This document shows, one piece after another, positions 1 through 64,000 of a stretch of 64,000 bases of DNA. The position numbers were made by a program, and so were the translations under genes. The notes under the pieces were generated by a model. That model made no database searches, was not told the origin of the DNA, and saw nothing but the letters and a program-made list of their open reading frames with translations. The DNA comes from Acidobacteriota bacterium (GTDB lineage: Bacteria > Acidobacteriota > Terriglobia > Acidiferrales > UBA7541): the NCBI GenBank assembly GCA_021324935.1, contig JAJPIE010000044.1, forward strand, positions 124,001 to 188,000. Reading direction: 5' to 3'. Positions within the stretch are counted from its first letter, which is position 1, and the number at the start of each line of letters is the position of its first letter.

Positions 1-138
1 GCGACGCACGTAGAGAAGCCACTGGATCCCCTGCCAAAGCAGGAAGAGACCCGAGGCGATCTGCAAAACCGCCAGGAATGAGAAAAGAGTCTCCACGCAA
101 ATTGAGCATAACAAAGGGAAACTTACCGGGGAGAACAT
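1..138 (-). CDS. N-terminus of a membrane protein, cut by the window edge
   Basis: A reading frame on the minus strand runs off the left edge. From ATG at 138 it encodes 46 residues, including one strongly hydrophobic segment (FSFLAVLQIASGLFLLW) followed by a short basic stretch ending YVRR. This looks like the first membrane helix of an integral or membrane-anchored protein, with the basic residues on the cytoplasmic side. A GTG at 96 would give a tighter start (VETLFSFL). Neither start has a clear ribosome binding site. It diverges from the gene at 203. A membrane-anchored glycosyltransferase is one possibility, but too little is visible to assign a function. Confidence 0.45.
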   Translation of the reverse strand, partial: MFSPVSFPLLCSICVETLFSFLAVLQIASGLFLLWQGIQWLLYVRR

Positions 139-202
139 TGAACGGGGTTAGAATCGGACCGGTAAACACCCTAAGCTGAAGGAGGGACAGATAACAGGTC
201 GT

Positions 203-535
203 GTGGATAGCTCGATGGTGACGACGGCGAACGAACTGCCGGGATACCGGGTGGTAAGGAATTTCGGGATCGTGCGGGGAATTACGGTGAGGTCGCGGAG
301 CGTGCTGGGGAACCTGGCCGCGGGGATACAGACGATTGTGGGCGGAAATATCTCGGTTCTGACGGAGCTTTGCGAGAAGGCACGCGAGGAGGCGTACGAA
401 ATCCTGTTGCAGCACGCGGCGCAGCACGGCGCGAACGCCATTTTGTGCATGCGCTACGACGCGAACGAGGTGATGCAGGGCGTGACGGAAGTGCTGGCGT
501 ATGGGACGGCGGTGCAGGTGGAACGCGTGGGTTAG
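203..535 (+). CDS. YbjQ-family (UPF0145/DUF74) protein
   Basis: The 110-residue protein has the YbjQ/DUF74 pattern: LPGYRVVRNFGIVRG near the N-terminus, then the conserved segment around residues 38-50, a helix rich in Glu and Ala (EKAREEAYEILLQHA), and the terminal ANAILCMRYDAN region. The family forms small oligomeric barrels. A heavy-metal-binding role has been proposed but is poorly established. The frame opens with GTG at 203. An ATG at 215 is an alternative start, and the purine-rich AAGGAGGG at about 179-186 is rather far from either. The kinase gene follows 50 bases downstream on the same strand. Confidence 0.8.
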   Translation: MDSSMVTTANELPGYRVVRNFGIVRGITVRSRSVLGNLAAGIQTIVGGNISVLTELCEKAREEAYEILLQHAAQHGANAILCMRYDANEVMQGVTEVLAYGTAVQVERVG

Positions 536-585
536 AGAGAATCGGAATTCAGCGCCGGGCGGAGGAATGATAAGATTCCGGCTCC

Positions 586-3396
586 ATGTTTTGCCCAGCA
601 TGCGGATTCAAAGTTACAGCCACCGCGAAGTTTTGTTCGCGATGCGGAGGCGCGATTGGCGCCGATGCCGATGAGACGGTTTTAGGGAATACCGGCCTTT
701 TTGAGAGCGGAGAAGAGACCCTCGCGCCGGATCATCAGAAGGCCGGGAAGCCCAATACGACGCCGCGCAAGCCAGCGCCTTTCGGGGCGGGAACTCCAGG
801 TGCGCCCAGACTACGAACAACGAGCCAGCCAGCACTGAGCAGCAGCTCCGATCCGATCGGGGGAGGGAGATTTGCGCCGGGTTCGATCATCGCGGAGCGC
901 TACCGGGTCGTGGCGCTGCTGGGCAAGGGCGGCATGGGAGAGGTTTACCGGGCGGAAGACCTGCGATTGAGCCAGGTGCTGGCGATGAAGTTTTTGCCGG
1001 CGGCATTGTCGCAAGATGCCTCGGCACTGGCTAGATTTCATTCCGAAGTGCGGGTGGCGCGGCAAGTGTCGCACCCGAACGTCTGCCGGATGTTTGACAT
1101 TGGAGATACGGAAGGATTGCCGTTCCTGACGATGGAATATGTGGACGGCGAGGATCTTTCTTCGTTGCTACGGCGCATTGGCAGACTGCCGCAGGACAAA
1201 GCGATTGAGATTGCGCGGCAGATTTGCGCGGGGCTTGCGGCGGCGCACGAGCGCGGCGTGGTGCACCGCGACCTGAAGCCTGCAAACATCATGTTGGATG
1301 GGGAAGGAAGGGCACGGATCACGGATTTTGGGCTGGCGGGCATCGCATCCACGATTCAAGGCGCCGAAGTTCGCGCGGGGACGCCCGCCTACATGTCGCC
1401 GGAGCAGCTTTCCGGGAAAGAAGTGACAACAAGGAGCGACATCTATTCGCTCGGGCTGGTGATGTACGAGTTGCTTACGGGGAAGCGTGCATTCGATGCC
1501 GCGAGCTTGCCTGAGTTGATGAAGGCGCGGACGGAGGGGAAGATAACCAACCCTTCGACGCTGGTGCGCGACCTGGATCCGCTGGTGGAGCGGGTGATTC
1601 TGCGCTGCCTGGAGAATGATGCGGCGAAGCGGCCCGCGTCGGCATTGCAAGTGGCCGCAGCGTTGCCCGGGGGAGATCCGCTGGCGGCGGCACTGGCAGC
1701 GGGGGAGACTCCCTCGCCAGAAATGGTGGCGGCCGCGGGAGAAACCGAGGGAACGCGGCCGAGTCTTGCAATGGCATGCCTGATTGGGGCGATGGTGTTG
1801 TTGCTGGCGTGCGCGGTGACGGCTAACCAGGAGAACGGATTGAAGTTCGTTCGAGCGGAAAGTTCCGGCGAAATTCTGGGGCACCAGGCGAGGCAGATCC
1901 TCACCAGTCTGGGCTATTCCTCTGGGGCAAACGATTCGGCGTCGGGTTTCGAGTACGATCAGGACTATCTCGGCTATCTCGACAAAAAAGAAAAGCCAAA
2001 GAAGGAATGGCCAAGGGTGCTCGCGGAACGTCCTTCGGTCGTGGATTTCTGGTACCGACAGAGCTCAAAGGAGATGGTGCCCTATGAATTCTCGAGTCTT
2101 ACCATGACACCCGGAGTCGTGACGATGGATGATCCACCGGAGACCTTTTCCGGGATGGTTAACCTGAAACTCGATCCGCAAGGGAACCTGGTTTACTTTC
2201 AAGCCATTCCTCCACAAAGGGAGGATGCGATATCGGTCGCACAGCCCGTAGACTGGCAACCGCTTTTTGCCGCGGCGGGATTGAATCCCGCCGACTTTCG
2301 GCAAACTACGCCCATTTGGAATTCACTGGCGGCTTCCGATATGCGGGCGGCTTGGGAGGGAACCTGGCCCAGAACAAAGCGGGGGTTGCACGTGGAGGCG
2401 GCGGCGTGGCGCGGGAAACCGGTATTCTTTCAATTGAGCGGAGATTGGACGCTGCCGAAAAGGATGCCACGGGCTTCCGTGAGCGGGTCGGAGAAAGCCA
2501 GCCAGATATTTGGAATGAGTTTCGCGACACTGCTGGTGGGGGGAGGGATCTGGCTAGCGTATCGGAATTTTTCAAGAGGGAAGGGAGACCGGAAAGGAGC
2601 TTGGAAGCTGGCGCGAGCGGTATTCGCGCTGGAGTTAGTATTGTTTTTCGCCCGGGGGCAGCTATCGTTCAGGGTGGAAACGCTCTACTTGCTGATGATG
2701 GCGGTCAGCACGGGGCTATTTGTCGCGGGGCTTTTGTGGGTGCTTTATATCGCGCTAGAGCCGTACGTGAGAAGTAAATGGCCGCAAACGATCGTTTCGT
2801 GGACGCGGATGCTGAGCGGGAAATGGAAGGACCCTGTGGTGGGACGTGACGTGCTGTTTGGCACGCTGCTGGGATTGGCATGGACGCTGGTCTTTTTTGT
2901 CGGGTATGGGTTCGATATCCGCGCGGGTGAGCAGCCGCTTTTCGGGCAGTCGGAATACCTGGAAGGAATGCGAGCCACGACATCTGTGTGGCTGGGAAAT
3001 ATTGTCGTAGCGCTGCTCGGAGCGTTGATGTTCTTTTTCGTGCTGGTGCTGTTGCGGGTGCTGGTGCGAAACCGGTGGCTGGCTGCAATTCTGTTTGTGG
3101 CGCTTTTCGCGATTCCGAAGGTGCTTGCCAGTTCACATCCGCTGATTGATGGGCCAGTGTGGATTCTGATCTATGGCATTTCGGCATTTGCGATCGTGAG
3201 ATTTGGATTGATAGTACTGGCCGCAGCATCATTCACGGCAAATGTGCTGCTGAATGTGCCGTTCACATTCGATTTTTCCTTATGGTATGCGCCAAACATG
3301 CCTTGCGTGATTTTGAGTTTCGCAGCGCTGGCGATCTTCGGGTTTTACACGGCATTGGCGGGACAAAAAGTCATGAAGGATGAATTGTTGGAATAA
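586..3396 (+). CDS. Zinc-ribbon Ser/Thr protein kinase with multi-pass membrane C-terminus
   Basis: The 936-residue protein starts with a zinc ribbon (CPAC and CSRC pairs, residues 3-20), then a Pro/Ser-rich linker, then a Hanks-type kinase domain from about 104 to 370. Visible kinase motifs are GKGGMGEV (113-120), the ATP-anchoring Lys135, HRD at 227-229, DFG at 247-249 and SPE at 271-273, so it should be catalytically active. A first membrane helix lies near 391-411. The middle part (about 412-640) is probably outside the membrane. The last 290 residues hold about eight hydrophobic helices, which is not the usual architecture of one helix plus a sensor. The role is probably membrane-linked signalling. 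The membrane half has no function I can recognise. Confidence 0.9.
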   Translation: MFCPACGFKVTATAKFCSRCGGAIGADADETVLGNTGLFESGEETLAPDHQKAGKPNTTPRKPAPFGAGTPGAPRLRTTSQPALSSSSDPIGGGRFAPGSIIAERYRVVALLGKGGMGEVYRAEDLRLSQVLAMKFLPAALSQDASALARFHSEVRVARQVSHPNVCRMFDIGDTEGLPFLTMEYVDGEDLSSLLRRIGRLPQDKAIEIARQICAGLAAAHERGVVHRDLKPANIMLDGEGRARITDFGLAGIASTIQGAEVRAGTPAYMSPEQLSGKEVTTRSDIYSLGLVMYELLTGKRAFDAASLPELMKARTEGKITNPSTLVRDLDPLVERVILRCLENDAAKRPASALQVAAALPGGDPLAAALAAGETPSPEMVAAAGETEGTRPSLAMACLIGAMVLLLACAVTANQENGLKFVRAESSGEILGHQARQILTSLGYSSGANDSASGFEYDQDYLGYLDKKEKPKKEWPRVLAERPSVVDFWYRQSSKEMVPYEFSSLTMTPGVVTMDDPPETFSGMVNLKLDPQGNLVYFQAIPPQREDAISVAQPVDWQPLFAAAGLNPADFRQTTPIWNSLAASDMRAAWEGTWPRTKRGLHVEAAAWRGKPVFFQLSGDWTLPKRMPRASVSGSEKASQIFGMSFATLLVGGGIWLAYRNFSRGKGDRKGAWKLARAVFALELVLFFARGQLSFRVETLYLLMMAVSTGLFVAGLLWVLYIALEPYVRSKWPQTIVSWTRMLSGKWKDPVVGRDVLFGTLLGLAWTLVFFVGYGFDIRAGEQPLFGQSEYLEGMRATTSVWLGNIVVALLGALMFFFVLVLLRVLVRNRWLAAILFVALFAIPKVLASSHPLIDGPVWILIYGISAFAIVRFGLIVLAAASFTANVLLNVPFTFDFSLWYAPNMPCVILSFAALAIFGFYTALAGQKVMKDELLE

Positions 3397-3458
3397 GCGC
3401 ATACGCCGCCCAGTGAAAGCGCGCTGGGGTACCTGTACTTCGATCATCTGCAACAAGT

Positions 3459-4046
3459 CTAATTCCATACGGATTCCACGACGCGCGATGTGAGAGATTC
3501 CAAGTCCGTCAGGGCGCGGCTGGCGGCCACACGCGCCTTTTCGAGGAAGGAAGAGTCGAGGACGAAGGCGCAGCGGTCGACGAAGGGGTGGTTGGCGGGT
3601 TCGTAGGATTTTCGGGGGCGGTGCGACCCACTGGCGCGCGCAATGAGTTCTTCGTACATTCGCAGATCGGATTGGAAATCAAGCGATTCACCTAGGTTCC
3701 AGCGCTGATGGCGGGCGAGCGCGGCCAGAAATTTTTGGCGGAAAGCGGCGGCTTCCTTGCGGGTAATGGGCTTGGAAGCAGCGGAGTCGTGGTTGGCAGC
3801 GCCGCGGGTGAGGAGGTGGAGGGCGCGAGCCGAGATGGTGAGCAATGCTTCGCGCTGGAGTAAATGGAGAAGGTCGCGATAAAGGCCGGCGTGGACTTGG
3901 AGAGAGTGGCGGCCGTGTTCGACGACGTAGGAATCGACGAAGCGAGGAATGCAGCGCTCGCGGAGCAGGGCGTCGCTGAGCTGCTGGGCGAGAGCGGCGG
4001 GGTCAGCGGTGTTGGCCGGAGTTTTGGTTTTGGCCTTGGATGGCAT
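3459..4046 (-). CDS. Conserved-looking hypothetical protein
   Basis: This is a soluble, Arg/Ala/His-rich protein of 195 residues with no signal peptide or membrane helix. It is mostly predicted helix, with a central hydrophobic helical stretch (LYRDLLHLLQREALL), and it ends in a segment with two aromatic residues. I do not recognise a family. The start at ATG 4046 is supported by a consensus promoter about 200 bases upstream (4247-4276) on the same strand. It is convergent with the kinase gene, with 62 bases between the two stops. Base and codon use match the neighbours, so it is probably a real gene and not a shadow. Confidence 0.65.
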   Translation of the reverse strand: MPSKAKTKTPANTADPAALAQQLSDALLRERCIPRFVDSYVVEHGRHSLQVHAGLYRDLLHLLQREALLTISARALHLLTRGAANHDSAASKPITRKEAAAFRQKFLAALARHQRWNLGESLDFQSDLRMYEELIARASGSHRPRKSYEPANHPFVDRCAFVLDSSFLEKARVAASRALTDLESLTSRVVESVWN

Positions 4047-4246
4047 CGGCAGTGTTCATAGTAGCAGCAGTTGGGAAGGGGGACTCCCCCTGGGGGGTCC
4101 GCCTAAGAGCTGTAGGGAAAGGATTTAGGAAGAGGGAGCGCAAGTGTGGGAAAGGAAGGAGATAGCCGCAAGCGGCGGAGAATCAATGGATTCCAAGCGA
4201 GCCAAGAAGCAGCCCCGGCTGGAAAGCCACACAACCTCCCAGACTC
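4047..4246. other. Leader region with GC-rich hairpin
   Basis: No gene is seen here. It is the probable 5' leader of the gene ending at 3459. It contains an 8-bp hairpin at 4081-4100 (GGACTCCC paired to GGGGGTCC with one wobble), about 35 bases before the start codon. The hairpin has no run of T on either side, so it is not a standard terminator. Confidence 0.4.
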
Positions 4247-4276
4247 TTTATATCACAACATGGATAACTATGTCAA
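4247..4276 (-). promoter_or_regulatory. Sigma-70-type promoter
   Basis: On the minus strand TTGACA (4276-4271) is followed after 18 bases by TATAAA (4252-4247). This is a near-perfect housekeeping promoter in an AT-rich island, oriented towards the gene at 4046-3459. Confidence 0.7.
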
Positions 4277-4297
4277 TAGATAATGTAATGGTACACA

Positions 4298-4322
4298 TTC
4301 GAACGAGGAGTGGTTCGAACGA
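4298..4322. repeat. 9-bp direct repeat TTCGAACGA, two copies
   Basis: The two copies are at 4298-4306 and 4314-4322, with start points 16 bp apart. Each contains the palindrome TTCGAA. They lie just upstream of the -35 box of the minus-strand promoter at 4247-4276, where an activator would bind. A regulator site is inferred, not shown. Confidence 0.35.
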
Positions 4323-4352
4323 TTCCGAAAGAGCTCCGATCTGAGGAAAGGG

Positions 4353-4574
4353 CTAGCGGTGGCGGAGCCAGAGGAAGAGGCCGAACATTGCGCCGCACGC
4401 GGCTGAGGCGAGGAGAAGCCAACGCGTTTGGGGCATGGCGACCAAACCCATGGCCAGCATCCCTAGGACGATGACCAAGCCGATGGGGTGCGAGGTCCAT
4501 TGGCCGGCTCCGTAAGGGCCGAAAGGGACCAGGTGCTTCGGCTCTTCGGTCAGGTGCTTGCGGTGTAGGCTCAT
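4353..4574 (-). CDS. Small two-helix membrane protein
   Basis: The 73-residue protein has a polar N-terminal third and two hydrophobic segments (roughly residues 30-46 and 51-68), ending in Arg-His-Arg. No domain is recognised. It lies downstream of lon on the same strand. The short length and clean two-helix pattern suggest a real small membrane protein, although no homology can be claimed. Confidence 0.55.
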   Translation of the reverse strand: MSLHRKHLTEEPKHLVPFGPYGAGQWTSHPIGLVIVLGMLAMGLVAMPQTRWLLLASAACGAMFGLFLWLRHR

Positions 4575-4754
4575 TGAGCGAGAGTCCTCCGATCCCCGAG
4601 ATTTGCAACCTGGGTTCGCAAAGGAAAAGGGCCCTTCGAAAACTCACGGGAAACAAGCCCAATCCCCGCAAAGCATGCAGCCCTTCCGCGGGAGGGCTGG
4701 CCTGGAGTGCGGCCGATCTGAAGTTCGGCCACTACATGCGGTGTGGAGTCGACC

Positions 4755-7172
<2,418 letters not shown>

Positions 7173-7386
7173 GATGTCCCCTTCAGCGAGACGGGGAAAA
7201 GCCCGTCATGAGTGGATTAGATGCAGAGCGGGCGGAAAAGGTGCCCGAAAGTGCAAATTCAAGCAGCAGAAAATATTAGTCAATTACGCTCACATATTAG
7301 CAGGTATTTCCTTGAAATGCAAAACATCCATTAAGCATAAGATAAGAATATATTTAAAGTAATTCCAACTGGCCCTAGCTTGCGTC

Positions 7387-8724
7387 TTATCGACTGAATT
7401 GGCGCAGAGGGTAGCGTGTCCTAATAAATTCCCGAGCTTGCTTTCTGGTTTGGACGGTTTCATCGAGCTGAGCGTCCTCGAGGGTGAGGAGCATCTTCTG
7501 AAATTCCGGGCCAGGTGTATAGCCCATTTCTTTGAGGTCGTCACCCGAAAGTAATCGTGGTGGCTGGACCAGGGAGGGAGGCGTCTGGGCCAGAAAGGCT
7601 CGGACGGCGTTGTAGGCGTCGAGCTTGCCATGACTGGAAAGGCAATCGAGGCGGTGAAGTTCCAGGTGTTCATTGAATTGGTGGAGGCGGACAAAGCGCT
7701 TGAGGGTGGAGGCGCGCATCTGCGAGACGTCTTTGAACTTCATGTGATTGGCGACAAGGGCTTTGATCTGGTGTGTGTCGTCCTTGGAGAAGCGCAAGCG
7801 CCTGCAGATCTCTTCGGCCATACGGACGCCGACTTCGACATGGCCGTCGAAACGAATGCGATCGCCGGTTTCGGCGGCGGAGCGGAAGGTGGGCGGCTTG
7901 CCGACATCGTGGAGCAGCGTTCCCCAGGCAAGCGTGGGTGAGGCTTTCGCAGGGAGAGCCTCGAGCATCAGCAGGGTGTGCATCCAAACGTCGCCCTCGG
8001 GGTGAAATTGAGGGGGCTGAGCGATGCCCTTCATGGCGGCGACTTCGGGAAGGAGCTCCGGAAGGAGAGCGAGTTCATCGAGCAGCGCGAAGCCGCGGCG
8101 GGCCGCGCCCTCAGTGAGGAGCTTCGTGAGTTCTTCCCGGCTGCGTTCGGCGGAGACGACGCGAATTTCAGGCGCTTGTGCGCGGATGGCGACGGCAGTA
8201 GCCGAATCGATAGTGTAATCAAAACGTGCGGCAAAACGGACCGCTCGGAGCATGCGGAGTTTGTCTTCGGCGAAACGGCGCGCGGGTTCGCCGATAGCGC
8301 GAATGACACCGGAGGAGAGATCCGCGCGGCCATTGACGTAGTCGAGGACTGCCCCAGTGTCGTGACGCATGAGCAGTCCGTTGATGGTGAAATCGCGGCG
8401 CTGGACGTCCTCTTGTGGACTTTTTGCGTAAACGACATGATCGGGATGGCGACCGTCGGAGTAGCCAAGATCGGAGCGGAACGTGGCGATTTCGACCTTG
8501 AGCGAATCCTGGTGGAGCAGAATCACGCCGAAGTGCGCGCCGACATCAAGGCCGTTTGGAAAGAGTCGCAGAACTTCGGAAGGGGTGGCGTCGGTGGCGA
8601 CGTCGAAATCCGCTGGATCGCGCTGGAGAAGCAGATCGCGCACACAGCCGCCCACGAAAAAGGCTTGAAAGCCGTTGCGCTGGAGGGTGTCGCAGACCGA
8701 ATTGGCCAGTTCGCGGGAGTTCAC
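7387..8724 (-). CDS. cca: CCA tRNA nucleotidyltransferase / poly(A) polymerase family with HD domain
   Basis: The nucleotidyltransferase core is clear: GGCVRDLLL, then the metal-binding DFDVATDATP, then RRDFTINGL and the RAVRFAARF helix. The C-terminal half carries an HD-type phosphohydrolase domain (TLLHDVGKP). The family adds CCA to tRNA 3' ends or polyadenylates RNA, and sequence alone does not separate the two. I chose GTG 8724 because the conserved fold begins immediately after it. The frame stays open to a GTG at 8826, but that extension has no recognisable sequence. Neither start has a good ribosome binding site. The gene follows the phosphatase gene closely on the same strand. Confidence 0.88.
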   Translation of the reverse strand: MNSRELANSVCDTLQRNGFQAFFVGGCVRDLLLQRDPADFDVATDATPSEVLRLFPNGLDVGAHFGVILLHQDSLKVEIATFRSDLGYSDGRHPDHVVYAKSPQEDVQRRDFTINGLLMRHDTGAVLDYVNGRADLSSGVIRAIGEPARRFAEDKLRMLRAVRFAARFDYTIDSATAVAIRAQAPEIRVVSAERSREELTKLLTEGAARRGFALLDELALLPELLPEVAAMKGIAQPPQFHPEGDVWMHTLLMLEALPAKASPTLAWGTLLHDVGKPPTFRSAAETGDRIRFDGHVEVGVRMAEEICRRLRFSKDDTHQIKALVANHMKFKDVSQMRASTLKRFVRLHQFNEHLELHRLDCLSSHGKLDAYNAVRAFLAQTPPSLVQPPRLLSGDDLKEMGYTPGPEFQKMLLTLEDAQLDETVQTRKQAREFIRTRYPLRQFSR

Positions 8725-8839
8725 TGGGACATTATGCGCTGCGAAAATGAAAGAAAGAAACAAAAGATTCACAGAAGCGAGGGCTGGAGAAAAGAAAGAA
8801 GTCTCACGGGAAAGCACAGCAGACACGGAGAAAAAGCGA

Positions 8840-9982
8840 TCAGGAACAACGAAGGACTAGGCAGGTGATGTCGTCGGATTGGCGTGTGGCGCCGACAAAG
8901 TCGCTGACGCTGTTCATCAGGAAATTCAAGGTTTGCTGAGCGTTCAGAATGGGAAGGCCGCGAATGACACTAAGCCAGCGAGCGTCCGAGTATTCTTCGC
9001 CGGAGGAATTGAACGCTTCGACGACGCCGTCAGTAAAGAGAACAAGTGTGTCTCCGGATTGCAACTGGAGATCCGCCGAGGGGAAGGTGGCTTCTGGAGT
9101 AATTCCCAAGGGGAGTCCGCCGGATTCGAGGCGTTCGGTGGACGAGTTGGCGCGGCGGACGACCGGAGAGTTGTGGCCGGCGTTGACATAGCTGAGGATT
9201 TGAGTCGCGGGATCATACTCGGCAAGAACGGCGGTGGTGAAACGCTGACCACCCAGGCTGTGAGCGCAGGCGTACTGATTTAAACGCGTGGCGAGTTGCG
9301 TGAGAGGGAGGCCTTCCGAGGCAATGGTGTGCAAGCTGGCCTGCAGCGTGGCCATGAGCAGCGCAGCAGGGATGCTTTTGCCGGCAACGTCAGCCATGAC
9401 GAGGAGCAGTTTGCCTCCGGTGGCGGCGTCGCGGGTGGGATAGAACGCGTCGTAATAATCGCCGGCCACGGAATTTTGCGGGCGGGTGTAAAAGGCGACC
9501 TCGGCATTGGGAACCGGAGGAGGAGTGGAAGGAACCAGCCAGGCTTGTATTTCGCGCGCGATTTCGAGGTCGCGTTTTATGGTAATTTTGTCGGCCAGCT
9601 CAAGAGAGAGGAGAAGAAGGAACAGGAGTGCGGAGAAGAGCTGGAAATCCACTTCGAGTGTGGAGTGGCCAGGGAATTCGAATTTGAACCCCGAGGAAAC
9701 CAGCAGGATGAGCGCGATGAGCAGAATGACGCGGCGGGCCGGGGAGAGCTTGCTCATCATAGCCCAGAAGAGTTGCCGGCCGATGCGGAAAGGACGCATC
9801 CATGCGGGGAGGCGGTTCACCTCGTCCCAGTCGACGTCCTTGCCGTAAAAGCCGTAGCTGGAGCGAGCGTCGTCGACGAACTGTGACCACAGGTCGTCGA
9901 GATCGCGGCCCTCGCTGACGCGATTCCAGAAGGTTCCAATGCGTGAGAATAGGTCGGGGCGAGGTGGGGCGGAAGAACTCAT
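8840..9982 (-). CDS. SpoIIE/RsbU-type PP2C serine phosphatase with N-terminal membrane helices
   Basis: The 380-residue protein has an N-terminal region with two adjacent hydrophobic helices (about residues 80-130), then a PP2C/SpoIIE domain with VAGDYYDAF, VMADVAGKS, the AGHNSP turn and LVLFTDGVVEA, which carry the metal-binding aspartates. Such phosphatases dephosphorylate anti-sigma-factor antagonists in partner-switching pathways, but no anti-sigma gene is visible nearby. ATG 9982 is the likely start. An upstream in-frame start would overlap the end of dinB. Confidence 0.85.
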   Translation of the reverse strand: MSSSAPPRPDLFSRIGTFWNRVSEGRDLDDLWSQFVDDARSSYGFYGKDVDWDEVNRLPAWMRPFRIGRQLFWAMMSKLSPARRVILLIALILLVSSGFKFEFPGHSTLEVDFQLFSALLFLLLLSLELADKITIKRDLEIAREIQAWLVPSTPPPVPNAEVAFYTRPQNSVAGDYYDAFYPTRDAATGGKLLLVMADVAGKSIPAALLMATLQASLHTIASEGLPLTQLATRLNQYACAHSLGGQRFTTAVLAEYDPATQILSYVNAGHNSPVVRRANSSTERLESGGLPLGITPEATFPSADLQLQSGDTLVLFTDGVVEAFNSSGEEYSDARWLSVIRGLPILNAQQTLNFLMNSVSDFVGATRQSDDITCLVLRCS

Positions 9983-10029
9983 GCGAAAAGTATAGGCGAT
10001 TGAGGGCAGGAATCCAGTAATGGAAAAAT

Positions 10030-11262
10030 TCAATCTTCCCGGCGGAGGGAACCGCCGAACCGGATCGATGTGAAGCCGAACTTATCGCGCAGGTGATCGG
10101 CGGCTTTGGTGAGTTTCTCGAGTTTTTCGCGGCGACCGGCTTCGAGGAGGTCAAGTTGCTGGCCGCCGTGCGATAACTGGGAAAGAGCGACCCCCAGGAG
10201 CCGGACTTTGCGTTTGGGGTCACGATGCTGGCGAAAGAGATCGAGGAAGACGGCGAAGATTTCCGAGTCGAGTTGGGAAGATTCGGGGAGGGTCTTGGCG
10301 CGGGTATAGGTGTCGAAGCCGGCGTAGCGGATGGTGAGCGTAAGCGTGCGAGCGGAAAGCCCGGCTTCGCGAAGGCGCTTACAGGCCTTTTGAGAAAGAT
10401 GGCTGAGGAGGGATTCCATTTCGGGGACATCGGAGGTGTCCTCGCCGAAGGTGTGGTTGTGCGAGATGGATTTGGGCTCCGCGTCGATGAGAAATTCATA
10501 GGCGTCGCCGCCGCGCGCTTTGCGGTAGAGGGCCGTGCCCCATTGGCCGAAGAGTTTTTCCAATTTCTCCTGTGTGTGAGAGGCGAGTTGTTCGACGGTT
10601 TCGATGCCGAGGGCGCGGAGCGAGCGTTCGGTGACTTCGCCAATACCGGGAATTTTGCGAATGGGAAGCGGAGCCAGGAAACGCGCCTCCATGCCGGGGG
10701 CGACCCAGACGAGGCCGCGAGGCTTGGCCTGATCGGAAGCGACTTTTGCGGTGAGCCGCGTGGTGGCGAGGCCGGCAGAGCAGGGGAGGCCCGTCTGCTG
10801 TGTGATGGTGCGGAGGAGTTTATCGGCAGCGGCGAATGGATGACCGTGGAGTCGTTCGGTGCCAGAGAGGTCGAGATACGCCTCGTCGATGGAGACCATT
10901 TCGACAATGGGAGAAAATTTGGCGAGAATGGAGGCAACGCGGTCGCTCCATTCAGAATATTTTTGGTGGTGACCGTCGAGGAATATCGCGTGAGGGCAGA
11001 GACGCCCGGCCGTGCGGAGGGGCATTGCGGAGTGGATGCCGTACTTGCGGGCTTCATAGCTGGCAGCGGAGACGACGCCGCGCTGGTCGGGGCGGCCGCC
11101 AACGACTACGGGTTTGCCGCGAAGATCGGGGCGCCCGAGGAGTTCGACGGAGACGAAGAAGGCGTCCATGTCGACATGCAGGATGAAAGAGCGAGTGGGC
11201 GTTTCGGTGGCGTCCGGGGAAGCGGCGTCGTGCTTGGCACGGAAGCGAGCCAGGTCAGGCAT
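10030..11262 (-). CDS. dinB: DNA polymerase IV (Y-family translesion polymerase)
   Basis: The 410-residue protein has the Y-family signature: FILHVDMDAFFVSVE with catalytic Asp, the SIDEAYLD motif with the other acidic residues, then the helix-hairpin-helix thumb (IPGIGEVTERSL) and the little-finger region. It carries out error-prone bypass of DNA lesions. The frame is open for a further 330 bases upstream, but ATG 11262 is the conserved start and avoids overlap with the divergent gene at 11368. No canonical beta-clamp motif is obvious at the C-terminus. Confidence 0.93.
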   Translation of the reverse strand: MPDLARFRAKHDAASPDATETPTRSFILHVDMDAFFVSVELLGRPDLRGKPVVVGGRPDQRGVVSAASYEARKYGIHSAMPLRTAGRLCPHAIFLDGHHQKYSEWSDRVASILAKFSPIVEMVSIDEAYLDLSGTERLHGHPFAAADKLLRTITQQTGLPCSAGLATTRLTAKVASDQAKPRGLVWVAPGMEARFLAPLPIRKIPGIGEVTERSLRALGIETVEQLASHTQEKLEKLFGQWGTALYRKARGGDAYEFLIDAEPKSISHNHTFGEDTSDVPEMESLLSHLSQKACKRLREAGLSARTLTLTIRYAGFDTYTRAKTLPESSQLDSEIFAVFLDLFRQHRDPKRKVRLLGVALSQLSHGGQQLDLLEAGRREKLEKLTKAADHLRDKFGFTSIRFGGSLRRED

Positions 11263-11367
11263 GGAAGTAGGGTACGGCTGGGAAGGCGCGGGAAGCAATG
11301 ACCAGGAAATTGCTCCGTGGGCAAACGCTTTTATGAAATGATTTGGCGGGCCTTGAAGGAAACGGGG

Positions 11368-12570
11368 ATGAGATCCATGAGGGGCTATCGTTACGAAACA
11401 CTGCGGCGAACGACATGCTTCGTCGCCCTTTTTCTGCCCGCGGCGGCGCTGCATTGCGAGACGATACCGCTGAGGAGCGTGGTAACGCCGTCGACTGTGT
11501 TTGAAAAGGACGGCAAACCCGTCACGTTTGCGATTCATGGATTTATCGAGTTTCGTTCGCTGGCGGCGGCGTTTCCGTACATACGGGCGCAAGGCGAGAG
11601 ATGGAAGGGGAAAATCAGCAAGGAGGAAGAAGAGGGATTGGAGACAGCGCTATTGCGGGAGGCGGTGGAAAGCCGGGTCGTTTCGATGGTGGATGAACGA
11701 CCGCTGGAGTCGCTGGTTACGCATACAAGCGGGGAGTTGCGCGAGGCGATTGCGGAGGTGAAAGAACCGGTGCCGGCAGGCTACACCGAGGCCTTTCTGG
11801 CGGTGCAGGAAAAGTGGAAGCATTCCATCAATTGTTGGAGCGCTTCGCCGGTGATTGCGGCGAGAGCGCTTTCGAACTGGTATCCAATTGAAGAGGGAAT
11901 CCCGCTGTATGGCGCCAACTATGATTCGACGGAGCATTTCTGGCAGGCGGTGAAGTATCACCCGGGCGTGACCGTCGGGGAAGTGAAGGAGCTCACAAAG
12001 AAGCTTGAGGCGATGGATTGGAGCGGGTGGCTCCAGCGATTGGACGATGATCCCAGGATTTATCTGCCAAACGCGTACGCAGTGGAATTCTTGCGAGCGA
12101 ATTTGAAGCCAGAAAAGTGGCGATGGTTTGAGGAGGAGTTGAGCGGTCGCGGATTAAAGGATGGAGACCTGGCGCGGCAGGCGCAACAGCGAACGGGTGG
12201 GGCGTTCCGATTTAGCGCTTACGAAGAAAAAGTGTTATGGGGCGATCTGGCAGATACGCTACATCTGATCTACTTGTTTTCAGCCGAAGATGATCCGCTG
12301 CGAAAGCTGATGACGGACCACCATTTCGACGGAATTTACTTGGGCACCAGGAAGATGGGATTTATCAGTGAGGAGTTCCGCTCGCTGATGCTGGAAATCT
12401 GGAAGGTGAAGTATCTGCAGATGCCGAGATTCCGTGAGGTGATTGCGGGAATCCCGAAGGAGATCCGGCTGGAGCATTTTTTAAACGATGGCGACTCGCC
12501 AGATATTCCGATTGCGGTGTATGTGGGGTATTTGAATCGAATTCGGGAGCTGGCGCAGACCGGAGAATAG
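11368..12570 (+). CDS. Exported protein with NADAR (YbiA)-like signature
   Basis: From ATG 11368, which has AAGGAA seven bases upstream, the protein is 400 residues with a signal peptide ending near AALHCE. The core contains LSNWYP (168-173) and STEHFWQAVKYHPG, with Glu189-His190. These resemble the SNF-WP and SEHYFQAQKF motifs of YbiA/NADAR proteins. A C-terminal part (EIWKVKYLQMPRFREVI, then RLEH) resembles the second YbiA block. About 130 residues are inserted between the two blocks. NADAR enzymes remove ADP-ribose from guanine or act on riboflavin-pathway intermediates in the cytoplasm, so an exported member would be unusual. The assignment is by motif reading only. Confidence 0.6.
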   Translation: MRSMRGYRYETLRRTTCFVALFLPAAALHCETIPLRSVVTPSTVFEKDGKPVTFAIHGFIEFRSLAAAFPYIRAQGERWKGKISKEEEEGLETALLREAVESRVVSMVDERPLESLVTHTSGELREAIAEVKEPVPAGYTEAFLAVQEKWKHSINCWSASPVIAARALSNWYPIEEGIPLYGANYDSTEHFWQAVKYHPGVTVGEVKELTKKLEAMDWSGWLQRLDDDPRIYLPNAYAVEFLRANLKPEKWRWFEEELSGRGLKDGDLARQAQQRTGGAFRFSAYEEKVLWGDLADTLHLIYLFSAEDDPLRKLMTDHHFDGIYLGTRKMGFISEEFRSLMLEIWKVKYLQMPRFREVIAGIPKEIRLEHFLNDGDSPDIPIAVYVGYLNRIRELAQTGE

Positions 12571-12683
12571 AAACTGGAAAGCAGAGAATTGAAGAATAGA
12601 AGACCATCGGTCTGGCACTGCACATATCCAGGAACAGCAATCAAGAATGGAAGAGAACACTGGCTGGAACGCCAGCGCCGCAC

Positions 12684-13637
12684 TCAGGCGTTTGACGGAT
12701 TGCTTGAGTTGGCGGTGCGTTCCGCCGAGAGGACGCGGGGGATGCCGGCGAGGTCGTTGGTGACGAGGAGATTGGTCCACTCCGGAGACTCGAGGAGCGG
12801 GCGGACGGCGGGGAGGGAGTCATGGCCGAGCTCGAGAACGAGAAGGCCGCGGGGTTTTACGTGGCGAGCAGCTTCGGGGATGAGCCGGCCATAGAGTTCG
12901 TAGCCTTCTTCGCCGCCGAAAAGCGCGATGGATGGTTCGTACTCGCGGACTTCGATTGGAAGGCTGAGTGCCTCTTTGCGGCCGATGTAGGGAGGGTTGG
13001 AAATTACAAGATCAAAGAGAATTGGCGAGTGAGGAGTGGCGAGTGGGGAGAAAGCGGAGAAGAGGTTGGATTGGAGAGAAGTGATGCGGTTAGCGAAGCC
13101 GAGGCGGTTGGCATTGCGTTGGGCGACAGCGAGGGCGTCGGGGGAGATGTCGATGGCATAGATTTGTGCGGCGGGGAGTTCCTTGGCAAGGGCGATCGCG
13201 ACGCAGCCCGAGCCCGTGCCGATGTCCACGACAGAGACATTATCGCCGGTGAGCTTGGGTGGTCGGCCGGCGCGGATTTCACGAACGGCGAGACGGTCGA
13301 GAGCGACCTCGATCAGATGTTCGGTTTCGGGGCGGGGAATGAGGACGTCGGGAGTGACCTCGAAGTCGAGGCCCCAGAATTCCTGGTGGCCGGTGAGGTG
13401 CTGCGTGGGCTTTCCCCCGATACGGCATTGAATTAAACGCAGAAATTCCTGAGCGACCGATTCGGGGACGATTTCTTCCGGATGAGCATAAAGCCACGTA
13501 CGATCGCGCCCGATGGAGTGGAGCAGGAGCAACTCGGCCGCGAGCGTGTCCGAGGGGATATGCGCTTCGCGGAGAAGATGGATGCCCTGTTTCAGCAGGG
13601 AGCGCAGGTCGGGGGGTGGTGTGGTCAAATCGGTCAT
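12684..13637 (-). CDS. prmC: Release factor glutamine N5-methyltransferase
   Basis: The 317-residue protein has the N-terminal helical release-factor-binding domain, then a Rossmann methyltransferase domain with VVDIGTGSGCVAIALA (SAM binding) and the NPPY catalytic motif (DLVISNPPYIGR). It methylates the Gln of the GGQ loop of release factors. The gene for RF1 lies just upstream on the same strand, a common bacterial pairing. ATG 13637 starts the recognisable protein. The frame extends upstream into prfA without conserved sequence. Confidence 0.93.
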   Translation of the reverse strand: MTDLTTPPPDLRSLLKQGIHLLREAHIPSDTLAAELLLLHSIGRDRTWLYAHPEEIVPESVAQEFLRLIQCRIGGKPTQHLTGHQEFWGLDFEVTPDVLIPRPETEHLIEVALDRLAVREIRAGRPPKLTGDNVSVVDIGTGSGCVAIALAKELPAAQIYAIDISPDALAVAQRNANRLGFANRITSLQSNLFSAFSPLATPHSPILFDLVISNPPYIGRKEALSLPIEVREYEPSIALFGGEEGYELYGRLIPEAARHVKPRGLLVLELGHDSLPAVRPLLESPEWTNLLVTNDLAGIPRVLSAERTANSSNPSNA

Positions 13638-13725
13638 GCGATTCAGGCAGGCTTTGAAATTCGCAACTCGAAACTCACGAAGGACACCGGCAAGAGTGCC
13701 GGTGCCAGAGTGAAATTGAAAGGTG

Positions 13726-14817
13726 TCACTCTTCGGCGAGTTCGGCTTTGAGTCGTTCCGCCTCGAAGTGTTCGACAAGGCCATCGACGATGGGTGCGAG
13801 TTTGCCGTCCATGACGTCCGTGAGCTGGTGAATGGTCAAGCCGATACGGTGATCGGTAACGCGGTTTTGCGGGTAGTTGTAGGTACGGATTTTCTCGGAG
13901 CGGTCGCCGGTCTTAATCTGGCCGCGCCGCTCGGCGGTGATGGCGGCCTGTTGCTTTTCGAGTTCCAATTCGTAGAGTCGAGAACGCAGAACGCGCATGG
14001 CTTTGGCGCGGTTCTTGATTTGAGATTTTTCGTCCTGCTGAGAGACGACGAGGCCGGTGGGCAGGTGCGTAATGCGGACGGCGGAGTAAGTTGTGTTGAC
14101 AGACTGGCCGCCGGGACCCGAGGAGCAGAACGTGTCGACGCGGAGGTCCTTGGCCTCGATTTTGATGTCGATTTCGTCGGCTTCCGGCAAAACGGCGACA
14201 GTGGCAGCGGAGGTGTGGATGCGCCCCTGGGTTTCCGTGGCGGGGACGCGCTGCACCCGATGAACTCCGCTTTCATATTTGAGCTTTGAATAGACCTTGT
14301 TACCCTGAATGGCGGCAACGATTTCCTTCACGCCCCCCATGGATGCGGGCGAACTCTCCATGACTTCGACTTTCCAGCCCTGGGATTCGGCATAACGCGA
14401 ATACATGCGGAAAAGATCGCCGGCGAAGATGCCGGCTTCGTCGCCGCCGGTGCCGGCGCGGATTTCGAGGATGATGTTCTTCTCGTCGTTGGGGTCCTTG
14501 GGGAGGAGCAGAAGCTTCAGCTCATGCTCGACTTTTTCCTTTCGGGCAGCAAGAAGCTTTTCCTCTTCTTGAGCCATGTGGCGCATTTCAGCGTCGTCGG
14601 ACTCGAGGACCATCTGGTGGGCGCCGGCGAGATCTTTTTCAATCTGCTTGAACTCGCGGTGCTTGCTGACGATGGCTTCTAAATCGGCGTGCTGCTTGGC
14701 GAGTTTTTGGAAACGCGCGGAGTCGGAGATGACTTCGGGTGAAGAAAGTTCGTGGGTCATCTCCTGATAGCGGGTATCGAGCTGATCGAGTTTTTCAGTC
14801 AAGGTGAGTACTGCCAT
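13726..14817 (-). CDS. prfA: Peptide chain release factor 1
   Basis: The 363-residue protein is the usual RF1 length. It carries the GGQ peptidyl-hydrolysis motif in [17 protein letters not shown], the RF1-type PAT stop-codon recognition tripeptide ([14 protein letters not shown]) and the acidic helical N-terminal domain. It terminates translation at UAA and UAG. It is co-directional with prmC, 88 bases away, consistent with a shared transcript. Confidence 0.96.
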
Positions 14818-15121
14818 TGGAAATCCTTTTTCTCCACGAGATTTGAGTCACCGGAGATGGGTGACTGGTGAACAGTGATTGGTGACGGGCGAAGAGAGCA
14901 ACGGCGCCCGGGCGGGCGCAAGGCATGAGGCAGCTAATGAAAGAAGGTATACATTCTATCTACTGATTCTAACAGAATTTTGACGATAACGGTTGAATGA
15001 CGAAACGGACCGGCAAAGAGGCGAGCCCGGAGGCGAATTGGCCAAGGTCGGCGTGGAACGAGAATTTGGGTGGTGTTAGGATGCAATTTGACGGAGAGGC
15101 CGAGAATCGAGAGCAGATGCG
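14818..15121. other. Divergent intergenic region with short direct repeats
   Basis: No gene is seen. It separates prfA (minus) from the Rieske gene (plus). Two imperfect 11-bp repeats, GTGACTGGTGA (14861-14871) and GTGATTGGTGA (14875-14885), lie near the prfA start. On the minus strand TGTTAGAAT at 14975-14967 could be an extended -10 for prfA. This is weak. Confidence 0.35.
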
Positions 15122-16237
15122 ATGAGTGAGGCGGTACGAGCGGCGCTAGAGAGTTCAGTGGAGGGGCTGGCGGAGAGCGCGCCGAAAGCCGATACAGGAT
15201 TCCTATGGGACTTCTGGTATCCGGCGATGCGGAGCGAGGAGATCCACGGGAAGGACCTGGCCAAGGCGATGCTGCTGGAGGTGCCGCTGGTGATCGGGCG
15301 GACGAGCGAAGGGAAGGCATTCGCAATGCGGGATGCGTGTCCGCACCGGGGGATTCCGCTTTCCTATGGGCATTTTGACGGAAACAGCGTGCAGTGCAGT
15401 TATCACGGTTGGGAGTTCGACGCTTGCAGCGGAAAGTGCACGCTGATTCCCTCGCTGACGAGCCACGACAGGCTGAAGATCGAGAGAATTTCGGCCGGGC
15501 ACTACCCATGCGAAGAGCGGGACGGGTACGTGTGGGTGTACATGAACGCGCCCGGGACGCGGTTACCGGAGAAACTGCCGGCGGTGCCCGAACTGGAAAA
15601 GTTCGGAGAAAAATACAAGATGACGCGGCTGGAATGCGAACTACCTTCGCACATCGATCATGGAATCATCGGATTAATGGACCCCGCGCACGGGCCTTTT
15701 GTGCACCAATCCTGGTTTTGGCGAAGCAAAGCCAGCATTCACGAGAAGGCGAAGCAGTTTGAGCCAATTCCGTACGGATTCCGGATGAGCCCGCACAAGC
15801 CAAGCGCGAATAGCGCGCCATACAAGTTGCTGGCAAAGATGACCGGGGAGACGGTGACGACGACGATCGACTTTGTGCTGCCAAACATTCGCACGGAAAC
15901 CGACCGGAGCGGAAAGCTGTGGTTTTCCAGCCGGGCAACAGTGACGCCGGTGAAGCGGGACTTGTGCCGGATCGATTTTGTGGCGGCGTGGAATCTGCCC
16001 GTTCCCGTTTCCATTTTCCGGATCTTTGCGAAGCTTTTCTTGAGACAGGATCAGGAGACGATGATCCAGCAGGCGGAAGGATTGAAACACAATCCGAAGC
16101 TGATGCTGATTGACGACGCGGACCGGCCGGCTAAGTGGTATTTCGCACTGAAACAGGGTTTGCTGGAATCACGGCGAAGCGGGTTGCCGATGGTGCACCC
16201 GATGGACGGTCCGGTAACGCTGCGCTGGAGAAGTTGA
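15122..16237 (+). CDS. Rieske non-heme iron oxygenase, alpha subunit type
   Basis: The 371-residue protein has a Rieske [2Fe-2S] domain with CPH at 73-75 and CSYH at 92-95, which supply the Cys2His2 ligands. A C-terminal catalytic domain begins around HIDHGIIGLMDPAHGPFVH, which contains the plausible His/Asp ligands for mononuclear iron. The family hydroxylates or demethylates aromatic, lipid or porphyrin-like substrates. The substrate cannot be told here, and no reductase gene is adjacent. The diheme cytochrome gene follows 101 bases later on the same strand, so an electron-transfer link is possible but speculative. Confidence 0.88.
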   Translation: MSEAVRAALESSVEGLAESAPKADTGFLWDFWYPAMRSEEIHGKDLAKAMLLEVPLVIGRTSEGKAFAMRDACPHRGIPLSYGHFDGNSVQCSYHGWEFDACSGKCTLIPSLTSHDRLKIERISAGHYPCEERDGYVWVYMNAPGTRLPEKLPAVPELEKFGEKYKMTRLECELPSHIDHGIIGLMDPAHGPFVHQSWFWRSKASIHEKAKQFEPIPYGFRMSPHKPSANSAPYKLLAKMTGETVTTTIDFVLPNIRTETDRSGKLWFSSRATVTPVKRDLCRIDFVAAWNLPVPVSIFRIFAKLFLRQDQETMIQQAEGLKHNPKLMLIDDADRPAKWYFALKQGLLESRRSGLPMVHPMDGPVTLRWRS

Positions 16238-16338
16238 CATCCGGCCCGCCTTCGAGAGATAAAGAACCAAGTTTTGCCCCCTTTGTTTTGGTCGGCCCCT
16301 GAAAGAACAAATCCCTGGAACACGCCGAGGTGACGTGT

Positions 16339-17358
16339 ATGGTTTTGCGCTCTTTACCGGGCCGCAGGACGATTGCCTGGCTGGTGTTCGTATGCGCGCC
16401 CTTGTGCTTCGCGCAAAACTCCGTAAAAAGCACTCCCGCAGATTCGAATCAGCAGGAGTTTCGCGCAGAGCCATCCGCCAAACGACTGGAGAGGGGGCGC
16501 TACTTGGTGACATCGGTAGCGCATTGTTTCGAGTGTCACGATGAAGCGAATTTCGAGAACGGACACGGGCAGCCCATCCCGGGAAAGCAAGGCTCGGGGA
16601 GAATCGTGAACGGAGAGGTTTATGATGGACAGCCGTTTCCCGATGGGCTGGTGTGCCCGAATATCACGCCAGACAAGGAAACCGGGGCGGGGAGCTGGAC
16701 GAATGCGCAGTTCGAGCGGGCGATCCGGCACGGGATTGGTCATGATGGCCGGCAGTTACTCGATTACATGCCTTATGCGTTTTTCCGCAGCATGACAGAC
16801 GAAGACGTGGCTTCGGTGATCGTATACATCCGTTCGATTCCGGCCGTCCGCAATCCGCTACCGAAGCGAAGCCTGCCTTTTGAAATTAAAGTGGATTTTC
16901 ACCCGGAGTTGGAGCCAAAGTTACCTGAGAATGCCGACGAGCAGGTGAAACACGGCTGGTATCTGGTCCGCCTAGCGCAGTGCAACGACTGTCACACGCC
17001 GGCGAACGCGGATGGTTCGGCGAATACAGCGATGATGTTCGGCGGAGGCGCGCGCATGACCGGCCCTTGGGGAGACATTGTCACGGCGAACATCACGGTG
17101 GACCCTTCCGGAATCGGGCATTACGACGAAGCTATGTTTATCAAGACGATGCGGACGGGCCGCGCTTCGGGTGGAGTGCGCGACCTGAATCCACTGATGC
17201 CCTGGAGCTATTTCCGGAACATGACGGATGAGGATCTGAAAGCGATCTTTGCGTATCTGAAAACGGTGCCACCGGTAAGGCACCACGTGGACAATTCGGA
17301 AGAAGCGACGTATTGTCCGATTTGCCGGCAGAAGCATGGATTTGGGGACAAAAACTAG
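16339..17358 (+). CDS. Exported diheme cytochrome c
   Basis: ATG 16339 has GAGGTGA about five bases upstream. The 339-residue product begins with a signal peptide (GRRTIAWLVFVCAPLCFA). Two heme-binding CXXCH motifs are present, CFECH (63-67) and CNDCH (215-219), each heading a class I cytochrome c domain. It resembles the periplasmic cytochrome subunits of alcohol or aldehyde dehydrogenases. A third Cys pair (CPIC) near the C-terminus lacks the His and is not a heme site. The gene overlaps the convergent gene at 17355 by four bases. Confidence 0.88.
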   Translation: MVLRSLPGRRTIAWLVFVCAPLCFAQNSVKSTPADSNQQEFRAEPSAKRLERGRYLVTSVAHCFECHDEANFENGHGQPIPGKQGSGRIVNGEVYDGQPFPDGLVCPNITPDKETGAGSWTNAQFERAIRHGIGHDGRQLLDYMPYAFFRSMTDEDVASVIVYIRSIPAVRNPLPKRSLPFEIKVDFHPELEPKLPENADEQVKHGWYLVRLAQCNDCHTPANADGSANTAMMFGGGARMTGPWGDIVTANITVDPSGIGHYDEAMFIKTMRTGRASGGVRDLNPLMPWSYFRNMTDEDLKAIFAYLKTVPPVRHHVDNSEEATYCPICRQKHGFGDKN

Positions 17359-18020
17359 CGGAGGGAAGTTGGATCGAAATCAACGGAAACGGGATCGCCC
17401 TCGGGAGGCGTAACCAGAACAGTGGCGGTATCGTCCGTAAACGCCGAAGCGGGGAAGTCAAATGTGAGCGTTGCTCCAGTCAAATCACAACCGTCATCGG
17501 TGCAGCGAAACGTGGGTTCGCCCGTTGCGGCGCTCGGAATCATCATTTGATCCTTTTGAGATACATGCAGACGAAAACCGCGCCAAAAATCCGCGGGACG
17601 CAGCATCACCCCGTGATTTGCTTGTGAATCTTGCCGCGCGGGACGTATCAGGAATTCGCCGTAAGAATCCGTCAAAAAAATCTGGACGATCACGCGCACA
17701 ATCTCGGGAGCACTGTCGTGGTCGAGTTGCGCCTGCTGCGCGCTGTAAATACCGAGGTGCTGACTGGAGTTGATGGCCGTAAGAACATAAGGAGTGAAGA
17801 AACTGACTGATTGGATATAAGGTCCCTTCGCAGGAGCGGGCAAGGCGCGGCTGTAATTAGAGACAAATTGGGCGAAGGTCTCGTCACGCCGCTGGCCAAG
17901 GAAATAGGCGTCGCGGACGGCGGTGTCGGAGAGGGGAGTTTCGAAGGGAAAAGTAGCGGCGGGAAATCCCAGAAATGACGCGAGGAGAAGGGCGAAAAGG
18001 CGCTTTGTGAGTGTGAGCAC
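17355..18020 (-). CDS. Exported hypothetical protein
   Basis: The protein has about 221 residues, an N-terminal signal peptide (KRLFALLLASFLGFPAATFP) and no further membrane helix. It is otherwise soluble and ends in a beta-rich stretch. It contains one pair of cysteines (FRCTDDGCDLTG) that could form a disulfide. I do not recognise the family. GTG 18020 has AGGAGG three bases upstream, a strong but closely spaced site. An in-frame GTG at 18053 is the longer alternative. It lies downstream of the ThyX-like gene on the same strand and may be cotranscribed with it. Confidence 0.65.
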   Translation of the reverse strand: MLTLTKRLFALLLASFLGFPAATFPFETPLSDTAVRDAYFLGQRRDETFAQFVSNYSRALPAPAKGPYIQSVSFFTPYVLTAINSSQHLGIYSAQQAQLDHDSAPEIVRVIVQIFLTDSYGEFLIRPARQDSQANHGVMLRPADFWRGFRLHVSQKDQMMIPSAATGEPTFRCTDDGCDLTGATLTFDFPASAFTDDTATVLVTPPEGDPVSVDFDPTSLR

Positions 18021-18065
18021 GGGCCTCCTCTTTCTTGATTGGACGTTCGGCACCGGAGCGGGGTT

Positions 18066-19637
18066 TCAGATGCGGCGCGGGGTGTTGGGAAAATCAAGCC
18101 AGACTTTGACGCCGCAGAAGTGGGAGCCCTCGGTGCAGATCGGCGTGGTGATGCCGGCGCGCAGGTGGCAGGGCGGGCCGATGTAGCGGGAAAGCTGCGG
18201 ATGGACCTCGCGCAACTGGGCAATCTCGTCCATGGAGGCGTTGTAGATCTCTTCCTGCGCATTGAAGCAGGTGCGCATGGTCCATTTGTGAAGAAGATGG
18301 AGCAGCGAGCCGGTTTCGACCAAGCGGATCGATTTGGCGTTGGGAAGCAGATATAGAGCGATCTCGGGAGGGACGCCACGGTCGAGAAGTTGATTCTTGG
18401 CGGCCCAGGCATCCAGCATGGCGCGGTCGTAAACCGCGCGGGCGCGTGGATTTTCGTTCAAAAGCACGGGGGTGATGTAATCGGGGTCGCGGGTATCCGC
18501 AAGAGTTAGGAGCGGGCGAGAGCCGGGGACCATGCGATGGCGCTGATCCTGGCTGTCCGCGGTGTGGCTGATTTTTTTTGCGAAGGTGTAGTTGGCGTGT
18601 TGCAGGGCTCGCATCATCGGAGCGTGAACGCCAATGTTGAGGGTTTCAAGGCGATAGAGATTGCGGGCCGGATTCAGGATGCGGTCGATCGCTTCGGCGT
18701 CGGAACATGTGGATTCCGAAAGGCCCAGGACAGCGCGATAGGATTCGGCTATGACGCGAGGAGCGTTGGGGGAGTAGTCCACGAGGCGTGAAGTTTTTCC
18801 GGATAAGCTGGCGTCGAATTCGCGCGCGAAGGCATCGGCTGTGGGCTTCGCAGGCACTACTTCCTTCCATTCGGGCAGTTCTTCGAGAGGCGCGGTGCCG
18901 AAACGATCGAAAAATTGGGGATCGATTTGGCGGACGAGCGCAACCATTTCGCCGATGATGGCGCGAGCTTCGCTGGGCGTGTCCGAAGCCGAACACATGC
19001 GCCAAAGGCGGTGAAGGACGATGCCCGAGACGGTGTGCACCATTGCCGTGAATGCCGCGACGGGAAGCACGTAACGCGCGATTTCGATCGAGCGTTTTTC
19101 GGCGGAGCGTTCGATTTTCTGTAGGCGTTTGGGGTGGGACATCGGGCCAATGTGCCAGATGTCATTCAAAATGGTGCGGGCTTCGGGAACAAGTAGCGCG
19201 GAAAGTTCGCGGTAGTAAGCCCAGCCGCGTGCAATCGCGCTTTCGTAGATTTGGCGGGAGCTTTCGTCAAAGAAGAGCGAAACCGGAGGGACATAGGCTT
19301 GGGCACGATCGAGCCGGACGTAGCGCTGGCTTTGTTGCTCGGAGTTGTAAAAAGGGTGTGCGTGCAGGAAGGACCAGACAAACTGGCGGCTGACGTTTTC
19401 GAGCCCGAATTCGAAATGTGCATGCTGATAGACCGTGTGATGGCCGCTATAGAAGGTTGCGGCTCCAATATTCAGGCGCTGCTTGTCGGTAATCTCTTGA
19501 GGAGTTATCAGATGCGAGGAGTAACACGTGCGGGCAGCGGCGATGGCAGAGTCGAAGGGGTGAAGGAATGCGTTGCGCAACGTGACCCGTGGGCCACCTG
19601 TTTCCACCAGGCCGGCGTCCGGCGGGCCATCAAACAT
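18066..19637 (-). CDS. Tandem ThyX-like (FAD-dependent thymidylate synthase-related) protein
   Basis: The protein has 523 residues, about twice the length of a ThyX subunit, and reads as two ThyX-like halves. The first half has a block FEFGLENVSRQFVWSFLHAH followed by NSEQQSQRYV, where ThyX would have the RHR-x7-S substrate-binding motif but RHR is replaced. The second half has QRHRMVPGSRP, where RHR is kept but the serine context is not. ThyX makes dTMP using FAD and methylenetetrahydrofolate. Whether this fused form is active is not clear. ATG 19637 begins the conserved part. A GTG seven codons upstream is possible. Confidence 0.78.
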   Translation of the reverse strand: MFDGPPDAGLVETGGPRVTLRNAFLHPFDSAIAAARTCYSSHLITPQEITDKQRLNIGAATFYSGHHTVYQHAHFEFGLENVSRQFVWSFLHAHPFYNSEQQSQRYVRLDRAQAYVPPVSLFFDESSRQIYESAIARGWAYYRELSALLVPEARTILNDIWHIGPMSHPKRLQKIERSAEKRSIEIARYVLPVAAFTAMVHTVSGIVLHRLWRMCSASDTPSEARAIIGEMVALVRQIDPQFFDRFGTAPLEELPEWKEVVPAKPTADAFAREFDASLSGKTSRLVDYSPNAPRVIAESYRAVLGLSESTCSDAEAIDRILNPARNLYRLETLNIGVHAPMMRALQHANYTFAKKISHTADSQDQRHRMVPGSRPLLTLADTRDPDYITPVLLNENPRARAVYDRAMLDAWAAKNQLLDRGVPPEIALYLLPNAKSIRLVETGSLLHLLHKWTMRTCFNAQEEIYNASMDEIAQLREVHPQLSRYIGPPCHLRAGITTPICTEGSHFCGVKVWLDFPNTPRRI

Positions 19638-19707
19638 GCGAGATTGCGTAGCCACGTTGGAAGATGATTTTACACGGAGAGCGCGAAGGGGACAAAAGGA
19701 TAGGGCT

Positions 19708-19737
19708 AAAAAGCGGACCGGGGAAAAGCCGGTCCGC
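19708..19737 (-). terminator. Rho-independent terminator after rpmE
   Basis: On the minus strand a perfect 9-bp GC-rich stem (GCGGACCGG / CCGGTCCGC, 19737-19713, loop of 7) is followed directly by TTTTT. It lies 33 bases after the rpmE stop. Confidence 0.88.
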
Positions 19738-19769
19738 ACAGAGTTGAAGTGTGGGAGTGGAAGGGGAAC

Positions 19770-19997
19770 TTACTTCCTGCCAGCGGCAGCGGGAACGTTG
19801 GCGTACTTTTTCTGGAAACGCTCGACGCGGCCGGCCGTGTCAACCAGTTTCTGCTTGCCCGTAAAAAACGGGTGGCAGCTCGAGCAGATTTCAATGCGGA
19901 GCATATCGCCCTTGACGGTCGAGCGGGTCTGGAAAGTGTTCCCGCAGGCACAGTGAACGGTCACAGGATGATAATCGGGGTGAATACCGGGTTTCAT
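19770..19997 (-). CDS. rpmE: 50S ribosomal protein L31
   Basis: The 75-residue protein matches bacterial L31: [12 protein letters not shown] at the N-terminus and [20 protein letters not shown] in the middle. It is the zinc-binding form, with CACG near residue 17 and CSSC near residue 37. ATG 19997 has GGAGA at a proper distance. The gene has its own strong promoter (20085-20112) and terminator (19708-19737), so it is probably a single-gene unit. Zinc-form L31 is often replaced by a zinc-free paralogue under zinc starvation, but none is seen here. Confidence 0.96.
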
Positions 19998-20084
19998 GGG
20001 TCTCCAATCTATTGCGGCCGGTCTGCACGGCGAAGCTCTGGGAGGAAGCCGCAGCCGCGTCGCTAGGCCACAAGACAAACCCCA

Positions 20085-20112
20085 ATTATACGAAAACCGG
20101 TGGGAATATCAA
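20085..20112 (-). promoter_or_regulatory. Sigma-70 promoter of rpmE
   Basis: On the minus strand TTGATA (20112-20107), a 16-base spacer and a perfect TATAAT (20090-20085) precede rpmE by about 90 bases. Confidence 0.8.
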
Positions 20113-20145
20113 AATCGGTGGATGACCGGCGAAAAAGGCACGAAA

Positions 20146-21171
20146 TCAAGTGGCGGGAATTACGGCTGAGACCTCGTTGGAATGAGGGCTTTCGTTGCCG
20201 GAGGAATCCACGGCAGTGACGACGTAATAGTAGGTGGCTCCGTTGGCGACCGTGTTGTCCGAATAGGAAAGGATATTTGCCGCGGAGGTAAGGGGGGCAT
20301 AACCGGTTCCGGAAACCGCGCTGCGGTAGACGCGATAGCCAACGATATTGGCGGTGCTGCTGGGCTGCCAAGACAAGTCCACGGTGTGCTGGGTTGGAGT
20401 CGGCGTGGTTGGTGGAGGATTAGAGGTCAGGCCATCTCCGGACACTGGAATTTCCTGAGGTGAAGCAATATTGGCGCTGAGAATTGTAACTGTACCCGAA
20501 GCTGGCCCAGCGGTCATCGGCTTAAACCAAACCTGAAAAGTCACAGATTGGCTGGGAGAGAGCGAAAAACCGGGTGAAAGGTCGGAATAGCCGAAGCCGG
20601 CACCGGCAATGGTAACGCCACTGACAGTCATGTTGATGTCGCCCGTATTTTTCAAGGTGACGTTTTGCGTTCCAGTGGATTGAAGTTTCAAATTTCCGAA
20701 ATTGATCGACGCGGGAGAAACCTGCAGAGAAGCATAGGCGGATTGTGCGATTCCCGTCAGCGAAACAGGAACGGGGTTGGTCGCAATGTTCGTGCTGATT
20801 TGCAACCAGGCGGATTGGCTGCCAGAACTAGTGGGGACAAAGGAAATCGTGTAGCTGACACTTTGAGACGGAAGCACGGTGCGCGGAACGGAAGGTCCGG
20901 TGATCTGGAACTGCTGGCTCTTCAGGGTTAGCGACTCGATGGTCAAAGGTGCTGTGCCGGAATTTGTGATCAGAAGAGTCTGGGTGGATGATTTGCCGAC
21001 AACCACCGAGCTGAAATTGAAGCTGGAAGCAGAAAGTGCCAGAGTGCCTTGCTGCGTAGAGGAACGCGGGGCAACGTTTGCGCAGCCAATCAATAGCACC
21101 GAAATACCGAACGCGCAGGCGGCATTGCGGGGGCCACGAATAGACAGTCTTCTTGAGTTCTGCGGAAACAA
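20146..21171 (-). CDS. Lipoprotein with two Hydin/SPD-2-like repeats and a fibronectin III domain
   Basis: The protein has about 341 residues. After an N-terminal hydrophobic segment ending in the lipobox LIGC come two repeats of about 105 residues, each with the pattern S-x-NF-x-x-V..G.....T..I.N.G......I and ending near SLTG. A Pro-rich linker then leads to a fibronectin III-like domain (HTVDLSWQPS to YYYVVTAVDSSGNES). It is probably a surface or periplasmic structural protein. The frame is open to 21300 with no ATG. TTG 21171 follows GGGAGGGG by nine bases and is my choice. It has the same layout as the larger protein at 35003. Confidence 0.78.
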   Translation of the reverse strand: MFPQNSRRLSIRGPRNAACAFGISVLLIGCANVAPRSSTQQGTLALSASSFNFSSVVVGKSSTQTLLITNSGTAPLTIESLTLKSQQFQITGPSVPRTVLPSQSVSYTISFVPTSSGSQSAWLQISTNIATNPVPVSLTGIAQSAYASLQVSPASINFGNLKLQSTGTQNVTLKNTGDINMTVSGVTIAGAGFGYSDLSPGFSLSPSQSVTFQVWFKPMTAGPASGTVTILSANIASPQEIPVSGDGLTSNPPPTTPTPTQHTVDLSWQPSSTANIVGYRVYRSAVSGTGYAPLTSAANILSYSDNTVANGATYYYVVTAVDSSGNESPHSNEVSAVIPAT

Positions 21172-21235
21172 CCCGGATTTCCCCTCCCTCAGATTAGGAA
21201 ATCTCAAAGTACCGTCTAGAGAACAGCGGCAGCAA

Positions 21236-21340
21236 CCTGTCCCGGGTACAGTTCTGGGACAGGATTCGCCAGAGTAGAACCTGTCCAGAAGTACAGGCAA
21301 GGCGAAAGCGGGTAGAGTTGTGGAAAATTGAGCTACCCGC
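21236..21340 (-). promoter_or_regulatory. Hairpin-rich leader with competing pairings
   Basis: In transcript order there are GCGGGTAG / CTACCCGC (21340-21308), a CCTGT / ACAGG hairpin (21297-21280), and a perfect 8-bp CCTGTCCC / GGGACAGG hairpin (21263-21236). The middle GGACAGG can also pair with the later CCTGTCC, so two folds exclude each other. The element lies 65 bases before the lipoprotein start. It could be an RNA switch or a set of protein-binding palindromes. Confidence 0.4.
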
Positions 21341-21401
21341 CCAACTGGCGGAGGAGAAGAGCGGATTTTCCAGGTTTACAGGAGAACATTGGAAGTTGAG
21401 G

Positions 21402-22658
21402 TCAAGAGACGAACTGGCACCCGAAGCGGAAAGCGCCTTCGGCGGTGCGGCAAGACCAGACTGGGCGTAGATAAACGCGCACGGGAGGAAGGATGGGCAC
21501 GTGTAGGATGGCCACAATGCTTTCAGGAAGGTCTTCGGGGTGCTCGAATTCGAGGGCCACGCCGCCAAATCCCAAATCGAGGACGCGGGCGCGGCGCGTG
21601 CCCTGCTCTCCGATGACAGCGTAAGCATTGGTGCCGCTCATCGATATCCGCTCGGCCTTGCGTTGCATGGCATAAGTGATATTGGACTCGGGCGGGGCAC
21701 TTTGTCCGGACAAAGCTCCAGCGGCGGCGGAGGAAGCGGCGGCAAAGTCCGTCGATAGCGCCTCGGGTGCGCGTCCAGTTGAAATCGGGATAGGGGCTGG
21801 GGGAGCAAGTGGAGTTTCGGAGGAGGGACCCTCGGCCCGCGCGGATTCCGCGGCGCCGCGGACATGGCTTGCATGTTTGAACCGATAAAGCCGTTCGTCG
21901 GCAACGTGAATGAGTTGCTCTACCTGATCCCCATCTTGTGGGAAAGTCGCGACGCCATGATCCATGGTCACCGCGAAACTCAACCGGAGCGGGCGCAGGA
22001 TTTCTGCGAATACGGCTTCAATGCGCCGACTCAGAGCGATGGCATGCGCTGCGTCGGTTTGCGGGAGAAGTACGGCAAACTCGTCGCCGCCGATGCGGAA
22101 AGCGGAGTCTGAGGTGCGAAGAGCCCGTTGCAGTGTAGCGGCCGCGGCCCGAAGAACATCATCGCCGCGAGGGTGGCCATATTTGTCGTTCACTTCCTTA
22201 AAGCGATGAAGGTCGAGAATGACGATGCCCAAAGGCAAGCCATAACGGCGAGCACGGTTCAGTTCTTTCTCGAACGACTCGGCAAACAACCTGCGATTGT
22301 ACAGGCCAGTCAGCGGATCGGTGACCGCGCTCAAACGGATCCTTTTCAATTCGTCGTATTCAATGAGGGCCGGAACCCGGAGGAGCCCGGAAGTGGAGAG
22401 CACATCCGTGAGCACGGTGCGAAGAGAGACAGTACGTCCGAGCGCTTCGTTGAACGCGCGGCGGCGAGTGAGGATTTCTTCCCAGAGTTCGACAGATTTG
22501 CTTTCGGGAAGCTCGAGCTGCGTCGTTACGCGAAAATAATGCGTGAGGAATTGCGCACGCGCGGAAGACTCAAGCCCTTCGAGCGTATCGGATAAGAGCT
22601 CGAGATAGGCATCTTCCAGAGGCGGACTCGGAGCCTTGGGGGCGCCGGGGCTGGGCAT
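21402..22658 (-). CDS. Diguanylate cyclase (GGDEF) with C-terminal PilZ domain
   Basis: The 418-residue protein has an N-terminal helical region (about 1-130), then a GGDEF domain with LTGLYNRRLFAE, ILDLHRFKEVNDKYGH and an intact RIGGDEFAVLLP, so cyclic-di-GMP synthesis is expected. The C-terminal domain is PilZ-like. It has a QRKAER segment giving the R-x3-R pattern and DLGFGG in place of D-x-S-x-x-G, so c-di-GMP binding may be weakened. Product binding by the PilZ part would allow feedback. ATG 22658 is chosen. A TTG at 22676 is possible. No membrane helix or signal peptide is seen. Confidence 0.85.
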   Translation of the reverse strand: MPSPGAPKAPSPPLEDAYLELLSDTLEGLESSARAQFLTHYFRVTTQLELPESKSVELWEEILTRRRAFNEALGRTVSLRTVLTDVLSTSGLLRVPALIEYDELKRIRLSAVTDPLTGLYNRRLFAESFEKELNRARRYGLPLGIVILDLHRFKEVNDKYGHPRGDDVLRAAAATLQRALRTSDSAFRIGGDEFAVLLPQTDAAHAIALSRRIEAVFAEILRPLRLSFAVTMDHGVATFPQDGDQVEQLIHVADERLYRFKHASHVRGAAESARAEGPSSETPLAPPAPIPISTGRAPEALSTDFAAASSAAAGALSGQSAPPESNITYAMQRKAERISMSGTNAYAVIGEQGTRRARVLDLGFGGVALEFEHPEDLPESIVAILHVPILPPVRVYLRPVWSCRTAEGAFRFGCQFVS

Positions 22659-22915
22659 AGCAGGGTTTTCCCACAATTCTGCCTATCCCCGCGGGGTATG
22701 GGGCAAGCACGGATCTGAGAGTTCGTAGTTTAGGGAGCAAGCTGGCTGCCAATCTCGCCACAGCCAAGCAGGACTTGAAGCTACCCAAGGGACTCTCTAT
22801 GGGAGCCTATCCTATTACAAGAAGGGCAGATAAGCGAGCCCGAAAGGGGTGGACGTGGGTAAGCAGAAAAGCAGAGCCTGGCCAAATAGCAGGACGCGGA
22901 AGGGAATCCAGAAAT

Positions 22916-23272
22916 TTACTCAAGAGGTCGCAGAAATTCCAACCCGAAGAGCCGCAAATCGCCCAAGCTTTCCTGGCGCCGGACTTTGGCTTGTATCGGT
23001 GGGGTTTCGCTGGGAATCAGGCTAGAAGAGGCCGGGGAGGGAGCTGGAATCGTCAATAAAACCGGCTGATCGGGGCGCAATATATGCGTGGAGGCAATGC
23101 ATGCACCAGTGGCGCTGATATTGAGGGTTCGGGTGAGTTCGATAAATTCTGTCCCAGATGCATCGGAAGCCCGGAGGAAAACGGGGACCTGAAGGCGAAT
23201 TCGAGGGGATCGTCGTGGCCGCTTCGAATCCACGCGAGCACCCTCCTTCAATTGATCGACGCTAAGGTCCAT
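22916..23272 (-). CDS. Small PilZ-domain protein
   Basis: From ATG 23272 the protein has 118 residues. It contains RRSPRIRLQVPVFLR and TLNISATGACIAS, matching the R-x3-R and (D/N)-x-S-x-x-G signature of c-di-GMP-binding PilZ domains, and it ends LFGLEFLRPLE as many do. The frame stays open far upstream (to 23737), but that part overlaps the histidine kinase gene and has no conserved features. It lies upstream of the GGDEF-PilZ gene on the same strand, with about 260 bases between the two coding regions. Confidence 0.7.
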   Translation of the reverse strand: MDLSVDQLKEGARVDSKRPRRSPRIRLQVPVFLRASDASGTEFIELTRTLNISATGACIASTHILRPDQPVLLTIPAPSPASSSLIPSETPPIQAKVRRQESLGDLRLFGLEFLRPLE

Positions 23273-23554
23273 AAAGTCCAAGTGATAGTACTCGGGAACT
23301 AGTACAAGACCATGCAGGTTATTTGCCAGTGTGTTCTGGGCAATTACCACATAACTTGCAGCAGTGAAAGTAGTTAGACTGGACCAATTCAGTGAGACGC
23401 GAAGGGGGGAGAAGAGAATGGATGGATTGAGCAGCCCTTTTCCCAAATTGTGCAAATGGAACGCTTTTACCATTGACAGGAGGGGGGGGCTCTGGAAGGA
23501 TGAAAACGAGACGGGAAAATATTTACCACTCACGCGCGGAGCCGAGGGACATCT

Positions 23555-24781
23555 ATGGGAAGTGGACTCACAACCACGGCAGGGAAGTCGGTATTGAGTG
23601 GAATAAATTTTCCCGCAGACAACGTGCGGGCACTGCTCGATACGATGGATCGAGCAGTGGTGGTCGCGAGCAGGGACGGCCAAGTTCTTATGGTGAATGG
23701 CCGCGCGAAGCGATGCCTGGAAGAACAAGGCAAGCACAATTTGACCACGTTGAATATCTTCGAAGAAGTATTAAACGTGAGGCCGCAGGAGATTTCGAAG
23801 CGCATCGAGAGTGGCGAAAACGACATCGAAATAGCCGGACGGAACGGCTCAAAAAGTTTCCAAGCGAGGCTCCGCTGGATACCAGAGTCCGATTGGATCG
23901 CCATCCAATTCGCCAATGAAGTGATCCAGAAAGAAGAAAACGGTTCGGTGCAACCGACGGTACAAGAGTTGCTCCAGGAACGCGAGATTACATACAGGAA
24001 TTTGCTGGCCGCGTACTTGAAACTGCAGGAAGTGAACCGGCAAAAGACTGTGTTTCTGGCTTCGGCCGCGCACGAACTAAAGACACCACTCGCGGTAATC
24101 AAAGGGTATTACGACCTGCTGCTCTCGAATTCCCTGGGAAAACTCACAGACAAGCAAAAGGACATTCTGGAAGAATCCAAGGAAAGCTGCGAGCGGCTGG
24201 TTCGCTTGGTTTCGATGTTCCTGAACTATTCGGCGCTGGAGAGCGGGAAACTGGTGTTGCAGTTGCGCGAGAACGATCTGCGGGATTGCCTGGAGGAAAT
24301 GGCTGGGCGCTGGTCGGAAGCTTTCAAGAGAAAAGGCGTGAAGCTGGACGCACAGCTGGATCCCTCGATTCCCACTTTCAAATTCGATTACCAGAAGGTG
24401 CAACAGGCGGCGGCGAATCTGTTGGACAATGCGCTGAAGCACACGCCTACGGGCGGCACAGTGACGTTGCGCGCGAAGCCGCATTTCTGGGAAAGGCGCG
24501 TGGCGGAAATTGCACCGGTGGAAGAGCGCAGGAGATTCCGGCTGCCCAGGCCAAACAGCGTGGAAGTCAGCGTGACGGATTCAGGTTCGGGGATCGCGCC
24601 GGAGCACCACCAGGAAATTTTCGAGGATTTTGTTCGAGTCGATCGCAATACGTCTGGCATGGGCCTGGGATTGGCGATTGCAAAACGACTGATTCAAGCG
24701 CACCGGGGGAAAATTTGGGTGGAAAGCGAGTATCAACGAGGGAGCACGTTCGCGTTTCTGCTGCCGATGGATCAAAGCTGA
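23555..24781 (+). CDS. PAS-containing sensor histidine kinase
   Basis: The 408-residue soluble kinase has an N-terminal PAS-like domain (about 25-110), a short coiled coil, a HisKA domain with phosphoacceptor His173 in SAAHELKTPL, and an HATPase domain with the N box (NLLDNALKH), G1 box (DSGSGIAPEH) and G2 box (GMGLGLAIAKRL). No membrane helix is seen, so it should sense an intracellular signal. The sigma-54 response regulator gene starts 33 bases downstream and is almost certainly its partner. A PrsK/PrsR-like pair controlling exosortase-linked polysaccharide genes is a reasonable analogy but not proven. Confidence 0.92.
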   Translation: MGSGLTTTAGKSVLSGINFPADNVRALLDTMDRAVVVASRDGQVLMVNGRAKRCLEEQGKHNLTTLNIFEEVLNVRPQEISKRIESGENDIEIAGRNGSKSFQARLRWIPESDWIAIQFANEVIQKEENGSVQPTVQELLQEREITYRNLLAAYLKLQEVNRQKTVFLASAAHELKTPLAVIKGYYDLLLSNSLGKLTDKQKDILEESKESCERLVRLVSMFLNYSALESGKLVLQLRENDLRDCLEEMAGRWSEAFKRKGVKLDAQLDPSIPTFKFDYQKVQQAAANLLDNALKHTPTGGTVTLRAKPHFWERRVAEIAPVEERRRFRLPRPNSVEVSVTDSGSGIAPEHHQEIFEDFVRVDRNTSGMGLGLAIAKRLIQAHRGKIWVESEYQRGSTFAFLLPMDQS

Positions 24782-24814
24782 AGCTTGGTGAGTTTGGGCT
24801 AGAGGGGAAGGAAT

Positions 24815-26275
24815 ATGTCCGCAAAAGAGAAAATTCTGGTTGTCGACGACGAGCCAAGCATCCGCAAATACTTGCAGACGCTGCTGGAAGTGGAAGGATA
24901 CCTCGTCGAGACGGTGAGCAACGGCAAGGATGCCATCCGGCGGGTGGGTGAAGGGGAGCGGCCCGACTTCATCATTCTGGACGTCCTGATGCCGGAAATG
25001 GGCGGCCTGGAAACGTTACAGGAGTTGATGCATCTGGACCGCAGCCTGAACGTGATCATGCTGTCGTGTTCGAACGAGGTGGGCACTGTGGTGGAGGCGA
25101 TTCGGCTGGGGGCGCACGATTACCTGACAAAGCCGTTTGAAAAAACGGAGCTGGAAGCGGCGATGTTGAAGTCGCGCCAAAAAAAGCAACTTACCCAGGA
25201 AAACCAGGCGCTCCGAGATTTTTGCGACCAGGTGACGGAAGATTTGAGTTTTCTGGCCGCCAGTCCGCAAATGGTGCGCATCCGGCAGCAAATTTTGCAG
25301 ATTGCCCCCGTGGATGTGCCGGTGTTTATTTGCGGCGAAAGCGGGGTGGGCAAAGAAGTGGTTGCCCGCATGATCCACTTGAGGTCAAAGCGGAGAAACC
25401 AGCCGTTTATCAAGGTGAACTGCGCGGCGCTCCCCGGCGAATTGCTGGAGTCGGAATTGTTCGGATTTGAACAAGGCGCCTTCACGGGAGCGGTGCGTTC
25501 GAAGCCCGGTAAATTCGAATTGGCGAACAAGGGCACGATTTTTCTGGACGAGATTGCCGAGATGTCCGTGCACCTGCAGGCCAAGTTGCTGCACGTTTTG
25601 CAGGATCACCAATATTCAAGATTGGGCGGAAGGCATCTGGTGGAAACCGATGTTCGGGTACTGGCGGCCACCAACGTTGACGTGCACGAAGCGATGAAAA
25701 CCGGGAAGTTCCGCGAAGATCTCTACTACCGGTTGAATGTGCTTTCCATCAATGTGCCGCCGTTGCGGGAGAGAACTTCGGAAATTCCGCTGCTGTTCAA
25801 GCACTTCCTGGAAAAATACAGCGAGAAATTCGGGAAGGCTCCTCAGGCGCCTTCCAAGCACCTTCTGGACGCCGCGTTGAACTACCCGTGGCCGGGAAAT
25901 TTACGGGAATTAGAAAACTTCGTGAAGCGCTACGTCATCCTGGAAGACGACGAAGGCAGTTTGCGCGAACTGGTGGAGATGTCCGCCACGCGGCAGCGGA
26001 CTTCGCCGAGGGAGGAAGCTCCCGTGGCGCGAGAACAGGGGCTCAAGGCGCTGGTGCGCGGGCTGAAGGATGAAGCGGAGATGGAGGCGATTGCGGACGC
26101 CCTGGAAAAGACGCGTTGGTGTCGGAAAGACGCTGCCAAGATGCTTGGGATCAGCTACAAAGCCCTGCTCTACAAAATGCGGCAGTTCAATCTAGATACT
26201 CCGCGGAATCGTCGCAGCGGAACTGGCGGGAACGGGGCCACCCCAGCTCCGGTTGGCGCAAAACAGGAAGCGTAG
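24815..26275 (+). CDS. NtrC-family sigma-54-dependent response regulator
   Basis: The 486-residue protein has a receiver domain (LVVDDEPS at the start, phosphoacceptor Asp56 in IILDVLMPE), a sigma-54 AAA+ domain with Walker A GESGVGKE, an intact GAFTGA loop at 221-226 and LDEIAEM, and a C-terminal Fis-type helix-turn-helix (AAKMLGISYKALLYKMRQF). It should activate sigma-54 promoters when phosphorylated by the kinase encoded just upstream. Candidate targets in this window are the -24/-12 sites at 47957 and 54054. The C-terminus has a Gly/Ala-rich tail. Confidence 0.95.
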   Translation: MSAKEKILVVDDEPSIRKYLQTLLEVEGYLVETVSNGKDAIRRVGEGERPDFIILDVLMPEMGGLETLQELMHLDRSLNVIMLSCSNEVGTVVEAIRLGAHDYLTKPFEKTELEAAMLKSRQKKQLTQENQALRDFCDQVTEDLSFLAASPQMVRIRQQILQIAPVDVPVFICGESGVGKEVVARMIHLRSKRRNQPFIKVNCAALPGELLESELFGFEQGAFTGAVRSKPGKFELANKGTIFLDEIAEMSVHLQAKLLHVLQDHQYSRLGGRHLVETDVRVLAATNVDVHEAMKTGKFREDLYYRLNVLSINVPPLRERTSEIPLLFKHFLEKYSEKFGKAPQAPSKHLLDAALNYPWPGNLRELENFVKRYVILEDDEGSLRELVEMSATRQRTSPREEAPVAREQGLKALVRGLKDEAEMEAIADALEKTRWCRKDAAKMLGISYKALLYKMRQFNLDTPRNRRSGTGGNGATPAPVGAKQEA

Positions 26276-26682
26276 GCTAGTTCCAGTACGAGCCTATGCA
26301 TCCGTGGTACCTCATTGGAAAACAGAACTTGCGAGTTGTTTGAAGCCAAGGTATCTTGCGCAGCGAGTTAATCTGTTCGTCCCAAACGTTATAGCTGTCC
26401 TAGGTAGGGGTGGGTTATTCGGATCATTCGCCATTTTTCTGTACCCGCGCGGACGTGTGGGCAATTTCACAAGGATAGGGTGAGAACGGAAACCCGCAGT
26501 TCAAGTGGGATTAGCGTGAGTTTCCGACCCCATCTAGCAAAACCTCTACGAAGTAGTTGAGGATTTTGACGAGCAAATGCTCGATTCCTGCATCCGTGAG
26601 CTTTGCCTCTATGATTAGATGCACGTTTGTAAAATTTCATGCTGAAATGGCTTCGCCCCCAAAGCCATAGACGGAGTAGAGA
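26276..26682. other. Intergenic region, no gene seen
   Basis: This 407-base stretch lies after the response regulator gene. A short palindrome CGAGCA-AA-TGCTCG is at 26570-26583. A 7-bp hairpin ATGGCTT / AAGCCAT (26647-26668) sits immediately before the GGAG ribosome binding site of the next gene. No promoter match is convincing. Confidence 0.4.
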
Positions 26683-27030
26683 ATGTCGTTGATGACGGAA
26701 CGCCGCCTGGCCCGCCGGTATGATTTGACTCTCCCTGTCAGCATCCGGTCGGCCGCCGAAAAGTTAGTGATGCGACAAGAGGGCAAGACTCGGGATATAT
26801 CCACGAAGGGCCTTTACTTCATTGTGGAACGGGGTTTGGAAGCTGGAAGCGAGCTGGATCTGACGCTGACTCTGCCAGGCGAAATTACGCATGGAACGGA
26901 CGTTTTTGTGCGGGCCCAGGGAAAAGTGGTCCGAGTGGAGCGCCGGCTGGAAGAAGGCGAATCTCGGCTGGGGGTCGCAGCCGTGATCGAAAGGTACGAC
27001 ATCGTCCGCGGCGATGGAATCCGGGCTTAG
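26683..27030 (+). CDS. Single-domain PilZ protein
   Basis: The protein has 115 residues. It begins with ERRLARRYDLTLPVSIR (R-x3-R type motif) and continues TRDISTKGLYF (D-x-S-x3-G), both typical of PilZ c-di-GMP receptors, followed by the beta-barrel strands (VRAQGKVVRVERR). No other domain is present, so it may act by binding a partner. GGAG lies about eight bases before ATG 26683. A hairpin overlaps the leader. It stands between two sigma-54 activator genes. Confidence 0.85.
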   Translation: MSLMTERRLARRYDLTLPVSIRSAAEKLVMRQEGKTRDISTKGLYFIVERGLEAGSELDLTLTLPGEITHGTDVFVRAQGKVVRVERRLEEGESRLGVAAVIERYDIVRGDGIRA

Positions 27031-27150
27031 AGCGCAGAGGGGCTTCTACAACTTAATCACCTCACCAGGCACCTGCAGGTGAAATTTCCGATTGCAATCC
27101 ATTTCGGGCGGGCCTAGGATGGGCCCAATCCTGTCTCCCCGGAGGGTCCT

Positions 27151-27585
27151 ATGAAGGTTGCGGATCTAATCGGGCCTCGCAAAGAAGTGTTTTCTATTCC
27201 AGAATCGCTCAGTGTGTTGGAAGCCGCAAAATATCTGCGTGAGAAACAAGTGCGCTCGGTGGGGATTCTGGATTCCACCGGTAAACTTGTGGGTGTGGTA
27301 TCGCAGAGCGATGTTTCAGACAAGGTGGCTGCGGAGAACAAGTGTCCTGCGTGGATGAAGGTGTCTGAAATCATGAGCACGGATCTGCTGACGGTAACCC
27401 CTGGGGCGACGTTTGAGGAGTGCCTGCGGCTGATGGAGCAAAACGGTGTTTATCACCTGCTCATCGTTGGGGAGGAGAAGAAGTACCTAGGTATGATGTC
27501 GGTGAGCGATTTACTTCGAGTGATGGTCTCCGACGAAAAGGCCCGGGCAGATCTGCTGGAATCTTACGCTTTTCCCAACCGATAG
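27151..27585 (+). CDS. Tandem CBS-domain protein
   Basis: The 144-residue protein is composed of two CBS motifs. The first is about 7-60 (SVLEAAKYLREKQVRSVGILD followed by LVGVVSQSDV). The second is about 75-135 (MSTDLLTVTPG, YHLLIVGEEKKYLGMMSVSDLL). Pairs of CBS motifs form a Bateman module that binds adenosyl nucleotides and acts as an energy or ligand sensor. With no attached enzyme domain it is a stand-alone regulator whose partner is unknown. Confidence 0.9.
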   Translation: MKVADLIGPRKEVFSIPESLSVLEAAKYLREKQVRSVGILDSTGKLVGVVSQSDVSDKVAAENKCPAWMKVSEIMSTDLLTVTPGATFEECLRLMEQNGVYHLLIVGEEKKYLGMMSVSDLLRVMVSDEKARADLLESYAFPNR

Positions 27586-27835
27586 TACCTGTCACCCAGC
27601 TTGACAATCAATCTGAGCCAGCGGAAGAGAACATACCTTCCTACATGTATGCCCTGAATTTCCCGTGGTGCTGAGTGAGATGTGGAAAAGCCTTGAAGCA
27701 AGTACTAAAACTCACCTTACCATATGTTCTGTAAGTCATTGGTATTGCAACGGTTAGCTTGAGACTGGCAGGGAGGAGCCGACAATTCGAAATTGTTCCT
27801 TTGGCGGGTCAAGTGCAACCATTGCCCCGACTGCT

Positions 27836-28906
27836 ATGCAGAACGACTCCCCCAATAAGGCAGGAGTGCCAGCCAGGCTGCGTACGGCCCTGCCGGATGA
27901 CGTGATTTTCGGGCACTCCTCGGCGATGGCGGAAATACAATCGCGCGCTGCCCGGATTTGCCGGACGAATGTCCCCATCTTGATCTGTGGAGAGGGCGGG
28001 ACTGGCAAGGAAGTCCTCGCGCACTGGATTCATTGCAATTCCGAATACGCCTCTGGGGAATTTGTGAAAGTGAATTGCGCGGCCATCCCGGGAACACTGC
28101 TGGAGAGCGAACTGTTCGGGTACGAGAAGGGAGCATTTACCGGCGCGAACCATGTAAAACCCGGGAGAGTGGAGCTGGCGCACCGCGGGACATTGTTCCT
28201 CGACGAAATCGCCGACCTCGATTTGAATTTGCAAAGCAAGCTGTTGCACTTTCTTCAGGACGGAACCTTCTCTCGAATCGGCGATCATTCGGAACGCAAA
28301 GTGGATGCGCGCCTGATTTGTGCGACGAACAAGGATCTGGATCAGGAGCGGCAAACCGGACGTTTCCGGGATGATCTGTATTACCGCGTCCACGTTTTCC
28401 GGTTGAAGATGCCGCCGCTGCGGGAACGCCGGGAAGACATTCCCGTTTTGGTTGAATTCTTCCGGAAGCAATTTGAAAAGCAGTTTGAAATGAAATCGGA
28501 AGCGTTTCCGCCAGAGATGCTGGAATACCTGAAAAATCTTGCGTGGGCTGGCAATATCCGCGAACTGTCGAATGGGATCGCGCGATACGTGCTGCTTGGG
28601 CCGGAGGCGCAAATTTACCAGGATATGGCCACGCGCCGTGCCAGGAACACCGGATTGCAAATTGGCGGCGGCGATTCTCACGGCATGCTGAAGCGCATGT
28701 CCAAGGATGCCATCAAGGAAATGGAGCGGAACGTCATCCTGGAGACTTTACGAGCCAACCAATGGAACCGCAGAAAAACGGCGCAGGCGCTGAAGATCAG
28801 TTACCGAGCGCTGATTTATAAAATCCGGGACGCAGGGCTGATTTCTCGACGCGCGGCACTGCAGAAGGCGGACGCAAGCGGCACCATCAGCGTTGGCGGG
28901 AACTGA
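27836..28906 (+). CDS. Sigma-54 activator without receiver domain
   Basis: The 356-residue protein has only a short N-terminus before the AAA+ domain. Walker A is GEGGTGKE (52-59), the sigma-54 contact loop GAFTGA is intact (99-104), and LDEIADL and the R-finger region are present. The Fis-like helix-turn-helix is at the C-terminus (TAQALKISYRALIYKIRDAG). Without a receiver it is likely constitutively competent or controlled by its level, by c-di-GMP or by a partner, as in FleQ/PspF-type proteins. The central domain closely resembles that of the regulator at 24815, and both lie in the same cluster. Confidence 0.92.
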   Translation: MQNDSPNKAGVPARLRTALPDDVIFGHSSAMAEIQSRAARICRTNVPILICGEGGTGKEVLAHWIHCNSEYASGEFVKVNCAAIPGTLLESELFGYEKGAFTGANHVKPGRVELAHRGTLFLDEIADLDLNLQSKLLHFLQDGTFSRIGDHSERKVDARLICATNKDLDQERQTGRFRDDLYYRVHVFRLKMPPLRERREDIPVLVEFFRKQFEKQFEMKSEAFPPEMLEYLKNLAWAGNIRELSNGIARYVLLGPEAQIYQDMATRRARNTGLQIGGGDSHGMLKRMSKDAIKEMERNVILETLRANQWNRRKTAQALKISYRALIYKIRDAGLISRRAALQKADASGTISVGGN

Positions 28907-29093
28907 CCCCTTTGCGAATCGAACTGGATTTACCCCTTCACCAAAACTCACCCCGAGTGTTTACGGAAAGCGTGAAGACCGCTAATGGGTGGAGGTATGC
29001 TGTAATCGTAAGCCTGCCACTTTTTCAAAAGGGACGGGCGAGCGATTCGGGCAGCACGCCGCACACTCCCCGCCGCTGACAAAAAGGTAACCT

Positions 29094-29633
29094 ATGCTGG
29101 TGCATCGCACGGAACTCGAGGGAGTGCTCCTGCTTGAGCCTGAGGTTCACAAGGACACGAGAGGGTTCTTTCTGGAAACCTACAGCGAGAGAACCTTTGC
29201 GGAGGCGGGCATTACCGAGCGATTTGTCCAGGACAACCAATCCCATTCAATAAAAGGCGTTTTGCGCGGGTTACATTATCAACTGGAAGACCCACAGGCC
29301 AAGCTCATTCGCGTGCTGAAGGGCGAGATCTTTGACGTGGTGGTGGATCTACGGCCGAAGTCGAGAACGTTCGGGAAGTGGATTAGCCTTACCCTAAATG
29401 ATGGGGAGCACAAAGCTCTGTGGATTCCGAAGGAATTCGCGCATGGATTTTACGTTTTATCGGAATTCGCCGATGTCGCATACAAGGTGACTGCATTCTA
29501 CGCGGCCCAGAAGGACAGAACTTTGTTGTGGAGCGATCCGGACCTGGCGATCCGATGGCCATTACTTGGAGCGCCCATCCTTTCCGAAAAAGACAGGGCC
29601 GGACATCTGCTGAAGGATTTCCAGCCACGCTGA
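29094..29633 (+). CDS. rfbC: dTDP-4-dehydrorhamnose 3,5-epimerase
   Basis: The 179-residue cupin enzyme starts with LEGVLLLEPEVHKDTRGFFLE and contains QDNQSHS, then RGLHYQ with the catalytic His, and the downstream VVVDLRPKS region, all typical of RmlC/RfbC. It catalyses the third step of dTDP-L-rhamnose synthesis. The other three genes (rfbA, rfbB, rfbD) are 9-12 kb away on the opposite strand, so the pathway is split within this region. Confidence 0.95.
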   Translation: MLVHRTELEGVLLLEPEVHKDTRGFFLETYSERTFAEAGITERFVQDNQSHSIKGVLRGLHYQLEDPQAKLIRVLKGEIFDVVVDLRPKSRTFGKWISLTLNDGEHKALWIPKEFAHGFYVLSEFADVAYKVTAFYAAQKDRTLLWSDPDLAIRWPLLGAPILSEKDRAGHLLKDFQPR

Positions 29634-29740
29634 TATTCGGCGGACGCTTGATCACCGCACTCGATCTAAGAACTCAGACACTTATCCACGTGTGAGACCA
29701 TTGGCTTCCATATACGGTGATCGCTCTTAAGCTGGTCGAT

Positions 29741-31087
29741 TTACTTTTTTGAGGCTGGTGCTGGTGCGGGTTTCAGGTTCGCAGCGGCCGCTCGCAGGTC
29801 TTCCACCGCGGAATTCGGAACCTCATACAAAGCAGGCTCTCCTACCCGTTTGGCAATGTAATTGTCCTTCGTCTTCGCCAACAACAATGCCTCGCTGTGC
29901 TTTTTGTCGTTGGAAAGGACGGAGATGCGCAAGGTCGCCTCAGTGAATCCGGAGTCGGTAAATTTGCTGGCGGAGAGATCACGGAGACGATCGAGGAGGG
30001 TATCGGTTGTGGTTTTATCGAGTTTCTGGCCATCAGGACCCCACCAATCAGAACCCGAGCGAGTCAGGTAATACGATTTATCGCCGTCGTGCAGTTCGAT
30101 ATTATCGGGGTCGGTGTAACCGAAATCGAAAAGTTTTTTGTTGCGGAAATCATCGAGGGATTTGTTGAGCCCGGTGCCAATATCCTCGGAAACCTTGTGG
30201 ACTCCGGAAACAACAGAGGACTTTGCGAAGAAATCGCCTTTCAATTTGCGGATTTCGACACGCTGGGTGCCGGTTGCGCCGATGACCGTTGCGGCAGCGA
30301 AAGGCTGAGCAGACTGAAAAGCCGCCGAATCTTTCTTCTCATCCGCATTCGCGGAGGGAATGAATCTGGCATTTTTCAAGGTGCTAACCAGCTCATCGAC
30401 TCGGAAGCCATCCGTGCGGTAAGGCATGGGCCGCATGATTTGCCACGTGTCCTTGACTCGTTCAAAGGCGATCGCACTTTTCTTCCCGGATTGCTGATCA
30501 AGCAGTTCAATCCGGCTGACCTTGTCAAAATCCAGGGTAATTAATCGTTTATCCCGCAGGTCATTTTCGTTTTTGTCGAGGCTCGATTCGTTGAAGCTTG
30601 CCAGGATGAAAAGCCGAGGGTCGCCGGTAAGCATGGCGTAATAATCGTTGCCAGCGGGAGTTCGATCGCCGATAAGGAGCTTCTCTGATTTTCCGTTCTT
30701 GAGCGTCACGTCGAGTTCCAACGAGGGATTCGCAAGACCATAAGGAGAGAAGTCCTTCACGTTGTCTTCCACCAGCCGATCGGAATCGAGGGCGGAAAGA
30801 GAAGCAAGCAAGCTGGAAACCGCTGCCTGGTCGGCGGCCAGGGGTGCCGGTCCGGAAATTTGCCATGATCCGGAATCATCCTTCGTCAAATCAACCTGAT
30901 TTTGGCCTTTGCGTTGGATTTTGACTTTCACGATGTCCGCTTGGTTAAACGAAAGTATCTTGGGAGAAGAATTGAGAGATGCGTTGACAGCGGAACCTTC
31001 TTCCGGCTTGTGATGATTGGACCAATACAGAATGCCGGATAAAGCAGCGAGCAGGACAGCGGCAATGATCGGGCCGCTAAGTTTCAT
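29741..31087 (-). CDS. DUF4340-type protein, last gene of the Gld-like ABC operon
   Basis: The 448-residue protein has one N-terminal membrane helix (MKLSGPIIAAVLLAALSGIL) and a large outer domain made of repeated beta-rich units of the DUF4340 type (for example VDLTKDDSGSWQISGP and LLIGDRTPAGNDYY). It ends in an Ala/Pro/Lys-rich tail. ATG 31087 is preceded by GAGG. DUF4340 proteins commonly follow ABC permease and GldG-like genes in Acidobacteria and relatives, as here. The molecular role is unknown but probably lies in the periplasm as part of the transporter complex. Confidence 0.85.
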   Translation of the reverse strand: MKLSGPIIAAVLLAALSGILYWSNHHKPEEGSAVNASLNSSPKILSFNQADIVKVKIQRKGQNQVDLTKDDSGSWQISGPAPLAADQAAVSSLLASLSALDSDRLVEDNVKDFSPYGLANPSLELDVTLKNGKSEKLLIGDRTPAGNDYYAMLTGDPRLFILASFNESSLDKNENDLRDKRLITLDFDKVSRIELLDQQSGKKSAIAFERVKDTWQIMRPMPYRTDGFRVDELVSTLKNARFIPSANADEKKDSAAFQSAQPFAAATVIGATGTQRVEIRKLKGDFFAKSSVVSGVHKVSEDIGTGLNKSLDDFRNKKLFDFGYTDPDNIELHDGDKSYYLTRSGSDWWGPDGQKLDKTTTDTLLDRLRDLSASKFTDSGFTEATLRISVLSNDKKHSEALLLAKTKDNYIAKRVGEPALYEVPNSAVEDLRAAAANLKPAPAPASKK

Positions 31088-31142
31088 GCCAGTGACCTCG
31101 AAGAAGTGATGAGGACCAGAGCCTTCCTGCAGGGGCGAGGGA

Positions 31143-32519
31143 TCAGCGGCGGCGCCACCATACGGAGACTCCTCCAAGTACGACCATCAATGGCAACAGG
31201 AACTGGCTTGTGACCCGAATCCAGTTCATTTGGGCCCGCGTCAGAGTGACGCGGCGATCGTCGCGATCTTTCGGGCGAATGGAGATCAGATCTTCATCGG
31301 AAGCGAGCCAGTTGATGGTGTTGAGCGCCAGGTCGCGGTTGCCATTGAACCCGATGAAGGAATTCGCGGCCCAGGAAGAGCTGCCCACGACGACAAAGCG
31401 GCCCTGTGAATTATCTTTACCCGTTTTGTAGGTTCCGGCCGCAGCGAGCAAGAGCGGGCCGCGAATATTCTTGGGGTCCTTTGGATCGACCGCGGGATTG
31501 CTCAGGTTCATGGTAGCGAGGCTTGTTTCGGTTGAGCTGAAAAGTTTGTCAACCGAAGTCTTGTCGCCATTCTTAATTTCCAACGAGCGCGCCAGAGGAA
31601 ATCCGGTGACGCTGCCTTTCAACTCACTGACAATCGGCTGAGGATCATAGCTGGTGACAAGAGCCACTTGAGGGCCGAGACCCGCAATTTGACCGATGGG
31701 GTTGAAGTCGATAATCAGATTGTCCTGGGGTGTAACACCCCAAGTTTCGAGGGCTTTGTTGAGGGCGGCATTTTCCGCCACTTCAGCACGACCCATTTTC
31801 AGAGGTGGATCGAGCAGAAACAGGGCGCGCCCTCCGTTCTCCACGTACTTTTGGATCGCGTCTACCTCCGGTTGCTGGTAGTCGGTGATCGGGCCGCCGA
31901 CGACCAGTACGGTGCAATCGGCGGGGATCTCCGCCTTAACGATCAGGTTGATGGAGCGGGAGTCGTACTCGTCCTTGGAAAGCAGGTCTTTCAAGCGCGA
32001 ATAGCCGCTTCGTTCGGAGTCTTCGATGCGATGCTCGCCGCTGCCTTCGGCAAAACAGACTGTACGTTTTGCACTCTTGATGTCACGAATGATAGCCCCG
32101 GTGATGCCTTCCTCGGTGACATTTTGCGCCTGTTCGGTTCGATCGCCTATTTTCACGACCGCAGTGCCATAAGATTTGATGCCTGCCGCGCGGGCGAGCT
32201 CGGGTTTTTTGTCCGGGTCAGCATAATCGACATGAATTTTGGGAGAAAGATTCGCGTACTCGTCCAGAAGATCCTTTGCCTGCTGAAATTTGGTGCTCTG
32301 ATTGAAGTAAGTAATCGTGGCGGGTTGCTTGAGCTCCTTCACGATTTTCGCGGTTTGCGGCGAGAGGCTGTAGCGTTTGTTGGAGGTGGAGTCGTACGAC
32401 TTGTTGTAGCGATTGGCGAGTACATTGATGACCGCAAGAATGGCAAGCGCGATCAAGACATAGAGAATCAGATACACCGCGTATTTCGTCTGGCGCGCAT
32501 GAAGCAAGCTGGTATTCAT
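31143..32519 (-). CDS. GldG-like ABC auxiliary protein
   Basis: The 458-residue protein has an N-terminal membrane helix (about 16-36), a long outer domain with KELKQPATITYF and the segment ALFLLDPPLKMG, and a C-terminal membrane helix followed by Trp and Arg residues. This is the layout of GldG/ABC_transp_aux proteins, first known from gliding motility but widespread in non-gliding bacteria. It starts one base after the permease stop (32520), so translation is coupled. The substrate is not known. Confidence 0.88.
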   Translation of the reverse strand: MNTSLLHARQTKYAVYLILYVLIALAILAVINVLANRYNKSYDSTSNKRYSLSPQTAKIVKELKQPATITYFNQSTKFQQAKDLLDEYANLSPKIHVDYADPDKKPELARAAGIKSYGTAVVKIGDRTEQAQNVTEEGITGAIIRDIKSAKRTVCFAEGSGEHRIEDSERSGYSRLKDLLSKDEYDSRSINLIVKAEIPADCTVLVVGGPITDYQQPEVDAIQKYVENGGRALFLLDPPLKMGRAEVAENAALNKALETWGVTPQDNLIIDFNPIGQIAGLGPQVALVTSYDPQPIVSELKGSVTGFPLARSLEIKNGDKTSVDKLFSSTETSLATMNLSNPAVDPKDPKNIRGPLLLAAAGTYKTGKDNSQGRFVVVGSSSWAANSFIGFNGNRDLALNTINWLASDEDLISIRPKDRDDRRVTLTRAQMNWIRVTSQFLLPLMVVLGGVSVWWRRR

Positions 32520-33287
32520 TTACGATCTCCACCTCAAGGATTCCATGGAGCGCGCGGTCAAGAACAACCCGAGCACAATTGCCGAAACGTAATAGACCAC
32601 ATCCTTTGAGGAAAGCAGCCCTTTCGAGAAGGAATCGAAGTGGGTCAACACCGAGAGGTAAGCGAGCACCTGCGCCCAGGTGGCGGATTCGTAGCCTGCA
32701 ACCCACTCGAGCACCCAGAGAAGCAGGCAGATCCCAAACGTGGCAGCGCCGGCGATAATCTGATTCCTGGTCAGGGTGGAGATGAAGGTGCCGATGGCAA
32801 GCAACGCGCCTGCCTGAAAGAGAAGACCCAGATACGCCACGGCCATCGGCTTCCAGTCCGGATTGCCGTACTTAAAGAGCCAGATGAAGTTCAGCGCGGT
32901 TAAAAAAAGAAAGCTGGCGTAAAGAATGAGCGAAGCAAGCCACTTGCCGAAAATCACTTCGAAGTCGTGAACCGGCGAAGTCACGAGCAGTTCGATGGTT
33001 CCATTGCGTTTTTCTTCAGCGAATAGCCGCATGGTGATGATCGGGATGAAGAAAAGACTAATCACACTGACATTCGAAACGAGAGGACGAATAACCTCTT
33101 CGTTGAGATTCATCGGGAACATTTCGCCGCGCATCTGGGATTCCATACCCAGATAAACGAAGTAGCCCAGAACATTCCAGAAGAAGAACGCAAAGATGAC
33201 CGCGAACATCGCCAATAACAGATAGGCGATCGGCGAAACGAAATAACTGCGAAGTTCTTTTTGACAGATGGTGCCAATGTTTCTCAT
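32520..33287 (-). CDS. ABC-2 type permease (GldF-like)
   Basis: The 255-residue integral membrane protein has about six helices. It starts ICQKELRSYFVSPIAYLLL, which is typical of GldF/ABC-2 permeases, and carries the cytoplasmic EEKRNGTIELLVTSP loop after the second helix pair. It is expected to form the channel with the ATPase encoded immediately upstream (17-base gap) and to work with the GldG-like protein. Confidence 0.92.
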   Translation of the reverse strand: MRNIGTICQKELRSYFVSPIAYLLLAMFAVIFAFFFWNVLGYFVYLGMESQMRGEMFPMNLNEEVIRPLVSNVSVISLFFIPIITMRLFAEEKRNGTIELLVTSPVHDFEVIFGKWLASLILYASFLFLTALNFIWLFKYGNPDWKPMAVAYLGLLFQAGALLAIGTFISTLTRNQIIAGAATFGICLLLWVLEWVAGYESATWAQVLAYLSVLTHFDSFSKGLLSSKDVVYYVSAIVLGLFLTARSMESLRWRS

Positions 33288-33304
33288 ATCCCGTTTCCCC
33301 AGAT

Positions 33305-34309
33305 TTATACTCCGGCAGCGGCGCGATCCGTCGCGGAATTTTGCTTCGATTCCGAATTGTCTGTTGGCGGGTTGGTAAGCTGAAGAAAGATCTCCTCGAG
33401 ACTGACGGAGGCGGTACGGAGTTCATTGAGATCCCAACCTGCGGCGACAATCGCGCGGACCAGATCGCCGCGGATCGCGAGATCGTTTTTGCCTTCGATC
33501 TCGAAGGTCAGGAAATTCGCTCGACTAGTTCTGGGGAGCACTCGCGTGACCCCAAGCACCAGTTCGAGCCGGTTCTTTGCCGCCGCGGGATCAAGCGGCC
33601 CGTTCCGGCTGGCGATTTCCACAAGAACGGAGCCGGCGCCGCGTGCCCGGTTCTGCAGGTTATTGACGGAGTCCGTTGCTACCAGTTTTCCCTTGTTGAT
33701 GATGATGACCTGCTGGCAAGTCTGTTCGACTTCGGGAAGAATGTGAGTGCTCAGGATGATGGTGTGGTCTCCGGCCAGACTTTTGATCAGATCCCGGGTC
33801 TCATTGATCTGTTTAGGGTCCAAGCCGGCAGTAGGCTCATCGAGGATCAAGACGTCCGGGTTGTGGATGATGGCTTGCGCAAGGCCCACGCGTTGCCGAT
33901 AACCCTTCGAGAGCTTTCCCAGGACCCTGTCTTTCACGTCTGCAACCGCGCACCTCTCCAGAACGTAATTCACGCGCTTTGCCAGTTCGGCACCGCGCAA
34001 TCCCTTGATCTTGCCGACAAAGGTCAGATATTCGGATGTGCGCATCTCCAAATACAGGGGAGGAGTTTCCGGCAGGTAGCCGATGCGCCTTTTGACCTCG
34101 ATGGGTTGTTCGAGCACGTCGAAACCCGCTACGCTGGCGCTCCCTGAGGTAGGCGGGAGGAAACAGGTGAGCACCCGCATCGTGGTTGTCTTGCCGGCGC
34201 CATTGGGCCCGAGAAAGCCGACGATTTGGCCTTTGGCGACTTCGAAGGAGATGCGATCAACAGCAACATTATGCGCGTACTTCTTCGTTAAATTCCGGAC
34301 GGCTATCAT
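33305..34309 (-). CDS. ABC transporter ATP-binding protein (GldA-like)
   Basis: The 334-residue protein has all ABC motifs: Walker A GPNGAGKTT, Q-loop YLPETPPLY, signature LSKGYRQRVGLAQ, Walker B VLILDEPTAGLD and the switch His in LSTHIL. A C-terminal extension of about 100 residues contains a DUF4162-like domain. It is the first gene of a four-gene operon (ATPase, permease, GldG-like, DUF4340) and sits behind a promoter that overlaps a 17-bp palindrome. Confidence 0.94.
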   Translation of the reverse strand: MIAVRNLTKKYAHNVAVDRISFEVAKGQIVGFLGPNGAGKTTTMRVLTCFLPPTSGSASVAGFDVLEQPIEVKRRIGYLPETPPLYLEMRTSEYLTFVGKIKGLRGAELAKRVNYVLERCAVADVKDRVLGKLSKGYRQRVGLAQAIIHNPDVLILDEPTAGLDPKQINETRDLIKSLAGDHTIILSTHILPEVEQTCQQVIIINKGKLVATDSVNNLQNRARGAGSVLVEIASRNGPLDPAAAKNRLELVLGVTRVLPRTSRANFLTFEIEGKNDLAIRGDLVRAIVAAGWDLNELRTASVSLEEIFLQLTNPPTDNSESKQNSATDRAAAGV

Positions 34310-34345
34310 GAGAGTTCTACGCTTCTTCGATTCCGATCCTCATAT

Positions 34346-34374
34346 TTGATATCGTATTACGATATATTCTGCAA
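34346..34374 (-). promoter_or_regulatory. Promoter with overlapping 17-bp palindromic operator
   Basis: On the minus strand TTGCAG (34374-34369), a 17-base spacer and TATCAA (34351-34346) form a plausible promoter 36 bases before the ABC ATPase gene. ATATCGTA-T-TACGATAT (34349-34365) is a perfect palindrome covering the spacer and part of the -10. A dimeric repressor, for example of PadR or GntR type, is inferred. No regulator gene is adjacent. Confidence 0.6.
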
Positions 34375-34388
34375 TCGGGATTCTTGTG

Positions 34389-34682
34389 TCAAGCAGTCCG
34401 ACGTGCCAGGGCCGGCTGCATTGCTGTGATGATTTCCCGGCCAGAGATCTCGTTTGCGACAAACATGGTAAAGCTATTTCTACGAATCGCAAGAGGCCGG
34501 CGGTTAGGCAGGAAGGGAAGTAGCAGCTCGATCTTTTGAGTTTCGATAATTTCTAAGTGGCCTGACCAGGCACCCAAGCGCAGCCATGATTGCCCGTCCC
34601 CCACGGCGGGTCCGATAATGCGGATTTCGGTCAGATGGGGTGGCAAGTAGACCCCGAGATCCAGATCCCCGGTGTTTTCCTT
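34389..34682 (-). pseudogene. Possible remnant of a larger coding region
   Basis: A 97-codon open stretch runs from just after a TAG at 34685 to a stop at 34389. It has protein-like content (GDLDLGVYLPPHLTEIRI, then SWLRLGAWSGHLEI) but its first internal ATG is 12 codons in, with no ribosome binding site. In another frame immediately upstream, an ATG at 34727 opens a stretch that would join it by a single frameshift. This looks like a decayed C-terminal part of a gene. The family is not recognised. It could also be non-coding. Confidence 0.3.
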
Positions 34683-34848
34683 CTAGGAACCGTCCTTTAC
34701 CGTGCTGTAAGTCAACACCCTGAGACACGCCATTCATATGCTAGCCGGGACTGAAGGATTTCGTGGTCCTTGGAATCTGTAACTATAAGAAAAATGACAA
34801 GATAAAATGAAGTTAGAGTTTGTGTAGCAAATTTGGAACAGGAACAGT
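34683..34848. other. AT-rich intergenic stretch
   Basis: There is no gene here. It includes an AT-rich tract (about 34780-34835) that could hold the promoter of the Hydin-repeat lipoprotein, but no -35/-10 pair has acceptable spacing and there is no GG-N10-GC match. Confidence 0.3.
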
Positions 34849-34939
34849 CTGGTGAGGAACGCCCGTGAACTGAAGGGCAGGTAGGGCGCTGCCTCGTGGA
34901 CAGGGCGTACGGCTGTCCCGAAATTGTTCCTCACGCCAG
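34849..34939 (+). ncRNA. Candidate structured leader RNA
   Basis: CTGG plus TGAGGAAC (34849-34860) pairs with GTTCCTCA plus CCAG (34926-34939), with two unpaired bases, closing a 65-base interior. Inside are GCCC/GGGC (34861-34864 with 34875-34878), the partly overlapping GGCAG/CTGCC (34876-34880 with 34889-34893) and GGACAG/CTGTCC (34898-34903 with 34913-34918). The element ends 63 bases before the lipoprotein start and is on the same strand. No known riboswitch consensus was recognised. Confidence 0.45.
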
Positions 34940-35002
34940 TAGTCGAAAGTCACCTAGTACTATTACTCTCCACCTGTGATGACGCCTGCGGAGGGTAAGG
35001 CC

Positions 35003-37603
35003 ATGCACATCGGGGGATTTGCTGGGGCCGGGGTGGGGGGCAGTCAGTGGCACCCGTCAGCCAACCGTCGAGCTTTCCGGGCTTCGCTCGTGGTGGCAGC
35101 GCTTCTTTCCACCGGTTTGCTGGGGGGATGTTCGGGCCTGGTAAATGGCACTAAATCCGTGATCCAGGCGGCCTTTCAGTTGAATCCAACGAGCGTGAAT
35201 TTTGGGAAAGTCACGATCGGCAAACAGAGCACCCAAACGGTTTCAATCTCAAACACGGGCAACACCTCGATTTCGATCACTCAAGCGACCTTCTCCAATC
35301 CTCAGTTCAGCCTGTCTGGCGTCACACTCCCGATGTCTATGGCAACCGGCCAGACCGGCAGCCTGACCGTAGCGGTAACTCCGACCGCAACCGGCTCGAT
35401 TACCGGGACCATGACCGTTCAGGGGAGCGACGGCAGTTCGCCAGCCAGCGTGAATTTGACCGCGAACGCAGCGCCCTCAGGTCCACAGATTTCTCTGAGC
35501 AGCTCTTCCGTACAATTTGGAACTGTGGCTGTCAATTCCACCGTCAACTCCAATGTGACCGTTGCAAACAATGGCAGCGCAGACCTGACGATCTCCTTGA
35601 TTTCCGTCACGGGCGCGGATTTTGGCGAGAGCGGACTCAGCACTCCAAAGACGATCAGCGCGGGCCAGTCGGCAACGATGGGATTGAGCTTCAAACCCAC
35701 GGCCGCTGGGGCGGCGAGTGGCAGCGTAACGATCACCAGCAACGACCCGAATAATCCAACCGTGACTGTTTCTCTCGATGGAACGGGCTCGACCACGGCG
35801 GGCGGCCAGCTGCAATCGAATCCAACCGCGTTGAGTTTCGGGAATGTTGCAACGGGGTCGAGCTCGACGAAGCAGATTACACTGAGCAATCCGAGTTCGG
35901 TCGCGGTCCAAATTAGCAGCATTACCGCGACTGGCGCCGGCCTGAGCGTGAATGGAATTTCGTTTCCGTGGACGCTGAATCCTTCAGCGACGGTGAACTT
36001 TAACGTTGTATTTGCTCCGACGTCGGCGGGAAGCGTAACAGGAAGCGTCAAAGTGACCAGCAACGCGAACGGTTCGCCAATGACAATAGCCGTCACTGGG
36101 ACGGGAGTGCAAAGCGGGCTTAGTGTATCGCCTGCGAGCTTCAATTTCGGCAGCGTGGTTGACGGGCAAACTAAGTCGCAGACGTTTACGCTCACCAATA
36201 CTGGGAATACGTCCCTGACGATTTCTCAGTTGGCGGTGAGTGGAGTAGGCTATAGCGTAACGGGGCTCAATCCGCCTTCCAATCTTGCCGCGGGAGCCAG
36301 CACAACCTTCAGTGCCGTGTTCGCGCCGACAACGGCTGGGAGCCTGACTGGATCGGTCACAGTCACCAGCACGGCTCCGAATTCACCCGCGACGGTTTCC
36401 CTAAGTGGCACGGGTGTGGCGTCGACGGTGAACATTTCGGCTAACCCCACGAGCTTGAGCTTCGGAAACGTGAACGCGGGGAGTTCCAGCAGCAAGACTG
36501 TGGTACTCACCAATTCCGGGAACTCGAGCATAACGATTTCGCAGGTGACCGTGAGCGCAAAGGACGTGACCGAGAGCGGTTTCACGCTTCCGATCACGCT
36601 GTCAGCGGGACAGACCCAAACGATGAATGTGCAGTTCAACCCCACGGCTGCGGAAAACGTTGCTGGAAATATCACGATAACGAACTCGCAAGGCTCCAGC
36701 ACGGTGATTCCGGTGAACGGAACGGGATTGCAGGCAGGGATTAGCCTGACACCGTCCAGCGCCAGCTTTGGCAATGTGGCTGTGGGTGCAGCCAACTCCC
36801 AGACCATTCAGATCAGCAACACTGGAAACGCAACCCTGACGATTACGCAAGCGGGCGTCACGGGAGCGGGATTCAGCACCAGCGGTCTAGGCTTGCCGCT
36901 GTCCGTCAATCCGGGGCAATCGAGCACCTTTAACGCACAGTTTCAGCCTGCGAGCACAGGCTCGGTGAGCGGAAGTATTTCGATCGTAAGCAACGCCCCT
37001 GGTTCTCCCAGCGTGGTTTCGCTGACTGGCACGGGCATCGCCGCGACGCAAACGCTTTCGTTCAGCACGCTAACAGTGAGTTTCGGCAACGTGAACACGG
37101 GCTCGTCTGGCACCCAGACGGAGACAATCACCAATACCGGCAATTCCAATGTTCAGATATCGCAGATTACTGCGAGCGGAACCGGATTTTCGCTGAGTGG
37201 AGCCAGCACCCCGGTAACGCTGACCCCTTCACAAGCGTTGACCTTCAGCGTCGTTTTCAGTCCGACGTCTGCCGGCAGCGCAAGCGGCACCGTGACGGTG
37301 ACCAGCAACGCAACGGGTTCGCCCGCGACGATCACACTTTCCGGCACAGGCGTGCAGTCGACTCCTCACACCGTGGCGTTGTCCTGGACCGCCAGCACTT
37401 CGACAGTCTCGGGATATAACGTGTATCGAAGCACGACGACGGGCACCGGCTACACCAAGGTGAACGGTTCGCTCGTGCCTGGCGTGACGTATACGGATTC
37501 AACGGTGCAGAACGGTGTTACATATTACTACGTAACGACGGCTGTCGACGCCAACGGCAATGAGAGTTCGTACTCGAACGAGGCCTCGGCTCCGATCCCC
37601 TGA
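35003..37603 (+). CDS. Large lipoprotein with seven Hydin/SPD-2-like repeats and a fibronectin III domain
   Basis: ATG 35003 has GGAGG eight bases upstream. GTG 34976 and ATG 34979 are earlier in-frame options. The product is 866 residues with a signal sequence ending in the lipobox LLGGC. Seven repeats of about 100-110 residues follow, each opening like NPTSVNFGKVTIGKQSTQT and closing like SLSGTG. The chain ends in a fibronectin III-like domain (HTVALSWTAS to YYYVTTAVDANGNES). It is almost entirely Ser/Thr/Gly-rich beta structure with no enzyme motif, which suggests a surface or envelope adhesion or scaffold role. The protein at 20146-21171 has the same domain order with two repeats. Confidence 0.85.
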   Translation: MHIGGFAGAGVGGSQWHPSANRRAFRASLVVAALLSTGLLGGCSGLVNGTKSVIQAAFQLNPTSVNFGKVTIGKQSTQTVSISNTGNTSISITQATFSNPQFSLSGVTLPMSMATGQTGSLTVAVTPTATGSITGTMTVQGSDGSSPASVNLTANAAPSGPQISLSSSSVQFGTVAVNSTVNSNVTVANNGSADLTISLISVTGADFGESGLSTPKTISAGQSATMGLSFKPTAAGAASGSVTITSNDPNNPTVTVSLDGTGSTTAGGQLQSNPTALSFGNVATGSSSTKQITLSNPSSVAVQISSITATGAGLSVNGISFPWTLNPSATVNFNVVFAPTSAGSVTGSVKVTSNANGSPMTIAVTGTGVQSGLSVSPASFNFGSVVDGQTKSQTFTLTNTGNTSLTISQLAVSGVGYSVTGLNPPSNLAAGASTTFSAVFAPTTAGSLTGSVTVTSTAPNSPATVSLSGTGVASTVNISANPTSLSFGNVNAGSSSSKTVVLTNSGNSSITISQVTVSAKDVTESGFTLPITLSAGQTQTMNVQFNPTAAENVAGNITITNSQGSSTVIPVNGTGLQAGISLTPSSASFGNVAVGAANSQTIQISNTGNATLTITQAGVTGAGFSTSGLGLPLSVNPGQSSTFNAQFQPASTGSVSGSISIVSNAPGSPSVVSLTGTGIAATQTLSFSTLTVSFGNVNTGSSGTQTETITNTGNSNVQISQITASGTGFSLSGASTPVTLTPSQALTFSVVFSPTSAGSASGTVTVTSNATGSPATITLSGTGVQSTPHTVALSWTASTSTVSGYNVYRSTTTGTGYTKVNGSLVPGVTYTDSTVQNGVTYYYVTTAVDANGNESSYSNEASAPIP

Positions 37604-37609
37604 TTCAGT

Positions 37610-38098
37610 TCACTTTCCACTGGAAACAGACAGCAAGTTTCCCGCTGGTCCGGAATGCTGGGGTGAATTCTTGTGTAGCTTCGCGTAGATCAAAACCAGA
37701 ATCTGCGCCATTAGCGCGCCAGTTGCATCGATGAAGACATCGCGGACACGCGCCTCCCGCAAGGGAACAAAGGATTGATGCCACTCATCGAGTCCGGCAT
37801 AGCTCACTGCAATCACCAGTGTGATCAGCGCCCACCGCAGATTCCAGCCCCGCCGGGGGCCACGCACGCCGTGGAACACAGCAATACTGAAGGCGCCAAA
37901 CTCGGTGATATGAGCCAGTTTGCGAATTCCGATGTGCATCCAGCGAAGTTCACGATCCGTGGCAAAGGGGAAGAGCCGGTGGAGGAGGGGGATGATGATC
38001 CGCGCGGTTTCCTCTCCACTGAAATAGTGGGTGGAGAAGGTGGAAATGAGGATGGCCACGCAGATCGCTGGAATCCAGTCCTTGAGGCGTGTCGTCAT
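37610..38098 (-). CDS. VanZ-family membrane protein
   Basis: The 162-residue protein has four hydrophobic segments with the VanZ-like pattern RKLAHITEFGAFSI and a later GLDEWHQSFVPLREARVRDVFIDATGA, which carries the conserved Asp/Glu, His and Asp residues of the family. The biochemical function of VanZ proteins is unknown. They are often found near cell-envelope polysaccharide genes, as here. It is convergent with the large lipoprotein gene. Confidence 0.88.
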   Translation of the reverse strand: MTTRLKDWIPAICVAILISTFSTHYFSGEETARIIIPLLHRLFPFATDRELRWMHIGIRKLAHITEFGAFSIAVFHGVRGPRRGWNLRWALITLVIAVSYAGLDEWHQSFVPLREARVRDVFIDATGALMAQILVLIYAKLHKNSPQHSGPAGNLLSVSSGK

Positions 38099-38130
38099 CG
38101 AGAATCAGTTGCCGCTGTGTCGGGGCATGC

Positions 38131-38982
38131 TCAGCGCAATTTACCTTTCCGGCGAAGCTCACCGAGATAAGTGCCCAGCGCCTCTTGCCAGTGTCTCAGC
38201 GTAATGCCATAGATGGCCAGCGAGGCTGGCGAAAGCACAGAATACGACGGACGCGGGGCGAGGCGATGAGTTTCCGCGGTGGTCGTCGGGATGGCCGGGG
38301 TGGTGCGGCCAGCTTTCTGCAAGACTGCCTTCGCGAATTCGAACCGGGAGCACGAGCCAGCGTTCGTGATGTGAACAATTCCGTTTGCATTCTTGAGGAC
38401 TAACTCGTGGATGCCCCTCGCCAGGTCTTTTGTATAAGTCGGCGATCCGATCTGATCGTTCACTACTTTCAGTTCGGATTGTGCTTCGGCGGCGAGAAGT
38501 ATCTTTTCCGGAAAGCAGGAGCCCGAAGCACCGAAAAGCCAGGATGTCCGCGCGATGACCCAGTGACTTGCAATCTGCCGAACAGCATCTTCTCCGGCGA
38601 GTTTGGAGGCGCCATAGGCGTTCAGGGGATGTGCGGGATCGGCCGGTTCGTACGGCCGATTCGAACGGCCGTCAAACACATAATCCGTGCTGACATAGAA
38701 AAGCTTCGCTCCAGATTCGTTGGCCACTGTAGCGACATTTTTCGTGCCGTCCCGGTTGATGGAGAATGCGCGCTGGGGGTCCTTTTCGCTGCCGTCCACG
38801 TCGGCAAATGCCGCGCAATCGAGAATCCAATCCGGACGCGTCTCGGTGACCAGCCGGCGAACTTGGGAGATGTCGCGAATGTCTGCATCGCGTGAGGTGG
38901 CGGCGACCACATCCTCCGCTTGCCATTCATCGACGAGGTCGTTTCCCAAAAGACCGCTGGAACCTAGTATCAGGAAGCGCAT
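38131..38982 (-). CDS. rfbD: dTDP-4-dehydrorhamnose reductase
   Basis: The 283-residue short-chain-type enzyme has an N-terminal NADPH-binding LGSSGLLGNDLV, the STDYVFDG motif, the catalytic Y-x3-K in YGASKLAGED, and the RTSWLFG block typical of RmlD. It catalyses the last step of dTDP-L-rhamnose synthesis. It lies downstream of rfbB on the same strand, with a 138-base gap. Confidence 0.95.
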   Translation of the reverse strand: MRFLILGSSGLLGNDLVDEWQAEDVVAATSRDADIRDISQVRRLVTETRPDWILDCAAFADVDGSEKDPQRAFSINRDGTKNVATVANESGAKLFYVSTDYVFDGRSNRPYEPADPAHPLNAYGASKLAGEDAVRQIASHWVIARTSWLFGASGSCFPEKILLAAEAQSELKVVNDQIGSPTYTKDLARGIHELVLKNANGIVHITNAGSCSRFEFAKAVLQKAGRTTPAIPTTTAETHRLAPRPSYSVLSPASLAIYGITLRHWQEALGTYLGELRRKGKLR

Positions 38983-39120
38983 GGGCTCATAGGCTCCAGA
39001 GCAGAGCGCCGCAACGGTTCATTCTGGGTAGATAGGTACAAAAGTCTGGCGATGCATGAGGCATGAAAATCGTAGGCGCCAGAAACGCCAAAGATTCCGG
39101 TGCCAACTCTCGGCGACGCT

Positions 39121-40146
39121 TCATGTACGGAATGTTTCCGAACGGTAGGTATAGTGGCGGTCATAGTAGCTGCTATATTCACCGGAGCGCGCATGATCCA
39201 GCCATTCGCGATTTTCCTGATACCAGGCAATGGTTTTGCGAAGGCCCTCCTCGAAGGTGAAGGAAGGCCCCCAGCCAAGTTCCGTTCGAATTTTCGAACT
39301 ATCAATCGCATAGCGGCGATCGTGGCCGGGGCGATCCTGCACATGCTGGATCAGAAAATCCGGCTTGCCGAGGATTTGCAAGATCGCGCGAACGATGTGC
39401 AGATTTGGCTGCGGTGAGCCCGCGGACACATTGTAAAGGGAGCCGGGCCGGGCTTTGTCCATCGCCAAGCTTATGGCGGAGCAAAAATCTTCGACGAAGA
39501 GCCAATCCCGCTCCTGCATCCCGTCACCGTAAACGGGAATTGATTTGTTGTCGCCGGCATTTGCCAGAATCAGAGGGATGAACTTCTCGGGAAATTGATA
39601 TGGGCCGTAATTGTTCGTGCAGCGTAGGATAACGAAGTCGAGCCCGTAGGTGTTGCCGTATGCCCGGACGAAGTGTTCCGCCGCGGCTTTGCTGGCGGCG
39701 TAGGGGCTCTGTGGATCGAGTGCCGAGACTTCTGTGAAGGTTCCTCCGGCTGGAGCGCTGCCGTAAACTTCATCCGTGCTGATGTGGATGAAGCGGAGTT
39801 TCGGAGCGCGGCGTGCAGATTCCAGAAGACATTGCGTTCCTAGAATGTTCGTCTGCAGGAAAGGTGAAACGTTTTCGATGCTGCGATCCACATGAGTCTC
39901 GGCGGCAAAGTGGACGAGCACGTCGAACCCCGCTGCAAAAAGACTTTTCAGTGCAGGGGCGTCACAAATGTCTCCCCGGACGAGAGCGTAGCGGGGATCT
40001 TTGCTCAGATCGGCGAGATTTTCCGCATTGCCTGCATACGTAAATTTGTCAAAATTTACCAGCTGAATGTCTTTGCGAGAGGCGAGCAGGTAGCGAATGA
40101 AATTGGAACCAATGAATCCCGCCCCGCCGGTAATCAGAATCTTCAC
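39121..40146 (-). CDS. rfbB: dTDP-glucose 4,6-dehydratase
   Basis: The 341-residue enzyme has TGGAGFIGSNF for NAD binding, HFAAETHVDRSI, the catalytic STDEVYG with Asp-Glu, YAASKAAAEHFV with Y-x3-K, and RCTNNYGPYQFPEK, which are diagnostic of RmlB. It makes dTDP-4-keto-6-deoxyglucose, the second rhamnose step. It is between rfbA and rfbD, all on the minus strand and probably one operon. Confidence 0.97.
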   Translation of the reverse strand: MKILITGGAGFIGSNFIRYLLASRKDIQLVNFDKFTYAGNAENLADLSKDPRYALVRGDICDAPALKSLFAAGFDVLVHFAAETHVDRSIENVSPFLQTNILGTQCLLESARRAPKLRFIHISTDEVYGSAPAGGTFTEVSALDPQSPYAASKAAAEHFVRAYGNTYGLDFVILRCTNNYGPYQFPEKFIPLILANAGDNKSIPVYGDGMQERDWLFVEDFCSAISLAMDKARPGSLYNVSAGSPQPNLHIVRAILQILGKPDFLIQHVQDRPGHDRRYAIDSSKIRTELGWGPSFTFEEGLRKTIAWYQENREWLDHARSGEYSSYYDRHYTYRSETFRT

Positions 40147-40204
40147 TTTGCGGTTAGCCTCACAAATTTCGCTCTTTCCAAAAAATACACGCGATTCTCG
40201 ATCC

Positions 40205-40975
40205 TTATTCCGTATCTAAAACCGGGCGAGGAGGGCTGCCACGCCCGGGCATTTTATTTGCACCGGTTTGCGAAGCAAGATTCGCGGCTCGCAGCAACGA
40301 CTCGAAAGTGCCCGCATCGGTCCACCAGCCATCCAGGACGCTGTGAGTCAATCCTTTTTCCTCGAGATAGAAGTTGTTGACGTCTGTAATCTCCAGTTCG
40401 TTGCGCCAACTCGGCTTGGTTCTTCCGATTTTCTCGAAGACAGTGGAATCGTAAAAATAGATGCCAGTGACGGCAAACCTGGACTTGGGCTGCTTGGGTT
40501 TTTCCTCAATCCGAACAATCCTTCCGCCGTCCAGTTCGGGGCAGCCGAAGCGCTCGGGGTCGCCCACTTCTTTCAGGATCAGGTGAGCACCACCAGTTTG
40601 TTTTTCAAATAGATCCTTCGCCTCGAGTATGTTTTTTTCAATGATGTTGTCTCCCAGCACGACGCAGATTTTCTCTCCCTCGACGAATGGCTCGGCCAGG
40701 CGCAGCGCAGCGGCAATGCCTCCCTCGCCTTCCTGGTAGGTGTAATGAATTCTATGCAAGTCGAAGTCCTTGCCATTCGAAAGCAGGCGGAGAAAATCAC
40801 CGGCGTTTTGTCCGCCGGTAACGATGATGATGTCCTTGATGCCGGCGTCAACCAGGGTTTGGATCGGATAAAAGATCATGGGCCGGTCATAGACCGGCAG
40901 GAGGTGCTTATTGGTGACGCGTGTGAGGGGATACAGGCGTGAGCCCTTTCCACCGGCAAGCACAACACCCTTCAC
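40205..40975 (-). CDS. rfbA: Glucose-1-phosphate thymidylyltransferase, short type
   Basis: GTG 40975 follows GGAGAGGAG by nine bases. ATG 41001 is the alternative start. The 256-residue product has the nucleotidyltransferase signature VLAGGKGSRLYPLT, then NKHLLPVYDRPM, VLGDNI and EEKPKQPKS. It is the shorter form of RfbA lacking the C-terminal allosteric extension of the classical enzyme. It activates glucose-1-phosphate with dTTP, the first rhamnose step. The order rfbA-rfbB-rfbD suggests a shared transcript. Confidence 0.93.
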   Translation of the reverse strand: MKGVVLAGGKGSRLYPLTRVTNKHLLPVYDRPMIFYPIQTLVDAGIKDIIIVTGGQNAGDFLRLLSNGKDFDLHRIHYTYQEGEGGIAAALRLAEPFVEGEKICVVLGDNIIEKNILEAKDLFEKQTGGAHLILKEVGDPERFGCPELDGGRIVRIEEKPKQPKSRFAVTGIYFYDSTVFEKIGRTKPSWRNELEITDVNNFYLEEKGLTHSVLDGWWTDAGTFESLLRAANLASQTGANKMPGRGSPPRPVLDTE

Positions 40976-41127
40976 GGAAGTTCGCTCCTCTCCGGGGAAC
41001 ATTCTCTCACTGAAAGGCAACGGTTAGGAATGAATCTAGGCGCCGAAGGCGGAGAAAATTCCCGTCAGAGTCTTCTGTGTTTAGTCGCGTCCAGACGGAA
41101 GTAAGACTGCGTCAATGGCGAACGCAA

Positions 41128-43392
41128 TCAGCTGCCAGAAAGCTCCGACAAGCAATGGCGTGCCTGGTCCGCCAGTGGGGAAGACGGATTCAGAGAGATG
41201 ACTTTCTCGAATTCAGTCTTGGCGCGAGTCGGATCGTTCAGTTTCTGGTACGTCAGGCCGAGGTGATATCGATAGGTGGGATTGCTCGGTGTCGCTTTGA
41301 CGGCATCTTCAAAAAGGGGCGCAGCGAGCGTATACCCGGCATTGTGATAGTAAGCCCAGCCCAAGGTGTCGGCGACGTTGGGGAGATTGGGCAAGCCCTT
41401 CTTTGCAGTTTGCGCAAGAGTCAGAGCGACGGTGGGGCTCCCGCCATGCTCCAGCAATAGATAGGCAAGATTATTCGCTGCCAATGGATTGTCTGGCTCG
41501 GTCGCCAACACTTTTTGGTAGGTGGACTGCGCATCTTGCCAATTACCAGTCTTCTCGTAAACCTCACCAAGCGCCACCTGAAGCCGGGTGTCCCGAGGAG
41601 CGAGTTGAATGGCACGCTGATAATACGACGAGGCTTTGTCGAAATGGCGATTGGCGTCTTCAATTTGCCCGAGCAGCGCCGTTGCAGCCAGATTGTTCTT
41701 ATCTAATTCAAGGACCTTGCTTAAAGAGTCTTGCGCGGCCTGGACTTGCTTTGCCTGGAGCTGGAGCTGAGCGAGCAGCAGAAACAATCCGGGATTTGTG
41801 GAGTTGCGCTTGAGCTGGTCCTGCACCAGATTCATTGCGTCGGCGGGCTTTCCCTTGAGTTCGTCGGAACGCACTAAACCCTGAATGGCCTCGAGCGAAT
41901 TCGGATCGCGAGAGAGCGCTTCGTGGAACATTCTCTCTGCATCCGGAACCCGTTTTTGCACGAGCCGCAGTTCACCCATCTTTAGATAATAGAGGGGACT
42001 TTGTGGCGCAATGCGCTGGAGGTTCATCAAATCCGCTTCGGCGCCGATCGGATCGCCCTGGTTCATGCGAGCCGTTGCGTGAAACAGGTACCCATCGGCG
42101 GCGCTTGGGGCATATTTTTTCAATTGATTGCTGGACTGCTCGAGATTCTGCCAATCGCCCTTGATGGCTTGACTCTTGGATAGTGCCAGCCAGGCTTCGG
42201 AAAAAGCGGGGCGAAGTCGCACGGCTTCGTGCCACTCGCTCTCCGCCTGCTGCGGATTCCCTTTCTCCGCGAAAGCGAGACCCAGCTGGTAATGTGCTTG
42301 GGCGTTGTCGGGAGAGTTTTTCACCGCCGTTTGGAGAGCGTTGAAGGCCTCCTCGACCTTGTGCTGCCGGAGAAGAATCTGGCCCTTTAATACAAGGGCC
42401 TCTGTATCCTGCGGATTTTTCTTCAGGGCAGCGTCCGTGAGGCTCATCGCCTCATCCAGCTGGTTATTCAGGACGAGCAGCTCGGTGTAAGTTTTCTCTA
42501 CGGAAAGATCGTCGGGATATTTTGCGGCCAGCGAGGAAAACTCATTTAGCGCCTTCTCCATTTGGCCGTGGGCCAGATAAGAATCGCCGAGCATGCGATA
42601 AGCCGCTGGATTGTTGTTCAAATCGCTTTTAGCCTCGGCCAGGACCTGTTCCGAATCGGCTGCTTTGCCCTCCGCTGCGTAGAGATGCGATAAAGCGGCT
42701 CGTGGCGCAGGGTCATTTGGCGCGGCGGAAATCGCGTTCTTGAGTTGCTGTTCGGCCTCTGCGTTGCGCTTCTCCTGAAAATAGAGTGCGCCGAGCATGA
42801 GGTAGGAAGTGCTCCCCTTGGGATCAAGGCTCTGCGCTTTGAGCAGATTGGCCTCGGCTTCCTTCAGATCACCCGTGCGGGTCAGAAGTTGGGCAAGATT
42901 TAGGTAGCTCGTTGCGCGATCGGGGGCCAGCTTGACGGCCTGCATGGCTTCGTCAACCGCTTCCTTGTCATTTCCAAGCGCTGCATCGGCGTCCGCCAAC
43001 AAAACCTGAGCCTCGACGTCGTTCGGATTCGACTTAAGGATAAGCTGCGCCCGGTTCTTGGATTCGGTACGCTGCCCGGCCGCGAGCTGCAGTTGTCCGA
43101 GCGTGAGTTGCGCTTTCCAATTTTCCGGTTGGAGCTCTACAGTTCGTTGCAGTTCGTTGTAAGCCGCCGCCAAGCTCTTTAACTTGATTTGTGTCATGGC
43201 GAGTTTGTAATGTCCCTCGGCAAGACGCGGATCGAGCTGCAAAGCTCGGCCGTAGTAGATCAGAGCCTCAGAATATTTTCCTTGACCAAAACTCTGGTCG
43301 CCCTTTGCCAGAAACTTTTGGGGGTTACGATTGCAGCCGGCGGAAATTACAATCGAGAGACACAATACGCTGAGCGCGATGAGCGTTCGCAT
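41128..43392 (-). CDS. PrsT-like TPR lipoprotein of the exosortase/polysaccharide system
   Basis: From ATG 43392 the protein has 754 residues: a lipoprotein signal (RTLIALSVLCLSIVISAGC) and then almost continuous tetratricopeptide repeats, about 20 units with the A-x3-Y/L..A...P pattern (for example YSEALIYYGRALQLDP). This matches the PEP-CTERM system TPR lipoprotein family (PrsT) in length and layout. Such proteins are thought to help polysaccharide export or assembly at the outer membrane. Starts at 43437 and 43464 are in frame, but they put a long n-region before the signal and one overlaps a sigma-54-like site. Confidence 0.82.
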   Translation of the reverse strand: MRTLIALSVLCLSIVISAGCNRNPQKFLAKGDQSFGQGKYSEALIYYGRALQLDPRLAEGHYKLAMTQIKLKSLAAAYNELQRTVELQPENWKAQLTLGQLQLAAGQRTESKNRAQLILKSNPNDVEAQVLLADADAALGNDKEAVDEAMQAVKLAPDRATSYLNLAQLLTRTGDLKEAEANLLKAQSLDPKGSTSYLMLGALYFQEKRNAEAEQQLKNAISAAPNDPAPRAALSHLYAAEGKAADSEQVLAEAKSDLNNNPAAYRMLGDSYLAHGQMEKALNEFSSLAAKYPDDLSVEKTYTELLVLNNQLDEAMSLTDAALKKNPQDTEALVLKGQILLRQHKVEEAFNALQTAVKNSPDNAQAHYQLGLAFAEKGNPQQAESEWHEAVRLRPAFSEAWLALSKSQAIKGDWQNLEQSSNQLKKYAPSAADGYLFHATARMNQGDPIGAEADLMNLQRIAPQSPLYYLKMGELRLVQKRVPDAERMFHEALSRDPNSLEAIQGLVRSDELKGKPADAMNLVQDQLKRNSTNPGLFLLLAQLQLQAKQVQAAQDSLSKVLELDKNNLAATALLGQIEDANRHFDKASSYYQRAIQLAPRDTRLQVALGEVYEKTGNWQDAQSTYQKVLATEPDNPLAANNLAYLLLEHGGSPTVALTLAQTAKKGLPNLPNVADTLGWAYYHNAGYTLAAPLFEDAVKATPSNPTYRYHLGLTYQKLNDPTRAKTEFEKVISLNPSSPLADQARHCLSELSGS

Positions 43393-43872
43393 CCTCGGAT
43401 TCAAAACATAGGCCCGGAATTGGGCTAAAGGACTCATAATGGAGCGGAAACTGCAATTTTGCATCCTCCAGTTGCAGAGAACAAGAGGGAATCAAGTCTT
43501 GGACTAAGATCAATATTTTCAACGCTATAGAGTCCTTACAGCCGCCCTCGCCGAGGTCTCAAGTCAATCCCCGCCCTCCTCCATGGGAGCATAGGTCACC
43601 TGCTGCGAGAAGGGAAGGGACATTAAGGATACATTTTTTCCCCTTTTCCAGGTGCACTGAGCGGCGTATCAAGTTCTTCAAAAGACATTTGTTGACCGAC
43701 TTTGGGTAAGTTATTGATATTGAGCTTCTTGTTCCAATGTGGGAGAATTCGCCTCGCGGACTCCAGGAGTCCACTTGGAAGCGCTCGTGCATCTTCATTC
43801 AACTGAATTACCTTAAGTAGCGGTATGCTCGGAACGTTATGAATCGCTGCCGCAGGTCGAGGTAGAAACCAC
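43393..43872. other. Divergent regulatory region between TPR and chain-length genes
   Basis: I see no gene in these 480 bases. On the plus strand there is TTGACC (43692-43697) and, 17 bases on, TGATAT (43715-43720), a weak sigma-70 match, as well as a sigma-54-like site at 43775. On the minus strand a GG-N10-GC pattern at 43466-43453 with a good TTGCA -12 faces the TPR gene. Its -24 part is poor. Confidence 0.35.
43775..43791 (+). promoter_or_regulatory. Possible sigma-54 promoter
   Basis: TTGGAAGCGCTCGTGCA keeps the GG and GC at the correct 10-base spacing and the TTGG of the -24 box, but the -12 is GTGCA instead of TTGCA. It lies 81 bases before the chain-length gene. It is weaker than the sites at 47957 and 54054. 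Confidence 0.3.
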
Positions 43873-45390
43873 ATGGTAAGGAACGGGGAAATCGCCATTG
43901 CCGATGTGAAACGGATTTTGCGTCGCTATTGGTGGATTCCAACGTTTATGACCATTACGCTCGGCGCGCTTGGCCTCACAGCATCTCTGGTCCTTCCGAA
44001 GAAATACACCTCCTCGACGGTTGTGCTCGTTGAACAACCCACCGTTCCCAAGGATCTGATCCGCCCGGTCATTACCGACGATCTGAATCAGCGCATGGCG
44101 TCGATGAAAGCCCAGATATTGAGCCGCTCCCGCCTGGAAATGATCATTAACAAATTTAATCTGTACGCCGATAAAAGGTCCACGACGCACATGGAAGACC
44201 TCGTGGAAAAACTGAAGAGCGCCATCAACGTCGAACTCATTCAGCCAATGGCAGGTTCCTCGGATCACGAACCGCCAGGATTTAACGTCAGCGTGACTTT
44301 CGACAATCCGCAATTGGCGCAGCAGATCTGCCAGAAAATTACTTCTGCGTTTATGGAGCAGAATGCGACGATTCGCATCACAAATTCGAACAAGGTTTCG
44401 CAATTTTTGAGTCAGCAGGTGGACGACGCCAAGGCCAAGCTGGATGAACAGGACAAAAAGCTGGCGCAATTCAAGGCAGAACACTCTGTCACCATGCCCG
44501 AACAAGAGCAGATGAACCTAGCCCTGCTAAACACCCTGAATTCCCAGTTGGAAGCCACCACGCAGGCCTTGGCGCGCGCGCAAGAAGACAAATCCTTGAA
44601 CGAAAGCATGCTCGCGCAGCAGGAGGCGAATTGGAAGGCTACGCAGGTGGGCCTGCAGAATCCGGAAACGCAAGAACAGCAGTTGACAGCCTTGCAGGAT
44701 CAGCTTGCTGTGCTGCTTGCTAAATACACGCCCGAATATCCTGACGTGATCAAGTTGAAAGCCCAAATCGAGGATCTAAAAAAGAAGATGGCTCAGGGGC
44801 CGGTGTCGAAGGCGCCGGTTGACACTGCGCAAGCCGCTCTTCGCGAGCCTCCCGCGCTTTTGCAATTGCGCACTAAGATCAAGCAGGACAACTTTAATAT
44901 TGCGGACCTAACCAAGCACCAGGGGCAGGTTCAAGAGCAGATTCGCGCGATACAAGGCCGCTTGCAGTCGACACCGGCGGTTGAGCAGCAGCTGAAGGAA
45001 TTGACGAGAAATTATCAGACCGCGTCGGACATCTATAACGATTTATTGAAGAAGCGCGAAACTTCGGTGATGGCCACCGATCTTGAACATCAGCAGGAGG
45101 GCGAAAACTTTCGCGTGGTGGACAGCCCGAGTCTTCCCTCTGCGCCTTCGTTTCCCAAAAAGAGCGTGTTCTTTGGTGGCGGACTGGGAGGGGGATTCGC
45201 GCTCTCCCTCGGCATTCTTTATCTTCTGGCACTGAGCGACAAAGCTCTCTACACGGAGCGTGACGTGGAAGTCTGTCTGAAGCTGCCTGTACTCGCCGCC
45301 GTGCCGAGTTTCGATGTTCGAGGCCACGGAAGTCATTCCAAGTTGAAAAGCAATTTGAAGTATGAGGGCATTGTCACCTCCAAAGCGTAA
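43873..45390 (+). CDS. Polysaccharide chain-length/export protein (GNVR/Wzz type)
   Basis: The 505-residue protein has a Wzz domain with an N-terminal membrane helix (RYWWIPTFMTITLGALGLTA), a long periplasmic coiled coil (about 170-380) with the GNVR-type region LTRNYQTASDIYNDLL, and a second helix near the C-terminus (FFGGGLGGGFALSLGILYLL). It ends in a short cytoplasmic tail. It lacks its own kinase domain. The autokinase gene follows 33 bases later, so the two form a split Wzc-type co-polymerase. Confidence 0.9.
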   Translation: MVRNGEIAIADVKRILRRYWWIPTFMTITLGALGLTASLVLPKKYTSSTVVLVEQPTVPKDLIRPVITDDLNQRMASMKAQILSRSRLEMIINKFNLYADKRSTTHMEDLVEKLKSAINVELIQPMAGSSDHEPPGFNVSVTFDNPQLAQQICQKITSAFMEQNATIRITNSNKVSQFLSQQVDDAKAKLDEQDKKLAQFKAEHSVTMPEQEQMNLALLNTLNSQLEATTQALARAQEDKSLNESMLAQQEANWKATQVGLQNPETQEQQLTALQDQLAVLLAKYTPEYPDVIKLKAQIEDLKKKMAQGPVSKAPVDTAQAALREPPALLQLRTKIKQDNFNIADLTKHQGQVQEQIRAIQGRLQSTPAVEQQLKELTRNYQTASDIYNDLLKKRETSVMATDLEHQQEGENFRVVDSPSLPSAPSFPKKSVFFGGGLGGGFALSLGILYLLALSDKALYTERDVEVCLKLPVLAAVPSFDVRGHGSHSKLKSNLKYEGIVTSKA

Positions 45391-45423
45391 TTCACGAACT
45401 GGGCGCGGACTAAAGAGAGAACG

Positions 45424-46359
45424 ATGAGCCGGATCCACGAAGCACTGAAGAAAGCAGCCGAAGAGAGAAACTCCAATACTTCAAACGAGTCTGTGTCGGA
45501 GCTGGTTGAGCTCTCTGGACAGGAAGTGAAATCCGATCCCGTTTCCCTGGCCATGTCCGCTGCCCCGGCGGTCGTTTCACCTCGGCGCGAAAAACAACCA
45601 TCTTCTTTTGAGGAGTTTACGAAGAAGTGCGGCCAGGCCAGCTGGAAATTTGAGCCTTCTGCCAGTGTCTTTTCGGCACACATGGAGCATCAGGTTGGAG
45701 CGGAAAAATTCCGCACTCTAAGGTCGCGCCTCTACCAGATCGCTTCTGCGCAACCTTTGAAAAAAATTCTGATTACCAGCAGCACGCCAGCGGAAGGAAA
45801 GACCTTCGTCGCCGCGAATCTGGCACAATCGTTTATTCGTCAGGCTGGCCGCAAAGTCCTGCTGATCGATTCGGACCTGCGTGCTTCACGCCTGCATCTG
45901 CATTTAGGAGCGCAGGAAAAGCCCGGGCTGTCGGATTATCTGAGGGGGGATTGCGACGAATTCCAAATTACCCAGGTGGGCCCGGATAAGAATCTTTGCC
46001 TCATTCCGGGAGGCAGCGAAGTTTCCAATCCAAGCGAGTTACTGCACAGCGAGCGAATGCGTAAATTGCTCGATCGTATGGCAACGCTCTTCGATTGGAT
46101 CATTTTGGATTCGCCGCCGGCGCTTGCGGTGCATGATGCGAGCATTCTGGCTGATATGTGCGATGGTGTGCTGTTTGTCGTACGCGCGGGAGCAACGGAC
46201 TATGAATTGGCTGAAAAAGCGTCCCTCGAATTTCGAGAGAAGAATCTGCTCGGCGTGGTCTTGAACCGCATCGAAAAGAGCGACGCTTACGGAGATTATT
46301 ATTATTCCGGGTATGGATCTCAGCGCAATAGCGTAGCCGAGCCAGAATCCCAATCCTGA
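45424..46359 (+). CDS. Bacterial tyrosine kinase (CpsD/EpsG type)
   Basis: The 311-residue cytoplasmic BY-kinase has Walker A in STPAEGKTF (Lys126), Walker A' VLLIDSDLRASRLH and Walker B WIILDSPPAL. The C-terminal tail has a tyrosine cluster (YGDYYYSGYG), the expected autophosphorylation site. The N-terminal 85 residues are a variable linker starting SRIHEALKKAAEER, as in exosortase-associated kinases. It works with the membrane protein encoded upstream to control polymer length or export. It is convergent with the exosortase gene. Confidence 0.93.
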   Translation: MSRIHEALKKAAEERNSNTSNESVSELVELSGQEVKSDPVSLAMSAAPAVVSPRREKQPSSFEEFTKKCGQASWKFEPSASVFSAHMEHQVGAEKFRTLRSRLYQIASAQPLKKILITSSTPAEGKTFVAANLAQSFIRQAGRKVLLIDSDLRASRLHLHLGAQEKPGLSDYLRGDCDEFQITQVGPDKNLCLIPGGSEVSNPSELLHSERMRKLLDRMATLFDWIILDSPPALAVHDASILADMCDGVLFVVRAGATDYELAEKASLEFREKNLLGVVLNRIEKSDAYGDYYYSGYGSQRNSVAEPESQS

Positions 46360-46384
46360 AAGCTGGACGCGAAAAATCTGCAGA

Positions 46385-47344
46385 CTATTTTCTGGCTCCG
46401 GCTGCAGAAGGAAGGGCGTCGATCCTTGAAATCCTTGAACGCTCTTCGCCCTTTCGAAGCCACCAATAAACCGGCAGAAGCAAGGCCAATCCAATCAGGA
46501 AGAAAACCACCCCGCCGCGGTGATGTAATTTCCCGTACAGAAAATCCGGATCCACATAATTGGCAAGCAGTGTGAGCGTGGCGATGCGAATCCCGTTTTT
46601 GATGAGCATCATGGCCAATCCGGCAACGATGAAAACGGCCTTCTTCCAGAGCGGTCGAAACGCGAAGTGAGCTACCAGAAGGGCAAGAATGAGCAGGGCA
46701 AGACTGGAACGAATTCCGCTGCATTCCGCCGCAACCTCAATCGACATTTTAGGAAGATGAAACGCGAAACCGTCGCGCAGGACAGGTGCGCCGCTCAGAT
46801 TAAACAAAATCTCGGCGATATCGGCTGAGCCGGACTGCAGCCAGTAAATGGTTTTGTTCAAGATCACGTCCGGGATAGGAACCATGAACAGCAGAAGCGC
46901 GAGGGGGAAGAAGGATGCTTTTGCTTTGGCATCCCCCAAAAACAGAACGAAACCGCTGATCAAAAACAGAATCAGCGAAAGGATATAAAGCGACAGGTGG
47001 CTTTTCGGAGCACAGTCAGCGCACAGGAGCGACCCGATTCCAAGAATTACCCCAGGAACAACGAAAAGAAGCGCATACCGAATCGAATAGCCACTTTCGC
47101 GCGTGGTTCCTTTCGGCTCCGTGTAGAGCAACCACGCCGTTATGAAGGGTATGAGCAGGATGTGGGACGCAGTTTCATCCTGCCAGGCGAGTTGCATCAG
47201 ACTCGCAAATGGTGTTGCAAAAATTGTGAGGGTCAACAGCACCCAGCATCCAAACATCAACCAACGCTTCTGCGCTTGTGCGCTCATGGAATTCAAAGGG
47301 AGTTCCTTCTCCAGACTTCCTTGTGGGCTTTTGATTCCTGGCAT
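46385..47344 (-). CDS. xrt: Exosortase
   Basis: This integral membrane protein of about 319 residues has eight or more helices and the exosortase/archaeosortase catalytic set: Cys in AAECSGIRSS, Arg in IKNGIRIATL, and His in HHRGGVVFFLIG. The N-terminal WQDETASHILLIPFI block is also typical. Exosortases cleave and anchor proteins with a PEP-CTERM or related tail at the membrane. It lacks the fused EpsI domain, and no separate epsI gene is seen. No candidate substrate with a PEP-CTERM tail is found in the window. ATG 47344 is used. ATG 47287 is an equally possible start. Confidence 0.9.
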   Translation of the reverse strand: MPGIKSPQGSLEKELPLNSMSAQAQKRWLMFGCWVLLTLTIFATPFASLMQLAWQDETASHILLIPFITAWLLYTEPKGTTRESGYSIRYALLFVVPGVILGIGSLLCADCAPKSHLSLYILSLILFLISGFVLFLGDAKAKASFFPLALLLFMVPIPDVILNKTIYWLQSGSADIAEILFNLSGAPVLRDGFAFHLPKMSIEVAAECSGIRSSLALLILALLVAHFAFRPLWKKAVFIVAGLAMMLIKNGIRIATLTLLANYVDPDFLYGKLHHRGGVVFFLIGLALLLPVYWWLRKGEERSRISRIDALPSAAGARK

Positions 47345-47956
47345 GGCAGGGGGATCTGCAAGGCATCTGACCATGTCGGTGCGGCCATCGTGCTGCTCAG
47401 CCTCCTGTTAAGAGAAGCCAGTCCATTCAATCAGAGCACTTTGGCTGCCGGGCGGGCGATTCCATTGTTTTTGTTGGCGAGGTCCGAGCTGCAGCCCTGC
47501 AAAGAAACTGGCCTTGCGGTTGAAGCAACGCAGATAGCACCTGGATGAACAGGTGACCCGTGGATGCGGGGAAGGCAGTCCACCAGGCTTCCGCGGCTAG
47601 GTAGCGGGGATATCGTAAATACCTATAAATAAAGACTGTAAATACATATAGTTACCAGAAAAACCAGCCCCACAAGGTGCATCCGCCCCCATGGACACTG
47701 CACAATCCAAAGGCTGAATGGCTAAGTTTTTCCATTCGAGTAACATCTGTATTTTCAATCTGTTAATCGAACATCGACACGATCCTCAAGCATTTCCCGG
47801 AAGGACTTTGCAACAATCGGGCATAGGTTTTCTCATTTGCCGGGCACCGGAGAACTTTTATGCCATTTCTTCGAATGTTCAAAATGATAAGCCTATTTGA
47901 ATCAGTAGATTGCTAAATTTTGCAGGCTCGAAGAATGGGCATAAATCTGGGACTGA
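47345..47956. other. Long intergenic region upstream of the NusG-paralogue promoter
   Basis: No gene is supported. The part from about 47610 to 47900 is AT-rich compared with its surroundings. An imperfect inverted repeat TTCGAGTAAC / GTTAATCGAA (47735-47744 and 47762-47771, one mismatch) lies about 190-220 bases upstream of the sigma-54 site, in the range used by enhancer-binding activators. GTGCA / TGCAC also occur as a spaced pair near 47680-47702. Confidence 0.35.
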
Positions 47957-47973
47957 CTGGCAGACCAATTGCC
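47957..47973 (+). promoter_or_regulatory. Sigma-54 promoter
   Basis: CTGGCAGACCAATTGCC has TGGCA at -24, TTGC at -12 and exactly ten bases between GG and GC. Transcription would start near 47983 and run into the ops-like element and the NusG-paralogue gene. The following bases (ATTGCCCTT) are shared with the site at 54054. Confidence 0.65.
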
Positions 47974-48004
47974 CTTAGAAGTGCGACGGACCCAAGGGAC
48001 TGTG

Positions 48005-48021
48005 ATGGCGATAGCCTACCG
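48005..48021 (+). promoter_or_regulatory. ops-like element, copy 1
   Basis: ATGGCGATAGCCTACCG contains a hairpin GGC-GATA-GCC (48007-48016). Against the ops core GGCGGTAGCGTGC, ten of thirteen bases agree. It lies about 25 bases after the predicted start of transcription and 35 bases before the NusG-paralogue start codon. It matches copy 2 at 54175 in 15 of 17 bases. Confidence 0.5.
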
Positions 48022-48055
48022 CAGACCCTGAAGATGTCCGAGAACGGACGGCAAA

Positions 48056-48649
48056 TTGAACGAGTTTTCAAGCAATGAGGCAATTTCCAGAGGCAACTCC
48101 GCTTGGTATGCCCTGCAGGTGCGCTCGCGCAAGGAAAACTACGTTGCGTCCCAAATTCTCGGGAAGGGATTCGAATGCCTTCTGCCGACCTACAAGAGCC
48201 TTCGTCAATGGTCGGATCGTAAAAAGGAGCTGGAGCAGCCACTATTTCCGGGCTACCTCTTCTGCCGGTTTGATTTTCAAGAGCGGCGTCCGCTGATCAC
48301 GATCCCGGGGGTGCTGCAAATTCTTGGGAACGGACGCGTGGGCATTCCCGTTTCCGACGATGAGATCAACGCACTTCGCCTGGCGGTCAGTTCGGGAATG
48401 CCCAAACAGCCATGGCCGTATCTGGAAGTTGGGCAGCGCGTGCGCGTCAACTACGGCACTTTGTCCGGCTTGGAAGGAATTCTGGTCAACGTGAAGGGCA
48501 ACCACCGGGTGGTCCTTTCGGTGACCTTGCTGCAGCGATCGGTTGCAATGGAAGTGGATACCGCATGGTTGTCGCCCGTCCCCGAGACCACGCGCCGAGC
48601 GGTGAATTCGACAGTTCTCCGCCCTGTTCGAGTAGCGATAGGTAGCTAG
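48056..48649 (+). CDS. NusG paralogue (UpxY/RfaH-like transcription antiterminator)
   Basis: The 197-residue protein has the NGN domain (AWYALQVRSRKENYVASQIL, PLFPGYLFCRF, PGVLQILG) and a C-terminal KOW domain (LEVGQRVRVNYGTLSGLEGI). It is shorter and more diverged than housekeeping NusG and is encoded inside an exopolysaccharide locus, which is the setting of specialised paralogues such as RfaH, LoaP and UpxY. These bind elongating RNA polymerase at a leader element and suppress termination over long operons. The start is TTG 48056 with a poor ribosome binding site. The next gene begins 12 bases after its stop. Confidence 0.88.
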   Translation: MNEFSSNEAISRGNSAWYALQVRSRKENYVASQILGKGFECLLPTYKSLRQWSDRKKELEQPLFPGYLFCRFDFQERRPLITIPGVLQILGNGRVGIPVSDDEINALRLAVSSGMPKQPWPYLEVGQRVRVNYGTLSGLEGILVNVKGNHRVVLSVTLLQRSVAMEVDTAWLSPVPETTRRAVNSTVLRPVRVAIGS

Positions 48650-48661
48650 AAGACCCAGTCG

Positions 48662-49861
48662 ATGGCAAGGGGAGCAAGACGCATGAGTCCGATGGATCTG
48701 GAACTACCGCAGGTGATGCCGAAGAGCCGGCTCGAGGTGCAGGCGTACGTGTCGGTGCCGGACATGGATAACACTCCGTCACGAGTTCTGCTCAACGAGG
48801 ATGCCTTTGTGTCGATGCTGTATCTCGAGCGTCGGCGCGCCGAGCGGTCACACAAGCGGTTTGTTCTGGTTCTAATTGACGTGCAGAAGACGCTCATCGG
48901 TGGCCGGAACGAGCGGACGGTAGGGGCCCTTTCAAAGGCTCTTACGGAAAGCACGCGGGAAACCGACATCATGGGTTGGTACCTGGAAAACAACCTGATG
49001 GGAATTATCGGCACGGAACTGGGGAAGGCTTCCAATCAGGTCATTCAGGAATGCTTCCTCTCCAAACTGCGCAAAGTTTTTGAAGCGAATCTCGGTGCGA
49101 AGAAAAGCGCTGCCATTTCCGTTTCCTTCCATTTCTTTCCCGAAGAGGAACGCAAAGACAAAGACGATCATTCGGCGAATATCGCACTTTATCCCGAGCT
49201 GCAGAAGCGGGAGCAGAGCAAGAAGGTATCTCTTGCAATGAAACGCTGCATCGACATCGTGGGCAGCGGCCTGGCACTGATTTGCGGTGCGCCGGTTTTT
49301 GGCGCGATCGCTTTGGCCATCAAACTCACTTCGAAAGGGCCCGTGCTGTTCAAGCAGGAGCGTTTAGGTCAGTACGGTAAGCCTTTCAAAGTGCTCAAAT
49401 TCCGCTCGATGCGCACAAACTGCGACCCACAAATTCACCAGCAGTATGTCCACCAGTTCATTGCCGGAAAGGTGGAAGACGGTTCAGATTCCACCAAGAA
49501 GACCGTGTTCAAAATTCAGGAAGATCCCAGAGTCACGACTGTAGGCAAGTTCCTTCGCAAAACAAGTCTGGATGAATTGCCCCAATTCTGGAACGTGCTT
49601 CGCGGCGAGATGTCGCTGGTAGGTCCGCGCCCGCCGATTGCTTACGAATACAAGGCTTACGAAGTATGGCACCGCCGGCGCGTGCTTGAGATCAAGCCGG
49701 GCATTACGGGATTGTGGCAAGTGGAAGGCCGGAGCAGGACACGATTTGACGACATGGTCCGGTTGGACCTCAAGTACGCCCGCGTGTGGTCCGTATGGCT
49801 TGACCTGAAAATTCTTGCCCAGACCCCTGCGGCCGTGATTCAGGGGGAGGGAGCTCACTAA
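48662..49861 (+). CDS. Polyprenyl-phosphate sugar-1-phosphate transferase with degenerate GGDEF-like N-terminus
   Basis: The 399-residue protein has a C-terminal half that is a bacterial sugar transferase (WcaJ/PglC fold): [14 protein letters not shown] with a membrane helix, then [46 protein letters not shown] (with its catalytic acidic residues) and GITGLWQV. It starts polymer synthesis on undecaprenyl phosphate. The N-terminal 150 residues resemble a nucleotide-cyclase fold ([25 protein letters not shown]) with no GGDEF signature, so an inactive sensor domain is inferred. No Wzc-type or flippase gene follows directly. Confidence 0.9.
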
Positions 49862-50028
49862 ACTTTTCTTCAGCAACGTCCGCGCTTTCCCTTTCAGCAG
49901 TCACTCGCGTTTGATCCTCATCCGCCGAACAACGCGAGGTTTCTGAGGCTCCAGTGAAGTCACGAAGTTCTTCACTGTCGCTCCGCAGCGCAGAGCAGTC
50001 CAACGAATAACAGTCAAGGAGTTTCATT

Positions 50029-51030
50029 ATGCGTATCGGTGTGGTTGGTTACGGTTATTGGGGCCCGAATATCGTTCGGAATTTCCATAGCCTGGACAAT
50101 ACGGAAGTTGCCCTGGTTGCCGACCGTAATCCCAAGTGTGAAGCAAGACTCAAGAAGAACTTTTCTTCCATCGGATTCACGGCCAACGAGAGCGATGTCC
50201 TGACATCGCCGAACATCGACGTGGTCGCGGTGGTTACCCCGGTTTGGACCCACTATGACCTTGCGAAAAAGGCGCTCGAGAACGGCAAGCACGTCTTTGT
50301 GGAAAAGCCGTTTACCTGCAGCGTGGCCCAGGCAGAGGAACTCATCGAACTTGCCGACCGCAAGAATTTGAAGATCATGGTGGACCACACGTTCTTGTTC
50401 ACCGGCGCGGTGCGGAAGATCAAGGAGCTTGTCGACAATAAGGAACTCGGGGACCTCTACTACTACGATTCTCTCCGTGTGAATCTAGGATTGTTCCAGC
50501 ATGACGTCAACGTGATCTGGGATCTGGCTCCCCATGATTTGAGCATCATGGATTATTTGATCGCCGATAAACCGGAAGCGGTGGTTGCAACCGGAGAGAA
50601 GCACCTCAACGGGGTCGAAGACGTCGCATTCATCACGGTGTACTTCCCGAAGCGAGTAATCGCACACGTCAACGTGAACTGGCTCTCGCCCGTGAAAGTG
50701 CGCACAACCCTCATTGGCGGCGAGAAGAAGATGCTCGTGTGGAACGACCTGGAAGCCGACGAAAAAATCCGGATTTACGACAAGGGTGTCAGCATGTCGA
50801 CCAATCCGGCAAATCTCCACCAGTTGCTCGTCAGCTATCGTTCGGGCGACATGTGGGCGCCGCAAGTCGAGCAAGTGGAGGCGCTGCGCGCGGAAACCTC
50901 TTACTTCGTGAAATGCATTGAGGAAAACAAGACTCCTTTCAACGATGGCATGGCGGGACTGCGCGTCGTGCGGATTCTGGAAGCCGCGAACCGCTCGATT
51001 CGAACCCGAGGAGAGGCGGTATCCCTGTGA
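50029..51030 (+). CDS. Gfo/Idh/MocA-family sugar oxidoreductase (WbpB-like)
   Basis: The 333-residue protein has an N-terminal Rossmann fold (VVGYGYWGPNIVRNF) and the conserved GKHVFVEKPF with catalytic Lys, then a C-terminal beta-sheet domain including DLAPHDLSIM. The closest functional picture is the NAD-dependent 3-dehydrogenase step of 3-amino-sugar synthesis (WbpB/WlbA). The next two genes, an acyltransferase and an aminotransferase, fit the same pathway and overlap or abut it. A good site, AAGGAG, precedes ATG 50029. Confidence 0.9.
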   Translation: MRIGVVGYGYWGPNIVRNFHSLDNTEVALVADRNPKCEARLKKNFSSIGFTANESDVLTSPNIDVVAVVTPVWTHYDLAKKALENGKHVFVEKPFTCSVAQAEELIELADRKNLKIMVDHTFLFTGAVRKIKELVDNKELGDLYYYDSLRVNLGLFQHDVNVIWDLAPHDLSIMDYLIADKPEAVVATGEKHLNGVEDVAFITVYFPKRVIAHVNVNWLSPVKVRTTLIGGEKKMLVWNDLEADEKIRIYDKGVSMSTNPANLHQLLVSYRSGDMWAPQVEQVEALRAETSYFVKCIEENKTPFNDGMAGLRVVRILEAANRSIRTRGEAVSL

Positions 51031-51515
51031 ACGAATTCGTTTGCATAGCTCCGTCGGTGAAGTTGGGCAAAAATATAAAGCTCTCGAAGTTCATCAATCT
51101 TTATGGCTGCGAAATCGGAGACGAAACGAAGATCGGAGCGTTCGTCGAAATTCAAAAAAATGCCACGGTTGGCAAGTGCTGCAAGATTTCGAGTCACACG
51201 TTCATCTGCGAAGGCGTGGAAATCGAGGACAACGTGTTCATCGGCCACTCCGTGACGTTCATCAACGACGTTTATCCGCGCGCAACGGTTGCCGGCGGCG
51301 GTTTGCAAACGGAAGCCGACTGGAAGGTTGAGAAGACGCGCATCTGCAAGGGTGCATCGATCGGCTCGGGCTCCACAATCCTTTGCAACGTCACCGTGGG
51401 CGAAAACGCGATCGTGGGTGCAGGAAGCGTCGTGACCAAAGACGTGCCTGCAAACGCGATCGTGGCAGGAAATCCCGCAAAGTTTTTGCGTTTTGTTACC
51501 GAGGAGAAAAAGTAG
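51027..51515 (+). CDS. Left-handed beta-helix N-acetyltransferase (WbpD-like)
   Basis: The 162-residue protein is built from hexapeptide repeats (for example IGAFVEIQKNATVGKCCKI and GSTILCNVTVGENAIVGAGS), ending VAGNPAKFL as in bacterial sugar N-acetyltransferases. His in IGHSVTF is a plausible general base. GTG 51027 overlaps the stop of the oxidoreductase gene by four bases, showing translational coupling. It would acetylate the 3-amino group made by the aminotransferase encoded next. Confidence 0.92.
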   Translation: MNEFVCIAPSVKLGKNIKLSKFINLYGCEIGDETKIGAFVEIQKNATVGKCCKISSHTFICEGVEIEDNVFIGHSVTFINDVYPRATVAGGGLQTEADWKVEKTRICKGASIGSGSTILCNVTVGENAIVGAGSVVTKDVPANAIVAGNPAKFLRFVTEEKK

Positions 51516-51518
51516 ATC

Positions 51519-52730
51519 ATGGCAAATCCAACGAAAGTTCCATTTCTCGATCTGGTCACCCCGCACAAAGAGCTGGAAACAGAACTCCTGGACGTTGTGA
51601 AGAAAGCATTCAGCAACGCCGGGTTCATTGGCGGGCCAATGGTGGAGGGATTTGAATGCGATTTCGGTGCCTTCAGTCACGCGAAATTCTGCGTTGGCGT
51701 CAACAGCGGCACCGATGCGCTGCGCTTCGCCTTCATGGCCGCGGATGTGCGCCCAGGCGACATTATCATCACGGTTCCCCACACCTTTATCGCAACCACG
51801 GAAGCCATTTCTCAGGCCGGCGCGCGAATTGCGTTCGTGGATATTCACGAGCGCACCTACACGATGGATCCGGAAAAACTCCGCGATTACCTCGAGAAGC
51901 AGTGCGAATTCGACGCAAAGACCGGCAAGCTGATTGAGAAGGCGTCCCAGCATCGCGTCGCCGGCATCGTGCCCGTGCACCTCTATGGGCAAATGGCGGA
52001 CATGGATCCGATCATGGAGCTCGCGGAGAAGTACAACTTGTTTGTGGTGGAAGACGCCTGCCAGGCCCACGGCGCGGAATATTTTTCGAAGAAAGACAAC
52101 AAGTGGAAGCGCGCCGGGTCGATCGGCAACGCGGCTGCCTTCAGCTTTTATCCTGGTAAAAACCTCGGAGCCTGCGGCGAGGGCGGCGCCGTCACGACGA
52201 ACGATGAGGCCATGGCGGCGCGGATGAAGATGATCCGCGACCACGGCCAGGCAAAAAAGTACTATCACGACATCGAGGGATACAACGGGCGCCTGGATTC
52301 AATCCAAGCCGGGTGGCTTTCCGTCAAGTTACCGCATCTTGCCAAGTGGAATGAATCGCGCCGCAATCTGGCGCATCGCTATCATGAGCTGTTCGCCGAG
52401 GTGAAGGACTCCGTGGTTCTCCCCGTGGAGGCCCCTTGGACGAAGGGCGTTTATCACCTATACGTTGTCCGCTTGCACGATCGGGAAGCCTTCCAAGCGC
52501 GACTCGCCGAAGCCGGAATCGGCACGGGCATTCACTACCCGATTCCGCTTCATGAACAGAAGGCCTATCAGAGCCTTGGCTACAAGACCGGCGATTTTCC
52601 AGTTACCGAACGCGTCGCCCGGGAAATCGTTTCACTCCCGATGTTTCCTCAGATGACTCGGGCTCAGCAGGACGAAGTCGTGTCAGCGGTGAAGGAATTT
52701 GTGGGAGCGAAGGTAGCCGCAATGCGATAA
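51519..52730 (+). CDS. DegT/DnrJ/EryC1 sugar aminotransferase (WbpE-like)
   Basis: The 403-residue PLP enzyme has VGVNSGTDALRFAFMAADV, VPVHLYGQMADMD, VVEDACQAHGAEY and the PLP-Lys region AAFSFYPGKNLGACGEGGA, followed by DSIQAGWLSVKLPHL. It transfers an amino group to the keto-sugar nucleotide made by the oxidoreductase. The stop of the acetyltransferase lies three bases upstream. A strong terminator follows its stop at 52764, so it ends this transcription unit. Confidence 0.95.
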   Translation: MANPTKVPFLDLVTPHKELETELLDVVKKAFSNAGFIGGPMVEGFECDFGAFSHAKFCVGVNSGTDALRFAFMAADVRPGDIIITVPHTFIATTEAISQAGARIAFVDIHERTYTMDPEKLRDYLEKQCEFDAKTGKLIEKASQHRVAGIVPVHLYGQMADMDPIMELAEKYNLFVVEDACQAHGAEYFSKKDNKWKRAGSIGNAAAFSFYPGKNLGACGEGGAVTTNDEAMAARMKMIRDHGQAKKYYHDIEGYNGRLDSIQAGWLSVKLPHLAKWNESRRNLAHRYHELFAEVKDSVVLPVEAPWTKGVYHLYVVRLHDREAFQARLAEAGIGTGIHYPIPLHEQKAYQSLGYKTGDFPVTERVAREIVSLPMFPQMTRAQQDEVVSAVKEFVGAKVAAMR

Positions 52731-52763
52731 TTGCTTGTTGAATCCATCCGAGCGAACTTCCAA

Positions 52764-52810
52764 CGTCGGCATTGGGCTCACGGTGTCCTGCTCCCAATGC
52801 CGGCGATTTT
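52764..52810 (+). terminator. Strong rho-independent-type terminator
   Basis: A 13-bp stem (52764-52776 with 52793-52805, one G-T wobble, 16-base loop) is followed by ATTTT. It closes the unit that starts at the sigma-54 site at 47957, or is a target for antitermination by the NusG paralogue. Confidence 0.75.
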
Positions 52811-52919
52811 AATCTCCTTTAATTTACTCTTGGAACCGACGTACTGTTCCTTCGTGCGTCCCAATCAACTTTCCATTCCTGCCAGATAAATCGGCCTCAT
52901 TTTCACATTCGCAAATTCC

Positions 52920-53834
52920 ATGCCTCTTCGTGCGTTCCAACTGCCCCGCATCGATCGGCTAGCTACGCTTTACGCTTTCTACCCGATTGCGAAGCTCATT
53001 GGCTGGAGCTCGAGGTACAGTGTCCCGATTTTGACCTACCACAGCATTTCAGAAAATCTCTTTGGTAAAGTTCATCCCTACCATCAAATCAATACGCCAG
53101 CTTCCGTTTTTGCCACCCAGATGAAGTGGCTAAGGAACGAGGGTTACCGCACAATCGATCTGGGCGAGGCTCTGGACGGGTTCGAAACGGGCCGCAGCCT
53201 TGCCAAGCGATTCGTGCTTACTTTTGACGATGGCTACGAGGATTTTTACACGGACGCTTTCCCGTTGCTTCTCCAGTGTGGATTTTCGGCAACCGTGTTC
53301 CTGGCAACGGACAGGATCCGGGACTCCGCCGTGCGTGTCGAAGGCGCCGACTACTTGACCTGGCGGGAAGTGCGCGAGTTGCACGCGCAGGGGATCACAT
53401 TTGGTTCGCATTCCGTCACTCATGCGGATCTGCGTTCGCTTGGTCCGGATCAAATCGATTACGAAATCGGGTATTCCAAGGAGACGATTGAGCAGAAGCT
53501 CGGCGCATCGGTCGAATCATTCTCCTATCCATTCGCGCTTCCTGAAGAAGACGGGGATTTCATTCGCTATCTTGCCGATGCACTGCAGAACATGGGGTAC
53601 CTGCATGGAGTGTCCTCCACGATTGGCAGGGCGATGCCAAAAGACGAACGATATTTTCTCCCGCGGTTGTCGGTCAATTCCTGGGACGACGTGGAGTTAC
53701 TGCGAGCCAAAATCGAGGGTGGATACGACTGGCTGCACTGGCCGCAGTGGTTTTACAAGTTTGCGCACCACAGTGTCGCCCTGATGGCAGGCAGGTCGCT
53801 GGACCAGATTGGAAGCCGGGAAATTCGCTCCTGA
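52920..53834 (+). CDS. Polysaccharide deacetylase (NodB-fold)
   Basis: The 304-residue protein has the carbohydrate esterase 4 motifs: LTFDDGYEDFY (metal and catalytic Asp), FGSHSVTHADL (H-x-x-x-H metal ligands) and SFSYPFALPEE. It removes N- or O-acetyl groups from a glycan. A hydrophobic stretch near the N-terminus (LATLYAFYPIAKLIGW) may be a membrane association segment, but there is no clear cleavable signal. ATG 52920 has no strong ribosome binding site. It stands alone between a terminator and the next long leader. Confidence 0.88.
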   Translation: MPLRAFQLPRIDRLATLYAFYPIAKLIGWSSRYSVPILTYHSISENLFGKVHPYHQINTPASVFATQMKWLRNEGYRTIDLGEALDGFETGRSLAKRFVLTFDDGYEDFYTDAFPLLLQCGFSATVFLATDRIRDSAVRVEGADYLTWREVRELHAQGITFGSHSVTHADLRSLGPDQIDYEIGYSKETIEQKLGASVESFSYPFALPEEDGDFIRYLADALQNMGYLHGVSSTIGRAMPKDERYFLPRLSVNSWDDVELLRAKIEGGYDWLHWPQWFYKFAHHSVALMAGRSLDQIGSREIRS

Positions 53835-54053
53835 GGCTGAATTTCGACCCGATCTTGCGTTGGGCAGGGCTGCCCCGGCAATTTGGAAAGCCGTGGTCAA
53901 ATCGTGGCAAATGTTTTCCACGTAGCCACGCCAAACGCGAAATCCAGACGATCCAGGGGGCTCGGAGAAGGTTGGTTGCTTCACAAGCAATTGATAATAA
54001 AGAAGTTGACCTCTAATCGAGTTGCGGTCGGATATCGGCGGGGGCGGGCCATT
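53835..54053. other. Intergenic region before the second sigma-54 unit
   Basis: No gene is seen. A short inverted pair CGTGG / CCACG near 53905-53924 could be a weak hairpin after the deacetylase gene. A TAATCGA at 54015-54021 repeats part of the inverted repeat found upstream of the sigma-54 site at 47957. This is weak evidence. Confidence 0.3.
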
Positions 54054-54070
54054 TGGCTGTTTGATTGCCC
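54054..54070 (+). promoter_or_regulatory. Sigma-54 promoter
   Basis: TTGGCTGTTTGATTGCC has TTGGC at -24, TTGC at -12 and the exact ten-base GG-GC spacing. It shares ATTGCCCTT with the site at 47957. A start near 54080 leaves a 230-base leader before the gene at 54310. A TATAAT at 54133-54138 is an alternative sigma-70 -10, but it lacks a -35 at proper spacing. Confidence 0.6.
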
Positions 54071-54174
54071 TTCAAGTGTAGGCTGAAAGCTGTTGTTAAG
54101 ATTTTGTAACTCATTCAATTCAGAAGGGTTACTATAATCGGAAGGGTAAGCCGGACTCACCCCACGTGAGTTCA

Positions 54175-54191
54175 TTGGCGATAGCCTATCG
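54175..54191 (+). promoter_or_regulatory. ops-like element, copy 2
   Basis: TTGGCGATAGCCTATCG again holds the hairpin GGC-GATA-GCC (54177-54186). A 6-bp hairpin ACTCAC / GTGAGT (54155-54171) lies five bases upstream of the GGC. It is about 95 bases into the predicted leader and 120 bases before the first gene. Confidence 0.5.
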
Positions 54192-54309
54192 GGCACACTC
54201 CGCTCCTCGTAGCAGATCGCCAAGAATAGCAGTTCGAATCAACTGCAGAGCCCTTTTGTGAGCCAATCCGAATCTAGAATCAAAAAGTTTCTTTAGGAGG
54301 CGGTGTCAC

Positions 54310-55089
54310 ATGAGCAAAAAGCAGAAAGTTGTTGTGGTTGGACTCGGCGAGGTCGGTAAACCCCTTTTCCAACTGGCTTCGCGTTACCACGACGTGATTG
54401 GAGTGGACGTCCAGCCTCCGAAGGAGATCGTAGAAAACGTCGACGTTCTCCACATTTGCTTTCCTTATGAAATCAAGGACTTCATCGGCGAAGCCGCGCG
54501 TTACATCGGCCTGTTTAAGCCGGCCGTGACCATTGTCAATAGCACGGTGGGAATTGGCACTACCCGCGCCATCGCGGAGCGCTCCGGCTCTCCCGTCGTG
54601 AACAGCCCGGTTCGCGGGAAGCACGTTCGCATGTTGCAGGAGCTGCAGCATTACACAAAGTTTGTTGGGGCCACTGATCCCGCGGCGGCCCAGCTTGCTG
54701 CTTCGCATTTCGAATCCCTGGGAATGAAGACGAAAATTCTTGCCGCGCCGGAAGCGACGGAACTTGCCAAGTTGACTGAGACCACGTTTTTTGGCGTGAT
54801 GATCGCATGGGCTCAGGAGGTGGAGCGCTATTGTGACAAGATCGGCCAGGATTATGCGGATATCACATCGTTCTACGACGAGATCAAATTCTTCCCTCCC
54901 GTGAAGTATTTCCCGGGCGTCATCGGCGGGCATTGCGTGATGCCCAACATCGAAATCCTCTCCAAGTTCGAGGATTCTGCGATGCTGCGGGCCATTAAAA
55001 CCTCCAACCAGAAAAAGGTGGAGCGCGAAGCCAAGCAGCAAGCGAAGCCAGAGACCACCGCGGGCATCGTCGCAGGCGCGCTTCGATAA
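54310..55089 (+). CDS. Short nucleotide-sugar dehydrogenase-like protein
   Basis: The 259-residue protein begins VVVVGLGEVGKPLFQLA (NAD-binding) and contains NSTVGIGTTRA, NSPVRGKH, the KLTETTFFGVMIAW central helix and GVIGGHCVMPN, where the Cys corresponds to the catalytic Cys of UDP-glucose/GDP-mannose dehydrogenases. The C-terminal nucleotide-binding domain of the roughly 430-residue family is absent, and part of the Rossmann domain is shortened. It may oxidise a sugar nucleotide as a minimal form or may serve another role. TTTAGGAGG precedes ATG 54310. It is the first gene after the second sigma-54/ops-like leader. Confidence 0.75.
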   Translation: MSKKQKVVVVGLGEVGKPLFQLASRYHDVIGVDVQPPKEIVENVDVLHICFPYEIKDFIGEAARYIGLFKPAVTIVNSTVGIGTTRAIAERSGSPVVNSPVRGKHVRMLQELQHYTKFVGATDPAAAQLAASHFESLGMKTKILAAPEATELAKLTETTFFGVMIAWAQEVERYCDKIGQDYADITSFYDEIKFFPPVKYFPGVIGGHCVMPNIEILSKFEDSAMLRAIKTSNQKKVEREAKQQAKPETTAGIVAGALR

Positions 55090-55155
55090 CCGCGCGAGGG
55101 CTTTGCCGGTTAATAATAACTGCTCACGTTCCAACCGTTTTTGCTAGATCCCCAG

Positions 55156-56406
55156 ATGGCACGACTCACCGTTCCCGTTCAAGCTGTACCTCCGCCCGCC
55201 GGTCATTACCCGCAACTTCGTGGAAAGAGGGTGGCTATGGTCACCTTCTCCTCCTACCCGGATGATGAGCGCCCGCGTCGCGTCATAGACGCATTCCGCG
55301 ACGAGGGCATGTTTGTCGATCTCATTTGTTTGGGAAATAGCAACTACGACAAAGCAGAGACGGCAGACAATCTGAAGATTACCCGCATTCCGATGAAGCA
55401 TCGCCGCGGGGGCAAGTTCACCTACGCTTTTCAGTATGGAAGCTTTATTCTTGTCGCTACCCTGCTTTTTGCACTTCGCGCTATTCACCGCCGCTACCAT
55501 CTTGTCTACGTTCACAACATGCCGGACATCCTCGTGATCAGCGCGCTGATGCCGAAAGCGTTAGGCGCGAAGGTGATTCTGGATCTTCACGACCCGATGC
55601 CGGAGCTGATGACGACTATTTTCAAACTAGAAAAAGATAGCTTTAATGTCCGGCTGATTCGTGGCATGGAAAAGTGGAGCATTGCGCGCGCCAATCAGGT
55701 CATTACGGTGAATCAAGCGTGTAAAGATCTCTTCTCGGGCCGCAGTTGCCAGGCGGAGAAGATTACGGTAGTGATGAATACGCCAGACACAAAAATCTTT
55801 CCTTTTCGCAAGGCGGTGCGACACGCAGGAGTCGAATTTGCCGGCAGGAAACCCTTCATTTTCATGTACCACGGCACCGTTGTCGAGCGGAATGGTTTGG
55901 ATGTCGCTATCGCAGCCCTTGAATTGGCCCACACCAAGATGCCGGACGCCCAACTCCGAATCTTCGGACCGAGCACTCCCTTCCTGGAACACGTGATGGC
56001 CATGGTGCGGGCCAAGGGTCTGCAAGAGAGCGTTCAATATCTGGGTCCAAAGCGGCTTGAGGACCTCGTTCCTGCCATTGAAGCGGCGGATATCGGGGTC
56101 ATTCCAAATCCCCGCAATTCCTTCACGGACATCAATACGCCCACGCGGATCTTTGATTATCTATCGCTTGGCAAGACTGCAATCGTGCCGAACACGCAGG
56201 GAATCAAGGACTATTTTCCAAGCGATTCTCTAATGTATTTTGAAGCGGGGGACGCGGCGGACCTCGCGAGGAAGATGGAATACGCTTACTCCCACCGGGA
56301 CGAGCTTGGACCCGCGGCTTGCCGAGGCCAGGAAATCTACCTGGCGCATACCTGGCAACAGGAGAGGCAAACTCTTCTCACAAGCGTGAATCAAATCTTC
56401 AATTAG
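55156..56406 (+). CDS. Family 4 glycosyltransferase
   Basis: The 416-residue GT-B enzyme has an N-terminal domain with VYVHNMPDILVISAL and LDLHDPMPELM, and a C-terminal donor-binding domain with FMYHGTVVERNGLDVAI and the EAADIGVIPNPRNSFTD acidic block. It is likely cytoplasmic and adds a sugar to the lipid-linked repeat unit. ATG 55156 is the conserved start. A TTG at 55141 is five codons upstream. It is followed 82 bases later by a second glycosyltransferase of the same type. Confidence 0.9.
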   Translation: MARLTVPVQAVPPPAGHYPQLRGKRVAMVTFSSYPDDERPRRVIDAFRDEGMFVDLICLGNSNYDKAETADNLKITRIPMKHRRGGKFTYAFQYGSFILVATLLFALRAIHRRYHLVYVHNMPDILVISALMPKALGAKVILDLHDPMPELMTTIFKLEKDSFNVRLIRGMEKWSIARANQVITVNQACKDLFSGRSCQAEKITVVMNTPDTKIFPFRKAVRHAGVEFAGRKPFIFMYHGTVVERNGLDVAIAALELAHTKMPDAQLRIFGPSTPFLEHVMAMVRAKGLQESVQYLGPKRLEDLVPAIEAADIGVIPNPRNSFTDINTPTRIFDYLSLGKTAIVPNTQGIKDYFPSDSLMYFEAGDAADLARKMEYAYSHRDELGPAACRGQEIYLAHTWQQERQTLLTSVNQIFN

Positions 56407-56488
56407 CCTGCATTTCTGGTCGAGGGCGATCGGTACTGCTTCACTTGGCGAGCATAGTAGGATTTGAAGAATTCAGCATCACAAAAAG

Positions 56489-57745
56489 ATGACCTCCACG
56501 GAAAACAAACCCTTGAAGGATGCGCGAAAGATTCTGATTGTTGTCGAGAATCTTTCCGTTCCGTTTGACCGGCGTGTTTGGCGGGAATGTCAGGCGCTGC
56601 GGGAAGCGGGTTATCAGGTGTCCACCATATCGCCAAGGGGGATCGACGTGGACACAAAGAGTTATGAGATTATCGATGGAGTGTCCATCTTTCGATACCC
56701 GATTTGGCAAGCCGATGGCAGTTTTGTGTCCTACCTTTTGGAGTATGGCGTAGCGATCTTGATGTCATTCTGGTTGATGTGGGTTGTCTTCTTCCGGGTT
56801 GGTTTCGACGTCGTGCAGATTTGCAACCCGCCGGATATCCTGATTTTGGTGACTCTGCCATTCAAGCTGTTGGGCAAGAGGGTCATTTTTGACCAGCACG
56901 ATCTCTCGCCTGAGATCTATCAGGTGCAAAAAGGCCAAAACTGGAAGAATGATCTCGTGGTTCGCGCCTTGCTCGCCTTTGAAAAGCTTACCTATGTCTT
57001 TTCCGATGTTGTGATGGTGGTGAACGAGTCGTGCAAAAGGATTGCCGTTGGCCGGGGAGCCAAGAGTGACCAGAATGTGTTTGTCGTGCGGAATGGACCC
57101 TCGATGCAAAACCTGCGTAATGTCCAGCCAAATCCGGCGCTCAAAAATGGCAGGAAGTATTTACTTTCGTATGTAGGCATGATGGGCCCGCAAGAAGGCA
57201 TTGACCTGTTGTTGCGCGCTATTCGGATCCTCACCGTGGTTCATGGACGGAACGATTTCCATACTCGAATCATGGGTGGGGGTACAGTTCTTGAGCCGAT
57301 GAAGCAATATGCCGTCGAACTCGGAATCGCGGACCGGGTCACCTTTACGGGGAGCGTCGACTACCCGACTGTAATGGAAGGCATCGCTTCGGCGGATCTT
57401 TGCCTGTGCCCGGACCCCAAGACACCGCTCAGTGACAAATGCTCGCTGGTCAAGGCAGTAGAATATATGAGCCTTGGAAGAGCCTTCGTGGCCTTCGATC
57501 TGGAGGAAGTTCACTTTTTCGCCGAAGGCGCGGCCTCGTTTGCACAGCCGAACGACGAAGGGGATTTCGCGGCAAAGGTGAATGAATTGCTCGGCGACGA
57601 AGCCATTCGCAAATCAATGGGGGATATCGGCAGGGAGCGCGTGATTGCGCGGTTGACCTGGGAACATTCGAAAGAGGCGCTGCTGGCGGCCTACAACAAA
57701 GCATACGACAAGAAGATCGGGGCGATGGTTGAGGCCACGCCATGA
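56489..57745 (+). CDS. Family 4 glycosyltransferase
   Basis: The 418-residue GT-B protein opens with ILIVVENLSVPFDRRVWRE, a sequence typical of exopolysaccharide glycosyltransferases, and has IFDQHDLSPEI, LLSYVGMMGPQEGID and a SADLCLCPDPKTPLSDKCS block. A hydrophobic segment (about 93-110) may dip into the membrane. It overlaps the formyltransferase gene by four bases (ATGA), so the two are translationally coupled and probably act on the same sugar unit. Confidence 0.92.
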   Translation: MTSTENKPLKDARKILIVVENLSVPFDRRVWRECQALREAGYQVSTISPRGIDVDTKSYEIIDGVSIFRYPIWQADGSFVSYLLEYGVAILMSFWLMWVVFFRVGFDVVQICNPPDILILVTLPFKLLGKRVIFDQHDLSPEIYQVQKGQNWKNDLVVRALLAFEKLTYVFSDVVMVVNESCKRIAVGRGAKSDQNVFVVRNGPSMQNLRNVQPNPALKNGRKYLLSYVGMMGPQEGIDLLLRAIRILTVVHGRNDFHTRIMGGGTVLEPMKQYAVELGIADRVTFTGSVDYPTVMEGIASADLCLCPDPKTPLSDKCSLVKAVEYMSLGRAFVAFDLEEVHFFAEGAASFAQPNDEGDFAAKVNELLGDEAIRKSMGDIGRERVIARLTWEHSKEALLAAYNKAYDKKIGAMVEATP

Positions 57746-58497
57746 AGATTGTGTTCCTGTCCGTGGACGATGAATTCGCGGGAAGCATGCAGAAGTATCT
57801 ATACCAGCGGCATCCGGAATGGGTTGCCGGCTCGGTGATTTCGACCTGCCCCATTTATAAGAAATCGAAAATCGGCGCGGCGTGGTTTGTTTTCAGAAAG
57901 TCCGGTTTCCGTTATGGGGCGGAGATGTTCAAGATGAAGGTCATTCGTAAAGTGACCCAATCCGCGAAACAAATACTGCCTTCCGCTTTGGCGACGCAGC
58001 ACAACGTGCCGATGTTTTACAGCAAGAATATCAACGATGAACCAAGCCTGGCGCAACTAAAGGCCTGGTCGCCAGACTTCATTATCTCGACCAATTTTAG
58101 CCATTACATAGGAGATCGTGTCCGGAACCTGGCGCGTGTCGGCGCTTGGAATTTGCACAAGTCTTATCTTCCGCATTATCGCGGTATCGCCCCAAGTTTT
58201 TATGCGCTGCTCAACGGCGAAAAACGGGTGGGGGTGACGCTGCATAAACTCGCCAAGGGATTCGATACCGGCGACATCATCCGCCAGGTAGAACTGCCCG
58301 TTGAGCCCGGCGATACCGTGTACTCCTTGAACCAGAAAACATCGGATGCCGGTGGTCGGATGATGGCGCAAGTCCTCGAGGAGGCGATAGCGCAGCTTCC
58401 CGCAGGGACTCCGCAGCCGGCCGGAGAGTGGCCAAACTATACATACCCCAATCGCTCGCAGATCAAGGCGTTTCTGAACAAAGGACTTCGCTTCTAG
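57742..58497 (+). CDS. Sugar N-formyltransferase-like protein
   Basis: The 251-residue protein has a formyltransferase fold like that of methionyl-tRNA formyltransferase. LHKSYLPHYRGIAPSFYAL holds the SLLP-RG type loop, and GVTLHKLAKGFDTGDII holds the His and catalytic Asp. It lacks the C-terminal tRNA-binding domain and is encoded between glycosyltransferases, so a sugar amino group is the likely substrate. This would give an N-formylated sugar in the polymer. The start overlaps the upstream gene by four bases. Confidence 0.85.
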   Translation: MKIVFLSVDDEFAGSMQKYLYQRHPEWVAGSVISTCPIYKKSKIGAAWFVFRKSGFRYGAEMFKMKVIRKVTQSAKQILPSALATQHNVPMFYSKNINDEPSLAQLKAWSPDFIISTNFSHYIGDRVRNLARVGAWNLHKSYLPHYRGIAPSFYALLNGEKRVGVTLHKLAKGFDTGDIIRQVELPVEPGDTVYSLNQKTSDAGGRMMAQVLEEAIAQLPAGTPQPAGEWPNYTYPNRSQIKAFLNKGLRF

Positions 58498-58575
58498 CGC
58501 CCGCATGAGTCTTGGCAATTCAAATTGGCCGGCAGACGCGGGTTATCAGAACCAAATCACCTCCTGTAAGTGAAC

Positions 58576-59934
58576 ATGCTCACCAATTTTCTCGATCATA
58601 CACGGTACCCCGAATCGCTGATCGACTCCCCTGCAACCGGTCCGCAAAGCAGAATATTTGCCGGCGCTGGCGCGAAAGTTGATGTGTCGACGGGCGTCGG
58701 TCTATCGAATTCAGATCCTATACACTGGCTAAATGCGCTTCAGAGCTTCCATGGTAATGGGAACATGCCGATTGAGAAATTGCAGGAGCTCGATAACGCG
58801 ATCGGCATCCTCCGGCTCGAAAAGTACATCGACAATTCCATTTCGAGCGAGGAACAGACGGGCATCAAATCACTTGTCCGAGACTGCTACTACTGGCTAA
58901 GGCCGCTGTTTCCGGTTTCGTTTCGCAAATATTTGCAAAGGATGGCGCTGCGCGGATGGGATTCCAAGGCGTTTCCTGCTTGGCCTGTCGACTTCACCAC
59001 GGAAAAGCTCATGGATGCGATCTGGCGCCAGTTGCTGAACGCTCAGACGCCAAAGGAACTACCGTTCATCTGGTTCTGGCCGGAGGGTCAGTCGAGCTGT
59101 TGCATTATGACGCACGACGTGGAAACCGCGCTGGGGCGCGATTTCTGCGGGACGATGATGCAGATCGAAAAGCGGCACGGGATTTATTCGGCCTTCGAAG
59201 TTGTGCCGGAGCAGAGATACGAGGTACCGGAAGAATTTCTTCAGGGCATACGCGACAACGGTTGCGAAGTGTGCCTGCATGGTTTGAATCATGATGGTCA
59301 CCTCTTTACGTCGAAAGCCGTCTTTTCCGAGCGCGCAAAGAAGATAAATGCCTATGCGGAAAAGTGGAGAGCGGTCGGTTTTCGTTCTCCGGTCATGTAC
59401 CGGAATTTGTCCTGGCTTCCCGAACTTCGCTTTTCCTACGATATGTCTGTGCCAAACATGGCCCATCTGGACCCGCAGCACGGCGGATGCTGCACGGTGA
59501 TGCCGTACTTCATCGGGGATCTTCTGGAGTTGCCTCTGACGACGACGCAAGATTATTCGTTGTTTCACATTTTGCAGCAGCGTTCCCTGGATCTTTGGAA
59601 AAAGCAGATCGCTATGATCCAGCAGCGTTATGGCCTGGTCAGTTTCATCGTTCATCCGGACTACGTCACCGAAAAGTGGGCCAGCGAGCTTTACAACGAT
59701 TTGCTCGCGTACTTGTCAGAACTCCGCTCGAGCCAGGGCATGTGGATCGCTTTGCCTAGAGACGTCGCGGACTGGTGGAAGGCGCGACGCCAAATGAAGT
59801 TGGTGCAGCAGGGCGGCGCTTGGAAGATAGAGGGGCCCCAGGCGGAACGCGCTCGGATCGCCTACGCGAGTCTCGGCGCAAACGGTGTTCAGTTCCGTGT
59901 CGAGAAGGCACAGCCTATAGCCGTTGCTCGATGA
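58576..59934 (+). CDS. Polysaccharide deacetylase-like protein with long N-terminus
   Basis: The 452-residue protein has a deacetylase-like (beta/alpha)7 barrel: CIMTHDVETALG in the place of the TFDD motif and VCLHGLNHDGHL for the metal-binding His block, followed by FRSPVMYRN. The first 170 residues are helical and specific to this group. No signal peptide is seen. Because the first Asp is in THDVE and not TFDDG, activity is plausible but not certain. ATG 58576 is chosen over the GTG at 58570. Confidence 0.75.
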   Translation: MLTNFLDHTRYPESLIDSPATGPQSRIFAGAGAKVDVSTGVGLSNSDPIHWLNALQSFHGNGNMPIEKLQELDNAIGILRLEKYIDNSISSEEQTGIKSLVRDCYYWLRPLFPVSFRKYLQRMALRGWDSKAFPAWPVDFTTEKLMDAIWRQLLNAQTPKELPFIWFWPEGQSSCCIMTHDVETALGRDFCGTMMQIEKRHGIYSAFEVVPEQRYEVPEEFLQGIRDNGCEVCLHGLNHDGHLFTSKAVFSERAKKINAYAEKWRAVGFRSPVMYRNLSWLPELRFSYDMSVPNMAHLDPQHGGCCTVMPYFIGDLLELPLTTTQDYSLFHILQQRSLDLWKKQIAMIQQRYGLVSFIVHPDYVTEKWASELYNDLLAYLSELRSSQGMWIALPRDVADWWKARRQMKLVQQGGAWKIEGPQAERARIAYASLGANGVQFRVEKAQPIAVAR

Positions 59935-59998
59935 ATCTTCTCCCGCAAGTCTGATCCACCAATTTGACAAAACGCCATCCAAGCCAAACTCGGACTAC

Positions 59999-60946
59999 AT
60001 GAAAAAAATCGCACTGGTAACCGGAGCTGAAGGATTCATCGGGTCGCACCTGGTTAAGTTTCTCCATGCCAAGGGCTGGCCTGTAATCGGGTCCTATCTC
60101 AACAACGTTGTGCACGTCTTCCCAAAATTGCGGAACGTCCAATTCGTTGCCTGCGATTTGCGCAATGGGCAACGAGTCTCGCAAGTCCTGGCAGAGCACC
60201 AGCCGACGCACATTTTTCATATGGGAGCGCAGAGCCTGCCGACAGCCTCTTGGGCGGACCCGGTGACCACGTTCGAGTCCAATATCATGGGGTCCTTGTA
60301 TTTGCTGGAAGGCGTGCGGCACATGAAGCGGCGGGCCGTGATCGTCTCGGCATGCTCCAGTGCGGAATACGGCAACGTTCCGCCATCGGCAGTCCCCGTC
60401 CGGGAAGAGCAGCCGCTGCATCCTCTACATCCCTATGGCATCAGCAAAGTGTGCCTGGATCTTCTGGCACGTGAATATTTTCTGGACTACAAGATTCCTG
60501 CGGTGAATATCCGGCTGTTCAACACGACCGGTCCGGGAAAGATCAACGATGCGCCGTCCGATTTCGTGCGGCAGGTGGCGCGAATCAAGAAGGGTTTGCA
60601 GGCGCCAGTGATTGAAGTTGGCAATTTGAATCCTCGCCGCGCGTTTTTGGATGTCCAAGATGCGGTGCGTGGATTCTACCTGGCGGCAATGAAAGGGAAG
60701 CACGGAGAATCCTATAATCTTTGCGCGACCCGGACGTATCGCATCCATGAGGTCCTAGACTTGGCCGTCCGGCTGGCTGGAATCAAAGCGGAAATTCGGC
60801 CGGCTGCCCGCCTGATGCGCCCCTCCGATGAGAAAATTATTTTCGGCAGTACTGAGAAGATCCGAAGGGATACCGGGTGGAAGCCGCTGAGTTCCATCGA
60901 GAACACTTTGCAATCGATGTTGGACTACTGGTTGGAGGTTCTTTAG
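59999..60946 (+). CDS. NAD-dependent sugar epimerase/dehydratase (GDP-mannose dehydratase-like)
   Basis: The 315-residue SDR enzyme has VTGAEGFIGSHLVKFL, SACSSAEYGN, the catalytic Y-x3-K in HPYGISKVCLDLL, and RLFNTTGPGK. These features are closest to GDP-mannose 4,6-dehydratase-type enzymes. The genes that follow (nucleotidyltransferase and GHMP kinase of heptose type) suggest that the substrate may be a GDP-heptose. ATG 59999 is the conserved start. A longer frame from a TTG at 59924 would overlap the previous gene. Confidence 0.85.
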   Translation: MKKIALVTGAEGFIGSHLVKFLHAKGWPVIGSYLNNVVHVFPKLRNVQFVACDLRNGQRVSQVLAEHQPTHIFHMGAQSLPTASWADPVTTFESNIMGSLYLLEGVRHMKRRAVIVSACSSAEYGNVPPSAVPVREEQPLHPLHPYGISKVCLDLLAREYFLDYKIPAVNIRLFNTTGPGKINDAPSDFVRQVARIKKGLQAPVIEVGNLNPRRAFLDVQDAVRGFYLAAMKGKHGESYNLCATRTYRIHEVLDLAVRLAGIKAEIRPAARLMRPSDEKIIFGSTEKIRRDTGWKPLSSIENTLQSMLDYWLEVL

Positions 60947-61015
60947 TTCGCTCTGGGAACGATCCCGATTGCTCACGGAAACCAATTGAACGAACAAAGC
61001 AAATCGAGGACTGAG

Positions 61016-61786
61016 ATGGACCTGGGCATTGTGAAGGTCCCGGTTCTCCTCCTGGTCGGAGGGTTCGGGACCCGGCTTCGGTCTGTGCTATCCGACAAGC
61101 CAAAGCCATTGGCTCCCATCGGTGAGATTTCATTCTTGGAACTGCTCGTTCTGCAACTTCGATCACAAGGTTTTCGTCAACTCGTGATGTGTTCTGGTTT
61201 CCGGGCGGAGCAGATTCGGCGGGAATTTGGAGACGGCAGCAAGTGGAGCATGCGTGTGGAGTATTCCGAAGAGACCCAACCGCTAGGCACGGCGGGAGCG
61301 ATCAAACTCGCCGAGCCGTTTCTCGAGCGATCGCCTGAATTCGTCGTGATGAATGGCGACTCTTTCCTGGAAATAGATCTTGGGCAGCTGATTCGTATTC
61401 ACAGAGAACAAGGCGCTTTGGCAACCATCGCTGTTCGACGCGTTCCCGATGCGTCAAGGTACGGAACCGTTCAGCTCGACGACTGTAATCGGATTACCCA
61501 ATTCAGCGAAAAAACCGGGATCCAATCGTCCGGCATCATCAACGGTGGCGTTTACGTTTTCAACCGCGACATTCTTCAAGAAATTCCGAATGCGCCATCC
61601 AGCCTGGAGCAAGATGTGCTTCCCGGGATGCTGAAACATCGTGTTTTCGCCGTGGAACAAACGGGCATGTTCATCGATATCGGGACTCCGGAAGATTACG
61701 CGCGCGCCCAATCCTTGTACCACAGCCTTTCTAGGGCTGCGGGCCTCGAACCCCGAACAGACCGGTCGCGACAGCCGCAGGGATGA
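61016..61786 (+). CDS. Sugar-phosphate nucleotidyltransferase (HddC-like)
   Basis: The 256-residue enzyme has LLLVGGFGTRLR in place of the usual LAGGxGTRL, KPKPLAPIGEISFLE, TAGAIKLAEPF and VMNGDSFLEIDLG. It matches nucleotidyltransferases such as D-glycero-D-manno-heptose-1-phosphate guanylyltransferase (HddC). ATG 61016 has GAGGA upstream. A TTG at 60986 is in frame. The heptose kinase-like gene follows 73 bases later. Confidence 0.82.
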   Translation: MDLGIVKVPVLLLVGGFGTRLRSVLSDKPKPLAPIGEISFLELLVLQLRSQGFRQLVMCSGFRAEQIRREFGDGSKWSMRVEYSEETQPLGTAGAIKLAEPFLERSPEFVVMNGDSFLEIDLGQLIRIHREQGALATIAVRRVPDASRYGTVQLDDCNRITQFSEKTGIQSSGIINGGVYVFNRDILQEIPNAPSSLEQDVLPGMLKHRVFAVEQTGMFIDIGTPEDYARAQSLYHSLSRAAGLEPRTDRSRQPQG

Positions 61787-61859
61787 TTGAGGGCCACAAG
61801 TTCTTGTGTTTGTTTTGAAACTGAGCGAGTTTGAGAATTCCTGAAAAGGAAGCCTAGGC

Positions 61860-62918
61860 ATGATCATTACACGCACTCCGCTTCGCATTTCCTTCTTTGG
61901 CGGCGGCACCGATTATCCGATTTGGTATCGGGAACACGGCGGTGCCGTGCTGTCCACGACGATCGACAAATGCTGCTATATCACCTGCCGGCACCTTCCG
62001 CCCTTTTTCGAATATCACAGCCGCATTTCCTATTCGAAAGTCGAAAATGTCGACCGCAACCAGGCCATCGAACATCCGTCCGTCCGGGGCTGCTTGCAGT
62101 TTATGGGAATGGAAGACGGCGTGGAGGTCCACCACGTTGCGGACTTGCCCGCGCGAACCGGCTTGGGCACGAGTTCTGCATTTACGGTTGGGTTTCTTCT
62201 GGGTCTTTACGCCTTGAGAGAGCAGATGCGCAACAAGCACGCTCTTGCTCTTGATGCGATTCACGTCGAACAGGAAGTGTTGAAAGAAGCGGTGGGATCG
62301 CAGGACCAGATCAGCGCCGCGTACGGCGGCTTCAACCGCATCAATTTCCATACCGATGGGGGATTTGAAGTGAAGCAGGTGATTGCGCCGGCCGCAAGGC
62401 TGGCTGCGCTGCAGCAGCACTGCGCCCTGTTCTTCACTGGATTTTCCCGTATCGCTTCCGAAGTGGCCAAAGAGCAAATCCGCGTGACTCCCCAAAAGCA
62501 GCGCGAACTGGAAAATATGCGGCAAATGGTTGACGAGGCGGAAGCCATCATCAGCAACCCGAATCGCTCCCTAGATGAGTTCGGCAACCTGTTGAACGAA
62601 TCCTGGCAGATCAAGCGCACCCTGACGCAAAACATCACTAACAACAGTCTGGATGAAATCTATGAAGCGGGCCGCAGCGCCGGGGCGCTTGGAGGAAAGT
62701 TGCTTGGCGCTGGCGGCGGCGGGTTTATGCTTTTCTTCGTAAGTCCCGAACGGCGCAAAGCACTGCGCATGCGGCTGAAAAACCTGCTATGCGTGCCATT
62801 TTCGTTCTCCACACGTGGAAGCCATGTGGTTGTGCATGAGCCGGAAGAGGAATATGACAAGTCGCTGACTGCGGAACGCTCGGAAGTCTATGCGCAGCAG
62901 CCCGCTCCACGGAGCTAA
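61860..62918 (+). CDS. GHMP kinase, heptose-7-phosphate kinase type (HddA-like)
   Basis: The 352-residue GHMP kinase has ITRTPLRISFFGGGTDYP at the N-terminus, the phosphate-binding PARTGLGTSSAFTVG, and GSQDQISAAYGGFN, with the C-terminal GGKLLGAGGGGFML. These patterns fit D-glycero-alpha-D-manno-heptose 7-phosphate kinase (HddA) and fucokinase-like enzymes. Together with the neighbouring nucleotidyltransferase it suggests GDP-heptose synthesis. Isomerase (gmhA) and phosphatase (gmhB) genes are not in the window. Confidence 0.88.
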   Translation: MIITRTPLRISFFGGGTDYPIWYREHGGAVLSTTIDKCCYITCRHLPPFFEYHSRISYSKVENVDRNQAIEHPSVRGCLQFMGMEDGVEVHHVADLPARTGLGTSSAFTVGFLLGLYALREQMRNKHALALDAIHVEQEVLKEAVGSQDQISAAYGGFNRINFHTDGGFEVKQVIAPAARLAALQQHCALFFTGFSRIASEVAKEQIRVTPQKQRELENMRQMVDEAEAIISNPNRSLDEFGNLLNESWQIKRTLTQNITNNSLDEIYEAGRSAGALGGKLLGAGGGGFMLFFVSPERRKALRMRLKNLLCVPFSFSTRGSHVVVHEPEEEYDKSLTAERSEVYAQQPAPRS

Positions 62919-62919
62919 G

Positions 62920-63882
62920 ATGACAACGCTGATGGAAGGTAAAAAAGTGACCGCGCAAAGCAAGCAGTCCCTGCCGCCTTACGTGCTGGTTACGCCAGCC
63001 CGCAACGAAGAGGCGTTCATCGAAAAGACCATCGAATCGGTGGCCCATCAAACCTACCTTCCGCTGAAATGGGTGATTGTGAACGACGGATCAACCGACT
63101 CCATGGTGAGCAAGATTGAGCCTTTTCTCGCTAAATACAATTGGATCGAACTAGTGAATCTTCCCGTTCGCAAGGAGCGGAACTTCGCGGCTAAAGTCCA
63201 TGCCTTTAATGCCGGTCAGGAAAAAGTGAAGGATTTGAATTACGAGATCATTGGAAACCTGGATTCCGATGTGTTCTTGGATCCGGATCATTTCGAATTT
63301 CTTCTGGCCAAATTTGGTGAAGATCCCCGGCTCGGCGTGGCAGGGACGGTCTTTCGCGAAGAGGGCGGGTACAATTCGGAGACGGACAGTCTGGAAGGGC
63401 AACTTCATGTATCGGGGCAGTGCCAGTTGTTTCGTCGACAGTGTTTCGCGGATATCGGGGGCTATTTCGCCAACAAAGCAGGGGGCATCGATTGGATCGC
63501 GGTCACCACGGCTCGAATGAAGGGTTGGAAAACACGGTCGTACCGCGAAAAATCGTTTTTTCACTATCGCCACCTGGGGACGGCCGAACGGAGCGTGTTT
63601 GCGGCTGCCTTTTCCTATGGCGAGAAGGACTACTATCTGGGCGGGCACCCGCTCTGGGAACTATTCCGTGTGAGCTATCGCATGTTCAAACCGCCCTATA
63701 TCGTAGAGGGGCTCGCACTTGGCTTGGGTTATGGATGGGCTGCTGTGCGCCGGTTGAATCGGCCGATCTCGAAAGAGCTTATGACCTTTCATCGTCGCGA
63801 GCAGATGCGCAAGTTGAAAGTGATTGCCAAGAGCGTTCTGACGTTCAAGCCCGTGGATAAATTCACTCTTTTGTCCGAGTAG
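62920..63882 (+). CDS. Family 2 glycosyltransferase
   Basis: The 320-residue GT-A protein has YVLVTPARNEEAFIEKTIESV, VIVNDGSTD and NLDSDVFLDPDHFEF (the metal-binding Asp motif), and a C-terminal hydrophobic segment near GLALGLGYGWAAV. The later GGIDWIAVTTARMKGWKTR part is where the acceptor site lies. ATG 62920 has GGAG six bases upstream and follows the stop of the kinase gene directly. A longer frame from 62890 would overlap that gene. Confidence 0.9.
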   Translation: MTTLMEGKKVTAQSKQSLPPYVLVTPARNEEAFIEKTIESVAHQTYLPLKWVIVNDGSTDSMVSKIEPFLAKYNWIELVNLPVRKERNFAAKVHAFNAGQEKVKDLNYEIIGNLDSDVFLDPDHFEFLLAKFGEDPRLGVAGTVFREEGGYNSETDSLEGQLHVSGQCQLFRRQCFADIGGYFANKAGGIDWIAVTTARMKGWKTRSYREKSFFHYRHLGTAERSVFAAAFSYGEKDYYLGGHPLWELFRVSYRMFKPPYIVEGLALGLGYGWAAVRRLNRPISKELMTFHRREQMRKLKVIAKSVLTFKPVDKFTLLSE

Positions 63883-63912
63883 GCAAGTTCCTGACGAAGG
63901 GCCGTGGCTGAA

Positions 63913-64000
63913 ATGAACAAAATACAAACCAGCGAAGTTGAACAGTCGCTAAGCCGCTTTACAGGCTGGCTCGAGAAGTTCGGTGAGACCTCTTACGATC
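63913..64000 (+). CDS. N-terminus of an unidentified gene, cut by the window edge
   Basis: An open frame from ATG 63913 (GTG 63904 also possible) runs to the end with 29 visible residues, including SRFTGWLEKFGETSYD. It is co-directional with the polysaccharide genes and starts 30 bases after the glycosyltransferase stop, so it is probably part of the same unit. The fragment is too short to assign a family. Confidence 0.5.
   Translation, partial: MNKIQTSEVEQSLSRFTGWLEKFGETSYD

Follow-up and report, generated by a model that had tools for sequence, protein, structure and literature searches.

A probably exported NADAR-like protein of Acidobacteriota with a large insertion and a possible place in nucleoside salvage

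The window analysed here, a stretch of 64,000 nucleotides from a soil bacterium of the Acidobacteriota (assembly GCA_021324935.1, contig JAJPIE010000044.1, positions 124,001 to 188,000 of the forward strand), contains on its plus strand, at 11368..12570, a gene for a NADAR-like protein of 400 amino acids followed by a stop codon, the frame being open and its translation as described in an initial annotation made from the sequence. The ATG at 11368 has the sequence AAGGAA upstream at Shine-Dalgarno distance, and alternative in-frame starts lie at 11317 (GTG), 11338, and 11377. This reading frame is a real gene and not a chance one, because the family is encoded in 35 genomes (identity to the window copy 46-72%) and because the changes separating the window copy from that of genome G020 fall mostly at third positions, with 97, 64, and 168 mismatches at codon positions 1, 2, and 3, respectively. 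In reaching the figure of 35, five of the seven loci found first (L003, L004, L006, L007, and L008) were contigs met again and were counted once, a fragment from G751 was dropped, and one retained member (L114) is cut off by a contig end. Family members of stated lineage all belong to the Acidobacteriota, a statement that excludes four distant genomes (G980, G1033, G1060, and G1086).

Comparison of the window protein with Pfam, NCBIfam, and PADLOC returned no family from any of the three. Its two matches among PDB sequences (E 0.38 and 1.2) were judged unrelated, the A1 family profile gave only chance matches against the same sequences, and isolated Pfam matches among nine scanned members, namely FAM101 (two members, best 0.0084), DUF5124, and FhuF, were likewise attributed to chance. 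Among viral contigs, 54 stretches fitted a pattern and none of them held a relative.

Within the class, the gene was found in 28 of 300 genomes of one family (one of these being a fragment) and in two of 89 genomes of the family to which the window belongs. In a tree of the members, the window copy and that of G020 pair up, with modest support, beside sequences from the other family; the window's lineage may have gained the gene horizontally. The window gene itself sits in a housekeeping setting between genes for a DinB-type polymerase and a PrmC-type methyltransferase, with a gap of 105 bases upstream if the chosen polymerase start at 11262 is taken, and the DinB-type neighbour is common to G020 and the window.

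The first 31 residues (11368..11460, plus strand) resemble a signal peptide, consisting of a basic start and a hydrophobic core, CFVALFLPAAAL, with likely cleavage near HC-ETIPL. A simple test of hydropathy and charge found such a basic-then-hydrophobic N-terminus abutting the conserved start of the mature protein in 33 of the 35 members, the two failures (L111 and L112) having longer spacers in which extra residues precede the anchor. The N-terminus resembles the signal peptide proposed in the initial annotation, and the protein is probably exported.

The likeness to NADAR proteins lies in the C-terminal half. A first motif block at residues 153-198 (11824..11961, plus strand) reads SINCWSAS...LSNWYP...YDSTEHFWQAVKYH and aligned with the NADAR profile in hhalign with Prob 89.7-91.4 and a score of 47-49. 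LSNWYP occupies residues 168-173 and STEHFWQAVKY, with Glu189-His190, residues 187-197, both as initially annotated, and INCWSAS ahead of the motif resembles, on direct reading, INFYSTS of YbiA. The NADAR profile was built from YbiA and 18 NADAR sequences in the fetched loci, one of which (L023) had come in via the family profile. Over the span LSNWYP...EHFWQAVKYH, the family scored 48.6 against this profile, compared with a maximum of 25.0 in 60 column shuffles, and the profile of all 35 members scored 47.7, compared with a maximum of 21.9 in 100 column shuffles; most of this score comes from some 35 columns. A null computed in global mode against NADAR was unstable (maximum 128) and was set aside. 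In the opposite direction, the family profile matched a genuine NADAR domain in G524 (E 1.7e-4, 399 genomes of the class), and it matched no NADAR domain in 396 genomes of the phylum. True NADARs match the NADAR family phrog_1017 at about 1e-40; of the 35 members, 31 matched it weakly (best 0.013). A second family that true NADARs match as well, phrog_652, was matched by 20 of 35 (best 0.006), and twelve further PHROGs were matched by one to five members each.

Downstream of the motif lies an insert region at residues 199-335 (11962..12372, plus strand), which a structure model of the family (model 2, below) renders as mainly helical and in which W291-G292-D293 and D296 are invariant. It is followed by a second block at residues 336-397 (12373..12558, plus strand) comprising a helix, LMLEIWKVKYLQMPRFREVI, then RLEHFLNDGDSPD, and a final helix, YVGYLNRIREL. 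The two blocks stand about 138 residues apart here, against about 40 in YbiA, so that the large insertion described initially stands, but at roughly 100 extra residues instead of the 130 first estimated. The YbiA-like character assigned to the second block held in part. Against the NADAR profile alone, the second collinear piece (the C-terminal helix and RLEHFLND) scored 16-17, within the range of the shuffles, whereas the C-terminal half aligned with phage gp30.3 proteins in two collinear blocks (28.4 + 23.7) extending nearly to the end of the protein, and neither the first-block score nor the sum was reached in any of 150 shuffles. The gp30.3 proteins were themselves linked to NADARs by profile comparison in this analysis (Prob 97), and the gp30.3 family PF08010 was not among the Pfam matches of nine members. 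The curated NADAR family PF08719, against which the initial annotation had proposed to check the protein, was absent from the Pfam families matched by the window protein and by nine members, and had no match in the window's genome, while a control matched in three of 14 genomes. As curated, the family is therefore not a member of PF08719 and is a distant relative only; homology to the NADAR superfamily at the level of profiles is reasonably supported by these sequence comparisons.

The neighbourhoods of the relatives bear on what such a protein might do. In 12 of the 35 genomes, a gene for an inosine-uridine nucleoside hydrolase (PF01156) lies within 10 kb, seven of these hydrolases being confirmed by Pfam and the rest recognised with a profile made from the seven. 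About 0.8 of 35 genomes would be expected by chance (about 2.2% of genes lying so near), giving a binomial probability of 7e-12, or 7e-8 at 5%, figures that serve as a guide only, the background being an estimate from seven genomes with three to nine hydrolase hits each rather than a shuffle of gene positions, and the shared ancestry of related genomes being ignored. Linked cases come from both main clades of the tree and show several orientations, and many of the neighbouring hydrolases begin, by reading, with Sec-like or Tat-like sequences (TRRQFV, TRRRFV), others appearing cytoplasmic. The stretches read from the other 23 genomes, including the window's, held no nucleoside hydrolase, several of these contigs being short. 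Relatives also have genes nearby for a PfkB kinase, a ureide-type permease, and an outer-membrane beta-barrel; those of the distant clade add an adenine deaminase whose start is Tat-like, a purine permease, a ribose-type ABC transporter, and LacI regulators. Counting any nucleoside marker but leaving out the barrel and the regulators, 14 of the 35 genomes carry one nearby, and 21, with the window's among them, have none in the stretch read, several contigs again being short.

Several individual loci deserve mention. Three loci of distant relatives (L116 1902-5943, L119 1238-9956, and L121 190-9408) appear to hold a complete purine salvage locus with a Tat-like adenine deaminase, a purine or ureide permease, a LacI regulator, an outer-membrane barrel, and nucleoside hydrolases. 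In G608 (L104 6673-13872 and L105 3947-12512), eight of the nine nucleoside hydrolase hits cluster in a region of about 26 kb that surrounds the NADAR-like gene, an unusual density for hydrolases of this family. Six genomes of one genus (L082, L085, L088, L090, L091, and L092) share conserved neighbours that include a chromate transporter (PF02417), with no nucleoside genes among them.

These observations are best explained by an exported, strongly diverged NADAR relative whose part in nucleoside scavenging would be to split, or perhaps just to bind, some ribosyl compound. In its fuller form, to which we give about an even chance, the protein would be an exported N-glycosidase of the NADAR superfamily serving extracytoplasmic nucleoside salvage, its glycosidase activity and its class of substrate both being putative. 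In the cases described, NADARs cleave N-ribosyl bonds (PMC11543638, PMC9503650). Once its signal peptide is cleaved off, the mature protein would reside in the periplasm or outside the cell. Its first domain (29-155) may be a degenerate NADAR fold, and its second (about 154-397) would be of NADAR type, broken up by some 100 residues of helical insert. The enzyme would split the bond between a ribosyl group and a base or an amine in nucleosides or nucleotide-derived molecules, and would act alongside exported nucleoside hydrolases, with the ribose and base then being taken up.

A more specific version of this proposal, which we consider possible although it falls short of an even chance, is a tandem arrangement in which a degenerate first fold (with His57 perhaps in the place of Glu189) precedes a catalytic second one bearing the insert, the whole feeding nucleoside scavenging. 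The roughly 125 residues ahead of the motif block do form a separate conserved domain (residues 29-155, 11452..11832, plus strand), in which H57 is conserved in 34 of 35 members and E101, R103, S106, M107, E110, H119, and T120 in all 35. A first structure model, built from 11 sequences, reached a pLDDT of 71.8 with low quality in the C-terminal half, and was replaced by model 2, built from 35 mature sequences (pLDDT 84.8, pTM 0.85). The initial annotation had also proposed a comparison of structures. Neither model drew a Foldseek match at E <= 0.001, and a NADAR headed the VIA-align list for each of them. With model 1, the top match was E. coli YbiA (2b3w; Z 6.8, rmsd 3.4, 106 residues, range 29-155; next match 3.5) and, with model 2, the P. 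nicotianae NADAR (8bau; Z 6.8, rmsd 4.2, 111 residues, mature residues 4-127; next match 3.3). Both matches cover the N-terminal domain, and their Z of 6.8 lies below 8, the level that VIA-align regards as safe. By sequence, the N-terminal domain did not match the NADAR profile, nor did it match the C-terminal profile in a comparison for internal duplication (score 15.8); its score of 20.4 against gp30.3 was reached in two of 150 shuffles, and its score in global mode in seven of 100. The idea of a tandem NADAR accordingly depends on the structure models, sequence giving little support for the first domain, and the presence of a NADAR-type fold in residues 29-155, hence of two such folds in one chain, is suggestive and not proven. 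The best match in BFVD is to a protein of 158 residues from Acinetobacter phage Henu6 (prob 0.92, TMt 0.61, 257 alignment columns), a phage whose gp30.3 orthologue has exactly this length and may be the same protein. An alignment of 257 columns would fit the C-terminal half with its insert.

Residues of the putative active site bear on the next two alternatives. E189 and K196 (11932..11955, plus strand) are invariant in 35 of 35 members, keep the seven-residue spacing seen in NADARs, and are the equivalents of E88 and K95 in the C7 NADAR and of E43 and K50 in the P. nicotianae NADAR, the latter pair contacting the distal ribose and the pyrophosphate (PMC11543638). The same paper describes an acidic residue on the last strand, E125 in the P. 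nicotianae NADAR, whose equivalent is needed in the C7 NADAR; across NADARs, the charged residue at this place is Glu, Asp or, in phages, His. Position 369, which falls opposite it in a stretch of weak alignment, is E in 21, S in seven, D in four, and A in two of 34 members. Close by, all 34 members share H370, D374, and D376, the range being 32 to 34 of 34 when N373 is included, and D374 falls where the phosphate-contacting D130 would align. Two of the three features of a NADAR active site are thus present in the family sequences, and the third, the last-strand acid, is doubtful.

Invariance of the residues equivalent to the ribose and phosphate contacts, together with D374 in the place of D130, would also suit an exported enzyme acting on compounds of the ADP-ribose type, such as fragments of NAD or the ADP-ribosylated guanine of environmental nucleic acids, or one reversing ADP-ribosylation in the envelope; known NADARs bind ADP-ribose and free it from guanine (PMC11543638). 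The recurrent neighbours, however, handle nucleosides and bases rather than NAD or ADP-ribose. An ADP-ribosyltransferase gene neither adjoins the window gene nor occurs among the selected neighbours annotated in relatives, which are part of all neighbours, and we regard this alternative as unlikely. Slightly less likely again is an exported nucleoside binder that has a NADAR-type pocket and no catalytic activity, perhaps acting as a sensor or as a partner to the exported nucleoside hydrolases. Such a protein would account for the unconserved last-strand acid in a family whose link to a hydrolase neighbourhood is nevertheless strong, but all 35 members keep E189, K196, and a large number of polar residues across both domains unchanged, a degree of conservation not expected of a degraded pocket.

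It might further be asked whether the family belongs with NADARs at all, or is a separate exported family in which the segment LSNWYP...STEHFWQAVK arose by convergence. The absence of any Pfam match, the concentration of most of the profile score in about 35 columns, and the non-significant Foldseek E-values would all be in keeping with convergence, which is improbable in our judgement given the two collinear gp30.3 blocks, the independent match of the family profile to a true NADAR, and the place of NADAR structures at the top of the VIA-align lists for both models. Sequence profiles and, more weakly, structure support the initial reading of the product as exported, related to NADARs, and carrying a large insertion. 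The initial annotation had also supposed that export would imply either a different substrate or a part in defence or competition. A substrate different from the cytoplasmic ones is a reasonable expectation for an exported NADAR relative, and salvage is more likely than defence because the gene adjoins nucleoside-splitting enzymes in many related genomes. A role as a defence or competition factor, in favour of which one could cite the antitoxin function of NADARs against DarT1 and YarT elsewhere among bacteria (PMC11125620, PMC11543638) and the patchy distribution noted above in the window's own family, is very improbable, as there is no PADLOC match, no toxin or mobile-element neighbour was identified, the family was not found in the phage and plasmid collections, and the window gene lies among housekeeping genes, the recurrent neighbours in relatives being genes of nucleoside salvage and catabolism.

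Set beside the NADAR/YbiA proteins (PF08719; E. coli YbiA and the P. nicotianae NADAR), the family keeps the order of the C-terminal blocks, LSN[FW], and the EH..Q..K spacing, but differs in its signal-like N-terminus, its roughly twofold length, its extra conserved N-terminal domain, its insert of about 100 residues, its position below the Pfam cut-off, and the want of a conserved last-strand acid. With phage gp30.3 (PF08010; T4 gene 30.3), it shares two collinear blocks, the motif and the C-terminal part, and the protein ranked first in BFVD comes from a T4-like phage and has the size of gp30.3, whereas gp30.3 itself is short, consists of one domain, and lacks both signal peptide and insert. 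The inosine-uridine nucleoside hydrolases (PF01156) are probably engaged in the same process, the hydrolysis of N-ribosyl bonds, partly outside the cytoplasm, and are neighbours rather than homologues, their sequences being unrelated to this family.

The roles known for NADARs are damage control in riboflavin metabolism and the reversal of guanine ADP-ribosylation. Three true NADAR domains met in the fetched loci stand in other contexts. In G318 (L013, a 356-codon frame from 880, plus strand), a protein resembling GTP cyclohydrolase II is, by reading, fused to a NADAR domain, a fusion that appears in line with the riboflavin role; in G124, a second domain matching phrog_464 is fused to the NADAR domain (L014, a 288-codon frame from 1384, plus strand); and in G524 (L023, a 641-amino-acid frame at 1177-3102, minus strand), a C-terminal NADAR domain follows, by reading, a stretch resembling a phosphoribosyltransferase, the frame standing opposite a gene that resembles a DNA-transfer ATPase. 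The authors of PMC11543638 and PMC11125620 describe the physiological roles and targets of NADARs outside DarT operons as unclear. A literature search, in which subscription journals were mostly absent, returned no description of an exported or two-domain NADAR. If the present account holds, an exported NADAR that clusters with exported nucleoside hydrolases would point to a nutritional role for the fold, would supply a concrete class of substrates to test together with a new NADAR architecture, and would give a name to a protein that goes wholly unrecognised by current family libraries. If the tandem reading is also true, the protein would be an extracytoplasmic two-domain NADAR whose function is catabolic rather than one of damage control or an antitoxin.
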